This document shows, piece after piece, positions 1 through 64,000 of a stretch of 64,000 bases of DNA. The stretch is from Thioalkalivibrio sp. ALJ3 (GTDB lineage: Bacteria > Pseudomonadota > Gammaproteobacteria > Ectothiorhodospirales > Ectothiorhodospiraceae), in assembly GCF_000377205.1 (NCBI RefSeq), contig NZ_KB897905.1, positions 306,586-370,585 of the forward strand. Reading direction: 5' to 3'. Below the pieces are notes generated by a model. That model was not told the DNA's origin. It ran no database searches and saw only the letters and a list, made by a program, of their open reading frames with translations. Position numbers and translations under genes: made by a program. Positions within the stretch are counted from its first letter, which is position 1; each line of letters begins with the position of its first letter.

Positions 1-629
1 CCAGCGAGGGCGAGCACGGCGGCTACCGCGAAGTGATCGGACGCCTGGCCGGCCAGGGCGCCTTCTCGCGACTCAAGTTCGAATCCGGCGCCCACCGCGT
101 TCAGCGCGTCCCGGAGACCGAATCCCAGGGCCGCATCCACACCTCCGCGGCCACGGTCGCCATCCTGCCGGAGCTGGACGAGGTCGAGATGCCGGAGATC
201 AACCCGGCCGACCTGCGCGTGGACACCTTCCGCGCCTCCGGGGCCGGCGGCCAGCACGTCAACAAGACCGACTCGGCGATCCGCCTGACCCACCTGCCCA
301 CCGGCATCGTGGTCGAGTGCCAGGAAGAACGCTCGCAGCACAAGAACCGCGCCAAGGCCATGACCTACCTCGCCGCCCGCCTGTTCGAGGCCGAGCGCGA
401 GGCCCAGGACGCCGCGCAGAGCGCCGAGCGCAAGAGCCTGGTCGGAAGCGGCGACCGCTCCGAACGCATCCGCACCTACAACTTCCCGCAGGGCCGCGTC
501 ACCGACCACCGCATCAACCTGACCCTGTACAAGCTGGAACAGGTGATGGCCGGCGACCTCGACCCGGTGATCGACCCACTGATCCACGAATACCAGGCCG
601 AACAGCTCGCGACTCTCGCGGACGCGTAA
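1..629 (+). CDS. prfA: Peptide chain release factor 1 (5' truncated by window edge)
   Basis: Class I release factor that recognises UAA and UAG and triggers peptidyl-tRNA hydrolysis on the ribosome. The reading frame is already open at base 3, so the N-terminal part with the codon-recognition domain lies largely upstream of the window. The visible part contains the catalytic GGQ tripeptide (bases 246-254, context [10 protein letters not shown]) and the downstream segment [13 protein letters not shown] that is typical of RF1/RF2. Assignment as RF1 rather than RF2 rests on the adjoining prmC gene and on the absence of any frameshift site. The TAA stop overlaps the ATG of prmC (TAATG), so the two are translationally coupled. 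This fits, because PrmC methylates the Gln of the GGQ motif. Confidence 0.96.
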
Positions 630-1486
630 TGGAAACGCCTGCCACGCTGGATGCCCTGCTGCGGGAGCTGCGCGACCGTCTGCAGGCGGCCGGATCGGAC
701 GAGCCGGGTCTCGAGGCCCGGCTGCTGCTCGGCGCGGCGACCGGGCTCGACACCAGCGCCCTGATCGCCCGCGGGCTCGATGTCGCCTCCGCGTCGCAGC
801 GCGAACGTGCCGACACCCTGTGCCGGCGTCGCGAGGCGGGTGAGCCGATCGCCCACATCCTCGGCCGGCGCGCCTTCTGGACCCTCGATCTCGGGGTCTC
901 CCCCGCCTGTCTGATCCCGCGCCCGGAGACCGAACTCCTGGTGGAACAGGCAATCGCGACCATCGACGCCTGCGAGCGCGCGCATCCCCGGGTGCTGGAC
1001 CTGGGCACCGGCAGCGGCGCAATCATCCTCGCGCTGAAGGCGGAACGCCCGGCCATAGAGGCCGTCGCCACCGACCGCAGCGCGGACGCCCTGCGCCAGG
1101 CCCGTGCGAACGCAGACACCCTGGGGCTGGACGTGACCTTCCTGCAGGGGACGTGGCTCGCCGCGCTCAAGCCCGGGGACACCTTCGACGTGATCGTCAG
1201 CAACCCGCCCTACATTGACCCCGACGACCCCCACCTGACCCGAGGCGACCTGCGCTTCGAGCCACGGGAGGCACTGGCCGCGCCGGAAGCCGGGCTCGGC
1301 GACCTGTACACCATCATCGACACCGCATTCCTCCACCTGCTCCCGGGCGCGCCTCTGCTCCTGGAGCACGGGTTTGATCAGGCCCGCGACGTTCGGGCCC
1401 GCATGGAGCGGGCAGGCTATCGCGAGGTGCGGAGTTTGCGTGACCCCGCCGAACTCGAGCGCGTCACAATCGGAAGCCGCCCATAA
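629..1486 (+). CDS. prmC: Release factor glutamine methyltransferase
   Basis: SAM-dependent N5-glutamine methyltransferase that modifies the GGQ glutamine of RF1 and RF2. The 285-residue protein has a helical N-terminal substrate-binding domain (about 1-90), the SAM-binding glycine motif DLGTGSGA (residues 124-131) and the diagnostic NPPY tetrapeptide (192-195) that binds the target glutamine. The start at 629 is chosen because it overlaps the prfA stop and gives the usual family length; the frame remains open further upstream, but that part lies inside prfA. The product is cytoplasmic. A convergent gene follows, with a shared hairpin in between. Confidence 0.96.
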   Translation: METPATLDALLRELRDRLQAAGSDEPGLEARLLLGAATGLDTSALIARGLDVASASQRERADTLCRRREAGEPIAHILGRRAFWTLDLGVSPACLIPRPETELLVEQAIATIDACERAHPRVLDLGTGSGAIILALKAERPAIEAVATDRSADALRQARANADTLGLDVTFLQGTWLAALKPGDTFDVIVSNPPYIDPDDPHLTRGDLRFEPREALAAPEAGLGDLYTIIDTAFLHLLPGAPLLLEHGFDQARDVRARMERAGYREVRSLRDPAELERVTIGSRP

Positions 1487-1491
1487 AAAAA

Positions 1492-1513
1492 GCCCCGGCG
1501 CGAACGCCGGGGC
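1492..1513 (-). terminator. Rho-independent terminator between prmC and the His-rich gene
   Basis: A perfect 9-bp GC stem (GCCCCGGCG at 1492-1500 and CGCCGGGGC at 1505-1513) closes a CGAA loop, which reads as a UUCG tetraloop on the minus strand. The A-run at 1484-1491 becomes a U-tract on the minus strand, so the hairpin best serves the minus-strand gene at 1537-1896. It may also stop prmC transcripts, although no T-run follows on that side. Confidence 0.8.
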
Positions 1514-1536
1514 CAACCGTGTGATGCGGGTATAGC

Positions 1537-1896
1537 CTAGAACGGCAGATGCAGATGCAGGTTCATCGAGCCACTCGGCGAGCGGTGTCGCGGGCGGCTG
1601 TGGTAGTGGTAATGATGGTGCTGCTGGTAGCTGTGATAGTGCCGGTGATGATGACCACGCCCGCGTTTGTGCGAGCGCTTGGAATGCTTGTAGCCACGAT
1701 AGCCGGGATGGCTGCGGGCATGCGGCGGGCCGCCATAATGGCCCGGGCGATGATGCACATGCTGCAGGGCATCGGGGTCGAAGGCCGCGGCACCGGTGTG
1801 CACAAAGCCGGAGACCGGCTGGGCCGCATGCGCCGGGGCCGCCAGGGCAAACACCAGCAACGCCGCCGGCGCCAGGGCGATCATCATGCGTTTCAT
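1537..1896 (-). CDS. Histidine-rich secreted small protein
   Basis: A 119-residue protein of unknown function. Residues 1-25 form a clear Sec signal peptide (basic start, hydrophobic Ala/Leu core, AHA-type cleavage site). The mature part is very rich in His, Arg, Tyr and Ser, with clusters such as GHHHRHYHSY and QQHHHYHYH, and ends in NLHLHLPF. I know of no domain; a periplasmic or extracellular metal-binding role (Ni, Zn, Cu) is inference from composition only. The start at 1896 has an excellent Shine-Dalgarno (GGAGGT) six bases upstream, which excludes the longer frame starting at 1920. The gene is monocistronic, with its own terminator at 1492-1513. Confidence 0.75.
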   Translation of the reverse strand: MKRMMIALAPAALLVFALAAPAHAAQPVSGFVHTGAAAFDPDALQHVHHRPGHYGGPPHARSHPGYRGYKHSKRSHKRGRGHHHRHYHSYQQHHHYHYHSRPRHRSPSGSMNLHLHLPF

Positions 1897-2059
1897 CGTG
1901 TACCTCCTTGGACTGCGCAACTGGCAGAATTGCCAAGGTCCAAATTACGGGGTCTTCCTGAACGGTTCCTAACCGAGCCGCCCCAGGAGCGTGACGCCGG
2001 TTACACTTTTCCGTACTACGTGACTAAGCCTTGACCCGATTCACACTGGAGAACGCCCC

Positions 2060-2815
2060 GTGGATGACCCGGAACTGCTGCGCTACAGCCGCCAGATCAT
2101 GCTGCCCGGTGTCGGGGTCGAGGGGCAGCAGGGCCTGCAGGAGGCCCACGCGGTCATCATGGGCCTGGGTGGCCTGGGTTCGCCCGTAGCCGCCTACCTC
2201 GCGGCTGCCGGGGTCGGGCGACTCACGCTCGTCGACCCGGATCATGTCGAGGTCACGAACCTGCAGCGACAGATCCTGCATACCGATGCGGATATCGGTC
2301 GCGACAAGGTGGAGTCCGCGGCGCGGCGCCTGGCGGCGATGAATCCCAACTGTCGCGTCGAGACCCGCGCCGAACGCCTGGATGTGCCTGCCATGAGCAC
2401 CCTGTTCGCGAAGGCCGACGTGGTTCTGGACGGCACCGACAACTTCGCCAGCCGGGGCGCAATCAACCGCGCGGCGGTTGCCAGCGGTACACCGCTGGTC
2501 TCCGGCGCGGTAATCCGCTTCGAGGGACAGCTCACCACCTTCGACTACCGCGACCCGGGGGCCGCCTGCTACCACTGCCTGTATGGCGAGGGCGGCGGGG
2601 ACGAGGACACCTGTGCAGCCAATGGCGTGCTGGCCAGCCTGCCGGGGGTAATCGGCAGCCTGCAGGCCACCGAGGCGCTCAAACTGCTGATCGGGCTCCC
2701 GACCCTGAGCGGGCGGCTGCTGATCGTGGATGCGACCAGCATGCAGTTTCGCGAGATTCGTCTGCGCCGCGATCCGGATTGCCCGGTCTGCGCACAGCGT
2801 CCGGCCCGGGCCTGA
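2060..2815 (+). CDS. moeB: MoeB/ThiF-family sulfur-carrier adenylyltransferase
   Basis: E1-like enzyme that adenylates the C-terminal Gly-Gly of a sulfur carrier (MoaD or ThiS) with ATP. The 251 residues show the nucleotide-binding Rossmann motif GLGGLGS (35-41), the VDPDHVEVTNLQRQ segment, the DGTDNF motif and two CxxC zinc ligand pairs (Cys170/173 and Cys241/244). Cys185 is a candidate for the conserved non-zinc cysteine. The start is GTG, preceded eight bases upstream by GGAG. There is no rhodanese domain at the C-terminus, which separates it from the longer MoeZ type. The order prfA-prmC-moeB recurs in gammaproteobacteria. MoeB and ThiF cannot be separated with certainty from sequence alone. 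Confidence 0.9.
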   Translation: MDDPELLRYSRQIMLPGVGVEGQQGLQEAHAVIMGLGGLGSPVAAYLAAAGVGRLTLVDPDHVEVTNLQRQILHTDADIGRDKVESAARRLAAMNPNCRVETRAERLDVPAMSTLFAKADVVLDGTDNFASRGAINRAAVASGTPLVSGAVIRFEGQLTTFDYRDPGAACYHCLYGEGGGDEDTCAANGVLASLPGVIGSLQATEALKLLIGLPTLSGRLLIVDATSMQFREIRLRRDPDCPVCAQRPARA

Positions 2816-2828
2816 CGAAGACGCTGAG

Positions 2829-3245
2829 TCAGTCGCTGGAGCGGGGCCGGAAGGCGACCACCTGGCCACGGGGGATACGTTGATCCTCCTGGGCCAGAGC
2901 AGCGGCCAGACGGTCGGCCATGCAAGCCAGGGCGCGATTGGTGACCATGGTTGCCATGGAGTGATAAAGGCGCAGCTCGCAGGCCACCGGGCGATGCAGG
3001 TTATGACGATGGGCGGCGCGAAAGGCCGTCCAGGCCACCACCGGCATGTCGTTGAGCACGCGATCCACCACGACCCACGCATCCGGCTGCAGGATCAGGT
3101 CCAGGTGCTTCAGGATTGGCAGGGGCAGGCGGATCTCGGGGCCCAGCCGACGCAGGGCCAGGGCCGCCTGGTTGTAATAGCGGGCCTCGACCTGCCATCC
3201 GGGCCGGGTATCCAGAGTGGGAATCTCGGTATGCCGGGAATACAT
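2829..3245 (-). CDS. Conserved-looking hypothetical protein
   Basis: A 138-residue protein that I do not recognise. It has no signal peptide or membrane segment and is rich in Arg, Ala and Leu. An acidic/hydrophobic middle (PILKHLDLILQPDAWVVVD) is followed by a His/Arg-rich stretch (AFRAAHRHNLHRPVACEL) and an Ala-rich helix near the C-terminus. A G-rich stretch (GGGGGCTGG) just before the ATG may act as a ribosome-binding site. It converges on moeB with a 13-bp gap. A copy of the GGGAAACACTGAT repeat lies 15 bp upstream of its start codon. Coding status is supported by high-GC third positions and lack of a competing frame. Confidence 0.6.
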   Translation of the reverse strand: MYSRHTEIPTLDTRPGWQVEARYYNQAALALRRLGPEIRLPLPILKHLDLILQPDAWVVVDRVLNDMPVVAWTAFRAAHRHNLHRPVACELRLYHSMATMVTNRALACMADRLAAALAQEDQRIPRGQVVAFRPRSSD

Positions 3246-3260
3246 GACCAGCCCCCGCTA

Positions 3261-3280
3261 GGGAAACACTGATGCCATTG
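3261..3280 (+). repeat. Solitary copy of the GGGAAACACTGAT repeat
   Basis: CTAGGGAAACACTGAT matches the first 13 bases of the MITE end at 38619, preceded here by CTA. Only one end is present, so it is a remnant or a solo copy. It lies in the leader of the hypothetical gene at 2829-3245, with its outer end facing the start codon. A 7-bp hairpin (TTGCTAT-CTCT-ATAGCAA, 3278-3295) follows immediately. Confidence 0.6.
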
Positions 3281-3344
3281 CTATCTCTATAGCAAAGACT
3301 GCCGCCCGGCGGGAAGATTCCGTGTCCGGTTTATTTGAACCCGG

Positions 3345-4241
3345 CTACTGGCGCGTGTCAGGGGTTGGCGGCTGGACCGCCTGGGTGGCGCAGAGGGCCT
3401 CGGCATCCACCGGGTCGAAGTGATATTGCGCGTTGCAGAACTCGCAGGTCACCTCGATGCGGCCCTGCTCCTCGATGATGCTGCGGATCTCGTCCTGCCC
3501 GAGGCCGCGCAGGGTCTCGGACACCCGTTCGCGCGAGCAGGGGCAGTGGAACTGGACCGGGGTCCCGTCGAACAGGCGTACGCGCTCCTCGGCGAACAGC
3601 CGGCCGAGCAGCGTGCCGGCATCCAGCTTCAGCATCTCCTCGGGGCTCGTGGTATCGGCCAGGATGTTCGCACGGTTCCAGTCCTCGGAATCACGCGTGA
3701 CTGCATGACCACCCTCGCCGGGTACCGCCTGCAAGAGCATCCCGGCCGCGGACTGGCCATTGGCCGCCAGCCACAACCGGGTGGGTAGTTGCTCGGAACG
3801 CTCGAAGTAAACGTTCATTGCATCCGCCAGGGTCTCGCCCTCCAGCTCGACCACGCCCTGGTAGCGCTCGCCGCCGTCGCCCGGGTCCAGCGTCAGCATC
3901 AACCGGGCGTTTTCGCCGGCACACTGGGCCAGCGTCGCATCCTCGGGCGGCGTCTCACGGAAGCGGGCCAAGCCGCGCAGCCGACCCTGGCCATCGGCCT
4001 GGGCCACGATCATGTGCACGGGACCGGTGCCGGTCACCTGCAGGATCAGCGAGCCGTCGAACTTGAGCGTGGCGGCCGTCAGCGCCACAGCCGCATAGGC
4101 CTGACCCAGCAGGTCGCGCACCACCGGCGGATACTCGTGGCGTTGCAGCAGGGCCTGCCAGGCGGCGTCCAGGTGCACCCATTCGCCACGCACCCCAGCC
4201 TCCTCCAGCATGAAGCGGTGCAGGGTGTCGGTTTCACGCAT
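3345..4241 (-). CDS. hslO: Redox-regulated chaperone Hsp33
   Basis: Cytoplasmic holdase chaperone activated by oxidation. The 298-residue protein carries the four zinc-binding redox-switch cysteines at the C-terminus: CPC (Cys233/235) and CEFC (Cys266/269). In the family, oxidation releases zinc and unfolds this region to expose the client site. The N-terminal domain has the expected LRDLLGQAYAAVALTAATLKF-like segment and the DGGERYQGVVEL motif. Length and order match the family throughout. It sits 18 bp downstream of gatB on the same strand, so it may be co-transcribed with gatCAB. Confidence 0.96.
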   Translation of the reverse strand: MRETDTLHRFMLEEAGVRGEWVHLDAAWQALLQRHEYPPVVRDLLGQAYAAVALTAATLKFDGSLILQVTGTGPVHMIVAQADGQGRLRGLARFRETPPEDATLAQCAGENARLMLTLDPGDGGERYQGVVELEGETLADAMNVYFERSEQLPTRLWLAANGQSAAGMLLQAVPGEGGHAVTRDSEDWNRANILADTTSPEEMLKLDAGTLLGRLFAEERVRLFDGTPVQFHCPCSRERVSETLRGLGQDEIRSIIEEQGRIEVTCEFCNAQYHFDPVDAEALCATQAVQPPTPDTRQ

Positions 4242-4259
4242 GGAGTCCGCAGCCCTGCA

Positions 4260-5693
4260 TCATCCGTCCAGCTTGGCCTTCAGGCGCTCGTTTACCTGGG
4301 CCGGGTTGGCCTTGCCCTGGGTGGCCTTCATTACCTGGCCGACAAAGAAGCCGAACAGCTTGTCCTTGCCGCCGCGGTACTGCTCCAGCTGCTGCGGATT
4401 GTTGGCCATCACCTCGTCGATGATCGCGTCGATCGCGCCGGTATCGGTGATCTGCTTGAGCCCCTTGGCCTCGATCACGGTGTCGGCATCGCCCTCGCCG
4501 TTCCACATCGCTTCGAAGACCTCCTTGGCGATTTTGCCGGAGATGGTCTCGTCCTGGATGCGGGCCAGGAGCCCGGCCAGGCCCTCGGCGTTCACCGGGG
4601 CCTCGGCCAGTTCGACCTCGGAGCGGTTCAGCGCCGCGGAGAACTCGCCCATCACCCAGTTGGCGGCGAGCTTGGGCGCGCCACAGCCGGCGGCGACGGC
4701 CTCGTAGAAATCGCCCATCTCGCGCGCGGCGGTCAGCACACCGGCGTCATAGTCGGACAGGCCGTACTGCTCGACAAAGCGGGCGCGCTTGGCATCCGGC
4801 AGCTCCGGAAGCTTCTCGCGCATCTGGTTCACGAACGCCGTGTCCACCACCACCGGTAGCAGGTCCGGATCGGGGAAATAGCGGTAGTCGTTGGCCTCTT
4901 CCTTGGTGCGCATGGAGCGCGTCTCGTCGCGATCCGGGTCGTACAGACGAGTCTCCTGGACGACACTGCCGCCACCCTCGATCACGTCGATCTGGCGCTC
5001 GATCTCGTGATTGATCGCGCGCTCGACGAAGCGGAAGGAGTTCAGGTTCTTCAGCTCCGCGCGGGTGCCGAACTCGGTCTGTCCCTTGGGCCGGATGGAG
5101 ACGTTCGCATCACAGCGGAAGCTGCCTTCCTGCATGTTGCCATCGCAGATATCGAGATAGCGCACCAGCGAGTGCAGCTTTTTCATGTAGGCGACCGCCT
5201 CTTTCGCCGAGCGCAGTTCCGGCTCGGAGACGATCTCGATCAGCGGGGTACCGGCACGGTTGAGGTCGATGCCGGTCATCAACTCGAAGCCTTCGTGCAG
5301 GCTCTTGCCGGCGTCTTCCTCCAGGTGTGCGCGGGTCACCCCGATGCGCTTGATCGTGCCGTCCTCCAGCTCGATATCCAAATGCCCGCGGGCGACGATC
5401 GGCAGCTCGTACTGCGAAATCTGGTAGCCCTTGGGGAGGTCCGGGTAGAAGTAGTTCTTGCGCGCGAACACCGAGCGCGGGGTGATCTCGGCGTCAATCG
5501 CCAGCCCCAGCATCACGGCCTTCTCCACCGCACCCTGGTTGAGCACCGGCAGCACGCCGGGCATGCCCAGGTCCACCGCGCAGGCCTGGCGGTTGGGCTC
5601 GGCACCGTAGGCGGTCGGCGCCCCGGAGAAGATCTTGGAGATGGTGTTGAGCTGGGCGTGAATCTCCAGCCCGATGACGGTTTCCCATTCCAT
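4260..5693 (-). CDS. gatB: Asp-tRNA(Asn)/Glu-tRNA(Gln) amidotransferase subunit B
   Basis: Kinase/transamidase subunit that activates Glu-tRNA(Gln) or Asp-tRNA(Asn) for amidation with ammonia from GatA. The 477 residues begin [17 protein letters not shown], the family signature, and include [28 protein letters not shown], the EDAGKSLHE motif and the C-terminal YqeY-like helical domain ending in the [10 protein letters not shown] segment. The start at 5693 is preferred to an upstream in-frame codon because it aligns with the family and has AGGA nine bases upstream. The gap to gatA is 10 bp. Third gene of gatCAB. Confidence 0.97.
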
Positions 5694-5703
5694 GCGGCGA
5701 TCC

Positions 5704-7155
5704 TCAGGCGAAGGCCGCCGGCACACGGGTGTGCCAGTCGGTTTCTTGCTGGTACTGGTGGGCGACACCGAGCAGGCGCGCCTCGTCGAAGTAATTGCCG
5801 ATCAGCTGCAGGCCCACCGGCAGGCCGTCGATCTCGCCGGCCGGCAGCGACATCGCCGGCAGGCCCGCGAGGTTCGCGGCGATGGTGTAGATGTCCGACA
5901 GGTACATGCTGACCGGATCGGCCTTGGCGCCCAGCGCGAACGGCAGCTCCGGCGTGGTCGGCCCGAGCAGGACGTCGACGTCCTGGAAAGCGCTGCGGAA
6001 GTCGTCGGCAATGATGCGGCGGACCTTCTGCGCCTTCAGGTAGTAGGCGTCGTAATAGCCGGCAGACAGTACGTAGGTGCCGACCATGATGCGGCGCTTC
6101 ACCTCGTCGCCGAAGCCCTCCCCGCGCGAACGGGTGTAGAGGTCCATCAGATCCTTGGGGTCGTCGCAGCGGTGGCCGTAGCGCACGCCGTCGAAGCGCG
6201 CAAGATTGGATGAGCACTCCGCCGGGGCAATCACGTAATAGGCCGGCACCGACAGATGGCTGTTCGGCAGGCTGACCTCGCGGATCTCGGCGCCGCGGCC
6301 CTTGAGCACCTCAACGGCCGCGTCGATCACGCCGCGCACCTTCTCGTCCAGGCCCTCGCCGAAAAACTCCTTCGGCAGACCGATACGCAGCCCCTTCAGG
6401 TCCTGGTTCAGACCGGCGGTGAAGTCCTCGGCCGGACGCTCGACGCTGGTGGAGTCGCGCGGATCGAAACCGGCCATGGCGTTCAGCATCAGGCCACAGT
6501 CCTCGGCGGTCGCGGCCATCGGACCGCCCTGGTCGAGACTGGAGGCGAAGGCGATCATGCCGTAGCGCGAAACGCGGCCATAAGTGGGTTTGAGGCCGGT
6601 AATACCGCAGAACGCGGCGGGTTCACGGATCGATCCGCCGGTGTCGGTGCCGGTCGCCCCCGGCACCAGGCGCGCGCCCACCGCCGCGGCGGAGCCACCC
6701 GAAGAGCCGCCCGGGACACGCTCGATATCCCAGGGATTGCGCACCGGGCCGTAGAAACTGGTCTCGTTGGACGAGCCCATCGCGAACTCGTCCATGTTCG
6801 TCTTGCCGAGCATCACCGCACCGGCGGCATTCATCCGCTCGACGACGGTGGCGTCGTAAGGCGAGACGAAGGGATCGAGCATGCGCGAACCGCAGGAGGT
6901 GCGCACGCCCTCGGTGCAGAAAATGTCCTTCTGCGCGACCGGCACACCCAGCAGCGGGGTCTGTTCACCATTGGCCAGACGGGCATCGGCCGCTTCGGCC
7001 TGCGCCAGCGCGGACTCGGCGGTCACGGTAATAAAGCTGTTGAGCTGCGGATCGAAGCGCTCGATCCGCTCCAGATACAGCTGAGTCAGCTCGCGCGAGC
7101 TGATCTCGCGGGCCTGAAGCCTGCGCACCCAGCCGGACAGGGTTTCCTGGGACAT
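5704..7155 (-). CDS. gatA: Asp-tRNA(Asn)/Glu-tRNA(Gln) amidotransferase subunit A
   Basis: Glutaminase subunit of the GatCAB amidotransferase, which supplies ammonia for making Gln-tRNA(Gln) or Asn-tRNA(Asn). The 483-residue protein has the complete amidase-signature catalytic triad: Lys76 (GVPVAQKD), cis-Ser151 (PGGSSGGS) and nucleophile Ser175 ([10 protein letters not shown]). The start at 7155 (MSQETLSGW) is chosen over a TTG eight codons upstream, as it matches the family's N-terminus, though no strong Shine-Dalgarno is visible. Its presence implies that the organism uses the indirect pathway for at least one of these aminoacyl-tRNAs. Confidence 0.97.
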
Positions 7156-7224
7156 GGTTTCGAGAACTCTTGTCGACAAAAAGCGTGATGAATTCGGCGG
7201 AATCGTACCGGTGGCGCCCGCGGG

Positions 7225-7512
7225 TTACTCGATGACGCGCGGCACCAGGTAGAGCCCACCCTCGACGGCCGGCGCAATCGCCTGAAATCCCTCGCGATTA
7301 TCGGGCTCGGTGACGGCGTCCGGGCGCAGCCGCTGCTCGGCGTCCAGCGGATGGGCCATGGGTTCCACACCCTCGATGGGGGCGCCGTCGAGTTGTTCGA
7401 CGAAAGCAAAGATGTCGCTCAAACCGCCGGCAAACTCACGGGCCTTTTCGTCGCTCATCGCCAGACGAGCAAGATGCGCGATGCGCTGAACTTCGGAGGC
7501 TTCTACGGACAT
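7225..7512 (-). CDS. gatC: Asp-tRNA(Asn)/Glu-tRNA(Gln) amidotransferase subunit C
   Basis: Small 95-residue subunit that wraps around and stabilises GatA. It shows the usual VQRIAHLARLAMSDEKA helix, the central FVEQLDGAPIEGVEPMAHP segment and the C-terminal RPDAV...REGF...AVEGGLYLVPRVIE pattern. First gene of the minus-strand gatC-gatA-gatB operon, with 69 bp to gatA. It is transcribed away from mreB; the 144-bp gap between them must hold both promoters, but I could not assign either with confidence. Confidence 0.96.
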   Translation of the reverse strand: MSVEASEVQRIAHLARLAMSDEKAREFAGGLSDIFAFVEQLDGAPIEGVEPMAHPLDAEQRLRPDAVTEPDNREGFQAIAPAVEGGLYLVPRVIE

Positions 7513-7611
7513 GGTTCGGACAGGGCCCCTGTATCAGTCGATGATGATGCGGGAAACGGCCGGCAAACTTACCACAAAGCCGTTATTGCCCAAACCCCGG
7601 GCAGTTGCTAG

Positions 7612-8703
<1,092 letters not shown>

Positions 8704-8707
8704 ACTC

Positions 8708-8772
8708 CGGGCTGGATCGGGGCGAGATGGGGCGCCGCCCCGCATTCCGGGTACACGGTGGGGTCCAGCCCG
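8708..8772 (+). other. Stem-loop in the mreB-mreC intergenic region
   Basis: A 9-bp inverted repeat (CGGGCTGGA at 8708-8716, TCCAGCCCG at 8764-8772) encloses a smaller hairpin, GGGGC-GCC-GCCCC (8729-8741). There is no T-run, so it is not a classic terminator. It could partially terminate or protect the 3' end of mreB mRNA and so set MreB above MreC. That role is inference. Confidence 0.5.
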
Positions 8773-8834
8773 TCGCGCCCGCCGACCGCGGGGCGCCCCC
8801 GGCCCAACCACGACCCGCAACCGGAGGTTGAACT

Positions 8835-9770
8835 ATCAGCAAGCCGCTGTTCAGACTGGGCGTATCGCCCACTCTGCGCCTGCTCGCGGTCATCCTGCTG
8901 GGGGTGGCGCTGATGGCGCTGGACCACCGGCTGAACGAGCTGCAGACGGTGCGCAATGCACTGTCCACCATCGCCTACCCCTTGCAAGTCGCAGTGGATG
9001 CCCCGATCCGGGCGGGCAGTCGACTGCTCGAATCCTTCACCAGTCGCGAAGATCTGATCACCGAGAATCGCATCCTGCGCGACGAGAATGCGGAGTTGCG
9101 GGCTCGTCAACTGCGCTTCGACGCGTTGCAGATGGAGAACGACCGCCTGCGGGCGCTGCTGAATACGGCCGAACGCGCGGAAGAACGCGTCGAGATCGCC
9201 AAACTCCTGGCCGTGGACCTGGACCCCTTTCGCCAGCAGATCGTACTGAGCAAGGGCAGCCGACACGATGTCTACCCCGGGCAGCCGGTGATTCACCCCG
9301 ATGGCGTAATCGGCCAAGTCCTTTCGACCCAGATGACCAGCTCCACCGCCCTGCTGATCTCCGACCCGGGCCATGCCCTGCCCGTGCTCAGTGCGCGCAC
9401 CGGCCTGCGCGGCATTGTCGTCGGCACCGGCAATCCGCGGCGCCTGGAGATGCGGCACGTGCCACCCCAGGAGGATATCGAGGAAGGCGACCTCCTGCTG
9501 ACATCCGGTCTGGGCGGACGCTTCCCGCCGGACTACCCGGTCGCCCGTGTGATCTCGGTCGAACGTCAGCCCGGCCAGCCATTCCTGGATATCCAGGCCG
9601 AACCGCTGGCGGCCCTGGATCGCTCGCGGGAAGTCCTGTTGCTGTGGACCGACGAGGTCCCGGATGCGGATGCCGACACGACATCAAACACCGAAGAGGA
9701 TGAACTGGACGACAGCGGATCAGAGCCCGCAACCGGGACCAGCACTCCGGAGGCGGATGAGGCCCCATGA
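8835..9770 (+). CDS. mreC: Rod shape-determining protein MreC (apparent ATC start)
   Basis: Inner-membrane elongasome protein with a large periplasmic beta-rich domain. The frame opens after a TGA at 8829. The best Shine-Dalgarno (GGAGGT, 8823-8828) points at ATC 8835, giving the N-terminus (M)SKPLFRLGVSPTLR, which matches the KPxF start and arginine-flanked first helix of E. coli MreC. The first ATG (8904) would delete most of the membrane helix (residues about 13-27). The 311-residue form then has a coiled coil (about 65-115) and the LLTSGLGGRFPPDYPV signature. The C-terminal tail is acidic. The stop overlaps the mreD ATG (ATGA). CTG 8847 or GTG 8895 are alternative starts, but both are poorly placed. 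Confidence 0.93.
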   Translation: MSKPLFRLGVSPTLRLLAVILLGVALMALDHRLNELQTVRNALSTIAYPLQVAVDAPIRAGSRLLESFTSREDLITENRILRDENAELRARQLRFDALQMENDRLRALLNTAERAEERVEIAKLLAVDLDPFRQQIVLSKGSRHDVYPGQPVIHPDGVIGQVLSTQMTSSTALLISDPGHALPVLSARTGLRGIVVGTGNPRRLEMRHVPPQEDIEEGDLLLTSGLGGRFPPDYPVARVISVERQPGQPFLDIQAEPLAALDRSREVLLLWTDEVPDADADTTSNTEEDELDDSGSEPATGTSTPEADEAP

Positions 9771-10258
9771 ACCGAGCACTGGGCATCCCCTGGCTGGTCG
9801 CCCTGACCCTGGTATTTGCACTGGCGCTATCCATCGTGCCCATGCCGGACACCCTGCCCCCGGCCCGGCCTGAATGGCTGTTGCTGACGCTGGTGTACTG
9901 GACCATGGCTTTCCCCCAGCGTATCGGTGTACTGACGGCTTTTGCCATGGGGCTGTTGCTGGACACCCTGCACGGCCAACTGCTTGGGCAAAACGCCATC
10001 GCCCTCGCGGTCGTGGCCTACATCGTGCTGCAGATCCACCCGCGACTGCGCGTTTATCCCCTGTGGCAGCAAGCCATCGTGATCGCCGTGATCACGGCGC
10101 TTTACAAGCTGTTGGCCCTGTGGCCGCAGGGCGCGATCGGACTGCCGCCCGGAAGCGCCTGGTACTGGGCCCCGGTGGCCACCAGCGCACTCGTCTGGCC
10201 CCTGATCTTTCTGCTGTTGCGCGACATGCGTCGACGCTGGCTGCTCCATCTAAGCTGA
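9767..10258 (+). CDS. mreD: Rod shape-determining protein MreD
   Basis: Small polytopic inner-membrane partner of MreC in the rod complex. The 163 residues contain about five hydrophobic segments, with the family pattern RPEWLLLTLVYW near residue 33 and the conserved GLLLDTLHGQLLGQNAIAL motif near 62-82. It ends in a basic cytoplasmic tail. The ATG overlaps the mreC stop by four bases. No terminator is obvious after it; the next gene begins 90 bp on. Confidence 0.95.
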   Translation: MNRALGIPWLVALTLVFALALSIVPMPDTLPPARPEWLLLTLVYWTMAFPQRIGVLTAFAMGLLLDTLHGQLLGQNAIALAVVAYIVLQIHPRLRVYPLWQQAIVIAVITALYKLLALWPQGAIGLPPGSAWYWAPVATSALVWPLIFLLLRDMRRRWLLHLS

Positions 10259-10318
10259 ACGCCCGAGGTCAGTCCCGGTCGAACGCCCCCAAAAGCTGTT
10301 CCATACTGTGTGCACCGA

Positions 10319-10336
10319 GGGAAACACTGATCAATG
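10319..10336 (+). repeat. Solitary copy of the GGGAAACACTGAT repeat
   Basis: GGGAAACACTGATCAATG differs from the MITE end at 38619 by one base over 18 (C for T). No matching inverted end is found nearby. It lies directly before the ribosome-binding site of the DUF1244 gene, 12 bp from the start codon. It points inner end first toward the gene, the opposite orientation to the copies at 3261, 38619 and 42775. Confidence 0.65.
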
Positions 10337-10348
10337 GAGATATCCACG

Positions 10349-10651
10349 ATGGATCCGAAGACCCGCACCGAGATCGAAGCCGCCGTCTTCCAGCGCCTTC
10401 TGCAACACCTGGATGAACGCAAGGATGTCCAGAACATCGACCTGATGAATCTCGCCGGCTTCTGCCGCAACTGCCTGTCCAAGTGGTACGTCGCGGCCGC
10501 CGAAGAACGCGGCGAGTCGATCGATTACGAGGGCGCCCGCGAGATCGTCTACGGCATGCCCTACAGCGAATGGAAGGAACGCTACCAGAAGGAAGCATCC
10601 GCCGAGCAGAAGGCGGCTTTCGACGCGAGCCAGAAATCGAATCATGCATGA
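10349..10651 (+). CDS. DUF1244 family protein
   Basis: A 100-residue cytoplasmic protein of the DUF1244 family, function unknown. The conserved core is present: LLQHLDERKDVQNIDLMNLAGFCRNCLSKWY, with the two cysteines of FCRNC, then GMPYSEWKERYQ near the C-terminus. The start at 10349 is preferred over the in-frame ATG at 10334, because GGAGA (10336-10340) sits eight bases upstream of it while the earlier ATG lies within the repeat and has no site. The stop overlaps the start of rnd by eight bases, suggesting coupled translation. Confidence 0.85.
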   Translation: MDPKTRTEIEAAVFQRLLQHLDERKDVQNIDLMNLAGFCRNCLSKWYVAAAEERGESIDYEGAREIVYGMPYSEWKERYQKEASAEQKAAFDASQKSNHA

Positions 10652-11819
10652 CCACGGGCTGATCGAGACGCCCGAAGACCTGCAGGCGTTCCTCGACTCC
10701 ATTGCCGGAACAGACTGGATCGCCCTGGACACCGAGTTCCTGCGCGAGAAGACCTACTACCCGCAGCTCTGCCTGATCCAGGCCGCCACGCTGGATCAGC
10801 TCGCCTGCATCGACCCGTTGCAACTCGATATCCAGCAACTGGCCCCTCTGTTCCGGGACCCGGGCATCACCAAGGTTTTCCACGCCGCTTCGCAGGACAT
10901 GGAGCTGCTGTATCGCGAATTGGGGTTTGTGCCCAGCCCGGTCTTCGACACCCAGATCGCGGCCAGCATGCTTGGCTACGGGGAACAGGTCGGCTACGCA
11001 AACCTGGTCAAGACCGTGCTCGAACGCGATCTCGACAAAAGCCAGACGCGGACCGACTGGTCCCGTCGGCCGCTAAGCGCAGAACAAATCCGCTATGCCG
11101 CGGACGATGTCCGCCACCTCGCAACGCTGTTCAATCGACTGTTGCACGAGCTGGACACCCACGACCGCATGCACTGGCTCCGCCCGGAGATGGAGGCCCT
11201 GAGCGATCCGGCACTGTACGAGCCGGACCCGGACCAAAGCTGGCAGCGAGTGTCGGGCGTGAAACGACTGAAGCCCAAGGAACGCGCCGTACTCAAGTGT
11301 GTCGCAGCCTGGCGCGAGCGCACTGCACAAAGCAGCAACCGACCCCGGCGTTGGGTGTTGTCCGATGATCTCCTGCTGGATATTGCGCGCCGCACACCGA
11401 GCACTGCCGAGGGCTTGCGCGAACTACGCCAGTTCCCCGGCGGGATGAAACCGGAACACATCAACTCGCTACTGGCAGCCATCAAGGAGGGGCAGGGCCT
11501 GCCGCGCGAAGATTGGCCGCATCTGCCCGAAAAGCCACGCCTTGGCGAACGCGACGAGGTCCTGGTCGATATCGGCATGGCGCTGCTACGCGAGTGCGCA
11601 CGCGAACATCAGATCAGCGCCTCTGCGATCGCACAGCGCAAGGATGTGGTCGAACTCCTGAAGAGTGGCGGCAAAAATGGCCGCCTGGCAAGCGGCTGGC
11701 GCCAGGAGATTGCAGGCCACACGATCCAAAGCTGGTTCAACGGCGAGAGCCGCCTTGTCTGCAGCCCCGGGAATGGGGTCGAACTCGAACCTCTGCCCGA
11801 CACGATTGCGGCGGAATAA
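10644..11819 (+). CDS. rnd: Ribonuclease D
   Basis: 3'-5' exoribonuclease that trims tRNA precursors. The 391 residues show the DEDD-type exonuclease motifs: ExoI ALDTEF (Asp29, Glu31), ExoII FHAASQDMELL and ExoIII YAADDVRHL with the preceding Tyr. HRDC-type helical domains follow (about 205-380), including the LARRTP-like segment DIARRTPSTAEGLRELRQFPGG. The start at 10644 overlaps the DUF1244 stop. The stop codon is embedded in the loop of a perfect hairpin (11804-11830). Confidence 0.95.
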   Translation: MHDHGLIETPEDLQAFLDSIAGTDWIALDTEFLREKTYYPQLCLIQAATLDQLACIDPLQLDIQQLAPLFRDPGITKVFHAASQDMELLYRELGFVPSPVFDTQIAASMLGYGEQVGYANLVKTVLERDLDKSQTRTDWSRRPLSAEQIRYAADDVRHLATLFNRLLHELDTHDRMHWLRPEMEALSDPALYEPDPDQSWQRVSGVKRLKPKERAVLKCVAAWRERTAQSSNRPRRWVLSDDLLLDIARRTPSTAEGLRELRQFPGGMKPEHINSLLAAIKEGQGLPREDWPHLPEKPRLGERDEVLVDIGMALLRECAREHQISASAIAQRKDVVELLKSGGKNGRLASGWRQEIAGHTIQSWFNGESRLVCSPGNGVELEPLPDTIAAE

Positions 11820-11830
11820 CCGCCGCAATC
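11804..11830 (+). terminator. Hairpin spanning the rnd stop codon
   Basis: A perfect 11-bp inverted repeat (GATTGCGGCGG at 11804-11814, CCGCCGCAATC at 11820-11830) has loop AATAA containing the rnd TAA. It lies between convergent genes and could end transcription from either side. No T-run follows on either strand, so it is at best an atypical terminator. Confidence 0.5.
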
Positions 11831-11848
11831 GACAAACGTCAAATCGGC

Positions 11849-12286
11849 TCAGGCCGCGGTCTTGTACACCCCGCGGCGCGGAGACTTCAAACGCCCCTGG
11901 CGCTTCAGATAGGCCAGAGTCTGCGAGATATTCTTGGTGTCCAGGCCGGCCTTCTCGGCGCGCTCCTTGATCTCCTTGGTCGCCATTTCGGATTTCTCGG
12001 CGACGATCTCGACCAGTTGCTGACTGACCGAGCTGCCTCCCCGGCCCCCACGCCGGCCACCACCAGCGCGACCAACGCGGCCGCCCAGCTCGCGTATCTG
12101 GCGCTCAAGCTCGTTGAGTTCCTTGCGGTGACGCGCGATCATCTCCTTGCGCTTTTCCATCAGCTTCTCGCGCTTCTTGCGGCGCTCCGCTTCCTGGCGC
12201 TCGGCTTCTTCCTTTTCCCGCTGACGGGCCAGGGCATACAGCTCTTCGGCGGAAAGTTCGGAGGCCTTCTTGCTATCCAGACTCAT
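11849..12286 (-). CDS. Coiled-coil, Arg/Gly-linker, winged-helix-like protein
   Basis: A 145-residue basic cytoplasmic protein that I cannot name. Residues 12-70 are almost wholly charged (repeated EKEEAERQEAERRKKREK-like heptads) and should form a long coiled coil. Residues 70-85 are a Gly/Arg linker (VGRAGGGRRGGRGG). Residues 87-142 resemble a small winged helix: a QQLVEIVAEK helix, a TKEIKERAEKAGLDTKNISQTLAYL recognition pair and a wing-like KRQGRLKSPRRGVYK. The layout suggests an oligomeric DNA- or RNA-binding protein; nucleoid association is an inference only. It is convergent with rnd and divergent from the SprT-like gene. Confidence 0.75.
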   Translation of the reverse strand: MSLDSKKASELSAEELYALARQREKEEAERQEAERRKKREKLMEKRKEMIARHRKELNELERQIRELGGRVGRAGGGRRGGRGGSSVSQQLVEIVAEKSEMATKEIKERAEKAGLDTKNISQTLAYLKRQGRLKSPRRGVYKTAA

Positions 12287-12419
12287 TTATATGACTCCTC
12301 GTTCGGAACTTCTCAATGACCAGAACGGCTCTCAATCCCTCGCACGCCCTAGACGAAATCTGCCGGACAGGAGAATATGATAAAAATGGAAGTAAATTAC
12401 AAGACCCCCCCGAAATCAA

Positions 12420-12908
12420 TTGACCAGGGACCAGGAAGCGAAGATTCACCAAAAGGTAAGGGAGCTTTACCGCAAGGCCAACCTCGACCTGCGGCACAGG
12501 ACACCCGAGGTACTCTTTGATCTGCGGGGAAAAGCTGCGGGGCAATGGCGCGTCCGCGACGGGCGTGAGCAACTTCGTTTCAACCCCGAGGCCTTTTCTC
12601 AGGACTGGGATGCACACTTCCCGGATACCGTTGCCCACGAAGTCGCGCACTCCCTTGTATATCGAGCATCCGAATGGCGGCGTGTTCGGCCCCACGGTGC
12701 GGAATGGCGAGCCTGGATGCAGACCTTTGGCTGCCAGCCACGAGTCACACACAACACGCCCCTGCAGGGCAGGAGGGTCAAGACCTATACGTATCGTTGC
12801 GCCTGCCAGACGCATGCGCTGAGTGCACGCCGGCATTACTTGATCCAACGACGCCGATACCGCTATGAGTGCCGGGAATGCGGGCAACGACTACGGCGGG
12901 AAAAATAA
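12420..12908 (+). CDS. SprT-like zinc metalloprotein
   Basis: A 162-residue protein of the SprT family with the zinc-metallopeptidase motif HEVAH (His73, Glu74, His77) and a downstream third ligand in RPHGAEW (His92). A C-terminal zinc ribbon is formed by CAC and CREC pairs around the conserved SARRHYLIQRRRYRYECRECG region, like E. coli SprT. The start is uncertain: TTG at 12420 gives a family-like N-terminus but has no ribosome-binding site. An ATG at 12386 with AGGAGA upstream is in another frame and reads MEVNYKTPPK before diverging, and a run of seven C lies between them (12405-12411). A frameshift or sequencing error there is possible. Confidence 0.8.
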   Translation: MTRDQEAKIHQKVRELYRKANLDLRHRTPEVLFDLRGKAAGQWRVRDGREQLRFNPEAFSQDWDAHFPDTVAHEVAHSLVYRASEWRRVRPHGAEWRAWMQTFGCQPRVTHNTPLQGRRVKTYTYRCACQTHALSARRHYLIQRRRYRYECRECGQRLRREK

Positions 12909-12945
12909 GCAACCGAAAACAACCTGCTAAAGATTTGGTTGACAC

Positions 12946-14205
12946 TCAACCATGCAGCCTAGGCTCCATCTCGGCCAGCACGCGGTCCACCGCACCGCGC
13001 CCTTCCTCGATCACAGAGCGCGCCGCATTGCCCATTGATCGTCGACATCCAGGATCGCGCAGCAAATCCGTGACTGAACGCCCCAGCGCCGCGGCATCCT
13101 GCACGCACCATAGCGCACCACGCTGTTCCAGCTGCTCAACCGCAAAAGCAAAATGCTCGGTACTGGGCCCCACAATCACCGGCAAACCAAGTGCGGCGGG
13201 CTCGAGTACGTTCTGCCCACCCTGGGGTACAAGACTCCCCCCCACAAAGGCAACATCCGCCGCCCCGAGATAGATGCCAATCTCGCCGATCGTATCGCCC
13301 ACCAGCACATCCACCGGCGGACTCGGAAACTGTGTGCGCCTCCCAACGGAAAACCCCGATTGCCTGGCCGCCTCGAAAGCAACATCAAAGCGATTGCGGT
13401 GACGCGGCACCCAGAACAGCACGGTACCGGGATGAGATTCGCGCACCACGCGGTGGGCCTCGAGCACGGCCTCTTCTTCGCCTTCCCGCGTACTGACCGC
13501 GACCCAGACCGGTACTCCCTCGGGCGCAACGGACGCACGCAGCTTCCCCGCCTGTTCATACCCAGGCGGCAATGCGCGATCGAACTTCAGATTCCCCATC
13601 ACCTGAACGCGCGCGTTCGACGCGCCCAGCTCGCGAAAGCCCCGCGCGGCCGACTCGTCCTGCGCGAGGATCTTCTCGGCACGTTCAAGGGTTTCCCGCA
13701 CCAGTGGCTGCAAACGCCGATACCGCTTCAGCGATCGCGGCGACAGCCGCGCGCTCACCAACCAGAGCGGAATACCGGCCCGTTCACAGGCGCGATAGAG
13801 ATTGGGCCAGAGTTCGGTCTCAATGATCAGAGCGGCGGCCGGGCGCGCTCGACGCAGGAATCGGCAAACGGCCCCGGGCAGGTCCAGCGGCAAGTAGGCA
13901 TGCTGAACGTCGTTCCCTAGAGCAGCCTCCACACGGGCCGCCCCTTCCGGGGTCGTGGTCGTCATCAGCAACGCGCGCCCCGGATAATGGCTGCGCAAGG
14001 CACGCGCGAGCGGCAGCGCGGCCTCTACCTCACCCACCGAGGCCGCATGGAGCCAGATGGAACCGGGTGCCAGCGACTCCCCGAACCCCAACCACTCGCG
14101 CCAGCGGGCGACCGGCACACCGTTCGCCCGCGCACGGCGCGCCAGCCGCGCCAGCAATGCCGGAGAGGCCAGTCGCAGCAGCGCGGTGTACAGGACCTGG
14201 CGCAT
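12946..14205 (-). CDS. waaA: 3-deoxy-D-manno-octulosonic acid (Kdo) transferase
   Basis: Membrane-associated GT30 glycosyltransferase that adds Kdo from CMP-Kdo to lipid IV-A, the first step of lipopolysaccharide core assembly. The 419 residues show the N-terminal anchor helix, WLHAASVGEVEAA, the ETELWPN motif, the GNLKFD motif, STREGEEE and the C-terminal GGSLVPQGGQNVLEP signature with EPAALG. The start at 14205 gives the standard N-terminus MRQVLYTALLRLASP; the longer frame upstream overlaps gmhB. Third gene of the minus-strand gmhA-gmhB-waaA set. A kdkA homologue at 31477 suggests that one Kdo is phosphorylated instead of a second Kdo being added. Confidence 0.95.
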   Translation of the reverse strand: MRQVLYTALLRLASPALLARLARRARANGVPVARWREWLGFGESLAPGSIWLHAASVGEVEAALPLARALRSHYPGRALLMTTTTPEGAARVEAALGNDVQHAYLPLDLPGAVCRFLRRARPAAALIIETELWPNLYRACERAGIPLWLVSARLSPRSLKRYRRLQPLVRETLERAEKILAQDESAARGFRELGASNARVQVMGNLKFDRALPPGYEQAGKLRASVAPEGVPVWVAVSTREGEEEAVLEAHRVVRESHPGTVLFWVPRHRNRFDVAFEAARQSGFSVGRRTQFPSPPVDVLVGDTIGEIGIYLGAADVAFVGGSLVPQGGQNVLEPAALGLPVIVGPSTEHFAFAVEQLEQRGALWCVQDAAALGRSVTDLLRDPGCRRSMGNAARSVIEEGRGAVDRVLAEMEPRLHG

Positions 14206-14218
14206 CACGGATAGCGGC

Positions 14219-14764
14219 TCAGTCGAGCCACGCAATGGCCTCGGGCAGGGCACGGATTCGAACGGCCCCGTCTTCGGCCAACCGCGATTCCGTGCCCGAC
14301 GGATCAAACAGTATTCGCGTACCAACCCCGGCTCGACGCCCCGCCTCGAGGTCGGAGGCGCGATCCCCTACGAGGACCGAACCGGGGAGATCCAGACCCA
14401 GGTCATCCCGCGCCCGCAGCAGCATGCCCGGCTCCGGCTTGCGATCAGGACAGGCTCGACGATAGTCGGGCTGCGCATCATGGGGGTGATGAGGACAGTG
14501 ATAGACCGCCTCGATGCGGCCGTCGCGCTCGGAAAAGCGCTTGCGCATCCAGTCCGTCAGCTGCCGGAATTCGCTGTCGCCGTAATAGCCGCGGCCAATC
14601 CCGGACTGGTTGGTGACGACCACCACCGGCCACTGACGGGCGGTCGCAGCCGCCACCAGCTCGAAGATCCCGGGGACAAACTCGACCTGGTCAGGGCGAT
14701 GCACGTAGCCATGGTCGACATTGATCACCCCGTCGCGGTCGAGAAACAGGGCACGCGCGCTCAC
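14219..14764 (-). CDS. gmhB: D-glycero-beta-D-manno-heptose-1,7-bisphosphate 7-phosphatase
   Basis: HAD-superfamily phosphatase that removes the 7-phosphate in ADP-heptose synthesis, between the kinase and adenylyltransferase steps of HldE. The 181 residues include HAD motif I LFLDRDGVIN, motif II VVTNQSGIGRG, a zinc-binding loop CPHHPHDAQPDYRRACPDRKPEPGM with Cys and His ligands, and motif III VGDRASDLEAG. The start is GTG 14764, whose GTGA overlaps the TGA of gmhA; the upstream extension would lie inside gmhA. It is followed by waaA after a 13-bp gap. Confidence 0.94.
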   Translation of the reverse strand: MSARALFLDRDGVINVDHGYVHRPDQVEFVPGIFELVAAATARQWPVVVVTNQSGIGRGYYGDSEFRQLTDWMRKRFSERDGRIEAVYHCPHHPHDAQPDYRRACPDRKPEPGMLLRARDDLGLDLPGSVLVGDRASDLEAGRRAGVGTRILFDPSGTESRLAEDGAVRIRALPEAIAWLD

Positions 14765-15366
14765 GCCGACCCCGAGCGTTCCTGATCGGCCACCAGCGCA
14801 TCCTCGACGATCCCGCACAGCAGATGCCCGATCAGCCCGTGGACCTCCTGCACCCGTGCGGTGGCGGCATCGGGCACCCGCAGCACATGATCCGCGGGAT
14901 GCGTCTCCGGCAGCCCCTTCTCGCCGGTCAGGGCAACGGTCACCAACCCACGCTGACGCGCCACCCCGAGGGCCTCAAGCACGTTGGGCGAATGCCCGGA
15001 TGTACTGATCCCGACGAACACATCACCCGGCTGCCCCAGCGCCTCGACCTGACGCGAGAACACATGCTCGTAGCCAAAATCGTTACCGATCGCCGTCAGC
15101 ACCGAGGTATCGGTGGTCAACGCAATCGCCGCCGCACCCGGGCGCACCGCCCGATAACGGCACACAATCTCCGCCGCAATGTGCTGCGCATCCGCCGCGC
15201 TACCACCATTGCCCGCCAGCAGCACCTTGCCGCCTGCACGCAAGATACGCAGCCAAACTTGCGCAACGAGCTCGACCTCGGCGACAAATTCCGCATCGTC
15301 GGCCAGGCGCCCAAATAACCGGCTCGCCGCCGCCAACTCTTTCACGATCCCGTTGCGCAATCCCAT
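14761..15366 (-). CDS. gmhA: Sedoheptulose 7-phosphate isomerase
   Basis: SIS-domain isomerase that makes D-glycero-D-manno-heptose 7-phosphate, the first step of ADP-heptose synthesis. The 201-residue product contains the sugar-phosphate binding LLAGNGGSAADAQHIAAE motif, the SVLTAIGNDFGYEHVFSRQ segment and the GISTSGHSPNVLEAL motif. ATG 15366 is chosen because GGGAG lies nine bases upstream; a TTG eight codons earlier is weaker. First gene of the minus-strand operon. It diverges from msbA across 188 bp in which I found no clear promoter. Confidence 0.93.
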   Translation of the reverse strand: MGLRNGIVKELAAASRLFGRLADDAEFVAEVELVAQVWLRILRAGGKVLLAGNGGSAADAQHIAAEIVCRYRAVRPGAAAIALTTDTSVLTAIGNDFGYEHVFSRQVEALGQPGDVFVGISTSGHSPNVLEALGVARQRGLVTVALTGEKGLPETHPADHVLRVPDAATARVQEVHGLIGHLLCGIVEDALVADQERSGSA

Positions 15367-15554
15367 TCTCCGCTGCTCCCAACCGGGCAAAGTACCTCGC
15401 TCCCATTGACTCCGACAAGCCGCGCAATACGCACTCTACGTACGGCTGGAGCCGGGGAACGAGCCCTGCTTCTGGTAGCATGGCGGCTTTTGCCGGGGCT
15501 GGCCACCGGACCCATGACGGCCGGTCCACGGCAAGCACCCCAAGAAGGATCCGG

Positions 15555-17375
15555 ATGAAAGGCAAAGGAAAACGCGTCAAGCCCACCCGCCCCACAGCGG
15601 GGACCTCGTGGGAGCTTTACCGGCGCATCTTCGAATTCATCAAGCCCTACTGGCGCCTTGGAATCGTGGCCATTGTCGCGATGATCATGGCGGCTGCGGG
15701 ACAGACGGCCTTTGCCTGGATCATCCAGCCCCTGGTGGATGGCACCTTCATCGAACAGGATCCGGCAGCCCGCGTATGGGTGCCACTGGGACTGGTGGCC
15801 ATCTTTGTCTACTACGGCGCCACCACCTTTGCCTCCGACTACACGGTGGCCTGGATTGGGCGCAAGGTGGTCAAGGACATCCGCCAGGCCGTGTTCGAGC
15901 AATATCTGCGCCTGCCGGCGGCCTTCTTTGACCGACATTCGCCGGGCACCCTGCTCGCGAAGCTGACCTACAACGTCAACCAGATCAGCTCCGCAGCGTC
16001 CCGCGCCATCGTTGTACTGATTCGTGACTCCTTCACCGTGCTGTTCCTTATGGCCTATATGGCTTACCTCAGTGGATGGCTCGTACTGATCGTCTTCACG
16101 CTCGCGCCGGTAGTCGCCCTGGTCATCACCGGCGCGAACCGGCAATTCCGCAAGATCAGCCGACGCATGCAGCGCTCCGTGGGCGACTATGCACAGATTG
16201 CGGAGGACGGCATCCGCGGACAGGCCGAGGTGAAGATTTTCGGTGCCACGGATTACGAAGCGGCTCGCTTCGACGACACCAACACCCGCTTTCACCGCCA
16301 GGCCATGCGCCACAAAGCGGTGCAGGCCGCCGCCCAGCCGCTGTCACAGCTGGGCGCCATCGTCGCCCTGGCCGTGATCGTGTATCTCGCCACGATGGAT
16401 GTCATCCTGGAGGCGATTACGCCAGGCGGCATGATCTCGTTCATCGCCGCCATGCTGCTGATGCTGCCCCCCCTGAAGCGCATCGTGGGGGTCAACGCTG
16501 CAATTCAAAAGGCACTGGCCGCAGGCGAAAGCGTATTCGAGGTACTCGACACGCCTGCCGAACCTGACCACGGTCAGCGTCCGCTGGAACAGACCAATGG
16601 GCGCATCGAATTCAAGCACGTGGGCTTTCGCTACCCCACCAGTCATGACCGGGTGCTGAAGGACATCAGCCTGACCGTGGAGCCAGGGCAGACCGTGGCA
16701 CTCGTCGGCCGCTCCGGCAGCGGCAAGACCAGCCTCGCGCGGTTACTGCCCCGCTTTTACGAGATTGAGGAAGGCGAGATCCGGCTGGATGGTCACCCGA
16801 TCCAGGAATACCGCCTGCGTGACCTGCGGGCACAAATGGCCCTGGTAAGCCAGCACGTCGTGCTGTTCAACGACACCCTCGGCCACAACATCGCCTACGG
16901 GCTCAATCGCGAACCCTCGCTCGACGAGCTGCGCGAGGCGGCGCGCGCGGCGAACGCCCTGGACTTCATCGACGAACTGCCCGACGGGTTTGATACCGTG
17001 GTTGGCGAGAACGGGATCATGCTCTCCGGTGGCCAGCGCCAGCGGGTCGCCATCGCCCGTGCAATCCTGAAGGACGCCCCGATCCTGATTCTGGACGAGG
17101 CCACCTCGGCACTGGACACGGAATCCGAACAGAAGATCCAGAATGCGCTGGAACGGCTGATGGAAAACCGCACCACGCTGGTCATCGCCCATCGGCTCTC
17201 TACCATCGAGAATGCCGACCGCATCGTGGTACTGGATCAGGGACGTATCATCGAAGCCGGCACCCATGCGGAACTGCTCGAGCGAAACGGGCACTACGCC
17301 GCGCTGCAAATGGCCCAGTTCGAGGAAGCGCCCGAGCCGGCTGATCACGCGGATGACGATGCCTCCGCTCCCTGA
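15555..17375 (+). CDS. msbA: Lipid A export ATP-binding/permease protein MsbA
   Basis: Homodimeric type IV ABC exporter that flips lipid A-core across the inner membrane. The 606 residues hold an N-terminal transmembrane domain with six helices (about 25-320) and a C-terminal ATPase with Walker A GRSGSGKTS, the Q-loop, signature LSGGQRQR, Walker B ILILDEATSALD and the H-loop AHRLS. The start at 15555 is supported by AAGGA upstream and by the basic N-terminus MKGKGKRVK; the frame extends further up without a site. Gene context (Kdo, heptose, acyltransferase) supports MsbA rather than another exporter. First gene of msbA-lpxL-GT9-GT4. Confidence 0.95.
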   Translation: MKGKGKRVKPTRPTAGTSWELYRRIFEFIKPYWRLGIVAIVAMIMAAAGQTAFAWIIQPLVDGTFIEQDPAARVWVPLGLVAIFVYYGATTFASDYTVAWIGRKVVKDIRQAVFEQYLRLPAAFFDRHSPGTLLAKLTYNVNQISSAASRAIVVLIRDSFTVLFLMAYMAYLSGWLVLIVFTLAPVVALVITGANRQFRKISRRMQRSVGDYAQIAEDGIRGQAEVKIFGATDYEAARFDDTNTRFHRQAMRHKAVQAAAQPLSQLGAIVALAVIVYLATMDVILEAITPGGMISFIAAMLLMLPPLKRIVGVNAAIQKALAAGESVFEVLDTPAEPDHGQRPLEQTNGRIEFKHVGFRYPTSHDRVLKDISLTVEPGQTVALVGRSGSGKTSLARLLPRFYEIEEGEIRLDGHPIQEYRLRDLRAQMALVSQHVVLFNDTLGHNIAYGLNREPSLDELREAARAANALDFIDELPDGFDTVVGENGIMLSGGQRQRVAIARAILKDAPILILDEATSALDTESEQKIQNALERLMENRTTLVIAHRLSTIENADRIVVLDQGRIIEAGTHAELLERNGHYAALQMAQFEEAPEPADHADDDASAP

Positions 17376-17446
17376 GCCGGGCAGCCGGGTATGCGATGTA
17401 CAATATGCTGCTTCCGGCCCTTGCCTGACAGGATCTGCCCCGCGCG

Positions 17447-18454
17447 ATGAAAGGCCCGCGTAGCGACAACGCCCTACACCCGTCCAACTGGGGGCAAACC
17501 ACTGCGATCGCCGCTCTGTGGCTTATTGCGCGCCTGCCGTGGCGCTGGGCCATTGGCCTGGGCGAAACCTTGGGCGGAGCGCTCTACCACGTGGCGAAAT
17601 CACGCCGCTACGTCGTACGCCGAAATCTGGAGCTGTGCTTCCCGGAGCTGTCGGAAACCCAGCGCGAGGAATGGGTGCGCGCCAACTTCCGCTATACCGG
17701 GCGCGGCCTCGCCGAAGTCGCCCTGGGCTGGCTAGGCGGCAAGGCCGTCGACCGGATTCCCTGCCGCATCGATGGTCTGCATCACCTGCGTGCCGCCGCC
17801 GAAGAAGGCGCCCCCGTGATTCTGCTGTCCGGCCATTTCAGTTGCATCGAATTGGCCGGAAGGCTGTTCGGCCAGCGCGCCGAGATGGCCGTGATCTACA
17901 AACCGATGGAGAAAAAACCCGTGCTCGAGCGCGCCATGAAGAAGGGGCGCGAAAAAAGCCTGAGCCGAGCGATCTCCAAGGACGACATCCGCGGCATTTT
18001 GCGCACGCTCAAGGCCGGGGTTCCGGTCTGGTATGCAGGCGATCAGAACATTCGCCAGGCAGATCTGGTCTTCGCCCCGTTTTTTGGACAGCCAGCGGCC
18101 ACCACCACCGGCCTTTCCCGTCTCGCCAGCATGGGCAAGGCACGCGTGCTGCCGTTGTTCTATCGCGTGGACTCACAGGAGGGTGGCTACGAGATCGTGA
18201 TCGGGCCGCCTCTGGAGAACTACCCCTCCGGCGACCGAACCGCGGATGCGGCGCGAATGAACCAGGTCCTGGAAGAGGCCGTGCGAGCCTATCCGCAGCA
18301 ATATTTCTGGGCACACCGACGCTTCAAGACCCAGCCCGAGGGAGCCCCGGACCCCTATCCGGGCATTCGCAGCAAACACATCGGTCGCCTGCCGTGGCAG
18401 AAAAACAAGCTCAAAAAGAAGAACAAGCGGAAGACGCCCGGTGACGACTCCTGA
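17447..18454 (+). CDS. lpxL: Lipid A biosynthesis acyltransferase (LpxL/HtrB family)
   Basis: Inner-membrane acyltransferase of the LpxL/LpxM family that adds a secondary acyl chain to Kdo-lipid A. The 335 residues have an N-terminal hydrophobic anchor (about 20-50) and the catalytic HX4E motif HFSCIE (His130, Glu135), followed by YKPMEKK, VWYAGDQN and the FFGQPAATTTGLSRLA substrate motif. The C-terminus is a Lys-rich tail (KNKLKKKNKRK). LpxL versus LpxM (or a palmitoleoyl variant) cannot be decided from sequence. It overlaps the next gene by 14 bp. Confidence 0.9.
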   Translation: MKGPRSDNALHPSNWGQTTAIAALWLIARLPWRWAIGLGETLGGALYHVAKSRRYVVRRNLELCFPELSETQREEWVRANFRYTGRGLAEVALGWLGGKAVDRIPCRIDGLHHLRAAAEEGAPVILLSGHFSCIELAGRLFGQRAEMAVIYKPMEKKPVLERAMKKGREKSLSRAISKDDIRGILRTLKAGVPVWYAGDQNIRQADLVFAPFFGQPAATTTGLSRLASMGKARVLPLFYRVDSQEGGYEIVIGPPLENYPSGDRTADAARMNQVLEEAVRAYPQQYFWAHRRFKTQPEGAPDPYPGIRSKHIGRLPWQKNKLKKKNKRKTPGDDS

Positions 18455-19538
18455 CCAGTCGACCATAGCCCCATCGACCCCGGGGCCGCCCCGGGAGATC
18501 GCACTTCTGCGCCTCTCGGCGCTGGGTGACGCCACGCACGTAGTCCCCGTGGTGCGCTCGCTACAAAAGGCCTGGCCCAGCACCCGCATCACCTGGATCA
18601 TCGGGCACCTCGAATACCAGTTGCTGGGAGACCTGCCCGGTGTGGAGTTCGTCGTGGTCGACAAGGCGCGGGGGCTACGTGCCTACACAGACCTCCGACG
18701 CGCCCTGAAGGGCCGCCAGTTCGACACCCTCCTGCAGATGCAGGTCTCCCTGCGCGCCAGCCTGATGGGGATGCAGATTCCGGCACGGCGCAAGATCGGA
18801 TTCGACCGTGAGCGTGCACGCGACTTCCAGTGGCTGTTCACCCGGGAGCGCATCGCCGCCCGGCCGCGCCAGCACGTGCTGGACGCGTTCTTCGGCTTTG
18901 CCGAGGCGCTGGGCGTACAGGAGCGCGAACTGCGCTGGGACATCCCGATCCCGGATAGTGCGAGGGAATGGGCCGCTCGGCACCTGCCCACCGACCGCCC
19001 CGTCCTGGTCATCAACCCGTGTTCCAGCGCCCGCTTTCGCAACTTTCGCAACTGGGCCGCCGAACACTACGCGGCCGTCGCCGAACATGCGGTGGAGCAC
19101 CACGGCATGACCGTCGTGCTGACCGGCGGCCCCACCGAACTGGAGCGAGACTATGGCGAAGCCATCGCCTCCGACTGCCGCCACTCGCTCATTAACCTGA
19201 TCGGGACAACCAGCCTCAAACAGCTACTGGCGGTGCTCGAACGGGCTGACGTGGTGATCTCACCCGACTCGGGCCCGGCCCACATGGCCAACTCAGTCGG
19301 CACACCCGTGATCGGACTCTATGCCGGTTCCAATCCCGAGCGTACGGGGCCGTACTGCAGCCGTGAGTGGGTCGTCAATGCATACCCCGAGGCCTGCCAG
19401 GCGGCCTTCGGCAAGCTACCGGAGGCGCTGCGCTGGGGACAGCGGGTCCGCAATCCCGCCGTGATGGACCGCATCAAGGTCGCGGACGTCACCGCGAAAC
19501 TGGATATGCTGGTGGAGGCGACGGCGAACCATGCCTGA
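18441..19538 (+). CDS. Glycosyltransferase family 9, heptosyltransferase-like
   Basis: GT-B fold enzyme expected to transfer L-glycero-D-manno-heptose from ADP-heptose to the lipopolysaccharide inner core. The 365 residues show the N-terminal LLRLSALGDATHVVPVVRSL motif, the QVSLRASLMG segment, INPCSSARFRNFRNW and the C-terminal nucleotide-binding SPDSGPAHMANSVGTPVIGLYAGSNPERTGPY typical of GT9. It resembles heptosyltransferase I more than II, but I would not fix the acceptor. The start is GTG 18441, inside the end of lpxL. It overlaps the next glycosyltransferase by eight bases, so all four genes from msbA appear to form one operon. Confidence 0.88.
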   Translation: MTTPDQSTIAPSTPGPPREIALLRLSALGDATHVVPVVRSLQKAWPSTRITWIIGHLEYQLLGDLPGVEFVVVDKARGLRAYTDLRRALKGRQFDTLLQMQVSLRASLMGMQIPARRKIGFDRERARDFQWLFTRERIAARPRQHVLDAFFGFAEALGVQERELRWDIPIPDSAREWAARHLPTDRPVLVINPCSSARFRNFRNWAAEHYAAVAEHAVEHHGMTVVLTGGPTELERDYGEAIASDCRHSLINLIGTTSLKQLLAVLERADVVISPDSGPAHMANSVGTPVIGLYAGSNPERTGPYCSREWVVNAYPEACQAAFGKLPEALRWGQRVRNPAVMDRIKVADVTAKLDMLVEATANHA

Positions 19539-20655
19539 ATCCCCCTCGCCCCGGGTTGCCCTGCTGTTTGCCACCTCGGGGCATAGCGGGGTCGATCGAG
19601 TGGTCGCCAACCTCGTCCGGGAATTTGGCCACTACTCCCTGGAATTCGATCTGCTGACCCTGCGCGGACATGGCCCCTATATCGACGACCTGCCCCCGAA
19701 CGTACGCCGGATACCGCTGCGCGCCGCCCATCGCAACACGGCCCTGCCCGCCCTCATCGTCTACCTGCTGCGCCATCGCCCACAGGCGCTATACACCGCC
19801 AGCCATCGACTTAACCGAACCGCACTCCTGGCACGCCGCCTGACCCGGCCCGGCATGCCGGTGGCGATCCGCATGGGCATGTCCATCAGCGCCACCCTCG
19901 CCGAGATGAAGCCCTCCCGCGCCCGACGCCTCCAGCACTCGATGCAGCGCTGGTATCCGCAGGCGGACGCCGTAGTCGCACCTTCCGAGGGAGTCGGCCA
20001 CGATCTGAACACCCTAGCGGGCGTTCCCGCCGAGCGGCTGCATGTCATCCCCAACCCGATCGTATCCACGGACTTGATTGATCAAGCTGCCGCCCCTCTG
20101 GAAGACCCGTGGCTCCAAGACAGCCGCACCCAGAAGATCCCCGTGGTCCTCGGGGCGGGTTCGCTGGAACTGCGCAAGGACTTTGCCAGCCTGATCCGCG
20201 CATTCGCCAAGCTCCGGCAGCGACGCCCCCTGCGACTGGTCATTCTAGGCGAGGGCCGCGAACGCACGAATCTGGAACAGCTCGCCAGAGATCTCGGGGT
20301 GGAGCAGGACCTGCGACTACCCGGTTTCCAGTACAACCCTTACGCCTGGATGGCACGCGCCAACGCATTCGCACTCACATCCAAACGCGAGGGGTCCGGG
20401 GCCGTGCTGATCGAAGCCCTCGCCTGCGGCACCCCATGCGTAGCCACCGACTGTCCCTCCGGCCCCGCCGAAATACTGGACCAGGGCACCCTGGGCCCCG
20501 TTGTGCCCATAGGCGACATCGAGGCCCTGGCTCAGGCCCTGGACACCCTGCTGACCACACCGCCAGACCCGGCCACCCTGCAGGCGGCTACTCTCCCTTT
20601 CACCGCAGAAGCCTCAGCGCGGGCCTACCTGAAGGCGCTGAGGCTCGCCCCGTAA
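19531..20655 (+). CDS. Glycosyltransferase family 4 (first of four)
   Basis: Retaining GT-B glycosyltransferase of 374 residues, probably adding an outer-core or inner-core sugar to lipopolysaccharide. It has the N-terminal acceptor domain with a glycine loop (FATSGHSGVDRVV), the hinge VIPNPIV, the donor-domain motif LGAGSLELRKDFASLIRAF and the C-terminal EX7E motif, EGSGAVLIEALACGTP followed by VATDCPSGPAEIL. The three other GT4 genes (24109, 28778, 32307) share the DCPSGP(A/R)xIL ending and are likely paralogues. No donor or acceptor can be named. It overlaps the GT9 gene and is followed by the sulfotransferase block. Confidence 0.88.
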   Translation: MPESPSPRVALLFATSGHSGVDRVVANLVREFGHYSLEFDLLTLRGHGPYIDDLPPNVRRIPLRAAHRNTALPALIVYLLRHRPQALYTASHRLNRTALLARRLTRPGMPVAIRMGMSISATLAEMKPSRARRLQHSMQRWYPQADAVVAPSEGVGHDLNTLAGVPAERLHVIPNPIVSTDLIDQAAAPLEDPWLQDSRTQKIPVVLGAGSLELRKDFASLIRAFAKLRQRRPLRLVILGEGRERTNLEQLARDLGVEQDLRLPGFQYNPYAWMARANAFALTSKREGSGAVLIEALACGTPCVATDCPSGPAEILDQGTLGPVVPIGDIEALAQALDTLLTTPPDPATLQAATLPFTAEASARAYLKALRLAP

Positions 20656-20738
20656 TGCACCGCTGAATTGTCCGGCGCAGAAACCCTGTGCTCTAATCTC
20701 GCCTCCCGCATGCGCCACCAGCAAGGGCTTCAAAACGC

Positions 20739-21473
20739 GTGATAATTTCCCACCGCCATCAGTTCGTATTCATCAAGACACGCAAGACCGCGGGTAGCAG
20801 CCTCGAAATCGGGCTTTCACGCGTATGCGGCCCTCAGGACATCGTGACCCCGCTCAGCGAAAACCGCGGCGAGGAATCATTCCGGCGTCAGGAAGGGGGC
20901 ATCGGCCCCATCAATTACCTCAAACCCGTTTCCAGGCATCGCGGCTTCAAGGAGTGGCGGCGGTTGCTCACGCGCGGGCAACGGGCCAGCTACGGTCAGC
21001 ACACCCGAGCACCCGAGATTCGCGACCTGCTCGGGGAAGACAAATGGAACCGCTATTATCGTTTCACGGTCGAGCGAAATCCCTGGGATCGCGCCCTGTC
21101 CCGCTATTGGTGGCAAAAGCACCGCTGGGAGAGCAAGGGGCGTACCGAGTTCCCCAGCTTGAGCGAATACCTGGCCTGGATGGAGCAGCACAAGCCCCAC
21201 TGGTTGAGCAACTGGGGGCATTACACGATCAATGACGAATTGGCCGTTCACAAGGTGTTGCGCTACGAGACGCTGAGTGCCGACCTGGAGGCCCTGCAGT
21301 CCGAACTGGACATGGATGGTGACATCTCGCTACCGACCTACCGCGCGAAGGGCGGCTTTCGCAAGGACAGCCGGCATTACAGCGAAGTCCTTGGGCCAGA
21401 GGACCGCGCCATCATTGAGCGCGTCTGCCACCACGAGATATCTGTCCTCGGCTACCGCTTCGAGGACGCCTGA
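20739..21473 (+). CDS. Sulfotransferase family 2-like protein (no. 1)
   Basis: A 244-residue cytosolic protein with the two PAPS-binding elements of sulfotransferases: a 5'-phosphosulfate loop near the N-terminus (FIKTRKTAGSSLE, residues 11-23) and a 3'-phosphate element VERNPWDRALSRYW (111-124). No signal peptide or membrane helix is visible, unlike Golgi enzymes with the same fold. The start is GTG 20739. It is a paralogue of the minus-strand gene at 23289: both begin MIISHRH, and both contain YTINDE(L/V)AV. The acceptor is unknown; lipopolysaccharide core sugars are inferred from context. The next sulfotransferase starts two bases after its stop. Confidence 0.78.
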   Translation: MIISHRHQFVFIKTRKTAGSSLEIGLSRVCGPQDIVTPLSENRGEESFRRQEGGIGPINYLKPVSRHRGFKEWRRLLTRGQRASYGQHTRAPEIRDLLGEDKWNRYYRFTVERNPWDRALSRYWWQKHRWESKGRTEFPSLSEYLAWMEQHKPHWLSNWGHYTINDELAVHKVLRYETLSADLEALQSELDMDGDISLPTYRAKGGFRKDSRHYSEVLGPEDRAIIERVCHHEISVLGYRFEDA

Positions 21474-21475
21474 AC

Positions 21476-22360
21476 GTGGCTGCAATCACGCGCAAGCGGG
21501 GTCCGGCGCGCCGACTGGTCCAACTGGTCCGCCGACGCTGGCGGCGCTGGCGCGCCGATGTCCACATCGTCTCCTACCCCAAATGCGGCCGCACCTGGCT
21601 GGTCGTTCTGCTCAGCAAGGCCCTGGAGCTCCACTACGGCATCCGCCTGCGCAAACCCTTGCGCCTGCGCGGCTACTGCAAGCCATGGCGTGATATTCCG
21701 TACATCCTCCAACACCATGACGGCGGCCCCGAATTCCAGTACCCCGAGGAGCTTGATACCGACAAGTCCGCCTACGCCCGCAAGAAAGTCGTATTCATGG
21801 CCCGCGACCCCCGCGACGTTCTGGTCTCTTCCTATTTCCAGAAGACCCGGCGCAACGCGAACTACGAGGGGACCATGGACGACTACGTCCACGAACGCCG
21901 CGGCGGCATCGAGACCATCGTGGATTTCTACTCCATCTGGGCGCGCAACCGCCACGTACCCGAAGACTTCCTGCTATTGACCTATGAGGACCTTCACGCC
22001 GATACCGCGGGCGAACTACGTCGGGTGCTGGACTTCATGGGCATCCACGGAGTGAGCGATACGGTAATCGCGCAGGCAGTCGAGTACGGCCGGTTCGACA
22101 ACATGCGCCAACTGGAGGCCAGCAATGCGATGGGCTCCAGCGCCCTCGCCGCCCGCGACCAGGACGATTCCGACAGCTACAAGACCCGGAAAGGCGAGGT
22201 GGGGGGCTACCGCGAATACCTCGACGGGAAGAGTCTCCAGCACGTAGAAGATGTCATCGCCTTGCGCCTGGACCCCTGGTTCGAAAGATACAGGCACCAG
22301 GGCACGCCAGCGCATAACGAAGCCAACCGCCCCCCAACCCCGGATGCGGCTGCGCCATGA
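21476..22360 (+). CDS. Sulfotransferase domain protein (no. 2)
   Basis: A 294-residue sulfotransferase of the Sulfotransfer_1 type. The PAPS motifs are near-classical: HIVSYPKCGRTWL (residues 30-42, 5'-phosphosulfate loop), ARDPRDVLVSSYF (109-121, 3'-phosphate) and a C-terminal RKGEVGGYREYL resembling the KxGxxGxWK loop. The N-terminus (1-28) is strongly basic. The start is GTG 21476, two bases after the previous stop, and the gene overlaps the next one by four bases (ATGA), so genes 1-3 are co-transcribed. Of the eight sulfotransferase-like genes this is the clearest by motif. The acceptor is not known. Confidence 0.85.
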   Translation: MAAITRKRGPARRLVQLVRRRWRRWRADVHIVSYPKCGRTWLVVLLSKALELHYGIRLRKPLRLRGYCKPWRDIPYILQHHDGGPEFQYPEELDTDKSAYARKKVVFMARDPRDVLVSSYFQKTRRNANYEGTMDDYVHERRGGIETIVDFYSIWARNRHVPEDFLLLTYEDLHADTAGELRRVLDFMGIHGVSDTVIAQAVEYGRFDNMRQLEASNAMGSSALAARDQDDSDSYKTRKGEVGGYREYLDGKSLQHVEDVIALRLDPWFERYRHQGTPAHNEANRPPTPDAAAP

Positions 22361-23247
22361 GCACCCGAGCACAACCGCCCGTCATCATCATCGGCATGCA
22401 CCGATCGGGTACGAGCCTCCTCACCCGGGTTCTGCAGGAGTCCGGCTTCTTCATGGGCGTTGGCGCCAGCCGCAACGAGGAGGCGGCCTTCACCAACGCA
22501 ATCAATGCCTGGCTTTTTCGCGAAGCGTCCGCCACCTGGGACCGGCCCGAATCCCTCGACTGGCTGCTCGCAGACGAGGCACTCCAGCCCTGGCTTCTGG
22601 ACTACATGCGCGACACGGTCGACGGTCCGTCCAGTCTGCGATTCCTGGGGCTACAGCGAAGCCTGCGGGGGTGGGGCCTGAGCCGCCAGCAAACTCCATG
22701 GGGATGGAAAGATCCCCGCAACACATTCACGCTGCCGCTGTGGCTGGAGCTCTTTCCCTCTGCCCGTGTCCTCCACATCGTTCGCCACGGCGCCGATGTA
22801 GCCGCGAGTCTGCTCACACGCCGTCGCGATGTGTTCAACAAACGCACGCGCCGCTACCGGCAGTATCGCCAGATGTATCGGATGAACCCCTTCGGACCAG
22901 GGCGCCGAGGATTCGCGCCCCAAGTTCGTTGCGGCACGCTGGAGGGCGGGCTCGATCTCTGGGCCCTTTATGTGACGAGGGCGCGCCAACACCTGCAGAC
23001 GTTGGGAGACCGGGGCCTGGAAATTTCCTACGAGGCACTGCTCACCGAGCCAGAAGGTACGCTGGACGCGGCCCTGCGATTCTGCGGGTGCCCGCTCGAT
23101 CCCGCACAGCTGGCAGCGACAGCGGCAAGCTTCCGCCCTGATCGGGCTCACGCCTGGCACCAGGACGAGCAATTGCGCGAGTTTGCGGAGCACCACCGCC
23201 AAACCCTGCAGGCCCAGGGTTATGACTCGCGGCCCCATGGCGGATGA
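22357..23247 (+). CDS. Sulfotransferase family protein (no. 3)
   Basis: A 296-residue protein with P-loop-like PAPS motif VIIIGMHRSGTSLLTRVL (residues 9-26), as in the Sulfotransfer_3 group, and a mid-protein segment ARVLHIVRHGADVAASLLTRR that corresponds to the 3'-phosphate site. The GWKDPRNT segment is also usual in this group. No signal peptide is present. The ATG overlaps the preceding stop (ATGA). It is the last gene of the plus-strand sulfotransferase trio and converges on the minus-strand copy at 23289. The substrate is unknown. Confidence 0.8.
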   Translation: MSTRAQPPVIIIGMHRSGTSLLTRVLQESGFFMGVGASRNEEAAFTNAINAWLFREASATWDRPESLDWLLADEALQPWLLDYMRDTVDGPSSLRFLGLQRSLRGWGLSRQQTPWGWKDPRNTFTLPLWLELFPSARVLHIVRHGADVAASLLTRRRDVFNKRTRRYRQYRQMYRMNPFGPGRRGFAPQVRCGTLEGGLDLWALYVTRARQHLQTLGDRGLEISYEALLTEPEGTLDAALRFCGCPLDPAQLAATAASFRPDRAHAWHQDEQLREFAEHHRQTLQAQGYDSRPHGG

Positions 23248-23288
23248 ACTGCCCCCAGCCAGACAGCACGCGCGATCGCTTTGAATGT

Positions 23289-24056
23289 TTATTGGGGCCC
23301 TGACGCGCCTCGGTCGGTAAACGAGTATTCGAAGTACTCGATCTCCTGGCTGAACAGTTGCTCCACCTTCTCCCGTTCCTCCGGGCCGTAGTACTCCTGC
23401 CAGGGTTTGGGGTAGGTACGCCGCTTGGCCGATGACAGGGTGTCCACGCCCTCGATGCCAACCTGCGACAAGGCGTGCCGGAAATCGGCCTCCAGGTTTT
23501 CGTAACGCCCGACAAAGTCCACGGCCACCTCGTCATTGATGGTGTACATCGGCCAATTGTCATGCTTTTGCCGCCCCGAGCGGGCGTCGGCGATCACCTC
23601 GCTCAGAAAACCGCTAAAACTCGGGGGCGCTTCATCCTTCCGTGTGCGATAGAGGTAATCCGACACCGCGCGTTCGTACGGATTCCGGACAAAACAGAAT
23701 TTGTAGTAGTCACGCCAGATATCGGGCATGGCATCGCGTATCTCCACCGCCGGGGGATGCGACGAGGAGGACAGCCCGAATTCCCGTTTGAAGCGCTTTT
23801 TCATTACTTTGTTCAGCGCCGATGCCCAGCCCCGCCGCTTGAGCATTGCGCTCCAGAGTTCGGAAATACCAAGAGGTGTCAGAAGCTGGCGCCGCATCCA
23901 GGGCTGCATAGCCCCCTCTGCCTGAATGCTCTCGTGGACACTACCCAGCATCACGTCGTCCGGACCGAGATGCGGCGCGAGAGAGACCTTCATCGAACTG
24001 CCGGCGACCTTGCGGCAGTGGATGAAGATGAAGCGATGCCGATGGCTGATGATCAT
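23289..24056 (-). CDS. Sulfotransferase family 2-like protein (no. 4)
   Basis: A 255-residue putative sulfotransferase with the N-terminal motif FIHCRKVAGSSMK (residues 11-23) and the 3'-phosphate element FVRNPYERAVSDYLYR (122-137). It is most similar within this window to the gene at 20739 (same MIISHRH start and YTINDEVAV segment). It also shares VDFVGRYENLEADF with the gene at 34098, where the family has its conserved phenylalanine/glutamate helix. A Lys/Arg-rich patch near 73-92 may bind a charged acceptor or membrane. It lies 52 bp downstream of the GT4 gene at 24109 on the same strand and may share its transcript. Confidence 0.78.
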   Translation of the reverse strand: MIISHRHRFIFIHCRKVAGSSMKVSLAPHLGPDDVMLGSVHESIQAEGAMQPWMRRQLLTPLGISELWSAMLKRRGWASALNKVMKKRFKREFGLSSSSHPPAVEIRDAMPDIWRDYYKFCFVRNPYERAVSDYLYRTRKDEAPPSFSGFLSEVIADARSGRQKHDNWPMYTINDEVAVDFVGRYENLEADFRHALSQVGIEGVDTLSSAKRRTYPKPWQEYYGPEEREKVEQLFSQEIEYFEYSFTDRGASGPQ

Positions 24057-24108
24057 CCCTGCACTCCTCGCATAACAACCTGGTTCGCGACTCCCGACTC
24101 CACGAGAT

Positions 24109-25206
24109 TCATGTCGATTTGAGCCCCATCACCTGCAGGTACTGCAGCGCAACCCGGTCACTGCGAAAGCGATCCAGCCCATCACGCAACACATCGCTCC
24201 TCGGAGGATCGCAGAGGGTCGCATCCATCGCATGGCACATCGCCTCGACATCTCCGACCGGAACCAGTCGCCCCACACGCCCGTTCCGGAGAATCTCGCG
24301 CGGACCAGACGGACAGTCTGTAGCGACCACGGGCACGCCCGCCGCCAGGGCCTCCACGATCACATTACCGAGCCCTTCATACCGGGACGACAATACAAAC
24401 AGCGCCGCACGGGCAAAGTACGGGATGGGATCCGGCACGTACCCGGGCAGATCCACCGCCTCGGACACGCCGAGTTGCTCTGCCCGCTGCCGCAGTGACT
24501 CGCGTAGTGGGCCATCGCCCAGGATCACCAGTCGGGCTGGCTGGCGCGCTGTCAGACAGGCAAAGGCCTCAATCAGGGTGGCGAAATCCTTCTGCCCAGT
24601 CAGCCGGCCCGCACCCACGATCACGGGCGGGCCCTCACCTTGAAACCAGGGGTGGTCGACCGCGTTTGCGGCGCGCTCGGGAATATCGGGCGTCACGGTC
24701 GGGTTGTAGATCACCTGGACCTTGTCCGTGGGCATGCCAAAATGCGTGGTCAGGTCGTCCCGTACGCCTTCGGAGATCGCAATCACACAATCCGCCTGGC
24801 GATACAAAAGCCGCGCCGTCCAGCGCTTGAAACGCCGCCGGAGCGTCTGGCTCGGAGTATTGGTGACCTTCACGAATACCGGCACAGGGCAGCCTGACAA
24901 CCGGCGCGCAATAACGGCAACCTTGGCTGCGTGATCCTTGGCGGTTAGCAGGGCATCGGGCGGGTCTTCTTTCAATAGACGTGCCAGCTTGCGAATGCTG
25001 TCCAGCTTTCCGCCACTGGCAAGATCGACCACATCCACCTCGGATGGTATTTCGTCGGGATACGGGACTACGCCCCCGCGCGTAAGGATCAGCTGCGGCT
25101 GCACCCCCTGCGCGAGGAACTCCCGACACAGGATCACCATTTTGCGCTCAATACCGCCCCACGCCTTGAAGGGCGAGAGGATCGCGACCCGTGGTTTTCC
25201 CAACAC
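24109..25206 (-). CDS. Glycosyltransferase family 4 (second of four)
   Basis: GT-B enzyme of about 365 residues. The core shows AILSPFKAWGGIERKMV at the N-terminus, VIYNPTVTPDIPERA at the hinge, VGAGRLTGQKDFATLIEAF and the EX7E site EGLGNVIVEALAAGVP followed by ATDCPSGPREIL. The start is taken as GTG 25206 (TTG 25203 is equally possible), with GGAGGG just upstream; the longer frame to 25347 would overlap the divergent gene at 25342 and is low in coding character. It is close to the GT4 genes at 28778 and 32307 (shared DHPW, QKD and DCPSGPR motifs). Donor and acceptor are unknown. Confidence 0.87.
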   Translation of the reverse strand: MLGKPRVAILSPFKAWGGIERKMVILCREFLAQGVQPQLILTRGGVVPYPDEIPSEVDVVDLASGGKLDSIRKLARLLKEDPPDALLTAKDHAAKVAVIARRLSGCPVPVFVKVTNTPSQTLRRRFKRWTARLLYRQADCVIAISEGVRDDLTTHFGMPTDKVQVIYNPTVTPDIPERAANAVDHPWFQGEGPPVIVGAGRLTGQKDFATLIEAFACLTARQPARLVILGDGPLRESLRQRAEQLGVSEAVDLPGYVPDPIPYFARAALFVLSSRYEGLGNVIVEALAAGVPVVATDCPSGPREILRNGRVGRLVPVGDVEAMCHAMDATLCDPPRSDVLRDGLDRFRSDRVALQYLQVMGLKST

Positions 25207-25341
25207 CTGCCCTCCATTAGACGCGACCGATGATAGCGCAGACGCCCTGGAAACGCTGACCCGCGTCGGCCCGCGGATGGGCATCGGCGGGCCAGCCTGC
25301 AGGGGAGAGAGGGGACATGAGCGTGCTACAATTCGTGAACT

Positions 25342-26094
25342 ATGCACGCCTCACGCTTCTTCAGTGAGCGGTTCAATCCGCTCCTATCCAGCCTTGATGG
25401 TCGAGTACAGAAGCATCGCGTCAACCCCCGCATCCTGGTATCCACGTCGCAACGCTTTGTGTTTTACCGGATTCCCAAGGCCGGACACTCCACCGTCGGA
25501 AACACCCTCTTGCGCTATGACCCGTCGATCACCGACGAACAGCGCGAGGCAGTCCAGGCCTCCGGCGACAAGATCGGTGTTTATCGCCATCCCCGCGACA
25601 TCGGACTGATGCGCAGCCGCGAGGCCTGGCGCAACTATTTCCTGTTCACCTTTGTGCGCAACCCCTTTCATCGCACCCTGTCCGCCTATCTCGACAAGAT
25701 CATGCGCGACCGCCCGCCCGCAGCGAAGAACCTTGGCACTGGGTCAGTGCAGAATGGAGCGCCCCTCAGTTTTGCCGATTTCCTCCAGCGCCTGGAAAAC
25801 GGAGCCCTTTATCGTGGTCCCCACTGGGCACCCCAGGTCAGTTTGTTACCCCGCGACCGCAGCCGGCTGGATTTCACGGGCAGGCTGGAGCGCATCGACA
25901 GCGATCTCCCAGCGCTGGTTGAAAAGCTCTTCGGGACCGAATCCCTTGCAGAGGTACACAACTGGGATCCTCACCGGACTGGCTCGTCCAACAAACTTGC
26001 GGACTACTATGGCGGACCCGAGATCGACCGCATCCGCAAACTGTACCGTGAAGATTTCGAAGCCTTCGACTACGCACTCGAACCGAACGAGTGA
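25342..26094 (+). CDS. Sulfotransferase family 2-like protein (no. 5)
   Basis: A 250-residue putative cytosolic sulfotransferase. The 5'-phosphosulfate motif is FVFYRIPKAGHSTVGNTLL (about 39-57) and the 3'-phosphate element is FTFVRNPFHRTLSAYLDK (about 107-124). The conserved helix ending DFTGRLERIDSDLPAL follows near residue 180. It is a lone plus-strand gene between two minus-strand genes, with a TACAAT box only nine bases upstream of the ATG (25327-25332); if that is a real -10 element the mRNA would be almost leaderless. The acceptor is unknown. Confidence 0.76.
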   Translation: MHASRFFSERFNPLLSSLDGRVQKHRVNPRILVSTSQRFVFYRIPKAGHSTVGNTLLRYDPSITDEQREAVQASGDKIGVYRHPRDIGLMRSREAWRNYFLFTFVRNPFHRTLSAYLDKIMRDRPPAAKNLGTGSVQNGAPLSFADFLQRLENGALYRGPHWAPQVSLLPRDRSRLDFTGRLERIDSDLPALVEKLFGTESLAEVHNWDPHRTGSSNKLADYYGGPEIDRIRKLYREDFEAFDYALEPNE

Positions 26095-26106
26095 GGCACG
26101 CCAACG

Positions 26107-26898
26107 TTACGGTCGCCAGGCCGGATCATATCGCCCAACGGTAAAATCCTGCTGATACAAGGCGGCCACACGCGGATAGAGCGAGTCGTCGTAGAACTCA
26201 GCCACTCGGCCCGCCGCACCCTGAACCTTGCCCTGATAGCTGCGCTCCAGCGAATGGGGCTTGCTCAGGTCCAGTGACACTGGGAGTGTTACACCCACCG
26301 CCGCACACACCCGCTTCATCTCCTCCCTCAGGTTTTCCAGCTGACCGACATGATCGAACTCATCCGGAGGCGCCATCAGCAGGTCGCACTGCGGCCAGAA
26401 ATGCTTGTTTACCCAAAGACCGCCCGTCTCGAGGAACCCAACGAATTCGGAAAAACCGTCCGCATCCTGACGCCCGGCCCCCGGAAAACAGGAATATCGA
26501 GACTTGGCCGATGCCACCTTGTCCAGAAAGCCCGAAAGGCAGCGCGCGTAGGGATTACGAAAAATGGTAAATCGGTAGTAACGGCGCGCCGCCAGGAGTT
26601 CCCGAACCGAGAGATCATCCAGTCGCTTCCCCGAACTGCGCGCGCTTTTCAGCTCCGACCGATAGGCCGCCCGCGTCATCGGCGTGCCCGCTGAAATGCT
26701 TTCGCCCGCCACCAGCTCGTTCAAGTAGAGGGAAATGCTTGAGTTACCCGACTTCTTGATCCGGTTATAGATCAACCCCAGGTCAGGATAGACATGAGCG
26801 CGGTCCATGGTGGCCACCCGCAGTCCTCGCGTAGCGGTCAGCCACGCGACTTTGGAACGAGTCAGCCTCTTACGGATACTCGGTGTGTGTTTTGCCAT
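26107..26898 (-). CDS. Sulfotransferase-like protein (no. 6)
   Basis: A 263-residue member of the same group, more divergent than the others. A putative PAPS loop reads IYNRIKKSGNSSISLYL (about 43-59) and the 3'-phosphate element FTIFRNPYARCLSGFLDK lies near 109-126. HVGQLENLREEMKRV matches the GRxExL helix seen in its neighbours. ATG 26898 is preferred to a GTG/TTG-initiated extension because it gives a compact basic N-terminus, but no clear ribosome-binding site is present. It converges on the gene at 25342 with a 12-bp gap. The function is inferred from the two motifs only. Confidence 0.68.
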   Translation of the reverse strand: MAKHTPSIRKRLTRSKVAWLTATRGLRVATMDRAHVYPDLGLIYNRIKKSGNSSISLYLNELVAGESISAGTPMTRAAYRSELKSARSSGKRLDDLSVRELLAARRYYRFTIFRNPYARCLSGFLDKVASAKSRYSCFPGAGRQDADGFSEFVGFLETGGLWVNKHFWPQCDLLMAPPDEFDHVGQLENLREEMKRVCAAVGVTLPVSLDLSKPHSLERSYQGKVQGAAGRVAEFYDDSLYPRVAALYQQDFTVGRYDPAWRP

Positions 26899-27005
26899 AA
26901 CAGTACTCGATATCACCGCGGCCGAGATGCGAGGCAGCGTAAGGGTTCCCCGCAAAGGGGCGCTGGAACGCCGTCCCCTTCCATCGGGGTGGTACCACGC
27001 CCAGC

Positions 27006-27755
27006 CTAACCTTCGTTATGTTCCAGACTGTCCGCGAGAAATCGGGCCGCCTTGTCAGGGGGCGCGCTCGAATCCAGGTGCACAAGCGGGATGCCCCTGT
27101 CGCCGCAGATGCTCGCAGCAATCTCGGTAATGTCGAGAGCCTGCTCAACCATTTCGTGGAAACGTGTTACGTCCGGGTTGCGCTGGCGCAGGCGCGCATT
27201 CACGAGATCGGGCGGGGCGACCACCAGAACCAGCGCGTCCGGGGCCGGCATGCTGTCCAGATAGGCCTGGACCTGTTCCGGCGACGCCCCCTGACCCAGA
27301 CTAATGGCCCGCTGGGCAAGTCCTTCGTCAAACGGAATCCAAGTGTTTCCCGGCAACCGTTCGGTCGCTCGTGCCAGTGCGACACTACCCATGAAGCTCT
27401 GCATCCGTTCCAGCGCAAGCGCCTCTCCTCCCTCCGACTCGCCACCGCGCACCAGCGCCAGACGCAAGAACTCGGGCCATGGGGATCCGGCCTCGCGCAG
27501 GGATCGGAACTCGTGACGCACCATCTCCTTCTCAAGCTTGGGGCGCATCCATCGTTGCAGACCCTTGCGGGCGTACAGGGCCGCCTCAAACCGTCGCCGG
27601 AAAGCGCCCGCGCCCTGACGCTCCTGATAGGTCCACAGCGGAAGTAATCGTGGAGATGCGGCCTCGATACCCCGACGTTTCCATTCTGCCTGGAGAGGTC
27701 CGAGCAGCGCGGTCTTGCCCACACCAGGCGGCCCCATCAATTCCAGTCGACGCAT
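27006..27755 (-). CDS. P-loop NTPase/kinase-like protein of the LPS locus
   Basis: A 249-residue cytoplasmic protein that starts directly with a Walker A loop, MRRLELMGPPGVGKTALL (GPPGVGKT at residues 8-15). A possible catalytic or Walker B region is WIPFDEGLAQRA (near 140), and PAPDALVLVVAPPDLVNARLRQRNPD resembles the LID and nucleobase region of small-molecule or nucleotide kinases. The three-base gap to the kinase gene upstream and shared strand with the glycosyltransferase and ligase genes suggest one operon. A role in phosphorylating a sugar or in activating sulfate as PAPS is conceivable but unsupported: no APS-kinase signature was recognised. Confidence 0.7.
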   Translation of the reverse strand: MRRLELMGPPGVGKTALLGPLQAEWKRRGIEAASPRLLPLWTYQERQGAGAFRRRFEAALYARKGLQRWMRPKLEKEMVRHEFRSLREAGSPWPEFLRLALVRGGESEGGEALALERMQSFMGSVALARATERLPGNTWIPFDEGLAQRAISLGQGASPEQVQAYLDSMPAPDALVLVVAPPDLVNARLRQRNPDVTRFHEMVEQALDITEIAASICGDRGIPLVHLDSSAPPDKAARFLADSLEHNEG

Positions 27756-27758
27756 GCG

Positions 27759-28781
27759 TTAATCCACCCTGAGAGCAGAGCGCAGCTTTTCGCTGGCACC
27801 CACAAACTTGTCTCGACGCTTGTGCGAAGCAGCGCTCGCAAACTGGGGGCGAAAGGCATGCGCGAGCGCCATCGACAGCAGCGAGGCAACGCGGTGCTCC
27901 GGGCACCATTCGCGCCCGGCGGAATGCCACAAAGAAGCCATTTCCGGGTCGTAGTCGCCCCGCAGATAGTTTGTGCGCAACGCAGCATTCACCGGCGCGG
28001 TCCCGCGCAGGAGCGACAGCGCGTCGTAGAAAAAAGGTAACGGTTGCACCCGTTCCAGGTCGATCAGCACAACACGGCCATCCGGACGAACAAAGACATT
28101 CCCGTTGTGACAGTCGCCGTGGCATTCGAGCAGGGGCGCCTCGCGCAGGACATGTTCGACACCCGTCTCATACTGATCCAGCGCCCTGCGCAACCAACCC
28201 GGAAGGTTCCATCGTCGAACCTCGCTCCAGACCCGATCGAGGTCGAAACAACCCTCGCAATGCTCGACATGGTGCTCGCAACTGGCCAACAACTGGCGAT
28301 ATACCGGATCCCATTGCGCTTCGTCCGCATCACGGACAGGAACACCATCGACAAAGGATTCACGGACGGCAAAAGCACCCGGGATCTCCACCGTGGCCTG
28401 GTGAATCTCGGGGCAGGGATAGGACCGTGCCAGCCACTGTGCATGGCGTAACAGCCTGTCGACCTGCCCCGGGCGATCGGTTACCCGAAGCATCCAGCGC
28501 CGCTCTCGATCCACCAGCAATGTCCAGTCGCTACGCGCAATCAGCGTATCGCAGGTCCCGGCAGCACCTCCTGCCTGCAGCCCGCGCTTGCGCCCGGCAT
28601 GGCCCTGTCCGGCGGAACGCAGAAGCCTTTTCTGATACGCATCGGGGTGAACGCCGTCCTTTGGGCAGTAGGCCACACCCGCGGACACCTGCCATTCTCC
28701 TCGCGTCAGCTCCGGTTCCACCCAGCGCAGCTTGAGCCGCGTTTGCCGCGCCTGCTTCCATTGGGCGAAAAGACCCTTCAA
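27759..28781 (-). CDS. APH/LPS-kinase-fold phosphotransferase
   Basis: A 340-residue protein with a eukaryotic-kinase-like fold. The catalytic loop is LLECHGDCHNGNVFV (HxD with downstream Asn) and the metal-binding aspartate is in VVLIDLERVQPLPFFYD. The N-lobe is Arg-rich. The start is TTG 28781, overlapping the TGA of the upstream glycosyltransferase (TTGA) with GGGGA about eight bases upstream; in-frame extension would run deep into that gene. By position, the substrate is probably a core sugar such as heptose. It is not a close match to WaaP or KdkA by motif, so the substrate is open. Confidence 0.75.
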   Translation of the reverse strand: MKGLFAQWKQARQTRLKLRWVEPELTRGEWQVSAGVAYCPKDGVHPDAYQKRLLRSAGQGHAGRKRGLQAGGAAGTCDTLIARSDWTLLVDRERRWMLRVTDRPGQVDRLLRHAQWLARSYPCPEIHQATVEIPGAFAVRESFVDGVPVRDADEAQWDPVYRQLLASCEHHVEHCEGCFDLDRVWSEVRRWNLPGWLRRALDQYETGVEHVLREAPLLECHGDCHNGNVFVRPDGRVVLIDLERVQPLPFFYDALSLLRGTAPVNAALRTNYLRGDYDPEMASLWHSAGREWCPEHRVASLLSMALAHAFRPQFASAASHKRRDKFVGASEKLRSALRVD

Positions 28782-29905
28782 CGCGGCATCCCCTGCCCCG
28801 GAGACGCCAGGCCGAAAAAGTCGAGGTATGCCCGGGCGGCCGTTTCCGCCCGAAAGGGGCGCACCGCATCCTCGCGCTCGAACGCGGGCCCCTCGCCACG
28901 CAACGTACGATCCAGGGCATCGGCAAGGGCCTCGGGATCCTGCATCGGCACCAGGGTGCCAAAACGACCATCGGCGAGGATCTCGCGCGGTCCACTGGGG
29001 CAATCGGTCGACACCACGGGCACGCCGAGTCCCAGGGCCTCCATCACCACATTGACCAGACCCTCCCAGCGAGAGGACAGCGCAAACACGTCAGAACGCG
29101 CCATCCATGCATAGGGATTGGAGACGAAGCCCGGCAGATCCAGGTCGCCCTCGATACCCAGTTCCCTGGCGAGGGCCCTCAGGGCAGCTTCCTCGCGCCC
29201 CTTGCCGAGAATGATCAGCCTTGCCTCGCGCCGTTCCCTCAGGCGGGCAAATGCGCGCAGCAAGGTCGGGTAATCCTTTTGCGGCACCAGGCGCCCTGCT
29301 GACAAGATCACGGGGCAGGTCTTGTTGACTAACCAGGGATGGTCCACGGACTCACAGGCCCGCTCCAGCGTAGACGGGGCCACCGAGCCACTGTAAATAC
29401 GCTGTACGGTCACCCCTTTCAGGCCCACGGTATCCACCAGATCATCACGCACACCGTCGGAAACGGCGATTACCCCGTGCGAACGCGGATACCAGCGACG
29501 AATCTGACGGAACTTCCGTTCCCGCCGCAGCGGCTCAGCCGCCAGCTTTTCCGATTCACCAAAGGTATTGGGTACGCTCAGGAAGCGCTTCGCCCCCGTA
29601 TCCGGCAGCATGCTCACCTGAGCCAGGATCATGTTGGTGATATGGTTCACCGAGAGGATCACCCGCGGCCGACGTCGTCGCAGGTAGCGCCAAAGGGCCA
29701 GAGTAGTCGCGAATTTCCCGCGGGTACCAAGGTGCACGCACGCCACCGATGATGGCATCTCGTCGGGGTAAAACATCTCCCCGTCGCGGAAAGTCACCAA
29801 CTCCACCGACCAGCCCTCGCGCGTCCACACGTGGATCTGATTCATCAGCCGCCGATAGGTACCTCCCCACGGCCGAAACATCCCGAAAAGCACGATATCC
29901 GGCAC
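28778..29905 (-). CDS. Glycosyltransferase family 4 (third of four)
   Basis: GT-B enzyme of 375 residues. Motifs in order: VLFGMFRPWGGTYRRL (N-terminal loop), GVIAVSDGVRDDLV, the hinge QRIYSGSVAP, ILSAGRLVPQKDYPTLLRAFARL, and the EX7E region EGLVNVVMEALGLGVP followed by STDCPSGPREIL. The start is GTG 29905. It is very similar in layout to the genes at 24109 and 32307. It lies between the ligase-like gene and the kinase on the minus strand, with a six-base gap upstream and a four-base overlap downstream, so it is surely in one operon. Sugar specificity is unknown. Confidence 0.88.
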   Translation of the reverse strand: MPDIVLFGMFRPWGGTYRRLMNQIHVWTREGWSVELVTFRDGEMFYPDEMPSSVACVHLGTRGKFATTLALWRYLRRRRPRVILSVNHITNMILAQVSMLPDTGAKRFLSVPNTFGESEKLAAEPLRRERKFRQIRRWYPRSHGVIAVSDGVRDDLVDTVGLKGVTVQRIYSGSVAPSTLERACESVDHPWLVNKTCPVILSAGRLVPQKDYPTLLRAFARLRERREARLIILGKGREEAALRALARELGIEGDLDLPGFVSNPYAWMARSDVFALSSRWEGLVNVVMEALGLGVPVVSTDCPSGPREILADGRFGTLVPMQDPEALADALDRTLRGEGPAFEREDAVRPFRAETAARAYLDFFGLASPGQGMPR

Positions 29906-29911
29906 GCCACG

Positions 29912-31306
29912 TCATCCGTTTGTGCGGGGGGCGTTAATGTGCCGGGCCAGGGCCGCGGCAACCATTGGCGCCAGGAACATCGTATACAAGTGGATCTGCT
30001 TGAATGAATCGAGAAAATACGTGCCCAGCATCGCCACCAGCATGAAAGGCACGAAACCGATCGTCGTAAATGCCAGCCCCAACCCTACGCGATCCGTGCG
30101 CGGCCGCGCGCGTACCTGGCGAAAGGCCTCCCAGATGATGGCTATGAAGAACGCGATCATCAGGACATATCCAATTCCGCCCAGGCGCGAAAGCAATTCC
30201 ACGTGGGCGTCATGAAAATGCCCCGAGCGACCTTCAAGCACCGGTGGCAGAGGGCGCTCTGCCATCATGTGGTAGGGATCTCCGGGGCCCCATCCCGTCA
30301 TTGGGCGGTCGAGCCACAGCTGGATGGCGAACACCTTGTACGCACCGCGGGCTCCGACATTGCCATCCTCGAACTCCCAGGCATCTTCCAGGCTCTCCAT
30401 GGCCAGGATCTCACCAATCGCGTCCGCTCGGTCCATCGCACGACGTTCGATCTCGTCCCAGGCAAAGTGGACCCCGGAAGCAAACAGGGCCACCAAGACC
30501 AGCAATCCTGCCATCACGGGTGGACGGCGCAGCTCGCGGCGGAAGTGCCAGGCCAGCAGAATGGCCAACACTGACAAGGCCACGATCAGGGACAGCCATC
30601 CTGTGCGCGACTTGGTGACGAAAATGGCGACCAGGAGCATGACCACGGCCACCAGAACACCGCTGGCGCGGAACGCAATAGCCCAAGTGCCGCGCGCCCG
30701 GGGTTGGACGCCATTACCCAGTAGCAAAGCCGGCACGAACATCAACAGGCCGATCAGCATCGCCCCCATCGCCAGGGCGGCCCGCGAATGCCCCATACCG
30801 AATATGTAGCGGAAGGTTCCGGTGAGGGCCTGATTGAAGTCTTCCCAGGACCACGTGGGCAGTATTTCGAAGAAGAGAAACCCAAGGGCCATTACTACCA
30901 GGGCACCCACGGCGTGACGCAACCAGTCGCCAGTGGCCACCAGCGCCATGGCCAGAATCAGTACGGGTAATGCAAGGATACGGACCCAGGTCCCCATACC
31001 GTCCAGATGTTCGCTGGACAGCTCCGGCTGTTCGATAAAGGCCGCCGACAACCCTCGCAAAAGCACATAGACGATAAATGCCACGGCAATCCAGAACACC
31101 GGGCTACGAATGACACCCTGCCAGTGGCGCACTACTACAAGAGCGGTGATGATCAGCATACCGAACTGGGCAAGCTGCCCCAGCGTAATGCTGAGCGGCG
31201 ACAGGAAGGCGAACACATACACACAGGCGATAGCCGCATAGCGAAGCCCGCCCTGTGATAGCCCAGTGGAATTCATGGGCACGGCGCGCCCGTTCATTGC
31301 TGTCAT
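29912..31306 (-). CDS. waaL: O-antigen ligase-like membrane protein
   Basis: Polytopic inner-membrane protein of 464 residues with about ten to twelve hydrophobic segments and a large periplasmic loop (about 275-370). That loop carries the Wzy_C-type features TGWGPGD and GHFHDAHVELLSRLGGIG, with the His expected for ligase chemistry. Family members either attach polysaccharide from undecaprenyl diphosphate to lipid A-core or polymerise O-units. No wzx, wzy or wzm/wzt gene lies in the window, so what it would ligate is unclear. Start candidates are 31306, 31297 and 31276. It heads the minus-strand ligase-GT4-kinase-NTPase operon. Confidence 0.8.
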   Translation of the reverse strand: MTAMNGRAVPMNSTGLSQGGLRYAAIACVYVFAFLSPLSITLGQLAQFGMLIITALVVVRHWQGVIRSPVFWIAVAFIVYVLLRGLSAAFIEQPELSSEHLDGMGTWVRILALPVLILAMALVATGDWLRHAVGALVVMALGFLFFEILPTWSWEDFNQALTGTFRYIFGMGHSRAALAMGAMLIGLLMFVPALLLGNGVQPRARGTWAIAFRASGVLVAVVMLLVAIFVTKSRTGWLSLIVALSVLAILLAWHFRRELRRPPVMAGLLVLVALFASGVHFAWDEIERRAMDRADAIGEILAMESLEDAWEFEDGNVGARGAYKVFAIQLWLDRPMTGWGPGDPYHMMAERPLPPVLEGRSGHFHDAHVELLSRLGGIGYVLMIAFFIAIIWEAFRQVRARPRTDRVGLGLAFTTIGFVPFMLVAMLGTYFLDSFKQIHLYTMFLAPMVAAALARHINAPRTNG

Positions 31307-31390
31307 GCGAGTCTCGTTGGTTGTTCGTGCAGGCGTAGAAACCGACCACCTTTCGGGGCGGCATCTGACTCATGGAAAATCGGTCGCCAG

Positions 31391-31396
31391 TATAAT
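31391..31396 (+). promoter_or_regulatory. Candidate -10 box for the kdkA operon
   Basis: CAGTATAATGGG gives a perfect TATAAT about 80 bp upstream of kdkA within the 170-bp divergent gap. The -35 region is poor (CTGACT lies 20 bp upstream), so the assignment is tentative. Confidence 0.4.
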
Positions 31397-31476
31397 GGGT
31401 GCTCACAGGGGGTACAGCCCAACAGCGCCCATCGTCACGTCCCCATCATGGGTCCGGATCACAACCAGAGAAACCG

Positions 31477-32310
31477 ATGCGAGGCGCCCGTTGCGATTGC
31501 CCGATGCCAGACGATAACCGCGTTCACATTCCGCGCCATCGGCCTGACGCCCGCGCATTGGCGCCGGACGCGGCAAACCATGCCCCGACATCGCCCGGCA
31601 CATGCCTCGAGCGCCTGGCCCGAAACCGGTGGATCCTGCACGACACGTCACTGCTCCCAACGGTTTCCGAGGAGTTGTTTCAGCCACAGAGGCTGCGTCA
31701 GCAGGGGGCTATAACCGCAACCCGTACCGGGCGCCGGACCACCCACTTCCTCAGGCACGAAGAACTCGACCTTGTATTGCGGCACTACTGGCGCGGCGGC
31801 TGGATCGCCAGACTGTCGGAAGACCACTACTGGTGGACCGGCCTCGCGCGCACACGCCCATTGCAGGAATGGCACCTGCTGCGTGCCTTGTATGATCTCG
31901 GTCTCCCGGTCCCCCGCCCTGTCGCAGCCCGGGTCGTCCGCCACAGCCTGTGGTATTCGGGGGACTTGATCACCACCGCTATCCCAAAGGCCCTGCCGCT
32001 TGATGAATACATCCGGGAAGAACTCGACACCCCGGCCCTGTGGCGCGGAATCGGGACCACCGTTGCCCGTTTCCACAATGCCGGCACCTGGCACGCCGAC
32101 CTCAATGTTCGCAACATCCTGGTCGGACCAGGTGACGAGGTCTGGCTGATCGACTGGGACCGGGGTCGCCTCGGCGTCCATCGAGGGCTGAAGCGTAACC
32201 TGACCCGGCTACAGCGTTCGCTGGCCAAGTGGTCCGGCACACGGGAGCGAGGAGCCAGAGGCTGGTCCCATCTGCTGCAGGGCTACAACGACGAACGAAA
32301 ACCGGCATGA
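31477..32310 (+). CDS. kdkA: 3-deoxy-D-manno-octulosonic acid kinase
   Basis: Cytoplasmic kinase expected to phosphorylate the 4-position of the first Kdo on lipid IV-A, as known in Haemophilus and relatives. The conserved stretch RHYWRGGWIARLSEDHYWWTGLARTRPLQEWHLL is typical of KdkA, with catalytic loop WHADLNVRNILV (HxD...N) and metal site LIDWDRGRLG. About 277 residues from ATG 31477; ATG 31504 is an alternative, and neither has a strong Shine-Dalgarno. It opens a plus-strand operon: its stop overlaps the next glycosyltransferase (ATGA). The pairing with waaA fits a single phosphorylated Kdo in the core. Confidence 0.88.
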   Translation: MRGARCDCPMPDDNRVHIPRHRPDARALAPDAANHAPTSPGTCLERLARNRWILHDTSLLPTVSEELFQPQRLRQQGAITATRTGRRTTHFLRHEELDLVLRHYWRGGWIARLSEDHYWWTGLARTRPLQEWHLLRALYDLGLPVPRPVAARVVRHSLWYSGDLITTAIPKALPLDEYIREELDTPALWRGIGTTVARFHNAGTWHADLNVRNILVGPGDEVWLIDWDRGRLGVHRGLKRNLTRLQRSLAKWSGTRERGARGWSHLLQGYNDERKPA

Positions 32311-33449
32311 CGACCAGGCGGCTGGCTGTGCTCGTGTCCTACACCGGCGATGGTGGTGTCGAGAAGATGATGAACCATCTTCTGCGAGGCTTCGTGGATG
32401 CCGGCATCCAGGTTGACCTTCTGTTGCTGAAGGCGCGTGGCGGTCATCTCGAACAAATCCCCGAGGCCGTGAACGTGATCCGGCTGGACGCACGAACCTC
32501 TCTGCTGGCGCTGCCCGCCGTCATCGGTTATCTCCGCCGTCAACGCCCGGCGGCATTACTGGCCGCCAAGGACCGTGCCGGCCGCGTGGCCCTGCATGCA
32601 CGGCGTCTGGCGCGGGTACCCACAAGGGTCGTTCTCCGGATGGGCATGCACCTGAGCGGTTCGCTTGCCGGCAAGACCTCGTTGCAAAGGCTGCTCCGTT
32701 ATCGCCCTGTCAGGCGGCTGTACCCGCAGGCGGATGCGATCGTTGCGGTAGCGGGTCCGGTCGCGGAGGACCTCGCCCGCATCGGCAGCATCCCGCCGGA
32801 GCGGTTCCGCGTGATTCCCAACCCGGTGATCTCCCCGGAGCTGCCTGAACGCGCGGGGCAGGTCGCAGATCATCCCTGGCTGGATCCGGCCGCCCTGGAA
32901 GAGACACCGGTCGTGCTGGCCGTCGGTCGTCTGAAACCGCAGAAGGATTTCGCGACGCTCCTTCGGGCTTTCGCTCGGTTACACGCTCAGCGCACCTGTC
33001 GGCTGATCATCCTGGGAGAAGGGCCCGAGCGGGCCCGACTGCAAAACCTGGGGCGGGAACTGGATATCGCGGACCATGTCGATCTGGCGGGCTTCCGCGC
33101 CAACCCGTATCCGTTCATGCGTACGGCCAGCCTGTTGGTCCTGTCATCACGCTTCGAGGGTTCGCCCAACGTCCTGGTCGAGGCCATGGCACTCGGGACG
33201 CCGGTCGTCGCCACGGACTGTCCCAGTGGTCCACGCGGCATCCTCGACGGCGGGCGCTTTGGACCGCTCGTTCCTGTAGGCGATGCTGCTGCACTGGCCG
33301 ATGGTATGGCCCGAGGGCTGGATGCACCGACCGAACCGGCCCAGCTCCAGCAGGCGGTCGCCGACTACACCGTTGAAAAGAGCGCCCGCGCCTACCTGGA
33401 TGCGCTGGGCCTCGTATCGACCTTAAAGCCGGACACCAACACCCCATGA
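32307..33449 (+). CDS. Glycosyltransferase family 4 (fourth of four)
   Basis: GT-B enzyme of 380 residues with VLVSYTGDGGVEKMMNHLL at the N-terminus, RVIPNPVISPELPERA at the hinge, LAVGRLKPQKDFATLLRAFARL, and the EX7E region EGSPNVLVEAMALGTP followed by ATDCPSGPRGIL. The ATG overlaps the kdkA stop, and its own stop overlaps the next gene (ATGA). The motif spacing is nearly the same as in the genes at 19531, 24109 and 28778, so the four probably arose by duplication and may add successive sugars. No sugar can be assigned. Confidence 0.89.
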   Translation: MTTRRLAVLVSYTGDGGVEKMMNHLLRGFVDAGIQVDLLLLKARGGHLEQIPEAVNVIRLDARTSLLALPAVIGYLRRQRPAALLAAKDRAGRVALHARRLARVPTRVVLRMGMHLSGSLAGKTSLQRLLRYRPVRRLYPQADAIVAVAGPVAEDLARIGSIPPERFRVIPNPVISPELPERAGQVADHPWLDPAALEETPVVLAVGRLKPQKDFATLLRAFARLHAQRTCRLIILGEGPERARLQNLGRELDIADHVDLAGFRANPYPFMRTASLLVLSSRFEGSPNVLVEAMALGTPVVATDCPSGPRGILDGGRFGPLVPVGDAAALADGMARGLDAPTEPAQLQQAVADYTVEKSARAYLDALGLVSTLKPDTNTP

Positions 33450-34048
33450 AAGCCCCCATCCTCATCGATCTGCCCACCGAAAATCTCGAGCGGTATCTCG
33501 ACAAGCGCGACCCGGCGACCAAGGCCCGGTTCTTCATGGATGGGTTGCTCCTTCCCCGGGGCGTGCGTCGCGGACAATGGCACCGGCGGACCAAACCCTT
33601 TGACCAGCACCCGATCTACGGACTGCTGGAACACCTGCTGAACGAAGGGCGCAACCGAGACGAACACATCAACGCGCTGCGGTACTACTATCGGGAGCGG
33701 GGCAAGACCGCGGACCAGGCCGAGGACAAGATCGCCCGCTCCCTGGACAAGTACCTCGAACGATACCGCGGGCTGGCTCGAAGCATGGCCGAGAATGGAT
33801 ATGTGGCCGGTCTGGGCAAGGACGAGATTGGCGTGGCAATCGGCCCGGACGGCGAATTCATTAAGGTGGCGAACGGCAATCACCGGCTGGCGGTGGCCCG
33901 CTTGGTCGGTGTCCCACAGGTGGTCGGAGAGATCCAGTTCGTGCACCGCAACTGGCTGCGCCGCCAGCCCCCGCAACGCGACGTCGACGAGACCCTGCTG
34001 CATACCCTGGGCTCGCTGAATGCCCGACGCAATCCCGCGGATTCCTGA
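33446..34048 (+). CDS. ParB/Srx-fold-like hypothetical protein in the LPS operon
   Basis: A 200-residue cytoplasmic protein that I do not recognise as a named family. Residues 115-150 read GVAIGPDGEFIKVANGNHRLAVARLVGVPQVVGEI. This resembles the GxHR(L)AxA loop of ParB/sulfiredoxin-fold domains, which bind nucleotides or phosphate. The rest is helical and charged (ALRYYYRERGKTADQAEDKIARSLDKYLERY). It is coupled to the GT4 gene by a four-base overlap, and the next sulfotransferase starts 49 bp downstream. In this setting it may be an auxiliary or regulatory factor, or an unusual kinase-like enzyme. That is speculation; the fold match is by motif only. Confidence 0.7.
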   Translation: MKAPILIDLPTENLERYLDKRDPATKARFFMDGLLLPRGVRRGQWHRRTKPFDQHPIYGLLEHLLNEGRNRDEHINALRYYYRERGKTADQAEDKIARSLDKYLERYRGLARSMAENGYVAGLGKDEIGVAIGPDGEFIKVANGNHRLAVARLVGVPQVVGEIQFVHRNWLRRQPPQRDVDETLLHTLGSLNARRNPADS

Positions 34049-34097
34049 CACACCCGCGGTTACAATACCGCCACTGCCCCCTGCCAGCCTCCGCTAC

Positions 34098-34778
34098 ATG
34101 CTGATTTCATACCGCAAGAATTTCCTGTTCGTGCACATCGCCAAGACGGGCGGGACCAGCATCCGGGCGGCGCTGCGGCCGTACCGCTGGGGCGGGTGGT
34201 ACAGCATTCCGCTGTGGGCGGCGAGCCAGGTCAGCCAGCTGACCCGCCCCCGGCACAAGCTGGGACTGAAGTTCCCCCGCCACGCGAAAGCGATCGCGGC
34301 GAAGGAGATGCTGCCGGAGCCGGTCTACCGCGAGCTGTTCAAGTGCGCGATCGTGCGCAACCCGTGGGATCTTCAGGTGAGTTCCTGGCATCACATCCAG
34401 CGGGAGAAGCCGGAGGTCCTGAAAGGGGTCAAGTCCTTCGGAGATTTCCTGCGCCTGAAGTTCGATCCCGAGCGCCCGTACGACTACATGCTGGACACCT
34501 CGGCGGAGTTGCAGCACGAGTACATCGTGGATCTCCAGGGCCGGGTGATCGTCGACTTCATCGGCCGCTACGAGAACCTGCAGGAGGATTTCCGGACCAT
34601 CTGCGACCGCATCGGGATACCTGCGCCGGAGCTGCCGCATCTGCGCCGCGCCACCGAACGCGACGACTACCGGACCTACTACGACGATGCCCTCGTGGAG
34701 CTGGTCGCGCAGCATTATCGCCGCGACCTGGACCTGCTGGGCTACCAGTTCGATGCGCCGCACACCGGAAACGGGTGA
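34098..34778 (+). CDS. Sulfotransferase family 2-like protein (no. 7)
   Basis: A 226-residue sulfotransferase-like protein. The 5'-phosphosulfate loop FLFVHIAKTGGTSIRAAL (9-26) is close to the HIPKTGGTS consensus of the carbohydrate sulfotransferase group, and the 3'-phosphate element is CAIVRNPWDLQVSSWHH (about 92-108). VDFIGRYENLQEDFRTICDRIG follows. ATG 34098 aligns with the N-termini of its paralogues; the upstream frame overlaps the ParB-like gene. It overlaps the two-domain kinase gene by 26 bp and so belongs to the kdkA operon. That is the strongest genetic link between the sulfotransferases and lipopolysaccharide core synthesis. Confidence 0.83.
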   Translation: MLISYRKNFLFVHIAKTGGTSIRAALRPYRWGGWYSIPLWAASQVSQLTRPRHKLGLKFPRHAKAIAAKEMLPEPVYRELFKCAIVRNPWDLQVSSWHHIQREKPEVLKGVKSFGDFLRLKFDPERPYDYMLDTSAELQHEYIVDLQGRVIVDFIGRYENLQEDFRTICDRIGIPAPELPHLRRATERDDYRTYYDDALVELVAQHYRRDLDLLGYQFDAPHTGNG

Positions 34779-36042
34779 CCGCCCGGAGATCCCCGGGCTT
34801 GGAACGCTCGCACTGGAACAGTGCATTCACGAGTACCCGGGCAAACGACGGATCTTCCGCGCCCGGCTTGCCAGTGGGCAGCCGGTGGTCGCCAAGTTCT
34901 ACCTTGGACGCATCGGCCAGTGGGCCGAATGGCGGCGCGGGACGCGTGGAGCGCGCCTGCTGGAAGCCGCTGGCGTCCCCGCTCCAGCCGTACACCACGC
35001 CGCTTACTGCCCCCGATACCGCGCCTGGCTGCTGGTCCTGGATCTCGTCGAGGCGGACGAACCCTGGCCACCGTCCGGGGAAGACCCGGGAGACCAGGCC
35101 CATGCACGCCTGCTGGCCACACTGGCCGAACACCATCGCGCCGGCATCGTCCAGAACGATCTCAACTGGCTGAACTTCATCCCCCGTGAGGGGCGTCTGT
35201 TCGCCATCGACGGAGATCGCGTGCGTCGCCGCAACGGGCCACTCGGCCGCCGAGCGGCCCTCGACCACCTGCAACGGCTGTACGCCTCCAAGACCCGCTT
35301 GCCCGAGACACTAATACGGGAGGGCTTCCGGCAGTATCACGAAATGAGAGGCTGGGAAGTGACGGAAGCTGGGTTGCAACGCTGCCTGCGCGACCTGCGC
35401 CGTGCCCGCCTCCGGCACGCCCGCCGCGTCGCCCGGCGGGCGTGCCGGGGGTGGAAGCACTACCCCCGATTCCGTATGGATGAGCTCGGGGTGATTCATG
35501 ACCGACGGGCGCTTGCCCGTGGACAGGCCGAACACCTCGCTCGCCAACTGCACGAAACCGGCGAACTGCCGGATGGGCTCTCCGGCCATGCCGATCGGTC
35601 ATACCGGGCACAGCGAATCGATGCCCACTGGCAGGCGCTACCCGGCCTGCTGCGCCCGGTCCTCACGCGCCAGATCGCCCGGCGGGCCTGGAGTCATGCC
35701 CTCACGCTGCGGCGTCTGGGACTCTCGGTGCCGCGGCCGGTAGCGATTATCGCCGCAGATCGCGGCCTGGTCTGGCTGGTCTGGGAGACGGACCCGGAGT
35801 TGCGCCCGCTGAATGCCGCCAGCGATCCCCCGGGAGCGGCGGCCGAGACCCTGTGGGCCGAGCTGCGCGATTACGGGATCCGCTTTCGGGGGCGGGACCC
35901 GCGCATGCTGGGCAGCGATGGCCAGGCGCTGTGGATCCTTGATCCCCTGCCGCTGGCCTTCGGACGTCCGGAGTCGCGGGGGTTTCTGCGGGCCGCGGAG
36001 GGCGACCGGTCATGGCTGGAACGGGTCAGTAAGCCTCGCTGA
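34753..36042 (+). CDS. Two-lobed lipopolysaccharide kinase-like protein
   Basis: A 429-residue protein. The first half is an InaA/WaaP-like kinase: FRARLASGQPVVAKFY (lysine in beta-3), the catalytic loop GIVQNDLNWLNFI, where Gln-Asn-Asp replaces His-x-Asp as in some Pseudomonas core kinases, and metal site LFAIDGDRVRRR. The second half repeats kinase N-lobe features (RRAWSHALTLRRLGLSVPRPVAII, then VWLVWETD). It ends with a degenerate C-lobe (RGRDPRMLGSDGQALWILDPLPL), without an HxD...N loop. So one probable active site and one likely pseudokinase domain. The start is ATG 34753, inside the end of the sulfotransferase gene. It is the last gene of the kdkA operon. Confidence 0.77.
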   Translation: MRRTPETGDRPEIPGLGTLALEQCIHEYPGKRRIFRARLASGQPVVAKFYLGRIGQWAEWRRGTRGARLLEAAGVPAPAVHHAAYCPRYRAWLLVLDLVEADEPWPPSGEDPGDQAHARLLATLAEHHRAGIVQNDLNWLNFIPREGRLFAIDGDRVRRRNGPLGRRAALDHLQRLYASKTRLPETLIREGFRQYHEMRGWEVTEAGLQRCLRDLRRARLRHARRVARRACRGWKHYPRFRMDELGVIHDRRALARGQAEHLARQLHETGELPDGLSGHADRSYRAQRIDAHWQALPGLLRPVLTRQIARRAWSHALTLRRLGLSVPRPVAIIAADRGLVWLVWETDPELRPLNAASDPPGAAAETLWAELRDYGIRFRGRDPRMLGSDGQALWILDPLPLAFGRPESRGFLRAAEGDRSWLERVSKPR

Positions 36043-36054
36043 ACCAGCGGGGAC

Positions 36055-36864
36055 TCAGTCGATTCCCCAGCGACGCTCCTTGGCGTCGTTGGCGACCCGG
36101 CCCGGCCAGGCAATCAGGTTCTGGATGCGCTGCATGTAGGGCGGGATCACCTGTTTCCAGGCATCGTCGGGCCGTATCTGGCTGCCCTCGGTCTTGCGAA
36201 AGACATCCGCGGAACCGATGTTGTGGTGCGGCATCTCCGCCCAAGCGTCGAGCTGCGGCCGCTCGAACTCCAGACCCAGCCGGGCCATCAGCTTCGGCAG
36301 CTGATCTTCCGGATCGTACGCCAGCTTTTCGTAGTTCAGCACGATGTGCGGCTCGTTGCGCAGGAGGTAGTAGAGCCGCAGCGAGCGATGCGAATACGAA
36401 AACGTGGGGATGTAGTTCTGCTGTTTGCGCTTGCGCAACGACTGGGCGCGGCCGCGCGGGTCACGCAGGACATGGATCGGAATGACGTCGATGTCGGGCG
36501 CGGCCATCAGGCGTCGCAGGCGCTGCACCGATTTGGAGTTGTCGGTCACGAACGGTACGTTGCTGACCTCGGAGACCACCTCGAACAGCGTGCGATTGTG
36601 TTCATTGAAACGCGCCGGATCGCGGGCGTGCACATCGAGCGTCTCCAGGGTACAGCCAAGACGTTCCTCCAGGCGGGCATTGACGGCCGACCAGAACTCG
36701 CACTCCCAGAAACTGGGGGCACCACAGGGACAGGGATGCTTGCGCGCATAGTGTGCCAGCCGCCGCACCCCGCCCAGCGCCCGAATCTGGCTGTGGGCGT
36801 CCAGCAGGATATCCGTCAGCGTCGAACCACTGCGGCCCATCCCCACAAGGTAGAGTACTTTCAT
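36055..36864 (-). CDS. Sulfotransferase family protein (no. 8)
   Basis: A 269-residue protein with a PAPS-type loop at the extreme N-terminus, VLYLVGMGRSGSTLTDILL (3-21), and the 3'-phosphate element IPIHVLRDPRGRAQSLRKRK near 128-147. The C-rich patch HPCPCGAPSFWECEFW (43-58) is common in this Sulfotransfer_3-like group and may be structural. The ATG overlaps the stop of hldE (ATGA), so it is co-transcribed with the heptose-activating enzyme. This is a second direct operon link between sulfotransfer and lipopolysaccharide core. It converges on the kinase gene with a 12-bp gap. Confidence 0.8.
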   Translation of the reverse strand: MKVLYLVGMGRSGSTLTDILLDAHSQIRALGGVRRLAHYARKHPCPCGAPSFWECEFWSAVNARLEERLGCTLETLDVHARDPARFNEHNRTLFEVVSEVSNVPFVTDNSKSVQRLRRLMAAPDIDVIPIHVLRDPRGRAQSLRKRKQQNYIPTFSYSHRSLRLYYLLRNEPHIVLNYEKLAYDPEDQLPKLMARLGLEFERPQLDAWAEMPHHNIGSADVFRKTEGSQIRPDDAWKQVIPPYMQRIQNLIAWPGRVANDAKERRWGID

Positions 36865-38297
36865 CGTTGTTCCTGACTCGCTCGTATGCGTTCCACCACA
36901 GCGCTGGTGGAACAGTCGCCCATGAAATCCAGCACTCGTACCTCGCCGCCGTTCGCCACCACCGCATCGTGTCCGGCGATGGCGTCGGGTCGATAATCGC
37001 CGCCCTTGACCAGTACGTCCGGCAGGACGTCGGCGATCAGGTCGGCCGGGGTGTCCTCGGAGAACGGGACCACCCAGTCCACCGCGCCCAGGGCCGCCAG
37101 GACAGCCATGCGCTGGTCCAACGGATTCACCGGGCGTCCTTCTCCCTTCAGTCGACGCACGGAGGCATCGTCGTTAACCGCGACCAGCAGCCGGTCTCCT
37201 AGGGCACGGGCCTGGGCGAGATAGGCGACATGGCCGGCGTGCAGGATGTCGAAACAGCCGTTGGTCATCACGACCCGCTCGCCCGCTGAACGAGCCCGGC
37301 GCAGCACCTCCGCCAGCTCGGCACGGGACAGCATGCCCTGACCGGCCGCCCGGGGAGCGTAGATCTCGCGCTCGATCTCGGGCAGCGAGACGGTGGCGGT
37401 ACCCAGCTTGCCGACCACGATGCCCGCCGCCAGGTTGGCCAGCTGCATCGCGTCCTCGATGGTCGCGCCCGCCGCCAGGGCGGCGGCCAGGGTGGCGATC
37501 ACCGTATCGCCCGCACCGGTCACGTCGAACACCTCGCGCGCCCGGGCCTGCTGATGCACGGCCGCCTGCCCCTCGCGGAACAACGTCATCCCGGCCGCGC
37601 CGCGCGTGACCAGGAGCGCCGGGATCCCGCAGCGCTCCGTCACGCCGCGGGCCGCCTGTTCCAGGCTTTCATCGTCCGGACAGGGACCTGCCACACCCTC
37701 CAGTTCGGCGAGATTGGGGGTGATCAGATCCGCGCCTCGGTACCGCGAGAAGTCGTGGCCCTTGGGGTCCACCAGTACGGGGACTCCGGCGGCGCGGGCG
37801 GCCTGGATCAGGGGTTGCGGGTCGCGCAGCGCACCCTTGGCGTAGTCGGACAGGACCACGGCGCCGCAGTTGGCCAGCAGGGGTTCGACCTGCGGGAGCA
37901 GATCGGCGGCGCGGGTGCCGGGGAAACCGTCCTCGAAGTCGAGGCGGATCAACTGCTGATGACGGCTGATCACGCGCAGCTTGGTGATGGTGGCCGCACC
38001 CGCCTGGCGGCGGAAGTGGCAGGCCACACCCGACCCCTCGAGCAGACCGGTCAGTTCGGCCGCGGCCTCGTCCTCGCCGGTCACACCGACCAGATCGGCA
38101 TGACCGCCCAGGGCAGCAAGATTCAGTGCGACGTTGCCGGCCCCGCCCGGGCGCTGTTCGATCTCGCGCACATGGACTACCGGGACCGGGGCCTCGGGCG
38201 AGATCCGGTCGGTACCGCCGTGCCAGTAGCGATCCAGCATCAGATCGCCAATCACCAGCACACGGGCCTGATCGAACGGGGGCAGGGAGAGCTTCAT
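36861..38297 (-). CDS. hldE: Bifunctional heptose 7-phosphate kinase / heptose 1-phosphate adenylyltransferase
   Basis: Fused enzyme of ADP-heptose synthesis, acting before and after GmhB. The N-terminal PfkB kinase domain (1-320) has the GGAGNVALNLAALGG substrate motif and the catalytic FDVTGAGDTVIATLA anion hole. The C-terminal nucleotidyltransferase domain (about 340-478) has TNGCFDILHAGHVAYL with the HxGH motif. The length of 478 residues matches the gammaproteobacterial fused form. It sits far from gmhA-gmhB (14 kb) but bounds the same envelope region; hldD, the epimerase, is not in the window. Confidence 0.97.
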   Translation of the reverse strand: MKLSLPPFDQARVLVIGDLMLDRYWHGGTDRISPEAPVPVVHVREIEQRPGGAGNVALNLAALGGHADLVGVTGEDEAAAELTGLLEGSGVACHFRRQAGAATITKLRVISRHQQLIRLDFEDGFPGTRAADLLPQVEPLLANCGAVVLSDYAKGALRDPQPLIQAARAAGVPVLVDPKGHDFSRYRGADLITPNLAELEGVAGPCPDDESLEQAARGVTERCGIPALLVTRGAAGMTLFREGQAAVHQQARAREVFDVTGAGDTVIATLAAALAAGATIEDAMQLANLAAGIVVGKLGTATVSLPEIEREIYAPRAAGQGMLSRAELAEVLRRARSAGERVVMTNGCFDILHAGHVAYLAQARALGDRLLVAVNDDASVRRLKGEGRPVNPLDQRMAVLAALGAVDWVVPFSEDTPADLIADVLPDVLVKGGDYRPDAIAGHDAVVANGGEVRVLDFMGDCSTSAVVERIRASQEQR

Positions 38298-38373
38298 CGG
38301 ATGCGTGCGCGGGAACGCCCGGGACGGGCACGATTCGCCCCGACATGTGCGCCGGGGGGCGGGTGCCCGGTGA

Positions 38374-38598
38374 TCAGGCGTCGTCCTTCAGGATGAACTG
38401 GGTACCGCAGTACGGGCACTGGAAGCGGCCGTCCGGGGTCTCGTCGATCGGCAGAAAGACGCGCGGATGCGAGGCCCACAGCGCCATCTTCGGCGTCGGG
38501 CAGTGCAGCGGCAGGTCTTTCTTGGTGACCGTGATCTCCGGCTGCGCGTTCGCGGTCTCGTACTGGTCCTGGTGATGGGCGGTATCGGGATTGACCAT
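38374..38598 (-). CDS. zf-CHCC zinc-finger domain protein
   Basis: A 74-residue protein. The C-terminal half is the zf-CHCC domain also found in mitochondrial complex I subunit NDUFS6: LPLHCPTPKM (His32, Cys33) and, after the SHPRVFLPID segment, FQCPYCGTQFIL (Cys61, Cys64). It probably binds one zinc; the bacterial function is unknown. ATG 38598 is chosen because the frame further upstream lies inside the repetitive element. It follows ilvE on the same strand, but the 283-bp MITE-like element separates the two, and its start lies 20 bp from the end of that element. Confidence 0.85.
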   Translation of the reverse strand: MVNPDTAHHQDQYETANAQPEITVTKKDLPLHCPTPKMALWASHPRVFLPIDETPDGRFQCPYCGTQFILKDDA

Positions 38599-38618
38599 GG
38601 TTTTCGTCTCGCGTGTTG

Positions 38619-38901
38619 GGGAAACACTGATTAATGCACGCGCTCGCGCTCGAGTCGCTTTTGCGTGCGAACAAGGCGCGGTGACTGCCGTGCAGTCATT
38701 CTGCACAAGGGAACCGCAACGCCGTTCCCGCGCAAAAGCGGCCGAGCCCCGTCTTTCAATAGCTTGTGGGGGTTGGCACCCCAGGTTCCCCGATCCTGCG
38801 TTGCGGTCCTTGCCGGTAGAACCACTACCGGCTGCGCACCGCGCCTTGTCTCGGAAAACCTGGGGTACCAGCGCGAGCGTGTACATTAATCAGTGTTTCC
38901 C
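38619..38901. mobile_element. MITE-like element with 32-bp terminal inverted repeats
   Basis: A non-coding 283-bp element. The terminal inverted repeats (38619-38650 and 38870-38901) begin GGGAAACACTGATTAATG and match at 30 of 32 positions. Inside are nested inverted repeats: TGACTGC-CGT-GCAGTCA (38682-38698), CAAGGCGCGGTG (38672-38683) with CACCGCGCCTTG (38837-38848), ACCCCAGGTT (38778-38787) with AACCTGGGGT (38857-38866), and a GCCGGTAG/CTACCGGC hairpin (38812-38832). The transcript would fold extensively. No transposase is present and no clean target duplication is visible. The right end supplies the first base of the ilvE TAG stop on the complementary strand. Mobilisation by an unseen IS with similar ends is inferred. 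Confidence 0.8.
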
Positions 38902-39821
38902 TAGAGGTAGGTCAGCCACCCGTCGTGCTGACGGTCGCGGCCCTGTACGACATCAAAATAGCGCGATTGCAGGCGCTCGGTAATCGGTCCGCGGGTACCG
39001 GAGCCAATCGGGCGGTCGTCGACCTCGCGGATCGGGGTTACCTCGGCGGCGGTACCGGTGAAGAAGGCCTCGTCGGCGATGTAGACCTCGTCGCGGGTGA
39101 TGCGCTTCTCCACCACGCGCAGGCCCTCCTCCTCGGCCAGGGTGATCACCGTGCGACGGGTGATGCCGTCCAACGCGGACGTCAGATCCGGGGTGCACAA
39201 CACGCCATCGTGGACCAGGAAGATGTTCTCGCCACTACCCTCGGCCACGTAGCCTTCGGTGTCCAGCAGCATGGCTTCGTCATAGCCGCAGCGGGTCGCT
39301 TCCTGCAGGGCCATCATCGAGTTCATGTAGTTGCCGTTGGCCTTGGCCTTGCACATGGTCACGTTCACGTGGTGCCGGCTGTAGGAGGAGGTGCGAATGC
39401 GGATGCCCTTCTCCATCCCCTCGTCGCCGAGATAGCTGCCCCAGTGCCAGGCCGCGACCATCGCGTGCACCTTGAGGTTATCCGCGCGCAGCCCCATGCC
39501 CTCGGACCCGAGGAAGCACATCGGGCGCAGGTAGGCGCTCTCCAGGCCGTTGTCGCGTACCGAGGCGACCTGCGCGTCATTCAGCTCGTCGGCAGAATAC
39601 GGGATGGTCATGCCGAGGATCTTGGCGGAGTTGAACAGGCGCCGGGTGTGGTCCTGCAGGCGAAAGATCGCCGGACCGCGCTCGGTCTTGTAGGCGCGCA
39701 CGCCCTCGAACACGCCCATGCCGTAGTGCAGGGTGTGGGTCAGTACGTGGGTCTGCGCCTCGCGCCAGGGCACCATCTGCCCGTCCAGCCAGATCACCCC
39801 GTCGCGGTCGGCCATCGACAT
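38901..39821 (-). CDS. ilvE: Branched-chain amino acid aminotransferase
   Basis: PLP-dependent class IV aminotransferase for the last step of Ile, Val and Leu synthesis. The 306 residues show LTHTLHYGMGVFEGVRAY, the catalytic lysine in CKAKANGNYMNSMMALQEA, EGYVAEGSGENIFLV and the C-terminal FFTGTAAEVTPIREVD. ATG 39821 (MSMADRDG) is chosen for its GAGGG upstream; ATG 39815 is also possible. The final codons and TAG stop abut the MITE-like element, so the natural 3' end may have been altered slightly. It follows glnE by 13 bp on the same strand. Confidence 0.96.
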   Translation of the reverse strand: MSMADRDGVIWLDGQMVPWREAQTHVLTHTLHYGMGVFEGVRAYKTERGPAIFRLQDHTRRLFNSAKILGMTIPYSADELNDAQVASVRDNGLESAYLRPMCFLGSEGMGLRADNLKVHAMVAAWHWGSYLGDEGMEKGIRIRTSSYSRHHVNVTMCKAKANGNYMNSMMALQEATRCGYDEAMLLDTEGYVAEGSGENIFLVHDGVLCTPDLTSALDGITRRTVITLAEEEGLRVVEKRITRDEVYIADEAFFTGTAAEVTPIREVDDRPIGSGTRGPITERLQSRYFDVVQGRDRQHDGWLTYL

Positions 39822-39834
39822 GTCTTGTATCCCT

Positions 39835-42762
39835 CTAGGCGTTCTCGTTCGCGGCCGGATCCGGCACGCCGAACAGCTCATTCCAGGTTTCGATTACGCG
39901 GTCGCGCACCGCCAGCAAGTCGTCGTCCGGTTCCTCGACCCGGGCGTCCCTACCCGCCAGCGTCAGGCGGTGGATGCGGTTGCGCAAATCCCGATAGGCA
40001 TCCGCCAGCGTTTCGCTCAAGTCCTCGCTGATTACGCCCTCGTGCCCGAGGGTCTCCAGCGTGCGGATCTTGTCCGGCCAGTCGCAGACGGCGGGATGGT
40101 CGTGGGCGGATACCAAAACCCAGTATTGAACCATGAATTCGATATCAGTGATACCGCCCCGGTCGCGCTTGAGATGGAAGCCCTGGCCCTTCTTCGAAGC
40201 ATGCTCGGCCAGCATGCGCTGGCGCATCTCGATCACCTCGGCCCGCAGGGCAGTGGCATCTCGTTCGCGGGTCAGCACCTCGTGACGAAGGGCATCAAAC
40301 TCCCTGCCCAGCTCGGCATCGCCAGCGACAAAGCGCGCCCGCACCAGTGCCTGATGCTCCCAGGTCCAGGCGGACTCGTCCTGATAACGGCGAAAGGCCC
40401 GTAGCCCGCTGACCAGCAAACCGGAGGTTCCACTGGGCCGCAGGCGAGTATCCACCTCATACAGTCTTCCAGCCGGAGTGAATGCGCCCAGAAGGTGGAC
40501 AATCCTCTGCGCGACACGGGCAAAGAACTCCGCATTGTCGATGGCTTTAGGCCCGACGGTTTGGGCCTCGTCACCCTCGGAGTCATGCAGGAACACCACG
40601 TCCAGATCGGAGCCGTAGCCCAGCTCGAAACCGCCCAGCTTGCCGTAACCGATCACCGCGAAGCGTGCCGGGCGAAGGTCGTCGCCCTCGCCACAGCGCG
40701 GCTCGCCATGACGCTCGACCAGCTTGTCCCAGGCCAGCTGGAGCACCCGTTCGAGCATTACCTCCGCCAACCAGGTCAGGTGATCGGAGACCTTCATCAG
40801 GGGCAAAAAGCCCATGATGTCCGCCGCCGCCACGCGCAATGTCTGCACCTGCTTGAACTGGCGCAGGCGGTCCAGCATCTGCTCGTGGTCCTCGCCCGGG
40901 AACTGCGCGAGTTCCGCTTCCAGTTCCTCGCGCAGTCCGTCCCGGTCCGGCGGGGCGTACAAGGCGCGCGGATCGAGCAACTCGTCCAGCAGGACGGGAA
41001 AACGCGTCAGCTGCTCGCTGATCCAGGGACTGGCCGCGACCAGCTTGACCAGCTGCGACAGCGCCAGCGGGTTCTCGACCAGCAGCGACAGATATACCGA
41101 GCGTCGGGCGATCGTCCGCACCATCTGCAGCGCGCGAGGCAGCACCGTATCCGGGGCGTCCAGCTCGGCCAGCGCCCCGACGAGTAGCGGCATCAGCCGA
41201 TCCAGGCGCTGACGTCCAGTGGTGCTCATCGCACGTACGCCGGGGCTCTCGCGCAACTCCACCAGCCCTTCCAGGGCTGCTCCGGCGTCGTCGAAGCCAA
41301 GGGAGCCAAGAACCTCCCGCGCCACATCGTCGTCCAGCGATCCCTGCCACAGACGGTGCAGTTGCTGTTCGCGATCCGCCTCGGGCGAGCTGTCCATCGA
41401 TTCGGCATCGTCGCGCTGAGGGGCAGTAAACACCTGCTCGAAATGGGCATGCACCCGGCGCTGCTCGCGCACCAGCGCCGCTTCGAAGGTCACCTCGCTG
41501 TCGAACCCCAGCGACAGGGCCAGACGCGTCCGATCGCCGGTGGAGCGCGGCAAGCGATGGGTCTGCTGATCGTTGAGCATCTGCAGACGGTTCTCGATCC
41601 GGCGCAGAAAGCGATAACTGCGCTCCAGTTGATCGACGGCGTAGCCTGGCAGCAGCTCGCGTGCGCGCAGCACCTCCATCACACCCAGCAGGTCGCGCCG
41701 CTGCAGGGCTTGGTCGCGCCCGCCGCGAATCAACTGAAACGACTGCGCAATAAATTCGATCTCGCGGATCCCGCCCTCGCCGTGCTTCACGTCCTCGTAA
41801 CGCCCGCGCCGCGCGGATTCGTCGTTGATCATCTGCTTGAGTTCGCGCAGGTTGGCGAGCGTGCCGTAGTCCAGATAGCGGCGGTAGATGAACGGTCGCA
41901 GGCGCTTCATCAGCGCATCCCCCGCAGCCGCGTCCCCCGCCAGCGGGCGCGCCTTGATCAGGGCATAGCGCTCCCATTCGCGGCCATGCGCCTGGTAGTA
42001 GTCCTCCATCGCATCGAAGTGCATCACCAGCGGGCCCGAGTCACCGAATGGGCGCAGGCGCATGTCGACGCGATAGCAAAAGCCATCCGCGGTTACCTCG
42101 GACAGCGCCGCGATCAGGGCACGCCCCAGCTTCTGAAAGTACGCACCGTTGTCCAGCACCCGTTCGCCATCGGTCTCGCCAGTCTCCGCGTAGGCAAAGA
42201 TCAGGTCGATATCGGAAGAGAAGTTGAGCTCGCCACCGCCGAGTTTTCCCAAGCCCAGCACGACCAGCGACTGCGCTGCGCCATCGGCCCCGCGCGGCTG
42301 GCCATGGCGGCCTTGGTAGTGTCGGTCGAGCCACTCCAGCGCCCCCCGGATCAGGCCCTGGGCGAGTCGGCTGAGGTCATGCATCACCTCGTCCAGGTCC
42401 GCACGCCCCTCCAGGTCCCGCCAGGCGATTCGGATCATCTCGCGATGGCGGATCTCGCGTAGCGCCTGTTTCAGTTGCTCTTCGCTGTCGACGTCTTGCA
42501 ACGCGGTGCTCAGCATCGCGGCAAACGCTTCATCGTCGCGCTCGGGCACGTGCCCCTCGTCATCCAGGGTATCGAGCAGATAGTCCGGATGGCGCCCCAC
42601 CGTTTGGGCGAGGTAGTGGCTGAAGGCCAGCGGGCTGGCCGACTGACCCGTCAAGCTGTCGGGCCACTGGGTCTTGTCGCCGAGGTCCTTCAGCAGGTGC
42701 GCGACCTCTTCGTCCAAAAAGGGAGGCAGGGCTTCGGGGTTCTCGGGCAGGGGCTTGTCCAT
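39835..42762 (-). CDS. glnE: Bifunctional glutamine synthetase adenylyltransferase/deadenylase
   Basis: Enzyme that adenylylates and deadenylylates glutamine synthetase under control of PII proteins. The 975 residues carry two nucleotidyltransferase domains: the first has LGLGKLGGGELNFSSDIDLIF (about 167-187, deadenylase half) and the second has VIGYGKLGGFELGYGSDLDVVFLHD (about 690-715, adenylylase half), each with the GSx(D)xD metal site. Helical regulatory regions lie between and after them. The length matches E. coli GlnE (946). A repeat copy lies 12 bp upstream of the ATG. Confidence 0.97.
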   Translation of the reverse strand: MDKPLPENPEALPPFLDEEVAHLLKDLGDKTQWPDSLTGQSASPLAFSHYLAQTVGRHPDYLLDTLDDEGHVPERDDEAFAAMLSTALQDVDSEEQLKQALREIRHREMIRIAWRDLEGRADLDEVMHDLSRLAQGLIRGALEWLDRHYQGRHGQPRGADGAAQSLVVLGLGKLGGGELNFSSDIDLIFAYAETGETDGERVLDNGAYFQKLGRALIAALSEVTADGFCYRVDMRLRPFGDSGPLVMHFDAMEDYYQAHGREWERYALIKARPLAGDAAAGDALMKRLRPFIYRRYLDYGTLANLRELKQMINDESARRGRYEDVKHGEGGIREIEFIAQSFQLIRGGRDQALQRRDLLGVMEVLRARELLPGYAVDQLERSYRFLRRIENRLQMLNDQQTHRLPRSTGDRTRLALSLGFDSEVTFEAALVREQRRVHAHFEQVFTAPQRDDAESMDSSPEADREQQLHRLWQGSLDDDVAREVLGSLGFDDAGAALEGLVELRESPGVRAMSTTGRQRLDRLMPLLVGALAELDAPDTVLPRALQMVRTIARRSVYLSLLVENPLALSQLVKLVAASPWISEQLTRFPVLLDELLDPRALYAPPDRDGLREELEAELAQFPGEDHEQMLDRLRQFKQVQTLRVAAADIMGFLPLMKVSDHLTWLAEVMLERVLQLAWDKLVERHGEPRCGEGDDLRPARFAVIGYGKLGGFELGYGSDLDVVFLHDSEGDEAQTVGPKAIDNAEFFARVAQRIVHLLGAFTPAGRLYEVDTRLRPSGTSGLLVSGLRAFRRYQDESAWTWEHQALVRARFVAGDAELGREFDALRHEVLTRERDATALRAEVIEMRQRMLAEHASKKGQGFHLKRDRGGITDIEFMVQYWVLVSAHDHPAVCDWPDKIRTLETLGHEGVISEDLSETLADAYRDLRNRIHRLTLAGRDARVEEPDDDLLAVRDRVIETWNELFGVPDPAANENA

Positions 42763-42774
42763 GGGCCAAGCTTA

Positions 42775-42792
42775 GGGAAACACCCGCCAATG
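42775..42792 (+). repeat. Degenerate copy of the GGGAAACACTGAT repeat
   Basis: TTAGGGAAACACCCGCCAATG keeps the outer nine bases and the AATG of the MITE end but differs in the middle. The outer end faces the glnE start codon 12 bp away, in the same orientation relative to the gene as the copies at 3261 and 38619. No partner end is seen. Confidence 0.45.
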
Positions 42793-42846
42793 TGCATACC
42801 CTTTCTTCGGCGCGGCTCAAAGCCCCGATCCAGCAGCAGAAAATCG

Positions 42847-42884
42847 TTGACAAGGATGCGAACACAAATAACAATCGTTCTCGT
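42847..42884 (+). promoter_or_regulatory. Promoter with candidate Fur box for fbpABC
   Basis: TTGACA (42847-42852) is followed by a TAACAAT-like -10 element (about 42869-42875, spacing 16). The -10 region overlaps AAATAACAATCGTTCTCGT (42866-42884), which resembles the 19-bp Fur consensus with several mismatches. Binding there would block RNA polymerase. The gene function (ferric iron uptake) supports the reading. Confidence 0.6.
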
Positions 42885-42910
42885 CAATGTTTCCACGAGG
42901 AAGATTCAGC

Positions 42911-43948
42911 ATGTCGTTTCGCCCCCTTTCCTGGCTGGTGATGGCCGCCGCGGCCGTGGCCGTCTCCATGCCCCTGGTCGGCTGCAGCCCGGCCGACGAA
43001 GACGAAGTCAACCTGTACTCGGCACGGCAGGAAAACCTGATCCAGCCCCTGCTCGAGCAGTTCACCGAGGAGACGGGCATCAAAGTCAATCTGGTGACCG
43101 GCAGCGCGGACAGCCTGCTGCAGCGCCTGCGCCACGAGGGGCGCAACTCGCCCGCGGATGTGCTGATTACTGTAGACGCCGGGCGCCTGCACCACGCACA
43201 GGCGGCGGGCGTGCTGCAGTCCGTGGAATCCAACACACTGAACGAGAACATCCCCGAGCGCTATCGCGATCCGGAAGGCGAGTGGTACGGCCTGTCACTG
43301 CGCGCGCGTCCGATCCTCTATCACAAGGACCGGGTCGATCCGGAAGACCTGTCCACCTACGAGGCCCTGACCGACGAACAATGGGAAGGCCGCATCTGCA
43401 TTCGCTCGTCCGACAACGTCTACAACCAGTCGCTGGTGGCCGCGATGATCGCGACCGAAGGCGCGGAGGCCGCCGAGGCGTGGGCCGAGGGCATCGTGAA
43501 CAACATGGCGCGCCGGCCGCAGGGCGGCGACCGCGACCAGATTCGCGCGGTAGCCGACGGGGTCTGTGATGTTGCGATCGCCAACACCTACTACCTGGGC
43601 CTGATGCTGGCCGGCGACGGTAGCGACCGCGATGTCGCCGAACAGATCGGCGTCTTCTGGCCCAATCAGGACGACCGCGGTACACACGTGAACATCAGTG
43701 GTGCGGGCGTCACGGCGCATGCCCCGAACCGCGACAACGCCATCCGCCTGATCGAGTTCCTGACCTCGCAGAAGGCGCAACAGTGGTACGCCGAAGCCAA
43801 CCAGGAATACCCGATCCGGGATGACGTACCGGCCAGCGAGATCCTGCAGGGCTTTGGCGAATTCGAATCCGACGACATTGAGCTTCACCTTCTGGGGGAC
43901 AACAACAGCGAGGCCGTGCGAATCATGGACCGCGTACGCTGGCGCTGA
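42911..43948 (+). CDS. fbpA: Ferric iron ABC transporter, substrate-binding lipoprotein
   Basis: Periplasmic iron-binding component of an FbpABC/FutABC-type importer. The 345-residue precursor has a lipoprotein signal (SMPLVGC, lipidated Cys25), so unlike classical FbpA it is membrane-anchored. The mature start VNLYSARQENLIQPLLEQFTEETGIKVNLVTG is characteristic of the family, and the NTYYLGLM segment holds the Tyr pair expected to bind Fe(III). ATG 42911 has GAGGA ten bases upstream. A strong hairpin at 43972-44001 follows before the permease gene, which may raise the binding protein level over the permease. Confidence 0.93.
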   Translation: MSFRPLSWLVMAAAAVAVSMPLVGCSPADEDEVNLYSARQENLIQPLLEQFTEETGIKVNLVTGSADSLLQRLRHEGRNSPADVLITVDAGRLHHAQAAGVLQSVESNTLNENIPERYRDPEGEWYGLSLRARPILYHKDRVDPEDLSTYEALTDEQWEGRICIRSSDNVYNQSLVAAMIATEGAEAAEAWAEGIVNNMARRPQGGDRDQIRAVADGVCDVAIANTYYLGLMLAGDGSDRDVAEQIGVFWPNQDDRGTHVNISGAGVTAHAPNRDNAIRLIEFLTSQKAQQWYAEANQEYPIRDDVPASEILQGFGEFESDDIELHLLGDNNSEAVRIMDRVRWR

Positions 43949-43971
43949 TGCCCTTCGGGCCCACGCGTTTC

Positions 43972-44001
43972 GCAAGCCCCCGGCTCCGCCCGGGGGCTTG
44001 C
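43972..44001 (+). terminator. Hairpin between fbpA and fbpB
   Basis: A 12-bp perfect stem (GCAAGCCCCCGG, 43972-43983; CCGGGGGCTTGC, 43990-44001) with a six-base loop is followed by TGTTT. As it lies within an operon, it probably attenuates or stabilises the fbpA end of the transcript rather than ending it fully. Confidence 0.7.
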
Positions 44002-44075
44002 TGTTTCTGCGAAGCCTTTAATGGGGGAACGGTCTTGGTGGTATTCGAAACAAGAACCTTTATTATTCGCACTCC

Positions 44076-45845
44076 ATGAGCACCCAGCCCTCCAACCCAG
44101 CTCTGCCCGATACGCGAACCACTTCCCGGGGCAGGCCGCGACTGTCGTTCAGCCTGTGGTCGGTCGTGGCGATTACGGTGGCGCTGGTGCTCGCGCTGCC
44201 GGTCCTGGTGATCTTCGGGCATGTATTCATTCCGGCGGGCGAGGTCTGGGAACACCTGCGCCAGACGGTACTGGCCGACTACGTCACCAACTCCCTGGCG
44301 CTGGTGGTCGGCGTCGGCATCGGGGTGCTGCTGATCGGCGTCCCGGTCGCCTGGCTGGTCAGCATGTGCGAGTTCCCCGGACGCGGGATCTTCCAGTGGG
44401 CGCTGATGCTGCCGCTGGCGATGCCGGCCTACATCATCGCCTACACCTATACCGGCATGCTGGACTTCTCGGGGCCGGTGCAGAGCCTGATCCGCGACCT
44501 GACCGGGCTGGGCTACGGGGAGTATTTTTTCCCCGAGATCCGCTCGCTCGGCGGAGCGATGGTCATGCTGATGCTGGTGCTCTACCCGTATGTATACCTG
44601 CTCAGCCGCGCGGCCTTTCTGGAGCAGTCGGTCTGCGTGCTGGAGGTCTCGCGCACGCTGGGCCAGGGGCCATTCGGCGGGTTTCGCCGCGTGGCCCTGC
44701 CGCTGGCCCGACCGGCGATCATCGCCGGGCTGACCCTCGCGCTGATGGAGGTGCTCGCGGACTACGGAACGGTCGCCTATTTCGGCATCAGTACCTTTAC
44801 CACCGGTGTGTTCCGCACCTGGTACGGGCTGGGCGACCCGGCCGCCGCCGCGCAGCTCTCGGCAGTACTGCTGACCTTCGTGTTCATACTGATCGTGCTG
44901 GAGCGATGGTCGCGTGCAAAGGCCCGCTTCCATCACACCAGCCGCCGCTATTCCACCCTGCCACGTTACCGCCTGAAGGGCTGGAAAGCCGCGGCGGCGT
45001 TCACCGCCTGCCTGCTGCCGGTGGTACTCGGCTTCCTGCTGCCCGCCGCGCAACTCTCGATCTGGGCGGTACAAACCACCGACCACTGGATGAATGCCCG
45101 CTTCGCCGAGCTGGTGTTCAACACCTTCTGGCTGGCGGTGGCCGCGGCCGTGATCGCCGTCGTCCTTGCGCTGGTACTGGCCTATGCCAAGCGCATGCAG
45201 GGCGGGACCTTCACCAATCTCGCCGTGCGCGTGGCGGGCATGGGCTACGCGATCCCCGGCACCGTGATCGCGATTGGCGTAATGATCCCGTTCGCCGCCT
45301 TTGACAACGCTCTGGATGGCTTCATGCGCGACACCTTCGGGCTGTCGACCGGGCTGCTGCTGTCGGGCACGGTGTTCGCCCTGCTGTTCGCCTACGCGGT
45401 GCGCTTTCTCGCGGTCTCGCTGCAGACCGTGGAGGCGGGGCTGGGCAAGATTCAGCCGAGCATGGACGATGCCGCCCGTTCACTGGGCATGCGCCCCCTG
45501 CAGACGCTGACCCGCGTGCACCTGCCGATCATGCGCGGCACCCTGCTGACCGCTTTATTGCTGGTCTTTGTCGATGTGCTCAAAGAGCTTCCCGCGACGC
45601 TGATCCTGCGCCCGTTCGACTTCAACACCCTCGCGGTGCGGGCCTTCGAGTTGGCCGGCGACGAACGGCTGGCGGAATCCTCCAGTGCCGCACTGGCCAT
45701 CGTGCTGGTCGGGCTGGTTCCCGTTATCCTGCTGTCGATGACCATCGGTCGTTCGCGGCCCGGTCAGGGCGCGGCCAACCAGCGCCCGGACACCGAGGCC
45801 GACGAGCCACAGAAACCGCTCCCCATGCCCGCTGGTACGACCTGA
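44076..45845 (+). CDS. fbpB: Ferric iron ABC transporter, permease
   Basis: Inner-membrane permease with two fused BinDPT (MetI-like) domains. In 589 residues there are about twelve hydrophobic helices. The two coupling EAA-like loops, LEVSRTLGQGPFGGFRRVALPLARPAI (about 190-215) and DAARSLGMRPLQTLTRVHLPIMR (about 465-488), contact the ATPase. This duplicated single-chain form is usual in FbpB/SfuB. An acidic hydrophilic tail closes the protein. It is followed one base later by fbpC. Confidence 0.94.
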   Translation: MSTQPSNPALPDTRTTSRGRPRLSFSLWSVVAITVALVLALPVLVIFGHVFIPAGEVWEHLRQTVLADYVTNSLALVVGVGIGVLLIGVPVAWLVSMCEFPGRGIFQWALMLPLAMPAYIIAYTYTGMLDFSGPVQSLIRDLTGLGYGEYFFPEIRSLGGAMVMLMLVLYPYVYLLSRAAFLEQSVCVLEVSRTLGQGPFGGFRRVALPLARPAIIAGLTLALMEVLADYGTVAYFGISTFTTGVFRTWYGLGDPAAAAQLSAVLLTFVFILIVLERWSRAKARFHHTSRRYSTLPRYRLKGWKAAAAFTACLLPVVLGFLLPAAQLSIWAVQTTDHWMNARFAELVFNTFWLAVAAAVIAVVLALVLAYAKRMQGGTFTNLAVRVAGMGYAIPGTVIAIGVMIPFAAFDNALDGFMRDTFGLSTGLLLSGTVFALLFAYAVRFLAVSLQTVEAGLGKIQPSMDDAARSLGMRPLQTLTRVHLPIMRGTLLTALLLVFVDVLKELPATLILRPFDFNTLAVRAFELAGDERLAESSSAALAIVLVGLVPVILLSMTIGRSRPGQGAANQRPDTEADEPQKPLPMPAGTT

Positions 45846-45846
45846 C

Positions 45847-46962
45847 ATGACACAAGCCGCTACTTCCAACGCCGCCATCCAGGTCACCCATACGCCGCTG
45901 TTGGAGCTCGACCATGTCGACATCGGCTACGACGGCAAGGCTGTGGTGCACGGGGTCTCGCTGGCCCTGACCGAGGGCCAGATCGGCTGCCTGCTGGGCC
46001 CCTCCGGCTGCGGCAAGACCACCCTGCTGCGTGCGATTGCGGGGTTCGAACCGGTGATGCGCGGGGCCATCCACCTGGGCGGGCGGGCCGTCAGCGAGGC
46101 GGGGCATACGGTGCCCCCCGAACGGCGTGGTGTCGGAATGGTATTCCAGGATTTCGCGCTGTTCCCGCACCTGAACGTCGCCGACAACATCACCTTCGGC
46201 ATCCGCGACTGGAGCCGCGAGGCACGCACCGAACGCGTCCAGACGCTGCTGAAGCTCGTGGGTCTGTCCGGATACGGCGAGGCCTATCCGCATGCCCTGT
46301 CCGGCGGCCAGCAGCAGCGCATCGCGCTGGCGCGCGCCCTGGCGCCGAAGCCCGCGCTCCTGCTGCTGGACGAGCCCTTCTCCAGCATGGACGTGGAGCT
46401 GCGCGGCGACCTGGCCCGCGAGGTCCGGCGCATCCTGCGGGCGGAGCACACCACCGCGATCCTGGTGACCCACGACCAGCACGAGGCCTTCGCCTTCGCC
46501 GATCGCATCGCGGTGATCCACCAGGGCCGCATTGCCCAGTGGGATACCGCCTACAACCTCTACCATCGCCCGGCCGACCGTTTTGTCGCGGACTTCGTCG
46601 GCGAGGGCACGCTGATCCCCGGCATGATCTGCACTGAAGACCGGGTCGACACGGCCTTCGGCGAGATACAGGGGTCGATGTCCGAGCAGCTCCCGCCGGG
46701 CACCGCGGTCGACGTACTGGTGCGCCCGGACGACATCACCATCGACAACGAACAGGGCACGGTGCAAACCGAGATCCTCGACAAGGCCTTCCGCGGAGCC
46801 GACTTCCTCTACACCCTGAAGCTCCCCGACGGGATCAGCGTGCTGTGCATGGCGCCCAGCCACGACAACTTCGTGATCGGCGAGCATGTGCGCCTGCGTC
46901 TGGACTTTACGCACCTGGTGGTCTTCTCACGCGGGAGCGGGGTGGACTGCCCTAGCGTCTAA
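45847..46962 (+). CDS. fbpC: Ferric iron ABC transporter, ATP-binding protein
   Basis: Cytoplasmic ATPase energising iron import. The 371 residues have Walker A GPSGCGKTT, Q-loop VFQDFALFPHLNV, signature LSGGQQQRIALARAL, Walker B LLLLDEPFSSMD and the H-loop VTHDQHEAFAFADRI. A C-terminal TOBE-like regulatory domain (about 240-371) contains DVLVRPDDITID, as in FbpC where it senses intracellular iron. Third gene of the operon; no clear terminator follows. Confidence 0.94.
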   Translation: MTQAATSNAAIQVTHTPLLELDHVDIGYDGKAVVHGVSLALTEGQIGCLLGPSGCGKTTLLRAIAGFEPVMRGAIHLGGRAVSEAGHTVPPERRGVGMVFQDFALFPHLNVADNITFGIRDWSREARTERVQTLLKLVGLSGYGEAYPHALSGGQQQRIALARALAPKPALLLLDEPFSSMDVELRGDLAREVRRILRAEHTTAILVTHDQHEAFAFADRIAVIHQGRIAQWDTAYNLYHRPADRFVADFVGEGTLIPGMICTEDRVDTAFGEIQGSMSEQLPPGTAVDVLVRPDDITIDNEQGTVQTEILDKAFRGADFLYTLKLPDGISVLCMAPSHDNFVIGEHVRLRLDFTHLVVFSRGSGVDCPSV

Positions 46963-47055
46963 GTTCGTCCTGCCGGGGAACTCGTACCCACGACGAGACA
47001 CTGATAGGGACGCGCTCTTTGCCGAATCCACGCGGGTAGCCGGTATCATCGTTTC

Positions 47056-48843
47056 ATGACCCTTCTTTCTCGCCCGCATCCGTTTCCCCTGTCGCATGCG
47101 CGCGCGGCACGACAGGCTCGATGGATCGGGATCCTCCTGGCGCTGCTGGCATTCCCGCTGGCAGCCGACGAGGACGATGGCCCGGTACCGGGACTGGTGC
47201 TGGAGGGGGGCACGGAGCTCCAGCGCGAAAACATTCGCAACAGCCTCAATCTGGCACGACAGCCCTGCGACCTGCCCGGCTTTCGCGAGCGCCGCCTGCT
47301 GCGCGACTCCGAACAGCGCGCTCACAATGCCCTGCGCGCCGTCGGCCACTACGACGCCGAACTGGACCTGAGCCTGGAGCGCGATGACGACTGCTGGGAC
47401 CTGCACCTGACGTTCGAGCCCGGGCCACCGACCACCGTGGAAACCGTCGACATCCAGATCACCGGCGAGGGGATCGGCGATCTCGCGTTCGAGGCCGTGC
47501 TCAGCCAGACCGACATTCTGGAAGGCGATGTCCTGCGCCATGACCGCTACGACACCCTGCGCAATCGCATGACGCGGATTGCGGCGGACCGCGGCTATTT
47601 CGACGCGGACCTGCACACCCGCCGCCTGGAGGTCGACCGCGAGAACCGCACCGCGACCATCCGCCTGCACATGGACACGGGGGATCGCTACCGCATTGGC
47701 CGGGTCACGCTGGACCAGGACATCCTCGCGCCAGAATTCGTCGAACGCATGATCCCGTTCGAGGAAGGCGACCCCTACAGCTCCTCGCAGATCATCGCGC
47801 TGCAGCGAAACCTGAATGACTCTGGCTACTTTTCCGGCGTACGGGTACGCCCCCTGCGCGACCAGGCCGAGGACCGCCACGTCCCGATCGTGGCCGAGTT
47901 CGAACCCCGGCGGCGGCACAGCTACGAGGCCGGCATCGGCTACTCCACCGACATCGGCCCTCGCCTGCGCTTTCGTTTCGAGAACCGCTATGCCAACCAG
48001 CAAGGCCACCGGTATCACGCGGAACTGGAGGCATCGCCTGTGCGTTCCGGTGTGGGCTTCAACTACGCCATTCCACTACGCGACCCGCTACGTGAGCAGC
48101 TGAACCTGTTCACGACCTACCGCACCGAGGACACCGATACCCAGCAGTCCGACCGATTCCAGATCGGGGCCAACCGTGTCCTGCAAAGAACCGGCGGTTG
48201 GCAAACGACCGAGGGGCTGCGGTACGAATTCGAGGACTACACGGTGGGGGATGAGACGGATCGCAGCCGTCTGCTGATCCCTTCCTACCGCATCGGCCGC
48301 ATGGAGGCGGACGACCCGATGACCCCGCGTCGCGGATACCGCTTCGATATCACCGTGCAGGGGGCCCAGGAAGAGATCCTGTCCAGCACCTCGTTCGCAC
48401 AGGTGCTGGCCAGTGGCAAGTTCGTGCGCGCGATGGGTCCGGGACGGGTACTGGCCCGGGCCGATGCCGGATTTACCGAGGTGGATTCGGTTCGCGACCT
48501 GCCCAGTTCCCTGCGCTTCTTCGCCGGCGGAGATGCAAGCATCCGCGGCTACGGATATCAGAAGGTTGGCCCAACCAACGAGGACGGCGACGTGATCGGC
48601 GGGCGCCACAAGGTGGTCGGCAGCCTGGAGTACGACATCCCGGTTCGCGGTAATTGGAGTGCTGCCGCCTTTGTGGATGCGGGCAACGTCGTCAACGAAT
48701 GGACCGAGTTCGACCCGGTCTACGGCGTCGGCATGGGCGTGCGATGGCGCTCGCCGGTGGGGCCGATCCGCGTCGATATCGCCCACGGCCCGGACTCCGA
48801 TGACGACTTTCGCATCCACTTCTCCATGGGGCCGGACCTGTGA
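47056..48843 (+). CDS. tamA: Translocation and assembly module outer-membrane subunit TamA
   Basis: Omp85-family outer-membrane protein that works with TamB in inserting autotransporters or moving phospholipids. The 595-residue precursor has an N-terminal signal region (hydrophobic WIGILLALLAFPLAA, about 23-37), three POTRA repeats (to about 270) and a C-terminal 16-strand barrel. The barrel contains the conserved lid-lock region SLRFFAGGDASIRGYGYQKVGP and the final RVDIAHGPDSDDDFRIHFSMGPDL with aromatic-type end. The stop overlaps tamB (GTGA), confirming the pair. Confidence 0.95.
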   Translation: MTLLSRPHPFPLSHARAARQARWIGILLALLAFPLAADEDDGPVPGLVLEGGTELQRENIRNSLNLARQPCDLPGFRERRLLRDSEQRAHNALRAVGHYDAELDLSLERDDDCWDLHLTFEPGPPTTVETVDIQITGEGIGDLAFEAVLSQTDILEGDVLRHDRYDTLRNRMTRIAADRGYFDADLHTRRLEVDRENRTATIRLHMDTGDRYRIGRVTLDQDILAPEFVERMIPFEEGDPYSSSQIIALQRNLNDSGYFSGVRVRPLRDQAEDRHVPIVAEFEPRRRHSYEAGIGYSTDIGPRLRFRFENRYANQQGHRYHAELEASPVRSGVGFNYAIPLRDPLREQLNLFTTYRTEDTDTQQSDRFQIGANRVLQRTGGWQTTEGLRYEFEDYTVGDETDRSRLLIPSYRIGRMEADDPMTPRRGYRFDITVQGAQEEILSSTSFAQVLASGKFVRAMGPGRVLARADAGFTEVDSVRDLPSSLRFFAGGDASIRGYGYQKVGPTNEDGDVIGGRHKVVGSLEYDIPVRGNWSAAAFVDAGNVVNEWTEFDPVYGVGMGVRWRSPVGPIRVDIAHGPDSDDDFRIHFSMGPDL

Positions 48844-51800
48844 GGCGTCTCGCCAGGACTCTGCTGTGGCTAATCGGCGGGGTACTACTGCTGGTCGTCC
48901 TGGTGATCGGGAGCCTGGTCGCGCTGCTCGCCTCCGAGACCGGCACGCGCTGGCTGGCCAAACAGGCCGAGCAACACGCGCCCGTGGACCTGCGTATCGA
49001 ACGCGTGGAGGGCACGCTGTTCACCGAGCTCGCAATCCACGGTCTCTACCTGTCGCTGCCGGACGGCCCCCGCATCGAACTGGACGAGGGGCGTTTGGCA
49101 ATCGACGCGCAGGCCGGGCTGCGCGGCAAGCTTCGCATCCCGATCGTCCACGCATCCGGGCTGCTGATCGACCTGCCGCCCGAGGACATCGATGACGACG
49201 ATCCGCTCGAGCTGCCCGATGCAATCCGTCTCCCACTGGTCGTGCAGGTGGAGGACGTCCTGCTGAACGACTTGCGGGTGCACCGCGAAGGCGCGCCTCT
49301 TGTCGCCATCACGCAAATCACGGCACGGGCGCGCGCCAGTGGTTCCCTGGTGGAACTCCAGCAACTCGCCCTGGACATGCCGGAGATCCAGGCGCAACTG
49401 CAGGCGCGGGTCGAGACCAAAGGCGATTACGCGGTGAACGCCCACGGCACATGGACCGCGCCCCTGCCGGACGCCCTGGCGGAAGGCCTGGATACAAACG
49501 AAGCGAAGGGTCGACTGGAGCTGGACGGACACCTGCGTGAACGCCTCCGGCTGCACCATGTCCTGAGCGCCGGCGTGGAGCTGACCCTGCAGGCCGAGGT
49601 GGTCGATGCGCTGAAGGACCCGCGTTTCGACGCCGAGGCCACCTGGACCCCGTTCACCTACCGTCTCGCCCCGGACCAGACCGCACATGTCACCCCGGGA
49701 CGGCTCCTTGCCTCCGGCCAACCGGACGACTGGGCGCTGGGCCTGGAGGCGGGCGCGCGACTGGATGAGCTGCCCGCACTCGAACTCGGGTTGCAGGCCC
49801 ATGGTGATTTGTCCATGGCCGATATCGAGACACTACGGCTGAATTCCGAGGCTGGCCGGCTGGCGCTCACCGGCCCCATCCGCTTCGACGAGGACGCCCT
49901 GGGCTGGGACCTGCGACTGGCACTCGACGACCTCGACCCCGCCCCCCTGGGTCTGGAACTCGACGCGGGCCTGGAACGGCTGCGAGCCAACCTGCGGGGA
50001 CACCTCCCACTGGATACCGAACAGACTCCGCTCGCGGCCCTTGAAGCCACTGTCGACATCGACGAACTCCAAGGCCACTTCGAGGACCATGCCCTGACCG
50101 GCCAGCTGGGCCTGACACTCGCGGACGGGACGGCCCGTTTGCGCGAGAGCCAGTTCAAGGTCGATGAAGATGCCCTGACGGCCACCCTTGGCGGCCAGGT
50201 CGCGGGACTGGGTGGCGATCTGTCGGATCCGGAACACGTGCTGGATCTCGAGCTGGATCTAGCACTGGAGGCCCCCGATCTCGCCCGCCTCCACGAAGAA
50301 CTGGAGGGACAGCTGGAACAACTGCAGCTTGCCGCCAGCGGCCACTACACCCCCGCCTCGGGGCAACTCCGGGCCCAGTTGCAGCTGGACCCCCTGCGGG
50401 CCCGGAGCCATGGCATCGCGGTGACCGGGGATGGGCGCATGGACCTGACCGAGACCAGCGCCCGAATCGACCGCCTGCGTCTTGCAATGGACGACGGCGG
50501 ACGCGTGGACCTGGCGGGAGATGTGGATTGGGCCGACGGTCTCGGCTGGGACCTCGCGCTGGCGGCCGAGGGGCTGGACCCGGCCATCATCACACCCGAG
50601 GCGCCGGGCCGCCTCGACCTGACACTCAACACCCGGGGCCAGCAGACCGAGGACGGGGCACTGCATCTGCAGGCCGAGCTGGAGCGCCTGACGGGCACAC
50701 TGCGTGAGCAACCGGTCGAGGGGCGCGGACGGGCCGAGCTGGAAGGCGACGCCCTGACGGTCGATCAACTGGAGCTGGCGCTCGGCGCGAACACCCTGAA
50801 CGCACATGGCCGCTGGACCGAGGCGCTGGATTTCCGCCTGCGGGTAGATGCCCCGGAACTGCAGCAGCTGTGGCCCGACCTCGCGGGGCGACTGAATCTG
50901 GACGCGCATGTGACCGGATCGCCGGAATCACCACAGGTCGCCGCCGAAGGTGACGGTGCCGGACTCCGGCTGGGTGATATCGCACTGGCCCGGCTGGGGT
51001 TGAGCGCCCAGGCCGGGCTGGCAGAGGATGCTCCCGCCCGGCTGGATCTGCGGCTTGAAGACCTGGAGCCGGCCACAGGGGTTCAGCTGGCCAGCGTGCG
51101 CCTCGGAGCCACGGGGACCATCGACGATCATCGCCTGGATCTGGACGTGGACGGCCAGGAGCTGGGGACGCTGGCACTGTCACTGGCGGGGGGCTTCGAC
51201 CTCGACGTCACGCACTGGAGCGGCCGACTGACTCGGCTGGACCTGAGCCAGCCCCAGGCGGGGGACTGGTCGTTGCCCGCCCCGGTCGCTCTGGAAGGGG
51301 GCCCGGAGTCCGCCCGCCTGGAACGTCTGTGCCTGACCCGGGAAGCCGGGCGCATCTGCGCGGAGGGTCGCTGGCAGGAGACAACTGGCGGCAACTTCAA
51401 TGCACTACTGGAAGACCTGGAGCTTGGCTGGCTGGAGCCCCTTTTGCCACCTGAATTGGGCATCGAGGGGCAGATCAATGCCGAGGCCAGTGGCCGTCTG
51501 GATGACCAGGGGCGTATCGAGGCGGACCTGGCCGTACGGCCGACGGACGGTCGCCTGATGGTGCGCGACGAGGATGGCGAGTTGCAGGATGTGCCTTATC
51601 AGGATGCGCACCTCGATGCACGCGTACGCGACCGTGACGTGGACGTCGAGTTTCGGCTCGGCTTTCTCGACGGCGGTATCGCGCGGGCGGCGCTCGAGTT
51701 GCGCCCCGACGGCGACGACATGCGCATTGACGGCGACTTCGAGGCACGCCTGGATGATCTTTCCTGGATTGCGGCGGCAAGCCCCGACATTCAGCGTCTG

Positions 51801-52988
51801 CGGGGCGTGCTGGATGCCCGCCTGACGTTCGGCGGACGCCTGGATGCCCCGTTGGTCGAGGGCGCTGTGCGCTTTAGCGACGGGGGCGTGCTGATTCCGG
51901 ATGCCGGGATCGACATTGCGATCCCCGAGGTGACCGCCAACGTCGTCTCCGCCGAAGAGATGACCCTGGACGGGCGACTGGAGTCGGGCGATGGTGCGAT
52001 CGACCTCGCGGGTCGCGTGGACCTGGGGGGCGATGGACCGCGTGCCGAGATGCAACTGCGTGGAGAAGACTTCCTCGCCGTGAATCGGGTGGACGCCGAA
52101 GCGACAATCACCCCGGACCTGGAGCTGGTGTTCACCCCCGAGGATGGCATCCGCGTGCGCGGCGAGGTGCTGCTGCCCTGGGCCCGGATCCGTCCACCGG
52201 ACCTGCCCCCGGGCGCGATCCGCGTCTCCGGAGACGAGATCATTCTGGGCGAGGAGCTGGAAGAGGCGCAGGCGCTGAAGACAGACATCCGTATCCGCAT
52301 CCGCCTGGGCGATGACGTGCGCTTCGACGGCCACGGGCTTACGGCCCGCTTTGCCGGCGAAGTGGATGTCGAGGAGATCGCCGGGCGCCCGACCCAGCTG
52401 TTCGGGGAGATTCGCATCCCGGAGGGCCGTTTCAATGCCTACGGCCAGGACCTGCGCGTGGACCGGGGTATCCTGCTGTTCCAGGGACCCGCGGAAACAC
52501 CGGAACTGGACCTGCGCGCCGTGCGCACGGTACGCGAATACAATGTAACCGTCGGGCTCGAAATCGGCGGGACCCCGGATAACTTGCGCTCAAGGGTCTT
52601 CTCGGAACCCGCGATGGACGAGACCGAGGCCATGGCCTTCCTGCTGACCGGACGGCCACTGTCGGGGGCATCGGAGTCGGACGGCAGCCTGATCGCATCG
52701 GCGGCAGCGGCCTATGGTCTGGAGCAGAGCGCGCTGATCACCCAGCGGATCGGGACGGAACTGGGACTGGACGAAGTCACCATTGATACCGAAGGCGGCA
52801 TTGAGGAAAGCGCCCTGACCCTGGGGCTGTATTTGTCCCCGCGCCTGCTACTGCGCTACTCCGTGGGCCTGTTCGACAATACCTCGCGGGTACTGCTGAG
52901 CTACGAGCTCAGCCGTCGTCTGACGCTGGAAACCTCGTCCGGCACTACCGAACAGACCGTGGACCTGATCTACCGGATCGAGCGCTGA
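48840..52988 (+). CDS. tamB: Translocation and assembly module inner-membrane subunit TamB
   Basis: AsmA-like bridge protein of 1382 residues. It has one N-terminal membrane anchor (LLWLIGGVLLLVVLVIGSLVALL, about 8-30) and a very long periplasmic beta-taco repeat region rich in alternating hydrophobic/polar residues. The C-terminal DUF490/TamB domain (about 1010-1382) includes PTQLFGEIRIPEGRFNAYGQDL, ILLFQGPAETPELDLRAVR and the conserved terminal YELSRRLTLETSSGTTEQTVDLIYRIER. The start is GTG 48840, overlapping the tamA stop. The composition is strongly Leu/Asp/Glu-rich, as expected for a protein exposed to a salty periplasm. Confidence 0.94.
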   Translation: MRRLARTLLWLIGGVLLLVVLVIGSLVALLASETGTRWLAKQAEQHAPVDLRIERVEGTLFTELAIHGLYLSLPDGPRIELDEGRLAIDAQAGLRGKLRIPIVHASGLLIDLPPEDIDDDDPLELPDAIRLPLVVQVEDVLLNDLRVHREGAPLVAITQITARARASGSLVELQQLALDMPEIQAQLQARVETKGDYAVNAHGTWTAPLPDALAEGLDTNEAKGRLELDGHLRERLRLHHVLSAGVELTLQAEVVDALKDPRFDAEATWTPFTYRLAPDQTAHVTPGRLLASGQPDDWALGLEAGARLDELPALELGLQAHGDLSMADIETLRLNSEAGRLALTGPIRFDEDALGWDLRLALDDLDPAPLGLELDAGLERLRANLRGHLPLDTEQTPLAALEATVDIDELQGHFEDHALTGQLGLTLADGTARLRESQFKVDEDALTATLGGQVAGLGGDLSDPEHVLDLELDLALEAPDLARLHEELEGQLEQLQLAASGHYTPASGQLRAQLQLDPLRARSHGIAVTGDGRMDLTETSARIDRLRLAMDDGGRVDLAGDVDWADGLGWDLALAAEGLDPAIITPEAPGRLDLTLNTRGQQTEDGALHLQAELERLTGTLREQPVEGRGRAELEGDALTVDQLELALGANTLNAHGRWTEALDFRLRVDAPELQQLWPDLAGRLNLDAHVTGSPESPQVAAEGDGAGLRLGDIALARLGLSAQAGLAEDAPARLDLRLEDLEPATGVQLASVRLGATGTIDDHRLDLDVDGQELGTLALSLAGGFDLDVTHWSGRLTRLDLSQPQAGDWSLPAPVALEGGPESARLERLCLTREAGRICAEGRWQETTGGNFNALLEDLELGWLEPLLPPELGIEGQINAEASGRLDDQGRIEADLAVRPTDGRLMVRDEDGELQDVPYQDAHLDARVRDRDVDVEFRLGFLDGGIARAALELRPDGDDMRIDGDFEARLDDLSWIAAASPDIQRLRGVLDARLTFGGRLDAPLVEGAVRFSDGGVLIPDAGIDIAIPEVTANVVSAEEMTLDGRLESGDGAIDLAGRVDLGGDGPRAEMQLRGEDFLAVNRVDAEATITPDLELVFTPEDGIRVRGEVLLPWARIRPPDLPPGAIRVSGDEIILGEELEEAQALKTDIRIRIRLGDDVRFDGHGLTARFAGEVDVEEIAGRPTQLFGEIRIPEGRFNAYGQDLRVDRGILLFQGPAETPELDLRAVRTVREYNVTVGLEIGGTPDNLRSRVFSEPAMDETEAMAFLLTGRPLSGASESDGSLIASAAAAYGLEQSALITQRIGTELGLDEVTIDTEGGIEESALTLGLYLSPRLLLRYSVGLFDNTSRVLLSYELSRRLTLETSSGTTEQTVDLIYRIER

Positions 52989-53010
52989 AGCCGCCCAGTA
53001 TTGCGAGTGG

Positions 53011-53511
53011 CTAACTCGATTCGCCGTTGTCGCGCAGGGCCTGCTGGATACGCTGGCGGATCTGGCTGCGATAAAGCTGCTCGTTGGGTATGCCGATCAG
53101 CGGTTCGCCTACCGGATTGCCCTCGGCATCAAAGGCCATGATGGTCGGGACCACTCGCGCACCGTAGGCGCGGCCCAGCTCGTGACCGCGGCGCACCTCG
53201 CCATCGAAGTCGCGGACCTCTTCGCGGTCGAGCATCACCTTGCGGATCTGGATGCCGTCATAATTCGCGTCCTCGCTCATCGGGCCCAGATGGCGATGCT
53301 CAGCCCGATCACAGTACGGACAGCTGTCCGAGGCAAACATGATCAGGGTCGGCTTGCCGTCGCCATTCTGAGCCAGGGATCGCAGGTCAGTGACCCGCTC
53401 GATCCCATGCGCGGAGGCAACACCGGACACCAGCATGCCCCCCAGCATCAGAATGAGCGCCGGGCCAACCAGACCCATCCCCTTGCGCACCTTGAACATA
53501 TCCAGATTCAT
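53011..53511 (-). CDS. Periplasmic thioredoxin-like protein with CPYC motif
   Basis: A 166-residue secreted protein with a signal peptide (core LVGPALILMLGGMLVSGVASA, about 13-34) and a thioredoxin fold carrying FASDSCPYCDRAE (CPYC near residue 68) and the cis-proline in ARVVPTIMAFD. The CPYC centre is glutaredoxin-like. It resembles SoxW/SoxS-type partners of thiosulfate-oxidising systems, but no sox gene lies in the window, so this is only a suggestion. ATG 53511 is preferred; a TTG three codons upstream is closer to the GGAGGG site. It is convergent with tamB. Confidence 0.82.
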   Translation of the reverse strand: MNLDMFKVRKGMGLVGPALILMLGGMLVSGVASAHGIERVTDLRSLAQNGDGKPTLIMFASDSCPYCDRAEHRHLGPMSEDANYDGIQIRKVMLDREEVRDFDGEVRRGHELGRAYGARVVPTIMAFDAEGNPVGEPLIGIPNEQLYRSQIRQRIQQALRDNGESS

Positions 53512-53624
53512 GATCGGCAAGACCCTCCGGCTTTTGGACTCAGTCTAGGGCGACTGGCTTAACCGAAACTTAACGGCCCCCGGCATCGCAATCGGCAACC
53601 CGAGCTCCGGCCCCCTCATAAAAA

Positions 53625-53646
53625 AGGCCCCGCCGAAGCGGGGCCT
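53625..53646 (-). terminator. Rho-independent terminator of the OmpA-family gene
   Basis: AGGCCCCGC (53625-53633) and GCGGGGCCT (53638-53646) enclose CGAA. On the minus strand this is a C(UUCG)G hairpin followed by a U-run from AAAAAA at 53620-53625. A second hairpin, GACCACCG/CGGTGGTC (53655-53677), lies between it and the stop codon and may stabilise the transcript. Confidence 0.88.
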
Positions 53647-53698
53647 GATTCCCGGACCACCGTACGAACCGGTGGTCGGTTACCGACAAGGGATGACC

Positions 53699-54340
53699 TT
53701 AGTCGACACGCTGGCGCACGTCGGAGGTCACTTCCACGCGGCGGTTGGCCTCGCGGCCTTCGCGGGTAGCGTTGTCGGCGGTCGGGCGCTCTTCACCGTG
53801 ACCCACGGTGCGGATGTCGCCTTCACGCACACCCTCGCTGACCAGGAAGTCGGCCACGGACTGGGCGCGACGCTCGGACAGACCCTGGTTGTATTCGGCC
53901 GGGCCGATGGTGCAGGTGTGACCTTCGACCAGTACCGAGCTGTACTCGGCGTCGTCGGCGGTCAGGCTGCGGGCCAGTTCGCGCAGGGCATCGCGGCCTT
54001 CCGGACGCAGATCGGCGCTATCGAAGTCGAACAGCGCCTGGGCGCTCAGGGTGGTGGTCTCGAACTCCGGTTCCGGTTCCGGCTCGGGCTCGGGGGCCGG
54101 ATCCGGCTCAGGAGCCTCGGCGGTTTCCTGGATGTAGCCCGCGCACTCGGAATGGCGCACGTTTTCCGGCGCCCAGGAACGGGTGCGTACGCACTCGCCT
54201 GAACGGTCCATTACAACGTTGCCGCCACGATCGGTGACGTTGGCCGCCGGCGGTTCCTGAGCCACTGCTTGGCTCGCGGTACCGATCAGCAGCGTGGCCA
54301 CGGACGCGGCCAGAAGATTCTTAACCAGCTTGTGATTCAT
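53699..54340 (-). CDS. OmpA-family outer-membrane/peptidoglycan-associated protein
   Basis: A 213-residue precursor with signal peptide (LLAASVATLLIGTASQAVAQ). A short N-terminal region has two cysteines (SGECVRTRSW and RHSECAGY), likely disulfide-bonded. A Pro/Glu repeat linker (EPDPAPEPEPEPEPEFE) leads to an OmpA_C domain (about 95-210) with FDFDSADLRPEGRDALRELA, VEGHTCTIGPAEYNQGLSERRAQSVADFL and GHGEERP...NRRVEV, which binds peptidoglycan diaminopimelate. There is no eight-strand barrel. The second ATG, 54340, is best spaced from GGAGG. It is probably an abundant protein, given its strong site and terminator. Confidence 0.87.
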   Translation of the reverse strand: MNHKLVKNLLAASVATLLIGTASQAVAQEPPAANVTDRGGNVVMDRSGECVRTRSWAPENVRHSECAGYIQETAEAPEPDPAPEPEPEPEPEFETTTLSAQALFDFDSADLRPEGRDALRELARSLTADDAEYSSVLVEGHTCTIGPAEYNQGLSERRAQSVADFLVSEGVREGDIRTVGHGEERPTADNATREGREANRRVEVTSDVRQRVD

Positions 54341-54697
54341 GTTCATAGCCTCCTTGTAAAAACAAACGACGACTGATCAGAGACAAGCGCGTTGCCGAAC
54401 GGTTGACTCCCGACCGGAATCTGGAGCAGCGAGCGCCAAGCCCTCTACAGCAGCTTGATAGTGGCACATGCTTTCCGGTTTTGCACGCATTCCAGTCAAG
54501 AATTGTATCGGCATCACAACGTTGTCACATTAAGGAAACACCTGTCTGCGATCAGGCGACTCCCTTCTTTTCTCTGGGCAGGGCTACTGCCAGTCAGCAA
54601 GTGCGCGATACTGATTAACGCACCTTGTTCCCTTAAGGACACACAGATTACTTGTGGGTTCCTCAGTACAAAAACAGCCCGCCGCGGTCCAGACAAA
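54341..54697. other. Non-coding gap between the OmpA-family gene and the groEL terminator
   Basis: About 360 bp without a convincing gene. It must hold the OmpA-family gene's promoter and leader; no clear -35/-10 pair could be chosen. The middle contains a probable relic of the GGGAAACAC repeat element (54530-54636). Small open frames here lack ribosome-binding sites and coding bias. Confidence 0.6.
54530..54636. repeat. Degenerate MITE-like relic
   Basis: A 107-bp segment bounded by TTAAGGAAACA (54530-54540) and the inverted TGTTCCCTTAA (54626-54636). It contains a GGCAG/CTGCC hairpin and a CTGATTAACG stretch like that in the 38619 element. The ends match the MITE family only partly (GGAAACAC), so this is a tentative relative. 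Confidence 0.4.
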
Positions 54698-54719
54698 AGA
54701 CCCCGCCGAAGCGGGGTCT
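54698..54719 (-). terminator. Rho-independent terminator of groES-groEL
   Basis: AGACCCCGC (54698-54706) and GCGGGGTCT (54711-54719) enclose CGAA, giving a UUCG tetraloop hairpin on the minus strand, followed there by UUUUGUCU. It lies 35 bp after the groEL stop and is nearly the same as the terminator at 53625. Confidence 0.88.
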
Positions 54720-54753
54720 CGTATGGCCTGGCCAAACAGAAAGGCCGAGCGGC

Positions 54754-56469
<1,716 letters not shown>

Positions 56470-56760
56470 TTAGCCCTCGATCACGGCCATGATGTCGTCT
56501 TCGCGCATCACCAGGACGTCTTCGCCTTCGACCTTGACCTCGGTGCCGGAATACTTGCCGAACAGCACCTTGTCGCCGGCCTTCACGTCCAGGGCGCGGA
56601 CTTCGCCGTTTTCCAGGATCTTGCCGTTACCAACCGCGATCACCTCGCCGCGGATCGGCTTTTCGGCCGCCGAGTCCGGGATCACGATCCCGCCGGGGCT
56701 GGTGCGCTCTTCTTCCATACGCTTCACGATGACGCGATCGTGCAAAGGCCGCAGGTTCAT
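56470..56760 (-). CDS. groS: Co-chaperonin GroES (10 kDa)
   Basis: Heptameric lid of GroEL, 96 residues: [35 protein letters not shown] with the mobile loop, then [11 protein letters not shown] and the [28 protein letters not shown] end. The start is preceded by AAGGAG. First gene of the operon, read from the promoter at 56848-56875. Confidence 0.98.
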
Positions 56761-56821
56761 GGTGCGAACTCCTTATATCGATGTTCTTGACAGGTTGTGA
56801 GGATGTCGGGTGGGCGCCCTG

Positions 56822-56848
56822 TTAGCACCCACCCCGAACGAGTGCTAA
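56822..56848 (-). promoter_or_regulatory. CIRCE operator (HrcA binding site) upstream of groES
   Basis: TTAGCACCC-N9-GAGTGCTAA matches the CIRCE consensus TTAGCACTC-N9-GAGTGCTAA at 17 of 18 arm positions; the one mismatch is C for T in the arm at 56829. It lies in the groES leader and touches the -10 box, as expected for repression by HrcA. Confidence 0.9.
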
Positions 56849-56875
56849 TAATAGGGACACACCAAGCCGAGTCAA
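56848..56875 (-). promoter_or_regulatory. Sigma-70-type promoter of groES-groEL
   Basis: Read on the minus strand: TTGACT (56875-56870) as -35, a 16-bp spacer, and TATTAT (56853-56848) as -10, directly before the CIRCE element. A sigma-32 promoter was not recognised. Confidence 0.75.
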
Positions 56876-56897
56876 GGGTCTTGACGGAGGAGAATTC

Positions 56898-57383
56898 TCA
56901 GCGGCGGTCGTTGTGGTCCAGACGTTCGTCGGGGGCGGACTCCTCATCGGTGTCGTGGCGACGGAACTCGCCCTCGATCGGATCACCCGGACCGGCCGCA
57001 CCCGACCCGCTCGTCCGGGCCCGAATCATACCTCGGCGCAAGATACCCTCGGCCGCCCAGCGCCGCAGCGGCGGCACCAGCAATACGAAGCCAGCCGCGT
57101 CGGTAAAGAAACCGGGCAACAACAGCAGGACCGCCGCCGACATCAGCAGCCAGCCCTCGACCAGCCCGCGTGCGGGCATCTCGCCGCGCGCCAAGCTCTG
57201 CTGCAAGCGACGCCAGTGATAGAGCCCCTGCAGGCGAAACAACAACAAGCCCACGACCGCTGTCGCAACCACCAGCGCCACCGTGGCCAGCGCCCCGACG
57301 GCGTCGCCCACCCAGGCAAAACCGAAGATCTCGAGCAACACCAACCCGAGAAAAACAAACAGCGGGAGGAAGGAACTGCGCAT
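56898..57383 (-). CDS. fxsA: FxsA family membrane protein
   Basis: Inner-membrane protein of 161 residues with about three or four hydrophobic segments: FLPLFVFLGLVLLEIFGFAWVG, ALATVALVVATAVVGLLLF and WLLMSAAVLLLLPGFFTDAAGFVLLVPPLRR, the last holding the family's LLPGFFTDxxGxLLL(L/V)PP(L/V)R motif. The hydrophilic tail is charged. In E. coli the family member affects exclusion of phage T7 by F plasmid when overproduced; the normal role is not known. The location next to groES-groEL is common in gammaproteobacteria. ATG 57383 is chosen over an upstream TTG; the ribosome-binding site is weak. Confidence 0.9.
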   Translation of the reverse strand: MRSSFLPLFVFLGLVLLEIFGFAWVGDAVGALATVALVVATAVVGLLLFRLQGLYHWRRLQQSLARGEMPARGLVEGWLLMSAAVLLLLPGFFTDAAGFVLLVPPLRRWAAEGILRRGMIRARTSGSGAAGPGDPIEGEFRRHDTDEESAPDERLDHNDRR

Positions 57384-57573
57384 GACCAATGGATTCCAGA
57401 CAAGACGAACGAGTCATTGGAACACGCCCCCACCCCCCTGTCGAACACCCATTCGCGGGGTGCTCCCCAGCCCTCGGACTCGTTCTTCTTTTCCTTGCAC
57501 CCGTGAGGGAATTGAGGGACGCTCTTGCCCGTCTTAATCGTGAACGACTTCTAAAGATCCGGAGCCCAGTCGC

Positions 57574-58128
57574 ATGAAACCGCGCCGCATCGGCACACTG
57601 CTTCCTGCCCTGCTGATGGCCCTGCTCCTGGCGCTCCCGGGGCTGGGCAGCACCGGCGTAGAAGACCCACGCGATCCGAACCACCATTTCTTCGACCCGA
57701 CCTTCGGAGATTTCCCTGAGGAGCTGGAGGAGGCCCGAGAGGCCGGCAAAAAAGGCATCCTGTTGTTCTTCGAGATGGATGACTGCCCGTTCTGTCACCG
57801 CATGAAGAATCAGGTCCTGAACCAACCCGAGGTGCAGGAGTTTTACAAGGAACGCTTCCGCATCTTCGCGGTAGACGTGGAAGGCGCCATCGAGGTCGTC
57901 AACTTCGAGGGCGAACCCAAATCGATGATGGACTTCGCGACCCGCGATTTCCGCGTACGCGCCACACCGGTATTCCAGTTCTTCAACCTGGACGGCGAAC
58001 CGATCGCGCGCTTCACCGGAGCTACGCGTGATGTGGACGAATTCCTGCTACTCGGCGAGTTCGTCGCCGATGGACATTACGAAGACGGCAATTTCACTCG
58101 TTTCCGTCGCGAACGCGTCGGGCGATAG
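57574..58128 (+). CDS. Periplasmic thioredoxin-like protein with CPFC motif
   Basis: A 184-residue secreted protein: signal peptide (TLLPALLMALLLALPGLGS, about 8-26), then a thioredoxin fold with FFEMDDCPFCHRMKNQVL (Cys71, Cys74) and the cis-proline in VRATPVFQFFNLDG. The layout (long insertion after the active site, PRDPNHHFFDPTFGD start) resembles SoxW/DsbD-dependent thioredoxins. GGAG lies upstream of the ATG. It is followed nine bases later by the TolC-like gene and shares the run with dsbD, which could keep it reduced. The exact client is unknown. Confidence 0.84.
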   Translation: MKPRRIGTLLPALLMALLLALPGLGSTGVEDPRDPNHHFFDPTFGDFPEELEEAREAGKKGILLFFEMDDCPFCHRMKNQVLNQPEVQEFYKERFRIFAVDVEGAIEVVNFEGEPKSMMDFATRDFRVRATPVFQFFNLDGEPIARFTGATRDVDEFLLLGEFVADGHYEDGNFTRFRRERVGR

Positions 58129-58136
58129 GTACCCCA

Positions 58137-59531
58137 ATGCATCCAGCACATGCGGCGCGCCGGAACGGGCGACGCCGGATCGCCACACCCCTTCTGGCAA
58201 GCCTCATCGCAGCCACACTGGCTCATCTGCCTGCTATCGCTGCCGCACAGGACGTTCCGGCTGACGGGGTCATCGATGCCGAACCACTGCCCGAACCGCT
58301 GCGGCTGCAGAACGCGCTGACCGCGGTCGACGCTCTCCACCCTCAGGTTCGTCGCGCGCGAGCGGAACGCGAGATCGCCGAGCAGGAACTGGCCGGCACC
58401 CAGGCCGAACGAGACGTGACCGTCAACGCACGCCTGGAGGCCCGCTGGATCGAGCCCAACGACCTCGCCCCGGACCAGAGCCGCAACGACTCCCGTGCCG
58501 CCATCGTCGCCCGCAAGCTGCTGAGCGACTTCGGTCAGTCCAGCGCCCGCGAGGCGGCGGGTACCCAACGCCTGGAGGCGGCCCGGGAGATGGAGACCCT
58601 GGCACACGCCCGACACTCACTGCATGTGATGGACCGCTACTTCAACGTCTTGCTCGCCGACCTCGGCTTTGCCCGAGACACCGAGGCCATGGCGGCCGCA
58701 TTCGTCAGCAAGGAGCGGGCGGAAGAACGCGCCGAGCGCGGGCAGGTCTCGGATATCGAGGTCTTTCGCCTGGAGTCGGAGTACCAGACGCTGCGCGTGC
58801 AGCGCCAGCGCGCCCTGCAGAATCAGCGCCGTGCCCGCGACGAGCTGGCCGAGGCCCTGAACCGCCCCGGCGAACGCATCCGTACCGTGTTGCCTCCCGC
58901 CCTTCCACTGGAGCTTCCGGACCTCCCGGGGCTCGACGAGCTGATGGCCGAGCTCGAAAGCGCGAATCCAACCCTCGCAGCCGAACGCCTGCAGGTGGAG
59001 GCCGCCGCGCGCAGCGTGGACGCGGCCCGCGCCCAGCGGCGTCCACGCCTGTATGCGGAGGCGGAAACGGGCTACTGGAACCGCGAGTTCGGCGGCGATC
59101 GCAACCCCTTTGCCGCGGGTCTCGTGCTGGAGGTCCCGCTGTACGAGGGCCGCCGCCAGGACAGCCGGGTGGGGCATGCGGTCGCGGCCCGCCAGCGTGC
59201 CGAGGCCGACCTCGGCCAAGCCCGCATCGAGGCCCGCAATCGTCTGCGCGCGCTTTATCACGAGGCCCAGGCGCTGCGCATGCAGCGCGACGAGGCCGAA
59301 TGGCGCATGGACTACCGCCAGCTGTACATCGACCGCGCACGCTATCTGTACGACATCGAGGACCAGGCCGATCTCGGCGACTCAATGGTGCAGCAAAGTG
59401 CCGCGGCCTACTTCAATGCCCAGACCGAATTCGAGCTGGCCATGGTCTACGAGCGCCTGGCGCTACTGACCGGCCGTGGCGATCTGAGCCCCTTCCGCCT
59501 GGCCGGCATAGCCACGGCGGAAGGGGAATAA
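58137..59531 (+). CDS. TolC-family outer-membrane channel protein
   Basis: A 464-residue outer-membrane efflux protein. It has a signal peptide (PLLASLIAATLAHLPAIAAAQ), then two repeats of the OEP domain (about 55-255 and 265-450), each rich in long amphipathic helices (RRARAEREIAEQELAGTQAERD; RQRAEADLGQARIEARNRLRALYHEAQALRMQRDEAEWRMDY). The Asn/Pro turn SANPTLAAERLQVEAAARSVDAARAQRRPRLYAEAE marks the repeat boundary. It is paired with the membrane-fusion protein that follows, but no inner-membrane pump adjoins them. The substrate is not inferable. Confidence 0.87.
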   Translation: MHPAHAARRNGRRRIATPLLASLIAATLAHLPAIAAAQDVPADGVIDAEPLPEPLRLQNALTAVDALHPQVRRARAEREIAEQELAGTQAERDVTVNARLEARWIEPNDLAPDQSRNDSRAAIVARKLLSDFGQSSAREAAGTQRLEAAREMETLAHARHSLHVMDRYFNVLLADLGFARDTEAMAAAFVSKERAEERAERGQVSDIEVFRLESEYQTLRVQRQRALQNQRRARDELAEALNRPGERIRTVLPPALPLELPDLPGLDELMAELESANPTLAAERLQVEAAARSVDAARAQRRPRLYAEAETGYWNREFGGDRNPFAAGLVLEVPLYEGRRQDSRVGHAVAARQRAEADLGQARIEARNRLRALYHEAQALRMQRDEAEWRMDYRQLYIDRARYLYDIEDQADLGDSMVQQSAAAYFNAQTEFELAMVYERLALLTGRGDLSPFRLAGIATAEGE

Positions 59532-59570
59532 CAAACGCGCGCCTCCGGGCGCCCCGAGGGAGAACACCCG

Positions 59571-60395
59571 ATGTCCATCGATCGCCTGATCCCGGACAAC
59601 CCAGGCCGAAGGCTACTTTCGGTGCTCGCATGCAGCGCCCTTCTGATGCTGACCTCCGTGGGGGCGGCGGCCGAGGATAACGGTGCGCTGGCAGGCCAGC
59701 TCGACTGGGGCCAGACCTACCGCATCACGGCCCCGGTCGCCGGCAAGGTTCAGGCGATCGAGGTCCGCCCGGGCGAGCACGTCGATCAGGACGCCGCCCT
59801 GTTCCGTCTCGATACCCGAAGGGTCGAGGCCGATCTGCGCGCTGCCCAGGCGGCCATCGAACGCCTGCAACTGGAACTGGACGAGGCCAATCGCGAGGTC
59901 GGAAAAGCGGAGGACCTGTACGACCAGACGCTGATCGCCCTGCGCGAGGTGGAGCTGGCGCGCATCCAGCAGGCCACCGTCGCCGCGCGTCTGGCCGAGG
60001 CAAGAGCGCAGCGCGATCGCGCACGCGCCGACCGCGATGATGCGACCGTCCGTGCGCCGGCCAGCGGCCGCATCACGCGCATCGATGTGTCCCCGGGGCA
60101 GTTCGTGAATCCCGCCCTGGCTCCGGCCGTACTGGCGATACTGGGGCACGGCGATACCATGCGCGCCCGCGCCTTGGTAGCACCGGACCGTATCGACACA
60201 CTGACCGAGGGACAGGAAGTCACCATCTTCGTCGGCGAGTACGAGTTTTCTGGCACGATTGACAGCATCGGCTGGGAACTTGTGGGGGAAGACGAGGATC
60301 AGGGATACCGGATCGAGGCCGAATTTTCCCCGGGCGACGATGCCGTACTGCGCCCCGGGCAACCGGCCCGCATCGAACTTCGCCAGAACTCCTGA
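59571..60395 (+). CDS. Periplasmic adaptor (HlyD/membrane-fusion protein family)
   Basis: A 274-residue adaptor: signal peptide or anchor (LLSVLACSALLMLTSVGAAA), a split biotinyl-lipoyl domain (ITAPVAGKVQAIEVRPGEHVDQDAALFRLD and VRAPASGRITRIDVSPGQFVNPA), an alpha-hairpin in between (about 85-155) and a C-terminal beta-barrel (MRARALVAPDRIDTLTEGQEV). It is short for an RND adaptor, with no membrane-proximal domain evident. GAGGGAGAA precedes the ATG. It would link the TolC-like channel to an inner-membrane pump encoded elsewhere. Confidence 0.85.
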   Translation: MSIDRLIPDNPGRRLLSVLACSALLMLTSVGAAAEDNGALAGQLDWGQTYRITAPVAGKVQAIEVRPGEHVDQDAALFRLDTRRVEADLRAAQAAIERLQLELDEANREVGKAEDLYDQTLIALREVELARIQQATVAARLAEARAQRDRARADRDDATVRAPASGRITRIDVSPGQFVNPALAPAVLAILGHGDTMRARALVAPDRIDTLTEGQEVTIFVGEYEFSGTIDSIGWELVGEDEDQGYRIEAEFSPGDDAVLRPGQPARIELRQNS

Positions 60396-60408
60396 TGCCC
60401 AAGAACCG

Positions 60409-60756
60409 ATGATGCCGGACAAGGAAACCGACAACGCGAACGTGTGCGCCTGGCTTGTGCTCACCACCCTGGATGATCCAGACGAGGCGGAGAGCCTGGC
60501 CGGCGATCTCGTCCAGCGCGGGCTGGCCGCATGCGTGCATATCCTCCCCGCCGGACGCTCAATTTATTTGTGGAAAGGGAATATCGAAACCGACTCGGAA
60601 GTCACACTGCTGATCAAGACCTCCGTCGATGCCCGCGACGACCTGCAGGCCCACCTGACGGAACATCACCCGTATGAAACCCCGGAGATCATTGCCGTGC
60701 CGATCACGCATGGGTCCCCGGATTACCTGAACTGGATAACGCAATGCACCTCCTGA
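60409..60756 (+). CDS. cutA: CutA1 divalent-cation tolerance protein
   Basis: Small trimeric ferredoxin-like-fold protein of 115 residues, of the CutA1 family named for copper tolerance. The family pattern is complete: VLTTLDDPDEAESLAGDLVQRGLAACVHILP, SIYLWKGNIETDSEVTLLIKT and HPYETPEIIAVPI. Its role in metal handling remains unsettled in general. The start at 60409 or 60412 (two ATG in tandem) is chosen from the family. It overlaps dsbD by 13 bp; this cutA-dsbD pairing is common in proteobacteria. Confidence 0.94.
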   Translation: MMPDKETDNANVCAWLVLTTLDDPDEAESLAGDLVQRGLAACVHILPAGRSIYLWKGNIETDSEVTLLIKTSVDARDDLQAHLTEHHPYETPEIIAVPITHGSPDYLNWITQCTS

Positions 60757-63119
60757 ACCTGCGTAACTGGCTGGCGACCTTCCTGGTCGCATTCCTGCTG
60801 ACTCCGGCCCTGGCGAACGCCATCTTCGATGACGATCTGCTGGATCCGGATGATGCGTTCAGTCTGAGCGCCGAGGCCATTGACGCCGACACGATCCGCC
60901 TGACCTGGGAGATCGCGGACGGCTACTACATGTATCGCGAGCAGTTCGAGTTCGAGCCCGAGAGCGAGGGGCTGGAGCTCGGCGAACCGAACATCCCCGA
61001 CGGCGAGAAGAAGACCGACGAGTTCTTCGGCGAGGTCGAGACCTATCGCGACGAGGTCAGCATCGAGCTGCCCATCCTCGCGGCCGATAGCACCGAGATC
61101 GAACTGACCGCGCGCTCGCAGGGCTGCGCGGACATCGGCGTATGCTACCCGCCACATTTCCAGACCGTCTCGCTGGAGCTTCCGGGCCTGCCCGGCGAAA
61201 ACGGTGAAGAAGCAACCGAAGTAGAGGAAACCACCGAGGACGAGGCGGCCGACGAAGAACGCAGCGCCCTGGATGAATTGGGCGGCCTGACCGGAGACCT
61301 GAGCGCTGCGGATGACCTGCTCGAACCGGAAGAGGCCTTCAAGGCGTCGCTCGAGCCGATCAGCCAGAACGCAGTCATCCTGCGCTTCGAAATCGCCGAG
61401 GACTACTACCTCTATCGCGACCAGCTCGATGTGCGCATCGCCGAGGGTGACGGGATTGAGCTTGGCCCCGTGAATCCGCCCGAAGGCGAAATGCACGAGG
61501 ACGAATTCTTCGGCGAAACCCAGATCTACCGCGACGAGGTCGAGATCCTGGTCCCGGTACTGCGCGACGAGGACGACGTTTCCGAGATCACCCTGGCGAT
61601 TGACTACCAGGGCTGCTGGGACGGCGGTGTGTGCTACCCGCCGCTGACCCAGGAAGTCTCGGTCAGCTTCGATTCCGACCTGGCCGCAGAGGCTGACGCG
61701 GACGCCCTGCCGGAAACGGGCGACGAGGCCCTGGACGAGATCGAGACGACCGACGAGGCGGCACCGGAAGAGGACGACGAGACCGCGGCGCCCGTCACCC
61801 AGCAGGACCGCATTGCGGCCCAGCTGGCCGATGGTCAGATCTGGCTGGTGGCCCTGGCCTTCTTCGGCTTCGGGCTGTTGCTGACCTTCACCCCCTGTGT
61901 GTTCCCGATGATCCCGATCCTGTCGAACATCATCATCGGGCAGAAGAACCTGACTACGCGCAAGGCATTCCTGATCTCGCTGGTGTTCGTGCTGGCGATG
62001 GCGCTGACCTACACCATTGCCGGGGTCTTCGCGGGGCTTGCCGGGGCCAACCTGCAAGCGGCCTTCCAGAATCCCTGGATTATCGGCACCTTTGTCGCGA
62101 TCTTCATCGCACTGGCACTGTCGATGTTCGGCTTCTACGAACTGCAGATGCCGGCCAGCGTGCAAAGCAAGCTTTCGCAGATCAGCAATCGCCAGGAAGG
62201 CGGCACCTACATGGGCGCCGGGATCATGGGCTTCCTCTCGGCCCTGATTGTCGGCCCGTGCGTGACCGCACCGCTGATTGGCGCCCTGCTCTACATCAGC
62301 CATACCGGAGACGCGGTGCTGGGCGGTATCGCCCTGTTCTCCCTGAGCATGGGGATGGGTGCCCCGCTGCTGGCGATCGGGACCTCCGCCGGCCGCCTGC
62401 TGCCGAAAGCCGGCCCGTGGATGGACACCATCAAGGCGGCGTTCGGTGTCGGCCTGCTCGCGATCGGCATCTGGCTGCTCGAACGGGTGATCCCCGGCGA
62501 AGTGGCGATGTTCCTGTGGGCCATCCTGCTGATCGTGACCGCGATCTACATGGGTGCGCTGCGCACTCTGCCAGAGGGCACGTCGGGCTGGTACACCCTG
62601 TGGAAGGGCCTGGGTGTCGTGCTCCTGATCTACGGCATCCTGCTGATGCTGGGCGCGGCCACCGGCGGCAAGGACGTCTTCCGACCGCTGGCCACGCTGA
62701 ATCAACCCGCCGTCACCGCCAACGGGGAGCGCGCCGGCCCCACAGAGATGGAGTTCACCTACATCGACAGCCTCGACGATCTCGAGCGCGAGCTGGAGCA
62801 GGCGCGCAACAACAACCAGCCGGTGTTCCTGGACTTCTACGCCGACTGGTGCGTGGATTGCGTACGCCTCGATCGCACGACGTTCCAGGATCAGCGCGTG
62901 ATCAACGCGATGGCGGACGTGCACCTGCTGAAGGCCGATGTGACCGACAACACCTCGGAGCACCGAAACCTGATGCGCGAGTTCAACCTGTTCGGGCCGC
63001 CCGCGATGATCTTCTGGGATTCCGACGGCAATGAACTGCGCAACTATCGCAACGTAGGTTATCTGAACGCCGACCGCTTCCTGGCCCATGTGGAAAACGC
63101 AATCGGGGTCACGCCATGA
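60744..63119 (+). CDS. dsbD: Thiol:disulfide interchange protein DsbD with duplicated N-terminal domain
   Basis: Inner-membrane protein that passes electrons from cytoplasmic thioredoxin to periplasmic oxidoreductases. The 791 residues (E. coli DsbD has about 565) contain a signal peptide (1-26), DsbD-alpha 1 (about 30-145, QGCADIGVCYPP, Cys128/134) and an acidic linker. DsbD-alpha 2 (about 190-312, QGCWDGGVCYPP, Cys291/297) and a second acidic linker follow. Next comes the eight-helix beta domain, with FTPCVFPMIP (Cys384) and LIVGPCVTAPLIG. The C-terminal thioredoxin-like gamma domain has DWCVDC (Cys703/706). The two alpha domains are clearly similar: DDLLxPxxAF at their starts, EFFGE...YRDEV in the middle. 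The ATG lies inside the end of cutA. Confidence 0.95.
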   Translation: MHLLNLRNWLATFLVAFLLTPALANAIFDDDLLDPDDAFSLSAEAIDADTIRLTWEIADGYYMYREQFEFEPESEGLELGEPNIPDGEKKTDEFFGEVETYRDEVSIELPILAADSTEIELTARSQGCADIGVCYPPHFQTVSLELPGLPGENGEEATEVEETTEDEAADEERSALDELGGLTGDLSAADDLLEPEEAFKASLEPISQNAVILRFEIAEDYYLYRDQLDVRIAEGDGIELGPVNPPEGEMHEDEFFGETQIYRDEVEILVPVLRDEDDVSEITLAIDYQGCWDGGVCYPPLTQEVSVSFDSDLAAEADADALPETGDEALDEIETTDEAAPEEDDETAAPVTQQDRIAAQLADGQIWLVALAFFGFGLLLTFTPCVFPMIPILSNIIIGQKNLTTRKAFLISLVFVLAMALTYTIAGVFAGLAGANLQAAFQNPWIIGTFVAIFIALALSMFGFYELQMPASVQSKLSQISNRQEGGTYMGAGIMGFLSALIVGPCVTAPLIGALLYISHTGDAVLGGIALFSLSMGMGAPLLAIGTSAGRLLPKAGPWMDTIKAAFGVGLLAIGIWLLERVIPGEVAMFLWAILLIVTAIYMGALRTLPEGTSGWYTLWKGLGVVLLIYGILLMLGAATGGKDVFRPLATLNQPAVTANGERAGPTEMEFTYIDSLDDLERELEQARNNNQPVFLDFYADWCVDCVRLDRTTFQDQRVINAMADVHLLKADVTDNTSEHRNLMREFNLFGPPAMIFWDSDGNELRNYRNVGYLNADRFLAHVENAIGVTP

Positions 63120-63682
63120 AGCATCGCTCGCACACGTTTGGCTGGATCGCCCTCGCAGCCACCAGCACCTTCTTGCTGGCCGGCTGCGAGGAACCTACGC
63201 CCGAGATGGATACCGCCGAGGCCAATGGAAGCGGAGCGGCGGAAGCGGCCGCGGAGGAAGCCCAGGGCGACCGCCGTATCGACTTCACGTTGCCGGATCT
63301 GGATGGCAACGACCGCCAGCTCAGCGAGTGGGATGGCGATCTGGTCGTGCTGAACTTCTGGGCCACCTGGTGTCCGCCGTGCAAGAAAGAGATGCCCCTG
63401 TTCCAGGAAACATGGGAAGAACACCGGGACGCCGGCTTCACGATCGTGGCGGTCGCCGTGGACGAGCTAAGCGCGACCCAGCATTTCGTCGACGACTTCG
63501 GTATCGAGTTTCCGATCCTGATCGGTCAGGACGAGGCCGTAGAGGTGGGGCGGCAATACGGCAACCGCATCGGTGCGTTGCCTTATACCGTGCTGATCGA
63601 CCGCGATGGCATCATCCGCGACACCCATCGCGGCGAGGTCAAGGAAGATGATTTGCAGGCCTGGCTGGACGACTACCTGTAA
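63116..63682 (+). CDS. TlpA/ResA-like thioredoxin lipoprotein
   Basis: A 188-residue membrane-anchored periplasmic thioredoxin. The lipoprotein signal ends in FLLAGC (lipidated Cys24), an acidic Ala/Glu spacer (25-50) follows, and the AhpC/TSA-Redoxin-type domain has LNFWATWCPPCKKEMP (Cys86, Cys89), VAVAVDE and the cis-proline GALPYTVLIDRDG. Members of this family reduce apocytochrome c or other thiols. The ATG overlaps the dsbD stop (ATGA), so it is likely a direct DsbD client. Confidence 0.9.
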   Translation: MKHRSHTFGWIALAATSTFLLAGCEEPTPEMDTAEANGSGAAEAAAEEAQGDRRIDFTLPDLDGNDRQLSEWDGDLVVLNFWATWCPPCKKEMPLFQETWEEHRDAGFTIVAVAVDELSATQHFVDDFGIEFPILIGQDEAVEVGRQYGNRIGALPYTVLIDRDGIIRDTHRGEVKEDDLQAWLDDYL

Positions 63683-63690
63683 GGACCGAG

Positions 63691-64000
63691 TCAGCGTTTT
63701 GTCAGCCCTTCGAACCCCGTTTGCTGGAGTTTGCGTTCCGCCAGGCGTACGGCGGACACCAGAGCCTGCTCGGGCGGCTCGCCGGAGGCCAGCGCATCAA
63801 TCAGGCCGGCATTGAAGGTATCGCCCGCCCCCACGCTGTCGACGACGTGCAGACCCGGCGTGGGCGCGCAGTACACTCGCTGATCATCCTGAACGAGCCA
63901 GGCACCCTCGGCTCCGGCCGTCACGGTCACGATGCGGCCTGGGTAACGGCGGGCCAGTTCGGCCGCGGCCTCTTCAGGGCGGGCGGCAATCCCCTCCGCC
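63691..64000 (-). CDS. PfkB-family carbohydrate kinase (5' part beyond the window)
   Basis: Only the C-terminal part, about 103 residues, is visible; the frame is open to the window edge. It has the catalytic anion-hole motif HVVDSVGAGDTFNAGLIDAL, with the base aspartate of GAGD, and the preceding VTVTAGAEGAWLV strand of ribokinase-like enzymes. The substrate (2-keto-3-deoxygluconate, fructose, ribose or other) cannot be determined from this part. It converges on the TlpA-like gene with an eight-base gap. Confidence 0.88.
   Translation of the reverse strand, partial: AEGIAARPEEAAAELARRYPGRIVTVTAGAEGAWLVQDDQRVYCAPTPGLHVVDSVGAGDTFNAGLIDALASGEPPEQALVSAVRLAERKLQQTGFEGLTKR

Follow-up and report, generated by a model that had tools for sequence, protein, structure and literature searches.

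A conserved AUH start codon of mreC in Gammaproteobacteria and its likely role as a throttle on MreC synthesis

Introduction

In Thioalkalivibrio sp. ALJ3, translation of the cell-shape gene mreC almost certainly begins at an ATC codon located at positions 8835-8837 of the window, the whole stretch of 64,000 nucleotides that was analysed. Judging from the aligned genomes, an AUH start codon of mreC (ATC, ATT or ATA in the DNA) is a class-wide feature, present in most sampled gammaproteobacterial families. The best overall explanation, which we consider probable, is that this conserved codon throttles the synthesis of MreC. Only very few bacterial genes are known to have a conserved AUH start. 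Its retention in a cell-shape gene over most of a class provides a handle on the question why inefficient starts persist in evolution, and another one on what determines the MreB:MreC:MreD ratio. Gene finders restricted to ATG, GTG and TTG are unable to detect the AUH start of mreC, standard annotation misses it, and many genomes probably carry an mreC annotation that is too short. No earlier report of this start was found in the open-access literature searched.

The mreC locus in the window

mreC is placed between mreB and mreD, as expected for the MreC family. The following features are relevant:

7657..8703, plus strand: mreB, the upstream gene of the operon, with an ATG start (NF010539, 6.9e-158; PF06723, 1e-142)
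8823..8828, plus strand: Shine-Dalgarno (SD) sequence GGAGGT of mreC, read directly; an SD is found in 45/45 family loci, in 44 with a spacing of 6
8829..8831, plus strand: TGA in the mreC frame between SD and ATC, which bars every upstream start in frame
8835..8837, plus strand: ATC, the almost certain mreC start codon; the position is ATC, ATA or ATT in 45/45 loci of the family and 75/107 genomes of the class
8835..9770, plus strand: mreC coding sequence counted from ATC, 311 codons and stop (TIGR00219, 4.1e-50; PF04085, 9.2e-40)
8856..8918, plus strand: predicted membrane helix of MreC, residues ~8-28 from ATC (Kyte-Doolittle)
8904-8906 and 8913-8915, plus strand: GTG and ATG, respectively, rejected downstream start candidates within the helix
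9767..10258, plus strand: mreD (TIGR03426, 3.6e-33), whose ATG overlaps the mreC stop codon (ATGA)

Direct reading of the plus strand yields the order GGAGGT, TGA, ACT (8832-8834), ATC, followed by AGC AAG CCG CTG TTC. This bears out the first-pass annotation, which had described a GGAGGT ending at 8828, a TGA at 8829 and an ATC at 8835 continued by AGC-AAG-CCG. Its claim that no ATG, GTG or TTG lies at a suitable distance in frame was also correct: Direct reading revealed none in the mreC frame between the TGA (8829-8831) and the GTG at 8904, which is already part of the helix. By contrast, the GTG and ATG that it had placed at 8895 and 8904 were off by nine nucleotides. Position 8895 is a CTG, the GTG begins at 8904 and the first in-frame ATG at 8913. 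That the first ATG cuts into the membrane helix applies to the actual position, too.

The encoded protein scores above the curated cut-offs for MreC (TIGR00219, 170.5 bits vs. 92.75; PF04085, 136.2 vs. 28). Kyte-Doolittle means over 19 residues reach 2.06 at residues 8-12 counted from ATC. A short cytoplasmic N-terminus with the KPxF motif followed by a membrane helix is obtained only with a start at or before ATC. Based on the ATGA overlap, mreD is probably translationally coupled to mreC. A hidden RNA element did not become apparent at the locus, with no Rfam match and folding no better than that of shuffled sequences (z 0.52). Promoter prediction made no call, and the sole terminator-like call is located at the end of mreB, on the minus strand. 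Further downstream, a conserved DUF1244 protein of uncharacterised function is encoded (10334-10651), flanked by mreD and by an rnd-like exonuclease gene.

Conservation of the AUH start

mreC is present in 29 of 30 genomes of the window's genus. Among 45 mreC 5' ends from five genera of the family, 43 have ATC, one ATA and one ATT, and each is preceded by an SD, with a mean anti-SD duplex of -8.9 kcal/mol. The upstream sequence is variable: The nearby in-frame stop comes and goes, the SD and the AUH codon are constant. The arrangement of SD, ATH codon and KPxF recurs in all 45 loci and in most of the class sample, which is more than expected by chance. In loci L004-L007, in-frame stops occupy the same place as the TGA of the window, and in some other relatives the frame is open upstream of the AUH codon. 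The start column of mreB is ATG across the family. A comparison with relatives and a search for ATG in a second strain had been proposed as checks on the ATC, and the relatives read AUH throughout. A priori, a sequencing or assembly error, or the loss of an ATG in one strain, is a frequent cause of an apparently missing start. Since genomes of five genera, each assembled separately, share this AUH, as do others across the class, both sequencing error and a strain-specific lesion are ruled out, and the probability left to this reading is negligible.

For the class, 276 genomes were searched and mreC 5' ends taken from the best-matching ones. In the 107 genomes aligned at the start column, a sample biased to closer, better-scoring relatives because lower-scoring matches were left out, and with the start called by eye in 19 divergent loci, 75 have AUH (ATC 33, ATT 21, ATA 21). 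The others have ATG (20), GTG (7) or TTG (2), and three are without an assigned start. Counted per GTDB family (n=73), 49 use AUH only and 22 NTG only, one is mixed and one without assignment. The ATC start, which could have been taken for an oddity of one genome, is thus not confined to it. When start types were mapped on a quick MreC tree of 140 rows, 12 changes were required compared to 35 in shuffles.

A phylum-level search added family f143, whose MreC is close to the P. aeruginosa MreC structures. Its mreC genes start with ATC or ATT, and in three loci a TAG is located four codons upstream of the start. In f164, which is Acinetobacter-like by resemblance, mreC has ATT in L202 and L204, where ATT-AAY-AAT-TCG follows TAGGAG. 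Families that resemble enterics have ATG. A brief look at 20 loci from other classes, such as the Alphaproteobacteria, revealed a canonical start candidate near the expected place in all cases and apparently no KPxF. As a side observation, the class mreC loci L087, L099 and L111 display no clear ATH or NTG at the expected column; in L099, CTG or ATC are candidates.

Evidence that the AUH codon is the start

Several features of the alignment indicate that the AUH codon is the start: stop codons upstream, the position of the SD, NTG codons in the aligned column, an excess of ATA and downstream NTG codons devoid of an SD. An in-frame stop is located at most 30 nt upstream in 59 of 120 AUH loci, in 56 of them without an intervening NTG (CTG counted). 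In other lineages, the AUH column contains ATG, GTG or TTG. Purines resembling an SD are most frequent at -12 to -7 relative to the AUH codon. With an SD-strength threshold and a hexamer of our own choice, used here and below, a strong SD precedes 95% of the AUH starts compared to 13% of background upstream positions. Furthermore, ATA accounts for 21 of 91 AUH starts, while 6.1 would be expected from Ile codon use inside the same genes. The upstream stops, the NTG codons in the same column elsewhere and the ATA excess rule out that AUH is merely an Ile codon within a longer protein. Together with the family and class counts, these data uphold the first-pass proposal that mreC starts at ATC.

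A start further upstream would require a ribosome that passes the TGA. The frame is open upstream in some relatives, but direct support for such a start was not found. Moreover, roughly every second AUH locus has an in-frame stop near the SD, and in only three of these does a canonical codon intervene. In the window, the sole in-frame NTG within the upstream 150 nt is the ATG at 8727, upstream of the TGA. We regard an upstream start as wholly improbable.

Alternatively, the ATC might be untranslated and the start located downstream, at GTG 8904, ATG 8913 or CTG 8847. GTG and ATG are the sole canonical in-frame codons nearby, such a call is expected from a gene finder that accepts only ATG, GTG or TTG, and the published P. 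aeruginosa numbering (see below) implies one. However, a strong SD precedes the first downstream NTG in just 3% of the 120 loci, and the position of this NTG is variable. The Leu codon that is CTG 8847 in the window is CTG in just 23 of 91 loci. A start at GTG or ATG would remove part of the helix, and the KPxF residues, which precede these candidates, are conserved in the alignment. A downstream start is therefore highly unlikely. The same internal GTG and ATG could, in addition to full-length MreC from ATC, give rise to a second, shorter product. These codons are in frame, but without an SD and without a fixed position in relatives, and the short form would be deprived of most of the helix. 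The synthesis of two products appears very unlikely, too. A single MreC with its N-terminus at the ATC remains by far the preferred reading.

The published P. aeruginosa MreC numbering

A study of the homologous P. aeruginosa MreC names residues Pro114/Phe115, Arg175 and Glu188/Arg190 (PMC8137920). When the Pseudomonas-like L181 was aligned against the P. aeruginosa MreC structures (PDB 6zlv/6zm0) and counted from its ATC, the corresponding residues were 130/131, 191 and 204/206, i.e. shifted by +16 at all three anchors. In the Pseudomonas-like mreC genes L177-L181, codon 17 is GTG. The first 14 MreC residues were said to comprise the cytoplasmic portion as well as the membrane region (PMC8137920), for which 14 residues are too few. 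This, the offset of +16 and the GTG at codon 17 suggest that the published start is inside the helix. Published P. aeruginosa MreC thus appears to be truncated, with a start in mid-helix, 16 codons past the AUH position, as deduced from the DNA of relatives. Its close relatives in f143 start with ATC or ATT. Constructs or tags based on the published numbering may be devoid of the real N-terminus.

SD strength and MreC output

A strong SD was found in 94 of 99 AUH mreC genes and in 10 of 41 NTG mreC genes. This contrast is clustered in the tree, with only one independent pair on well-supported branches, and its Fisher value is accordingly to be read with caution. In the subset for which flanks were available, the proportions for mreC are 97% (AUH) and 24% (NTG). 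In the same subset, mreB has a strong SD in 6% of the genomes with AUH-mreC and 10% of those with NTG-mreC, and mreD in 71% and 90%, respectively. Because the SDs of mreB and mreD do not track the start type of mreC, the contrast belongs to mreC and not to genome-wide SD use. The simplest reading of these sequence patterns would be that a set initiation rate is under selection, which may be attained in two ways, a weak codon after a strong SD or AUG after a weak one.

Why this rate should be low is suggested by data from other bacteria. In S. aureus, AUU and AUA after strong SDs yield ~10% of AUG (PMC13009471). MreC regulates PBP2/RodA and is present at a low copy number: E. coli contains ~180 copies, and overexpression deforms the cells, which become shorter and wider (PMC7793260). 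By analogy with these cases, low MreC output would be the purpose of the weak start codon, a view that we favour with some reserve. The AUH start of mreC looks like an old, conserved means of limiting the amount of an important protein.

In the proposed mechanism, the strong SD would position the ribosome on ATC 8835-8837, which would be decoded as fMet by the initiator tRNA. The weak codon would hold MreC output low, and set it relative to MreB, whose gene upstream starts with ATG. Through the ATGA overlap, the output of MreD would be limited as well.

It is also conceivable that translation does start at ATC but the strong SD makes up for the weak codon entirely. MreC would then be produced at an ordinary level, and its rare start codon would be a tolerated relic. 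Genome-wide, SD strength tracks weak start codons, which was read as selection for high initiation (PMC5622118). The same pairing of weak start and strong SD is seen in mreC, and a strong SD could lift output to an ordinary level. On the other hand, a relic should revert to ATG by one substitution class-wide, but AUH was kept in 49 of 73 families. NTG lineages are mostly without a strong SD instead of having retained it. Finally, the ~10% of AUG cited above was measured in S. aureus after strong SDs, and ccpN reaches up to 30% of AUG in rich medium (PMC13009471). Full compensation is accordingly an unlikely reading, albeit one that deserves attention, and the throttle is preferred.

Comparison with known AUH-start genes

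mreC combines interspecies conservation of the AUH codon, the absence of a usable canonical in-frame start and a strong, well-spaced SD, as is characteristic of AUH genes. By the anatomy of its start region, it belongs to one group with infC, pcnB, ccpN and cvfC1. E. coli mreC resembles the gene in the window in its location between mreB and mreD and in its MKPxF N-terminus, and its ATG is aligned with the AUH codon. In contrast to the latter, it has ATG and a weak SD instead of AUH and a strong SD.

S. aureus ccpN (AUA) and cvfC1 (AUU) share with mreC a conserved AUH codon behind a strong, extended SD. In Staphylococcus, ribosome profiling and reporters demonstrated their starts (PMC13009471), whereas that of mreC is deduced from sequence, over a whole class.

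In E. coli, an AUU start was ascribed to infC and pcnB only (PMC9410913). infC of the ALJ3 genome (L175, G000:C2 near 471330, minus strand) reads TGA ATT GGA GAA AAG GCT ATT AGC, with an ATT start after the SD and an in-frame TGA just upstream. Like mreC, infC has a conserved AUH start (AUU or AUA) behind an SD and no canonical start nearby. Unlike mreC, which encodes an elongasome membrane protein, infC encodes IF3 and is autoregulated via its own start codon (PMC9410913). By analogy, the mreC start would be expected to be sensitive to IF3. One might speculate further that mreC is part of an IF3-controlled group of genes: Rejection of AUH would scale with IF3, so that an excess of 30S subunits over IF3 would raise MreC together with the coupled MreD. 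In most Gammaproteobacteria, wall elongation would thus be linked to the condition of the translation apparatus. We consider this scenario tentative and rather improbable.

E. coli pcnB, which encodes poly(A) polymerase, is comparable to mreC in that its AUU start limits a protein present at a low level (cited in PMC9410913, PMC13009471). In pcnB of the ALJ3 genome (L226, G000:C3:354005-355297, minus strand), no ATG occurs in the 59 codons from the upstream stop to the family match. ATA, ATC and GTG codons are start candidates, and this start may be non-canonical, too.
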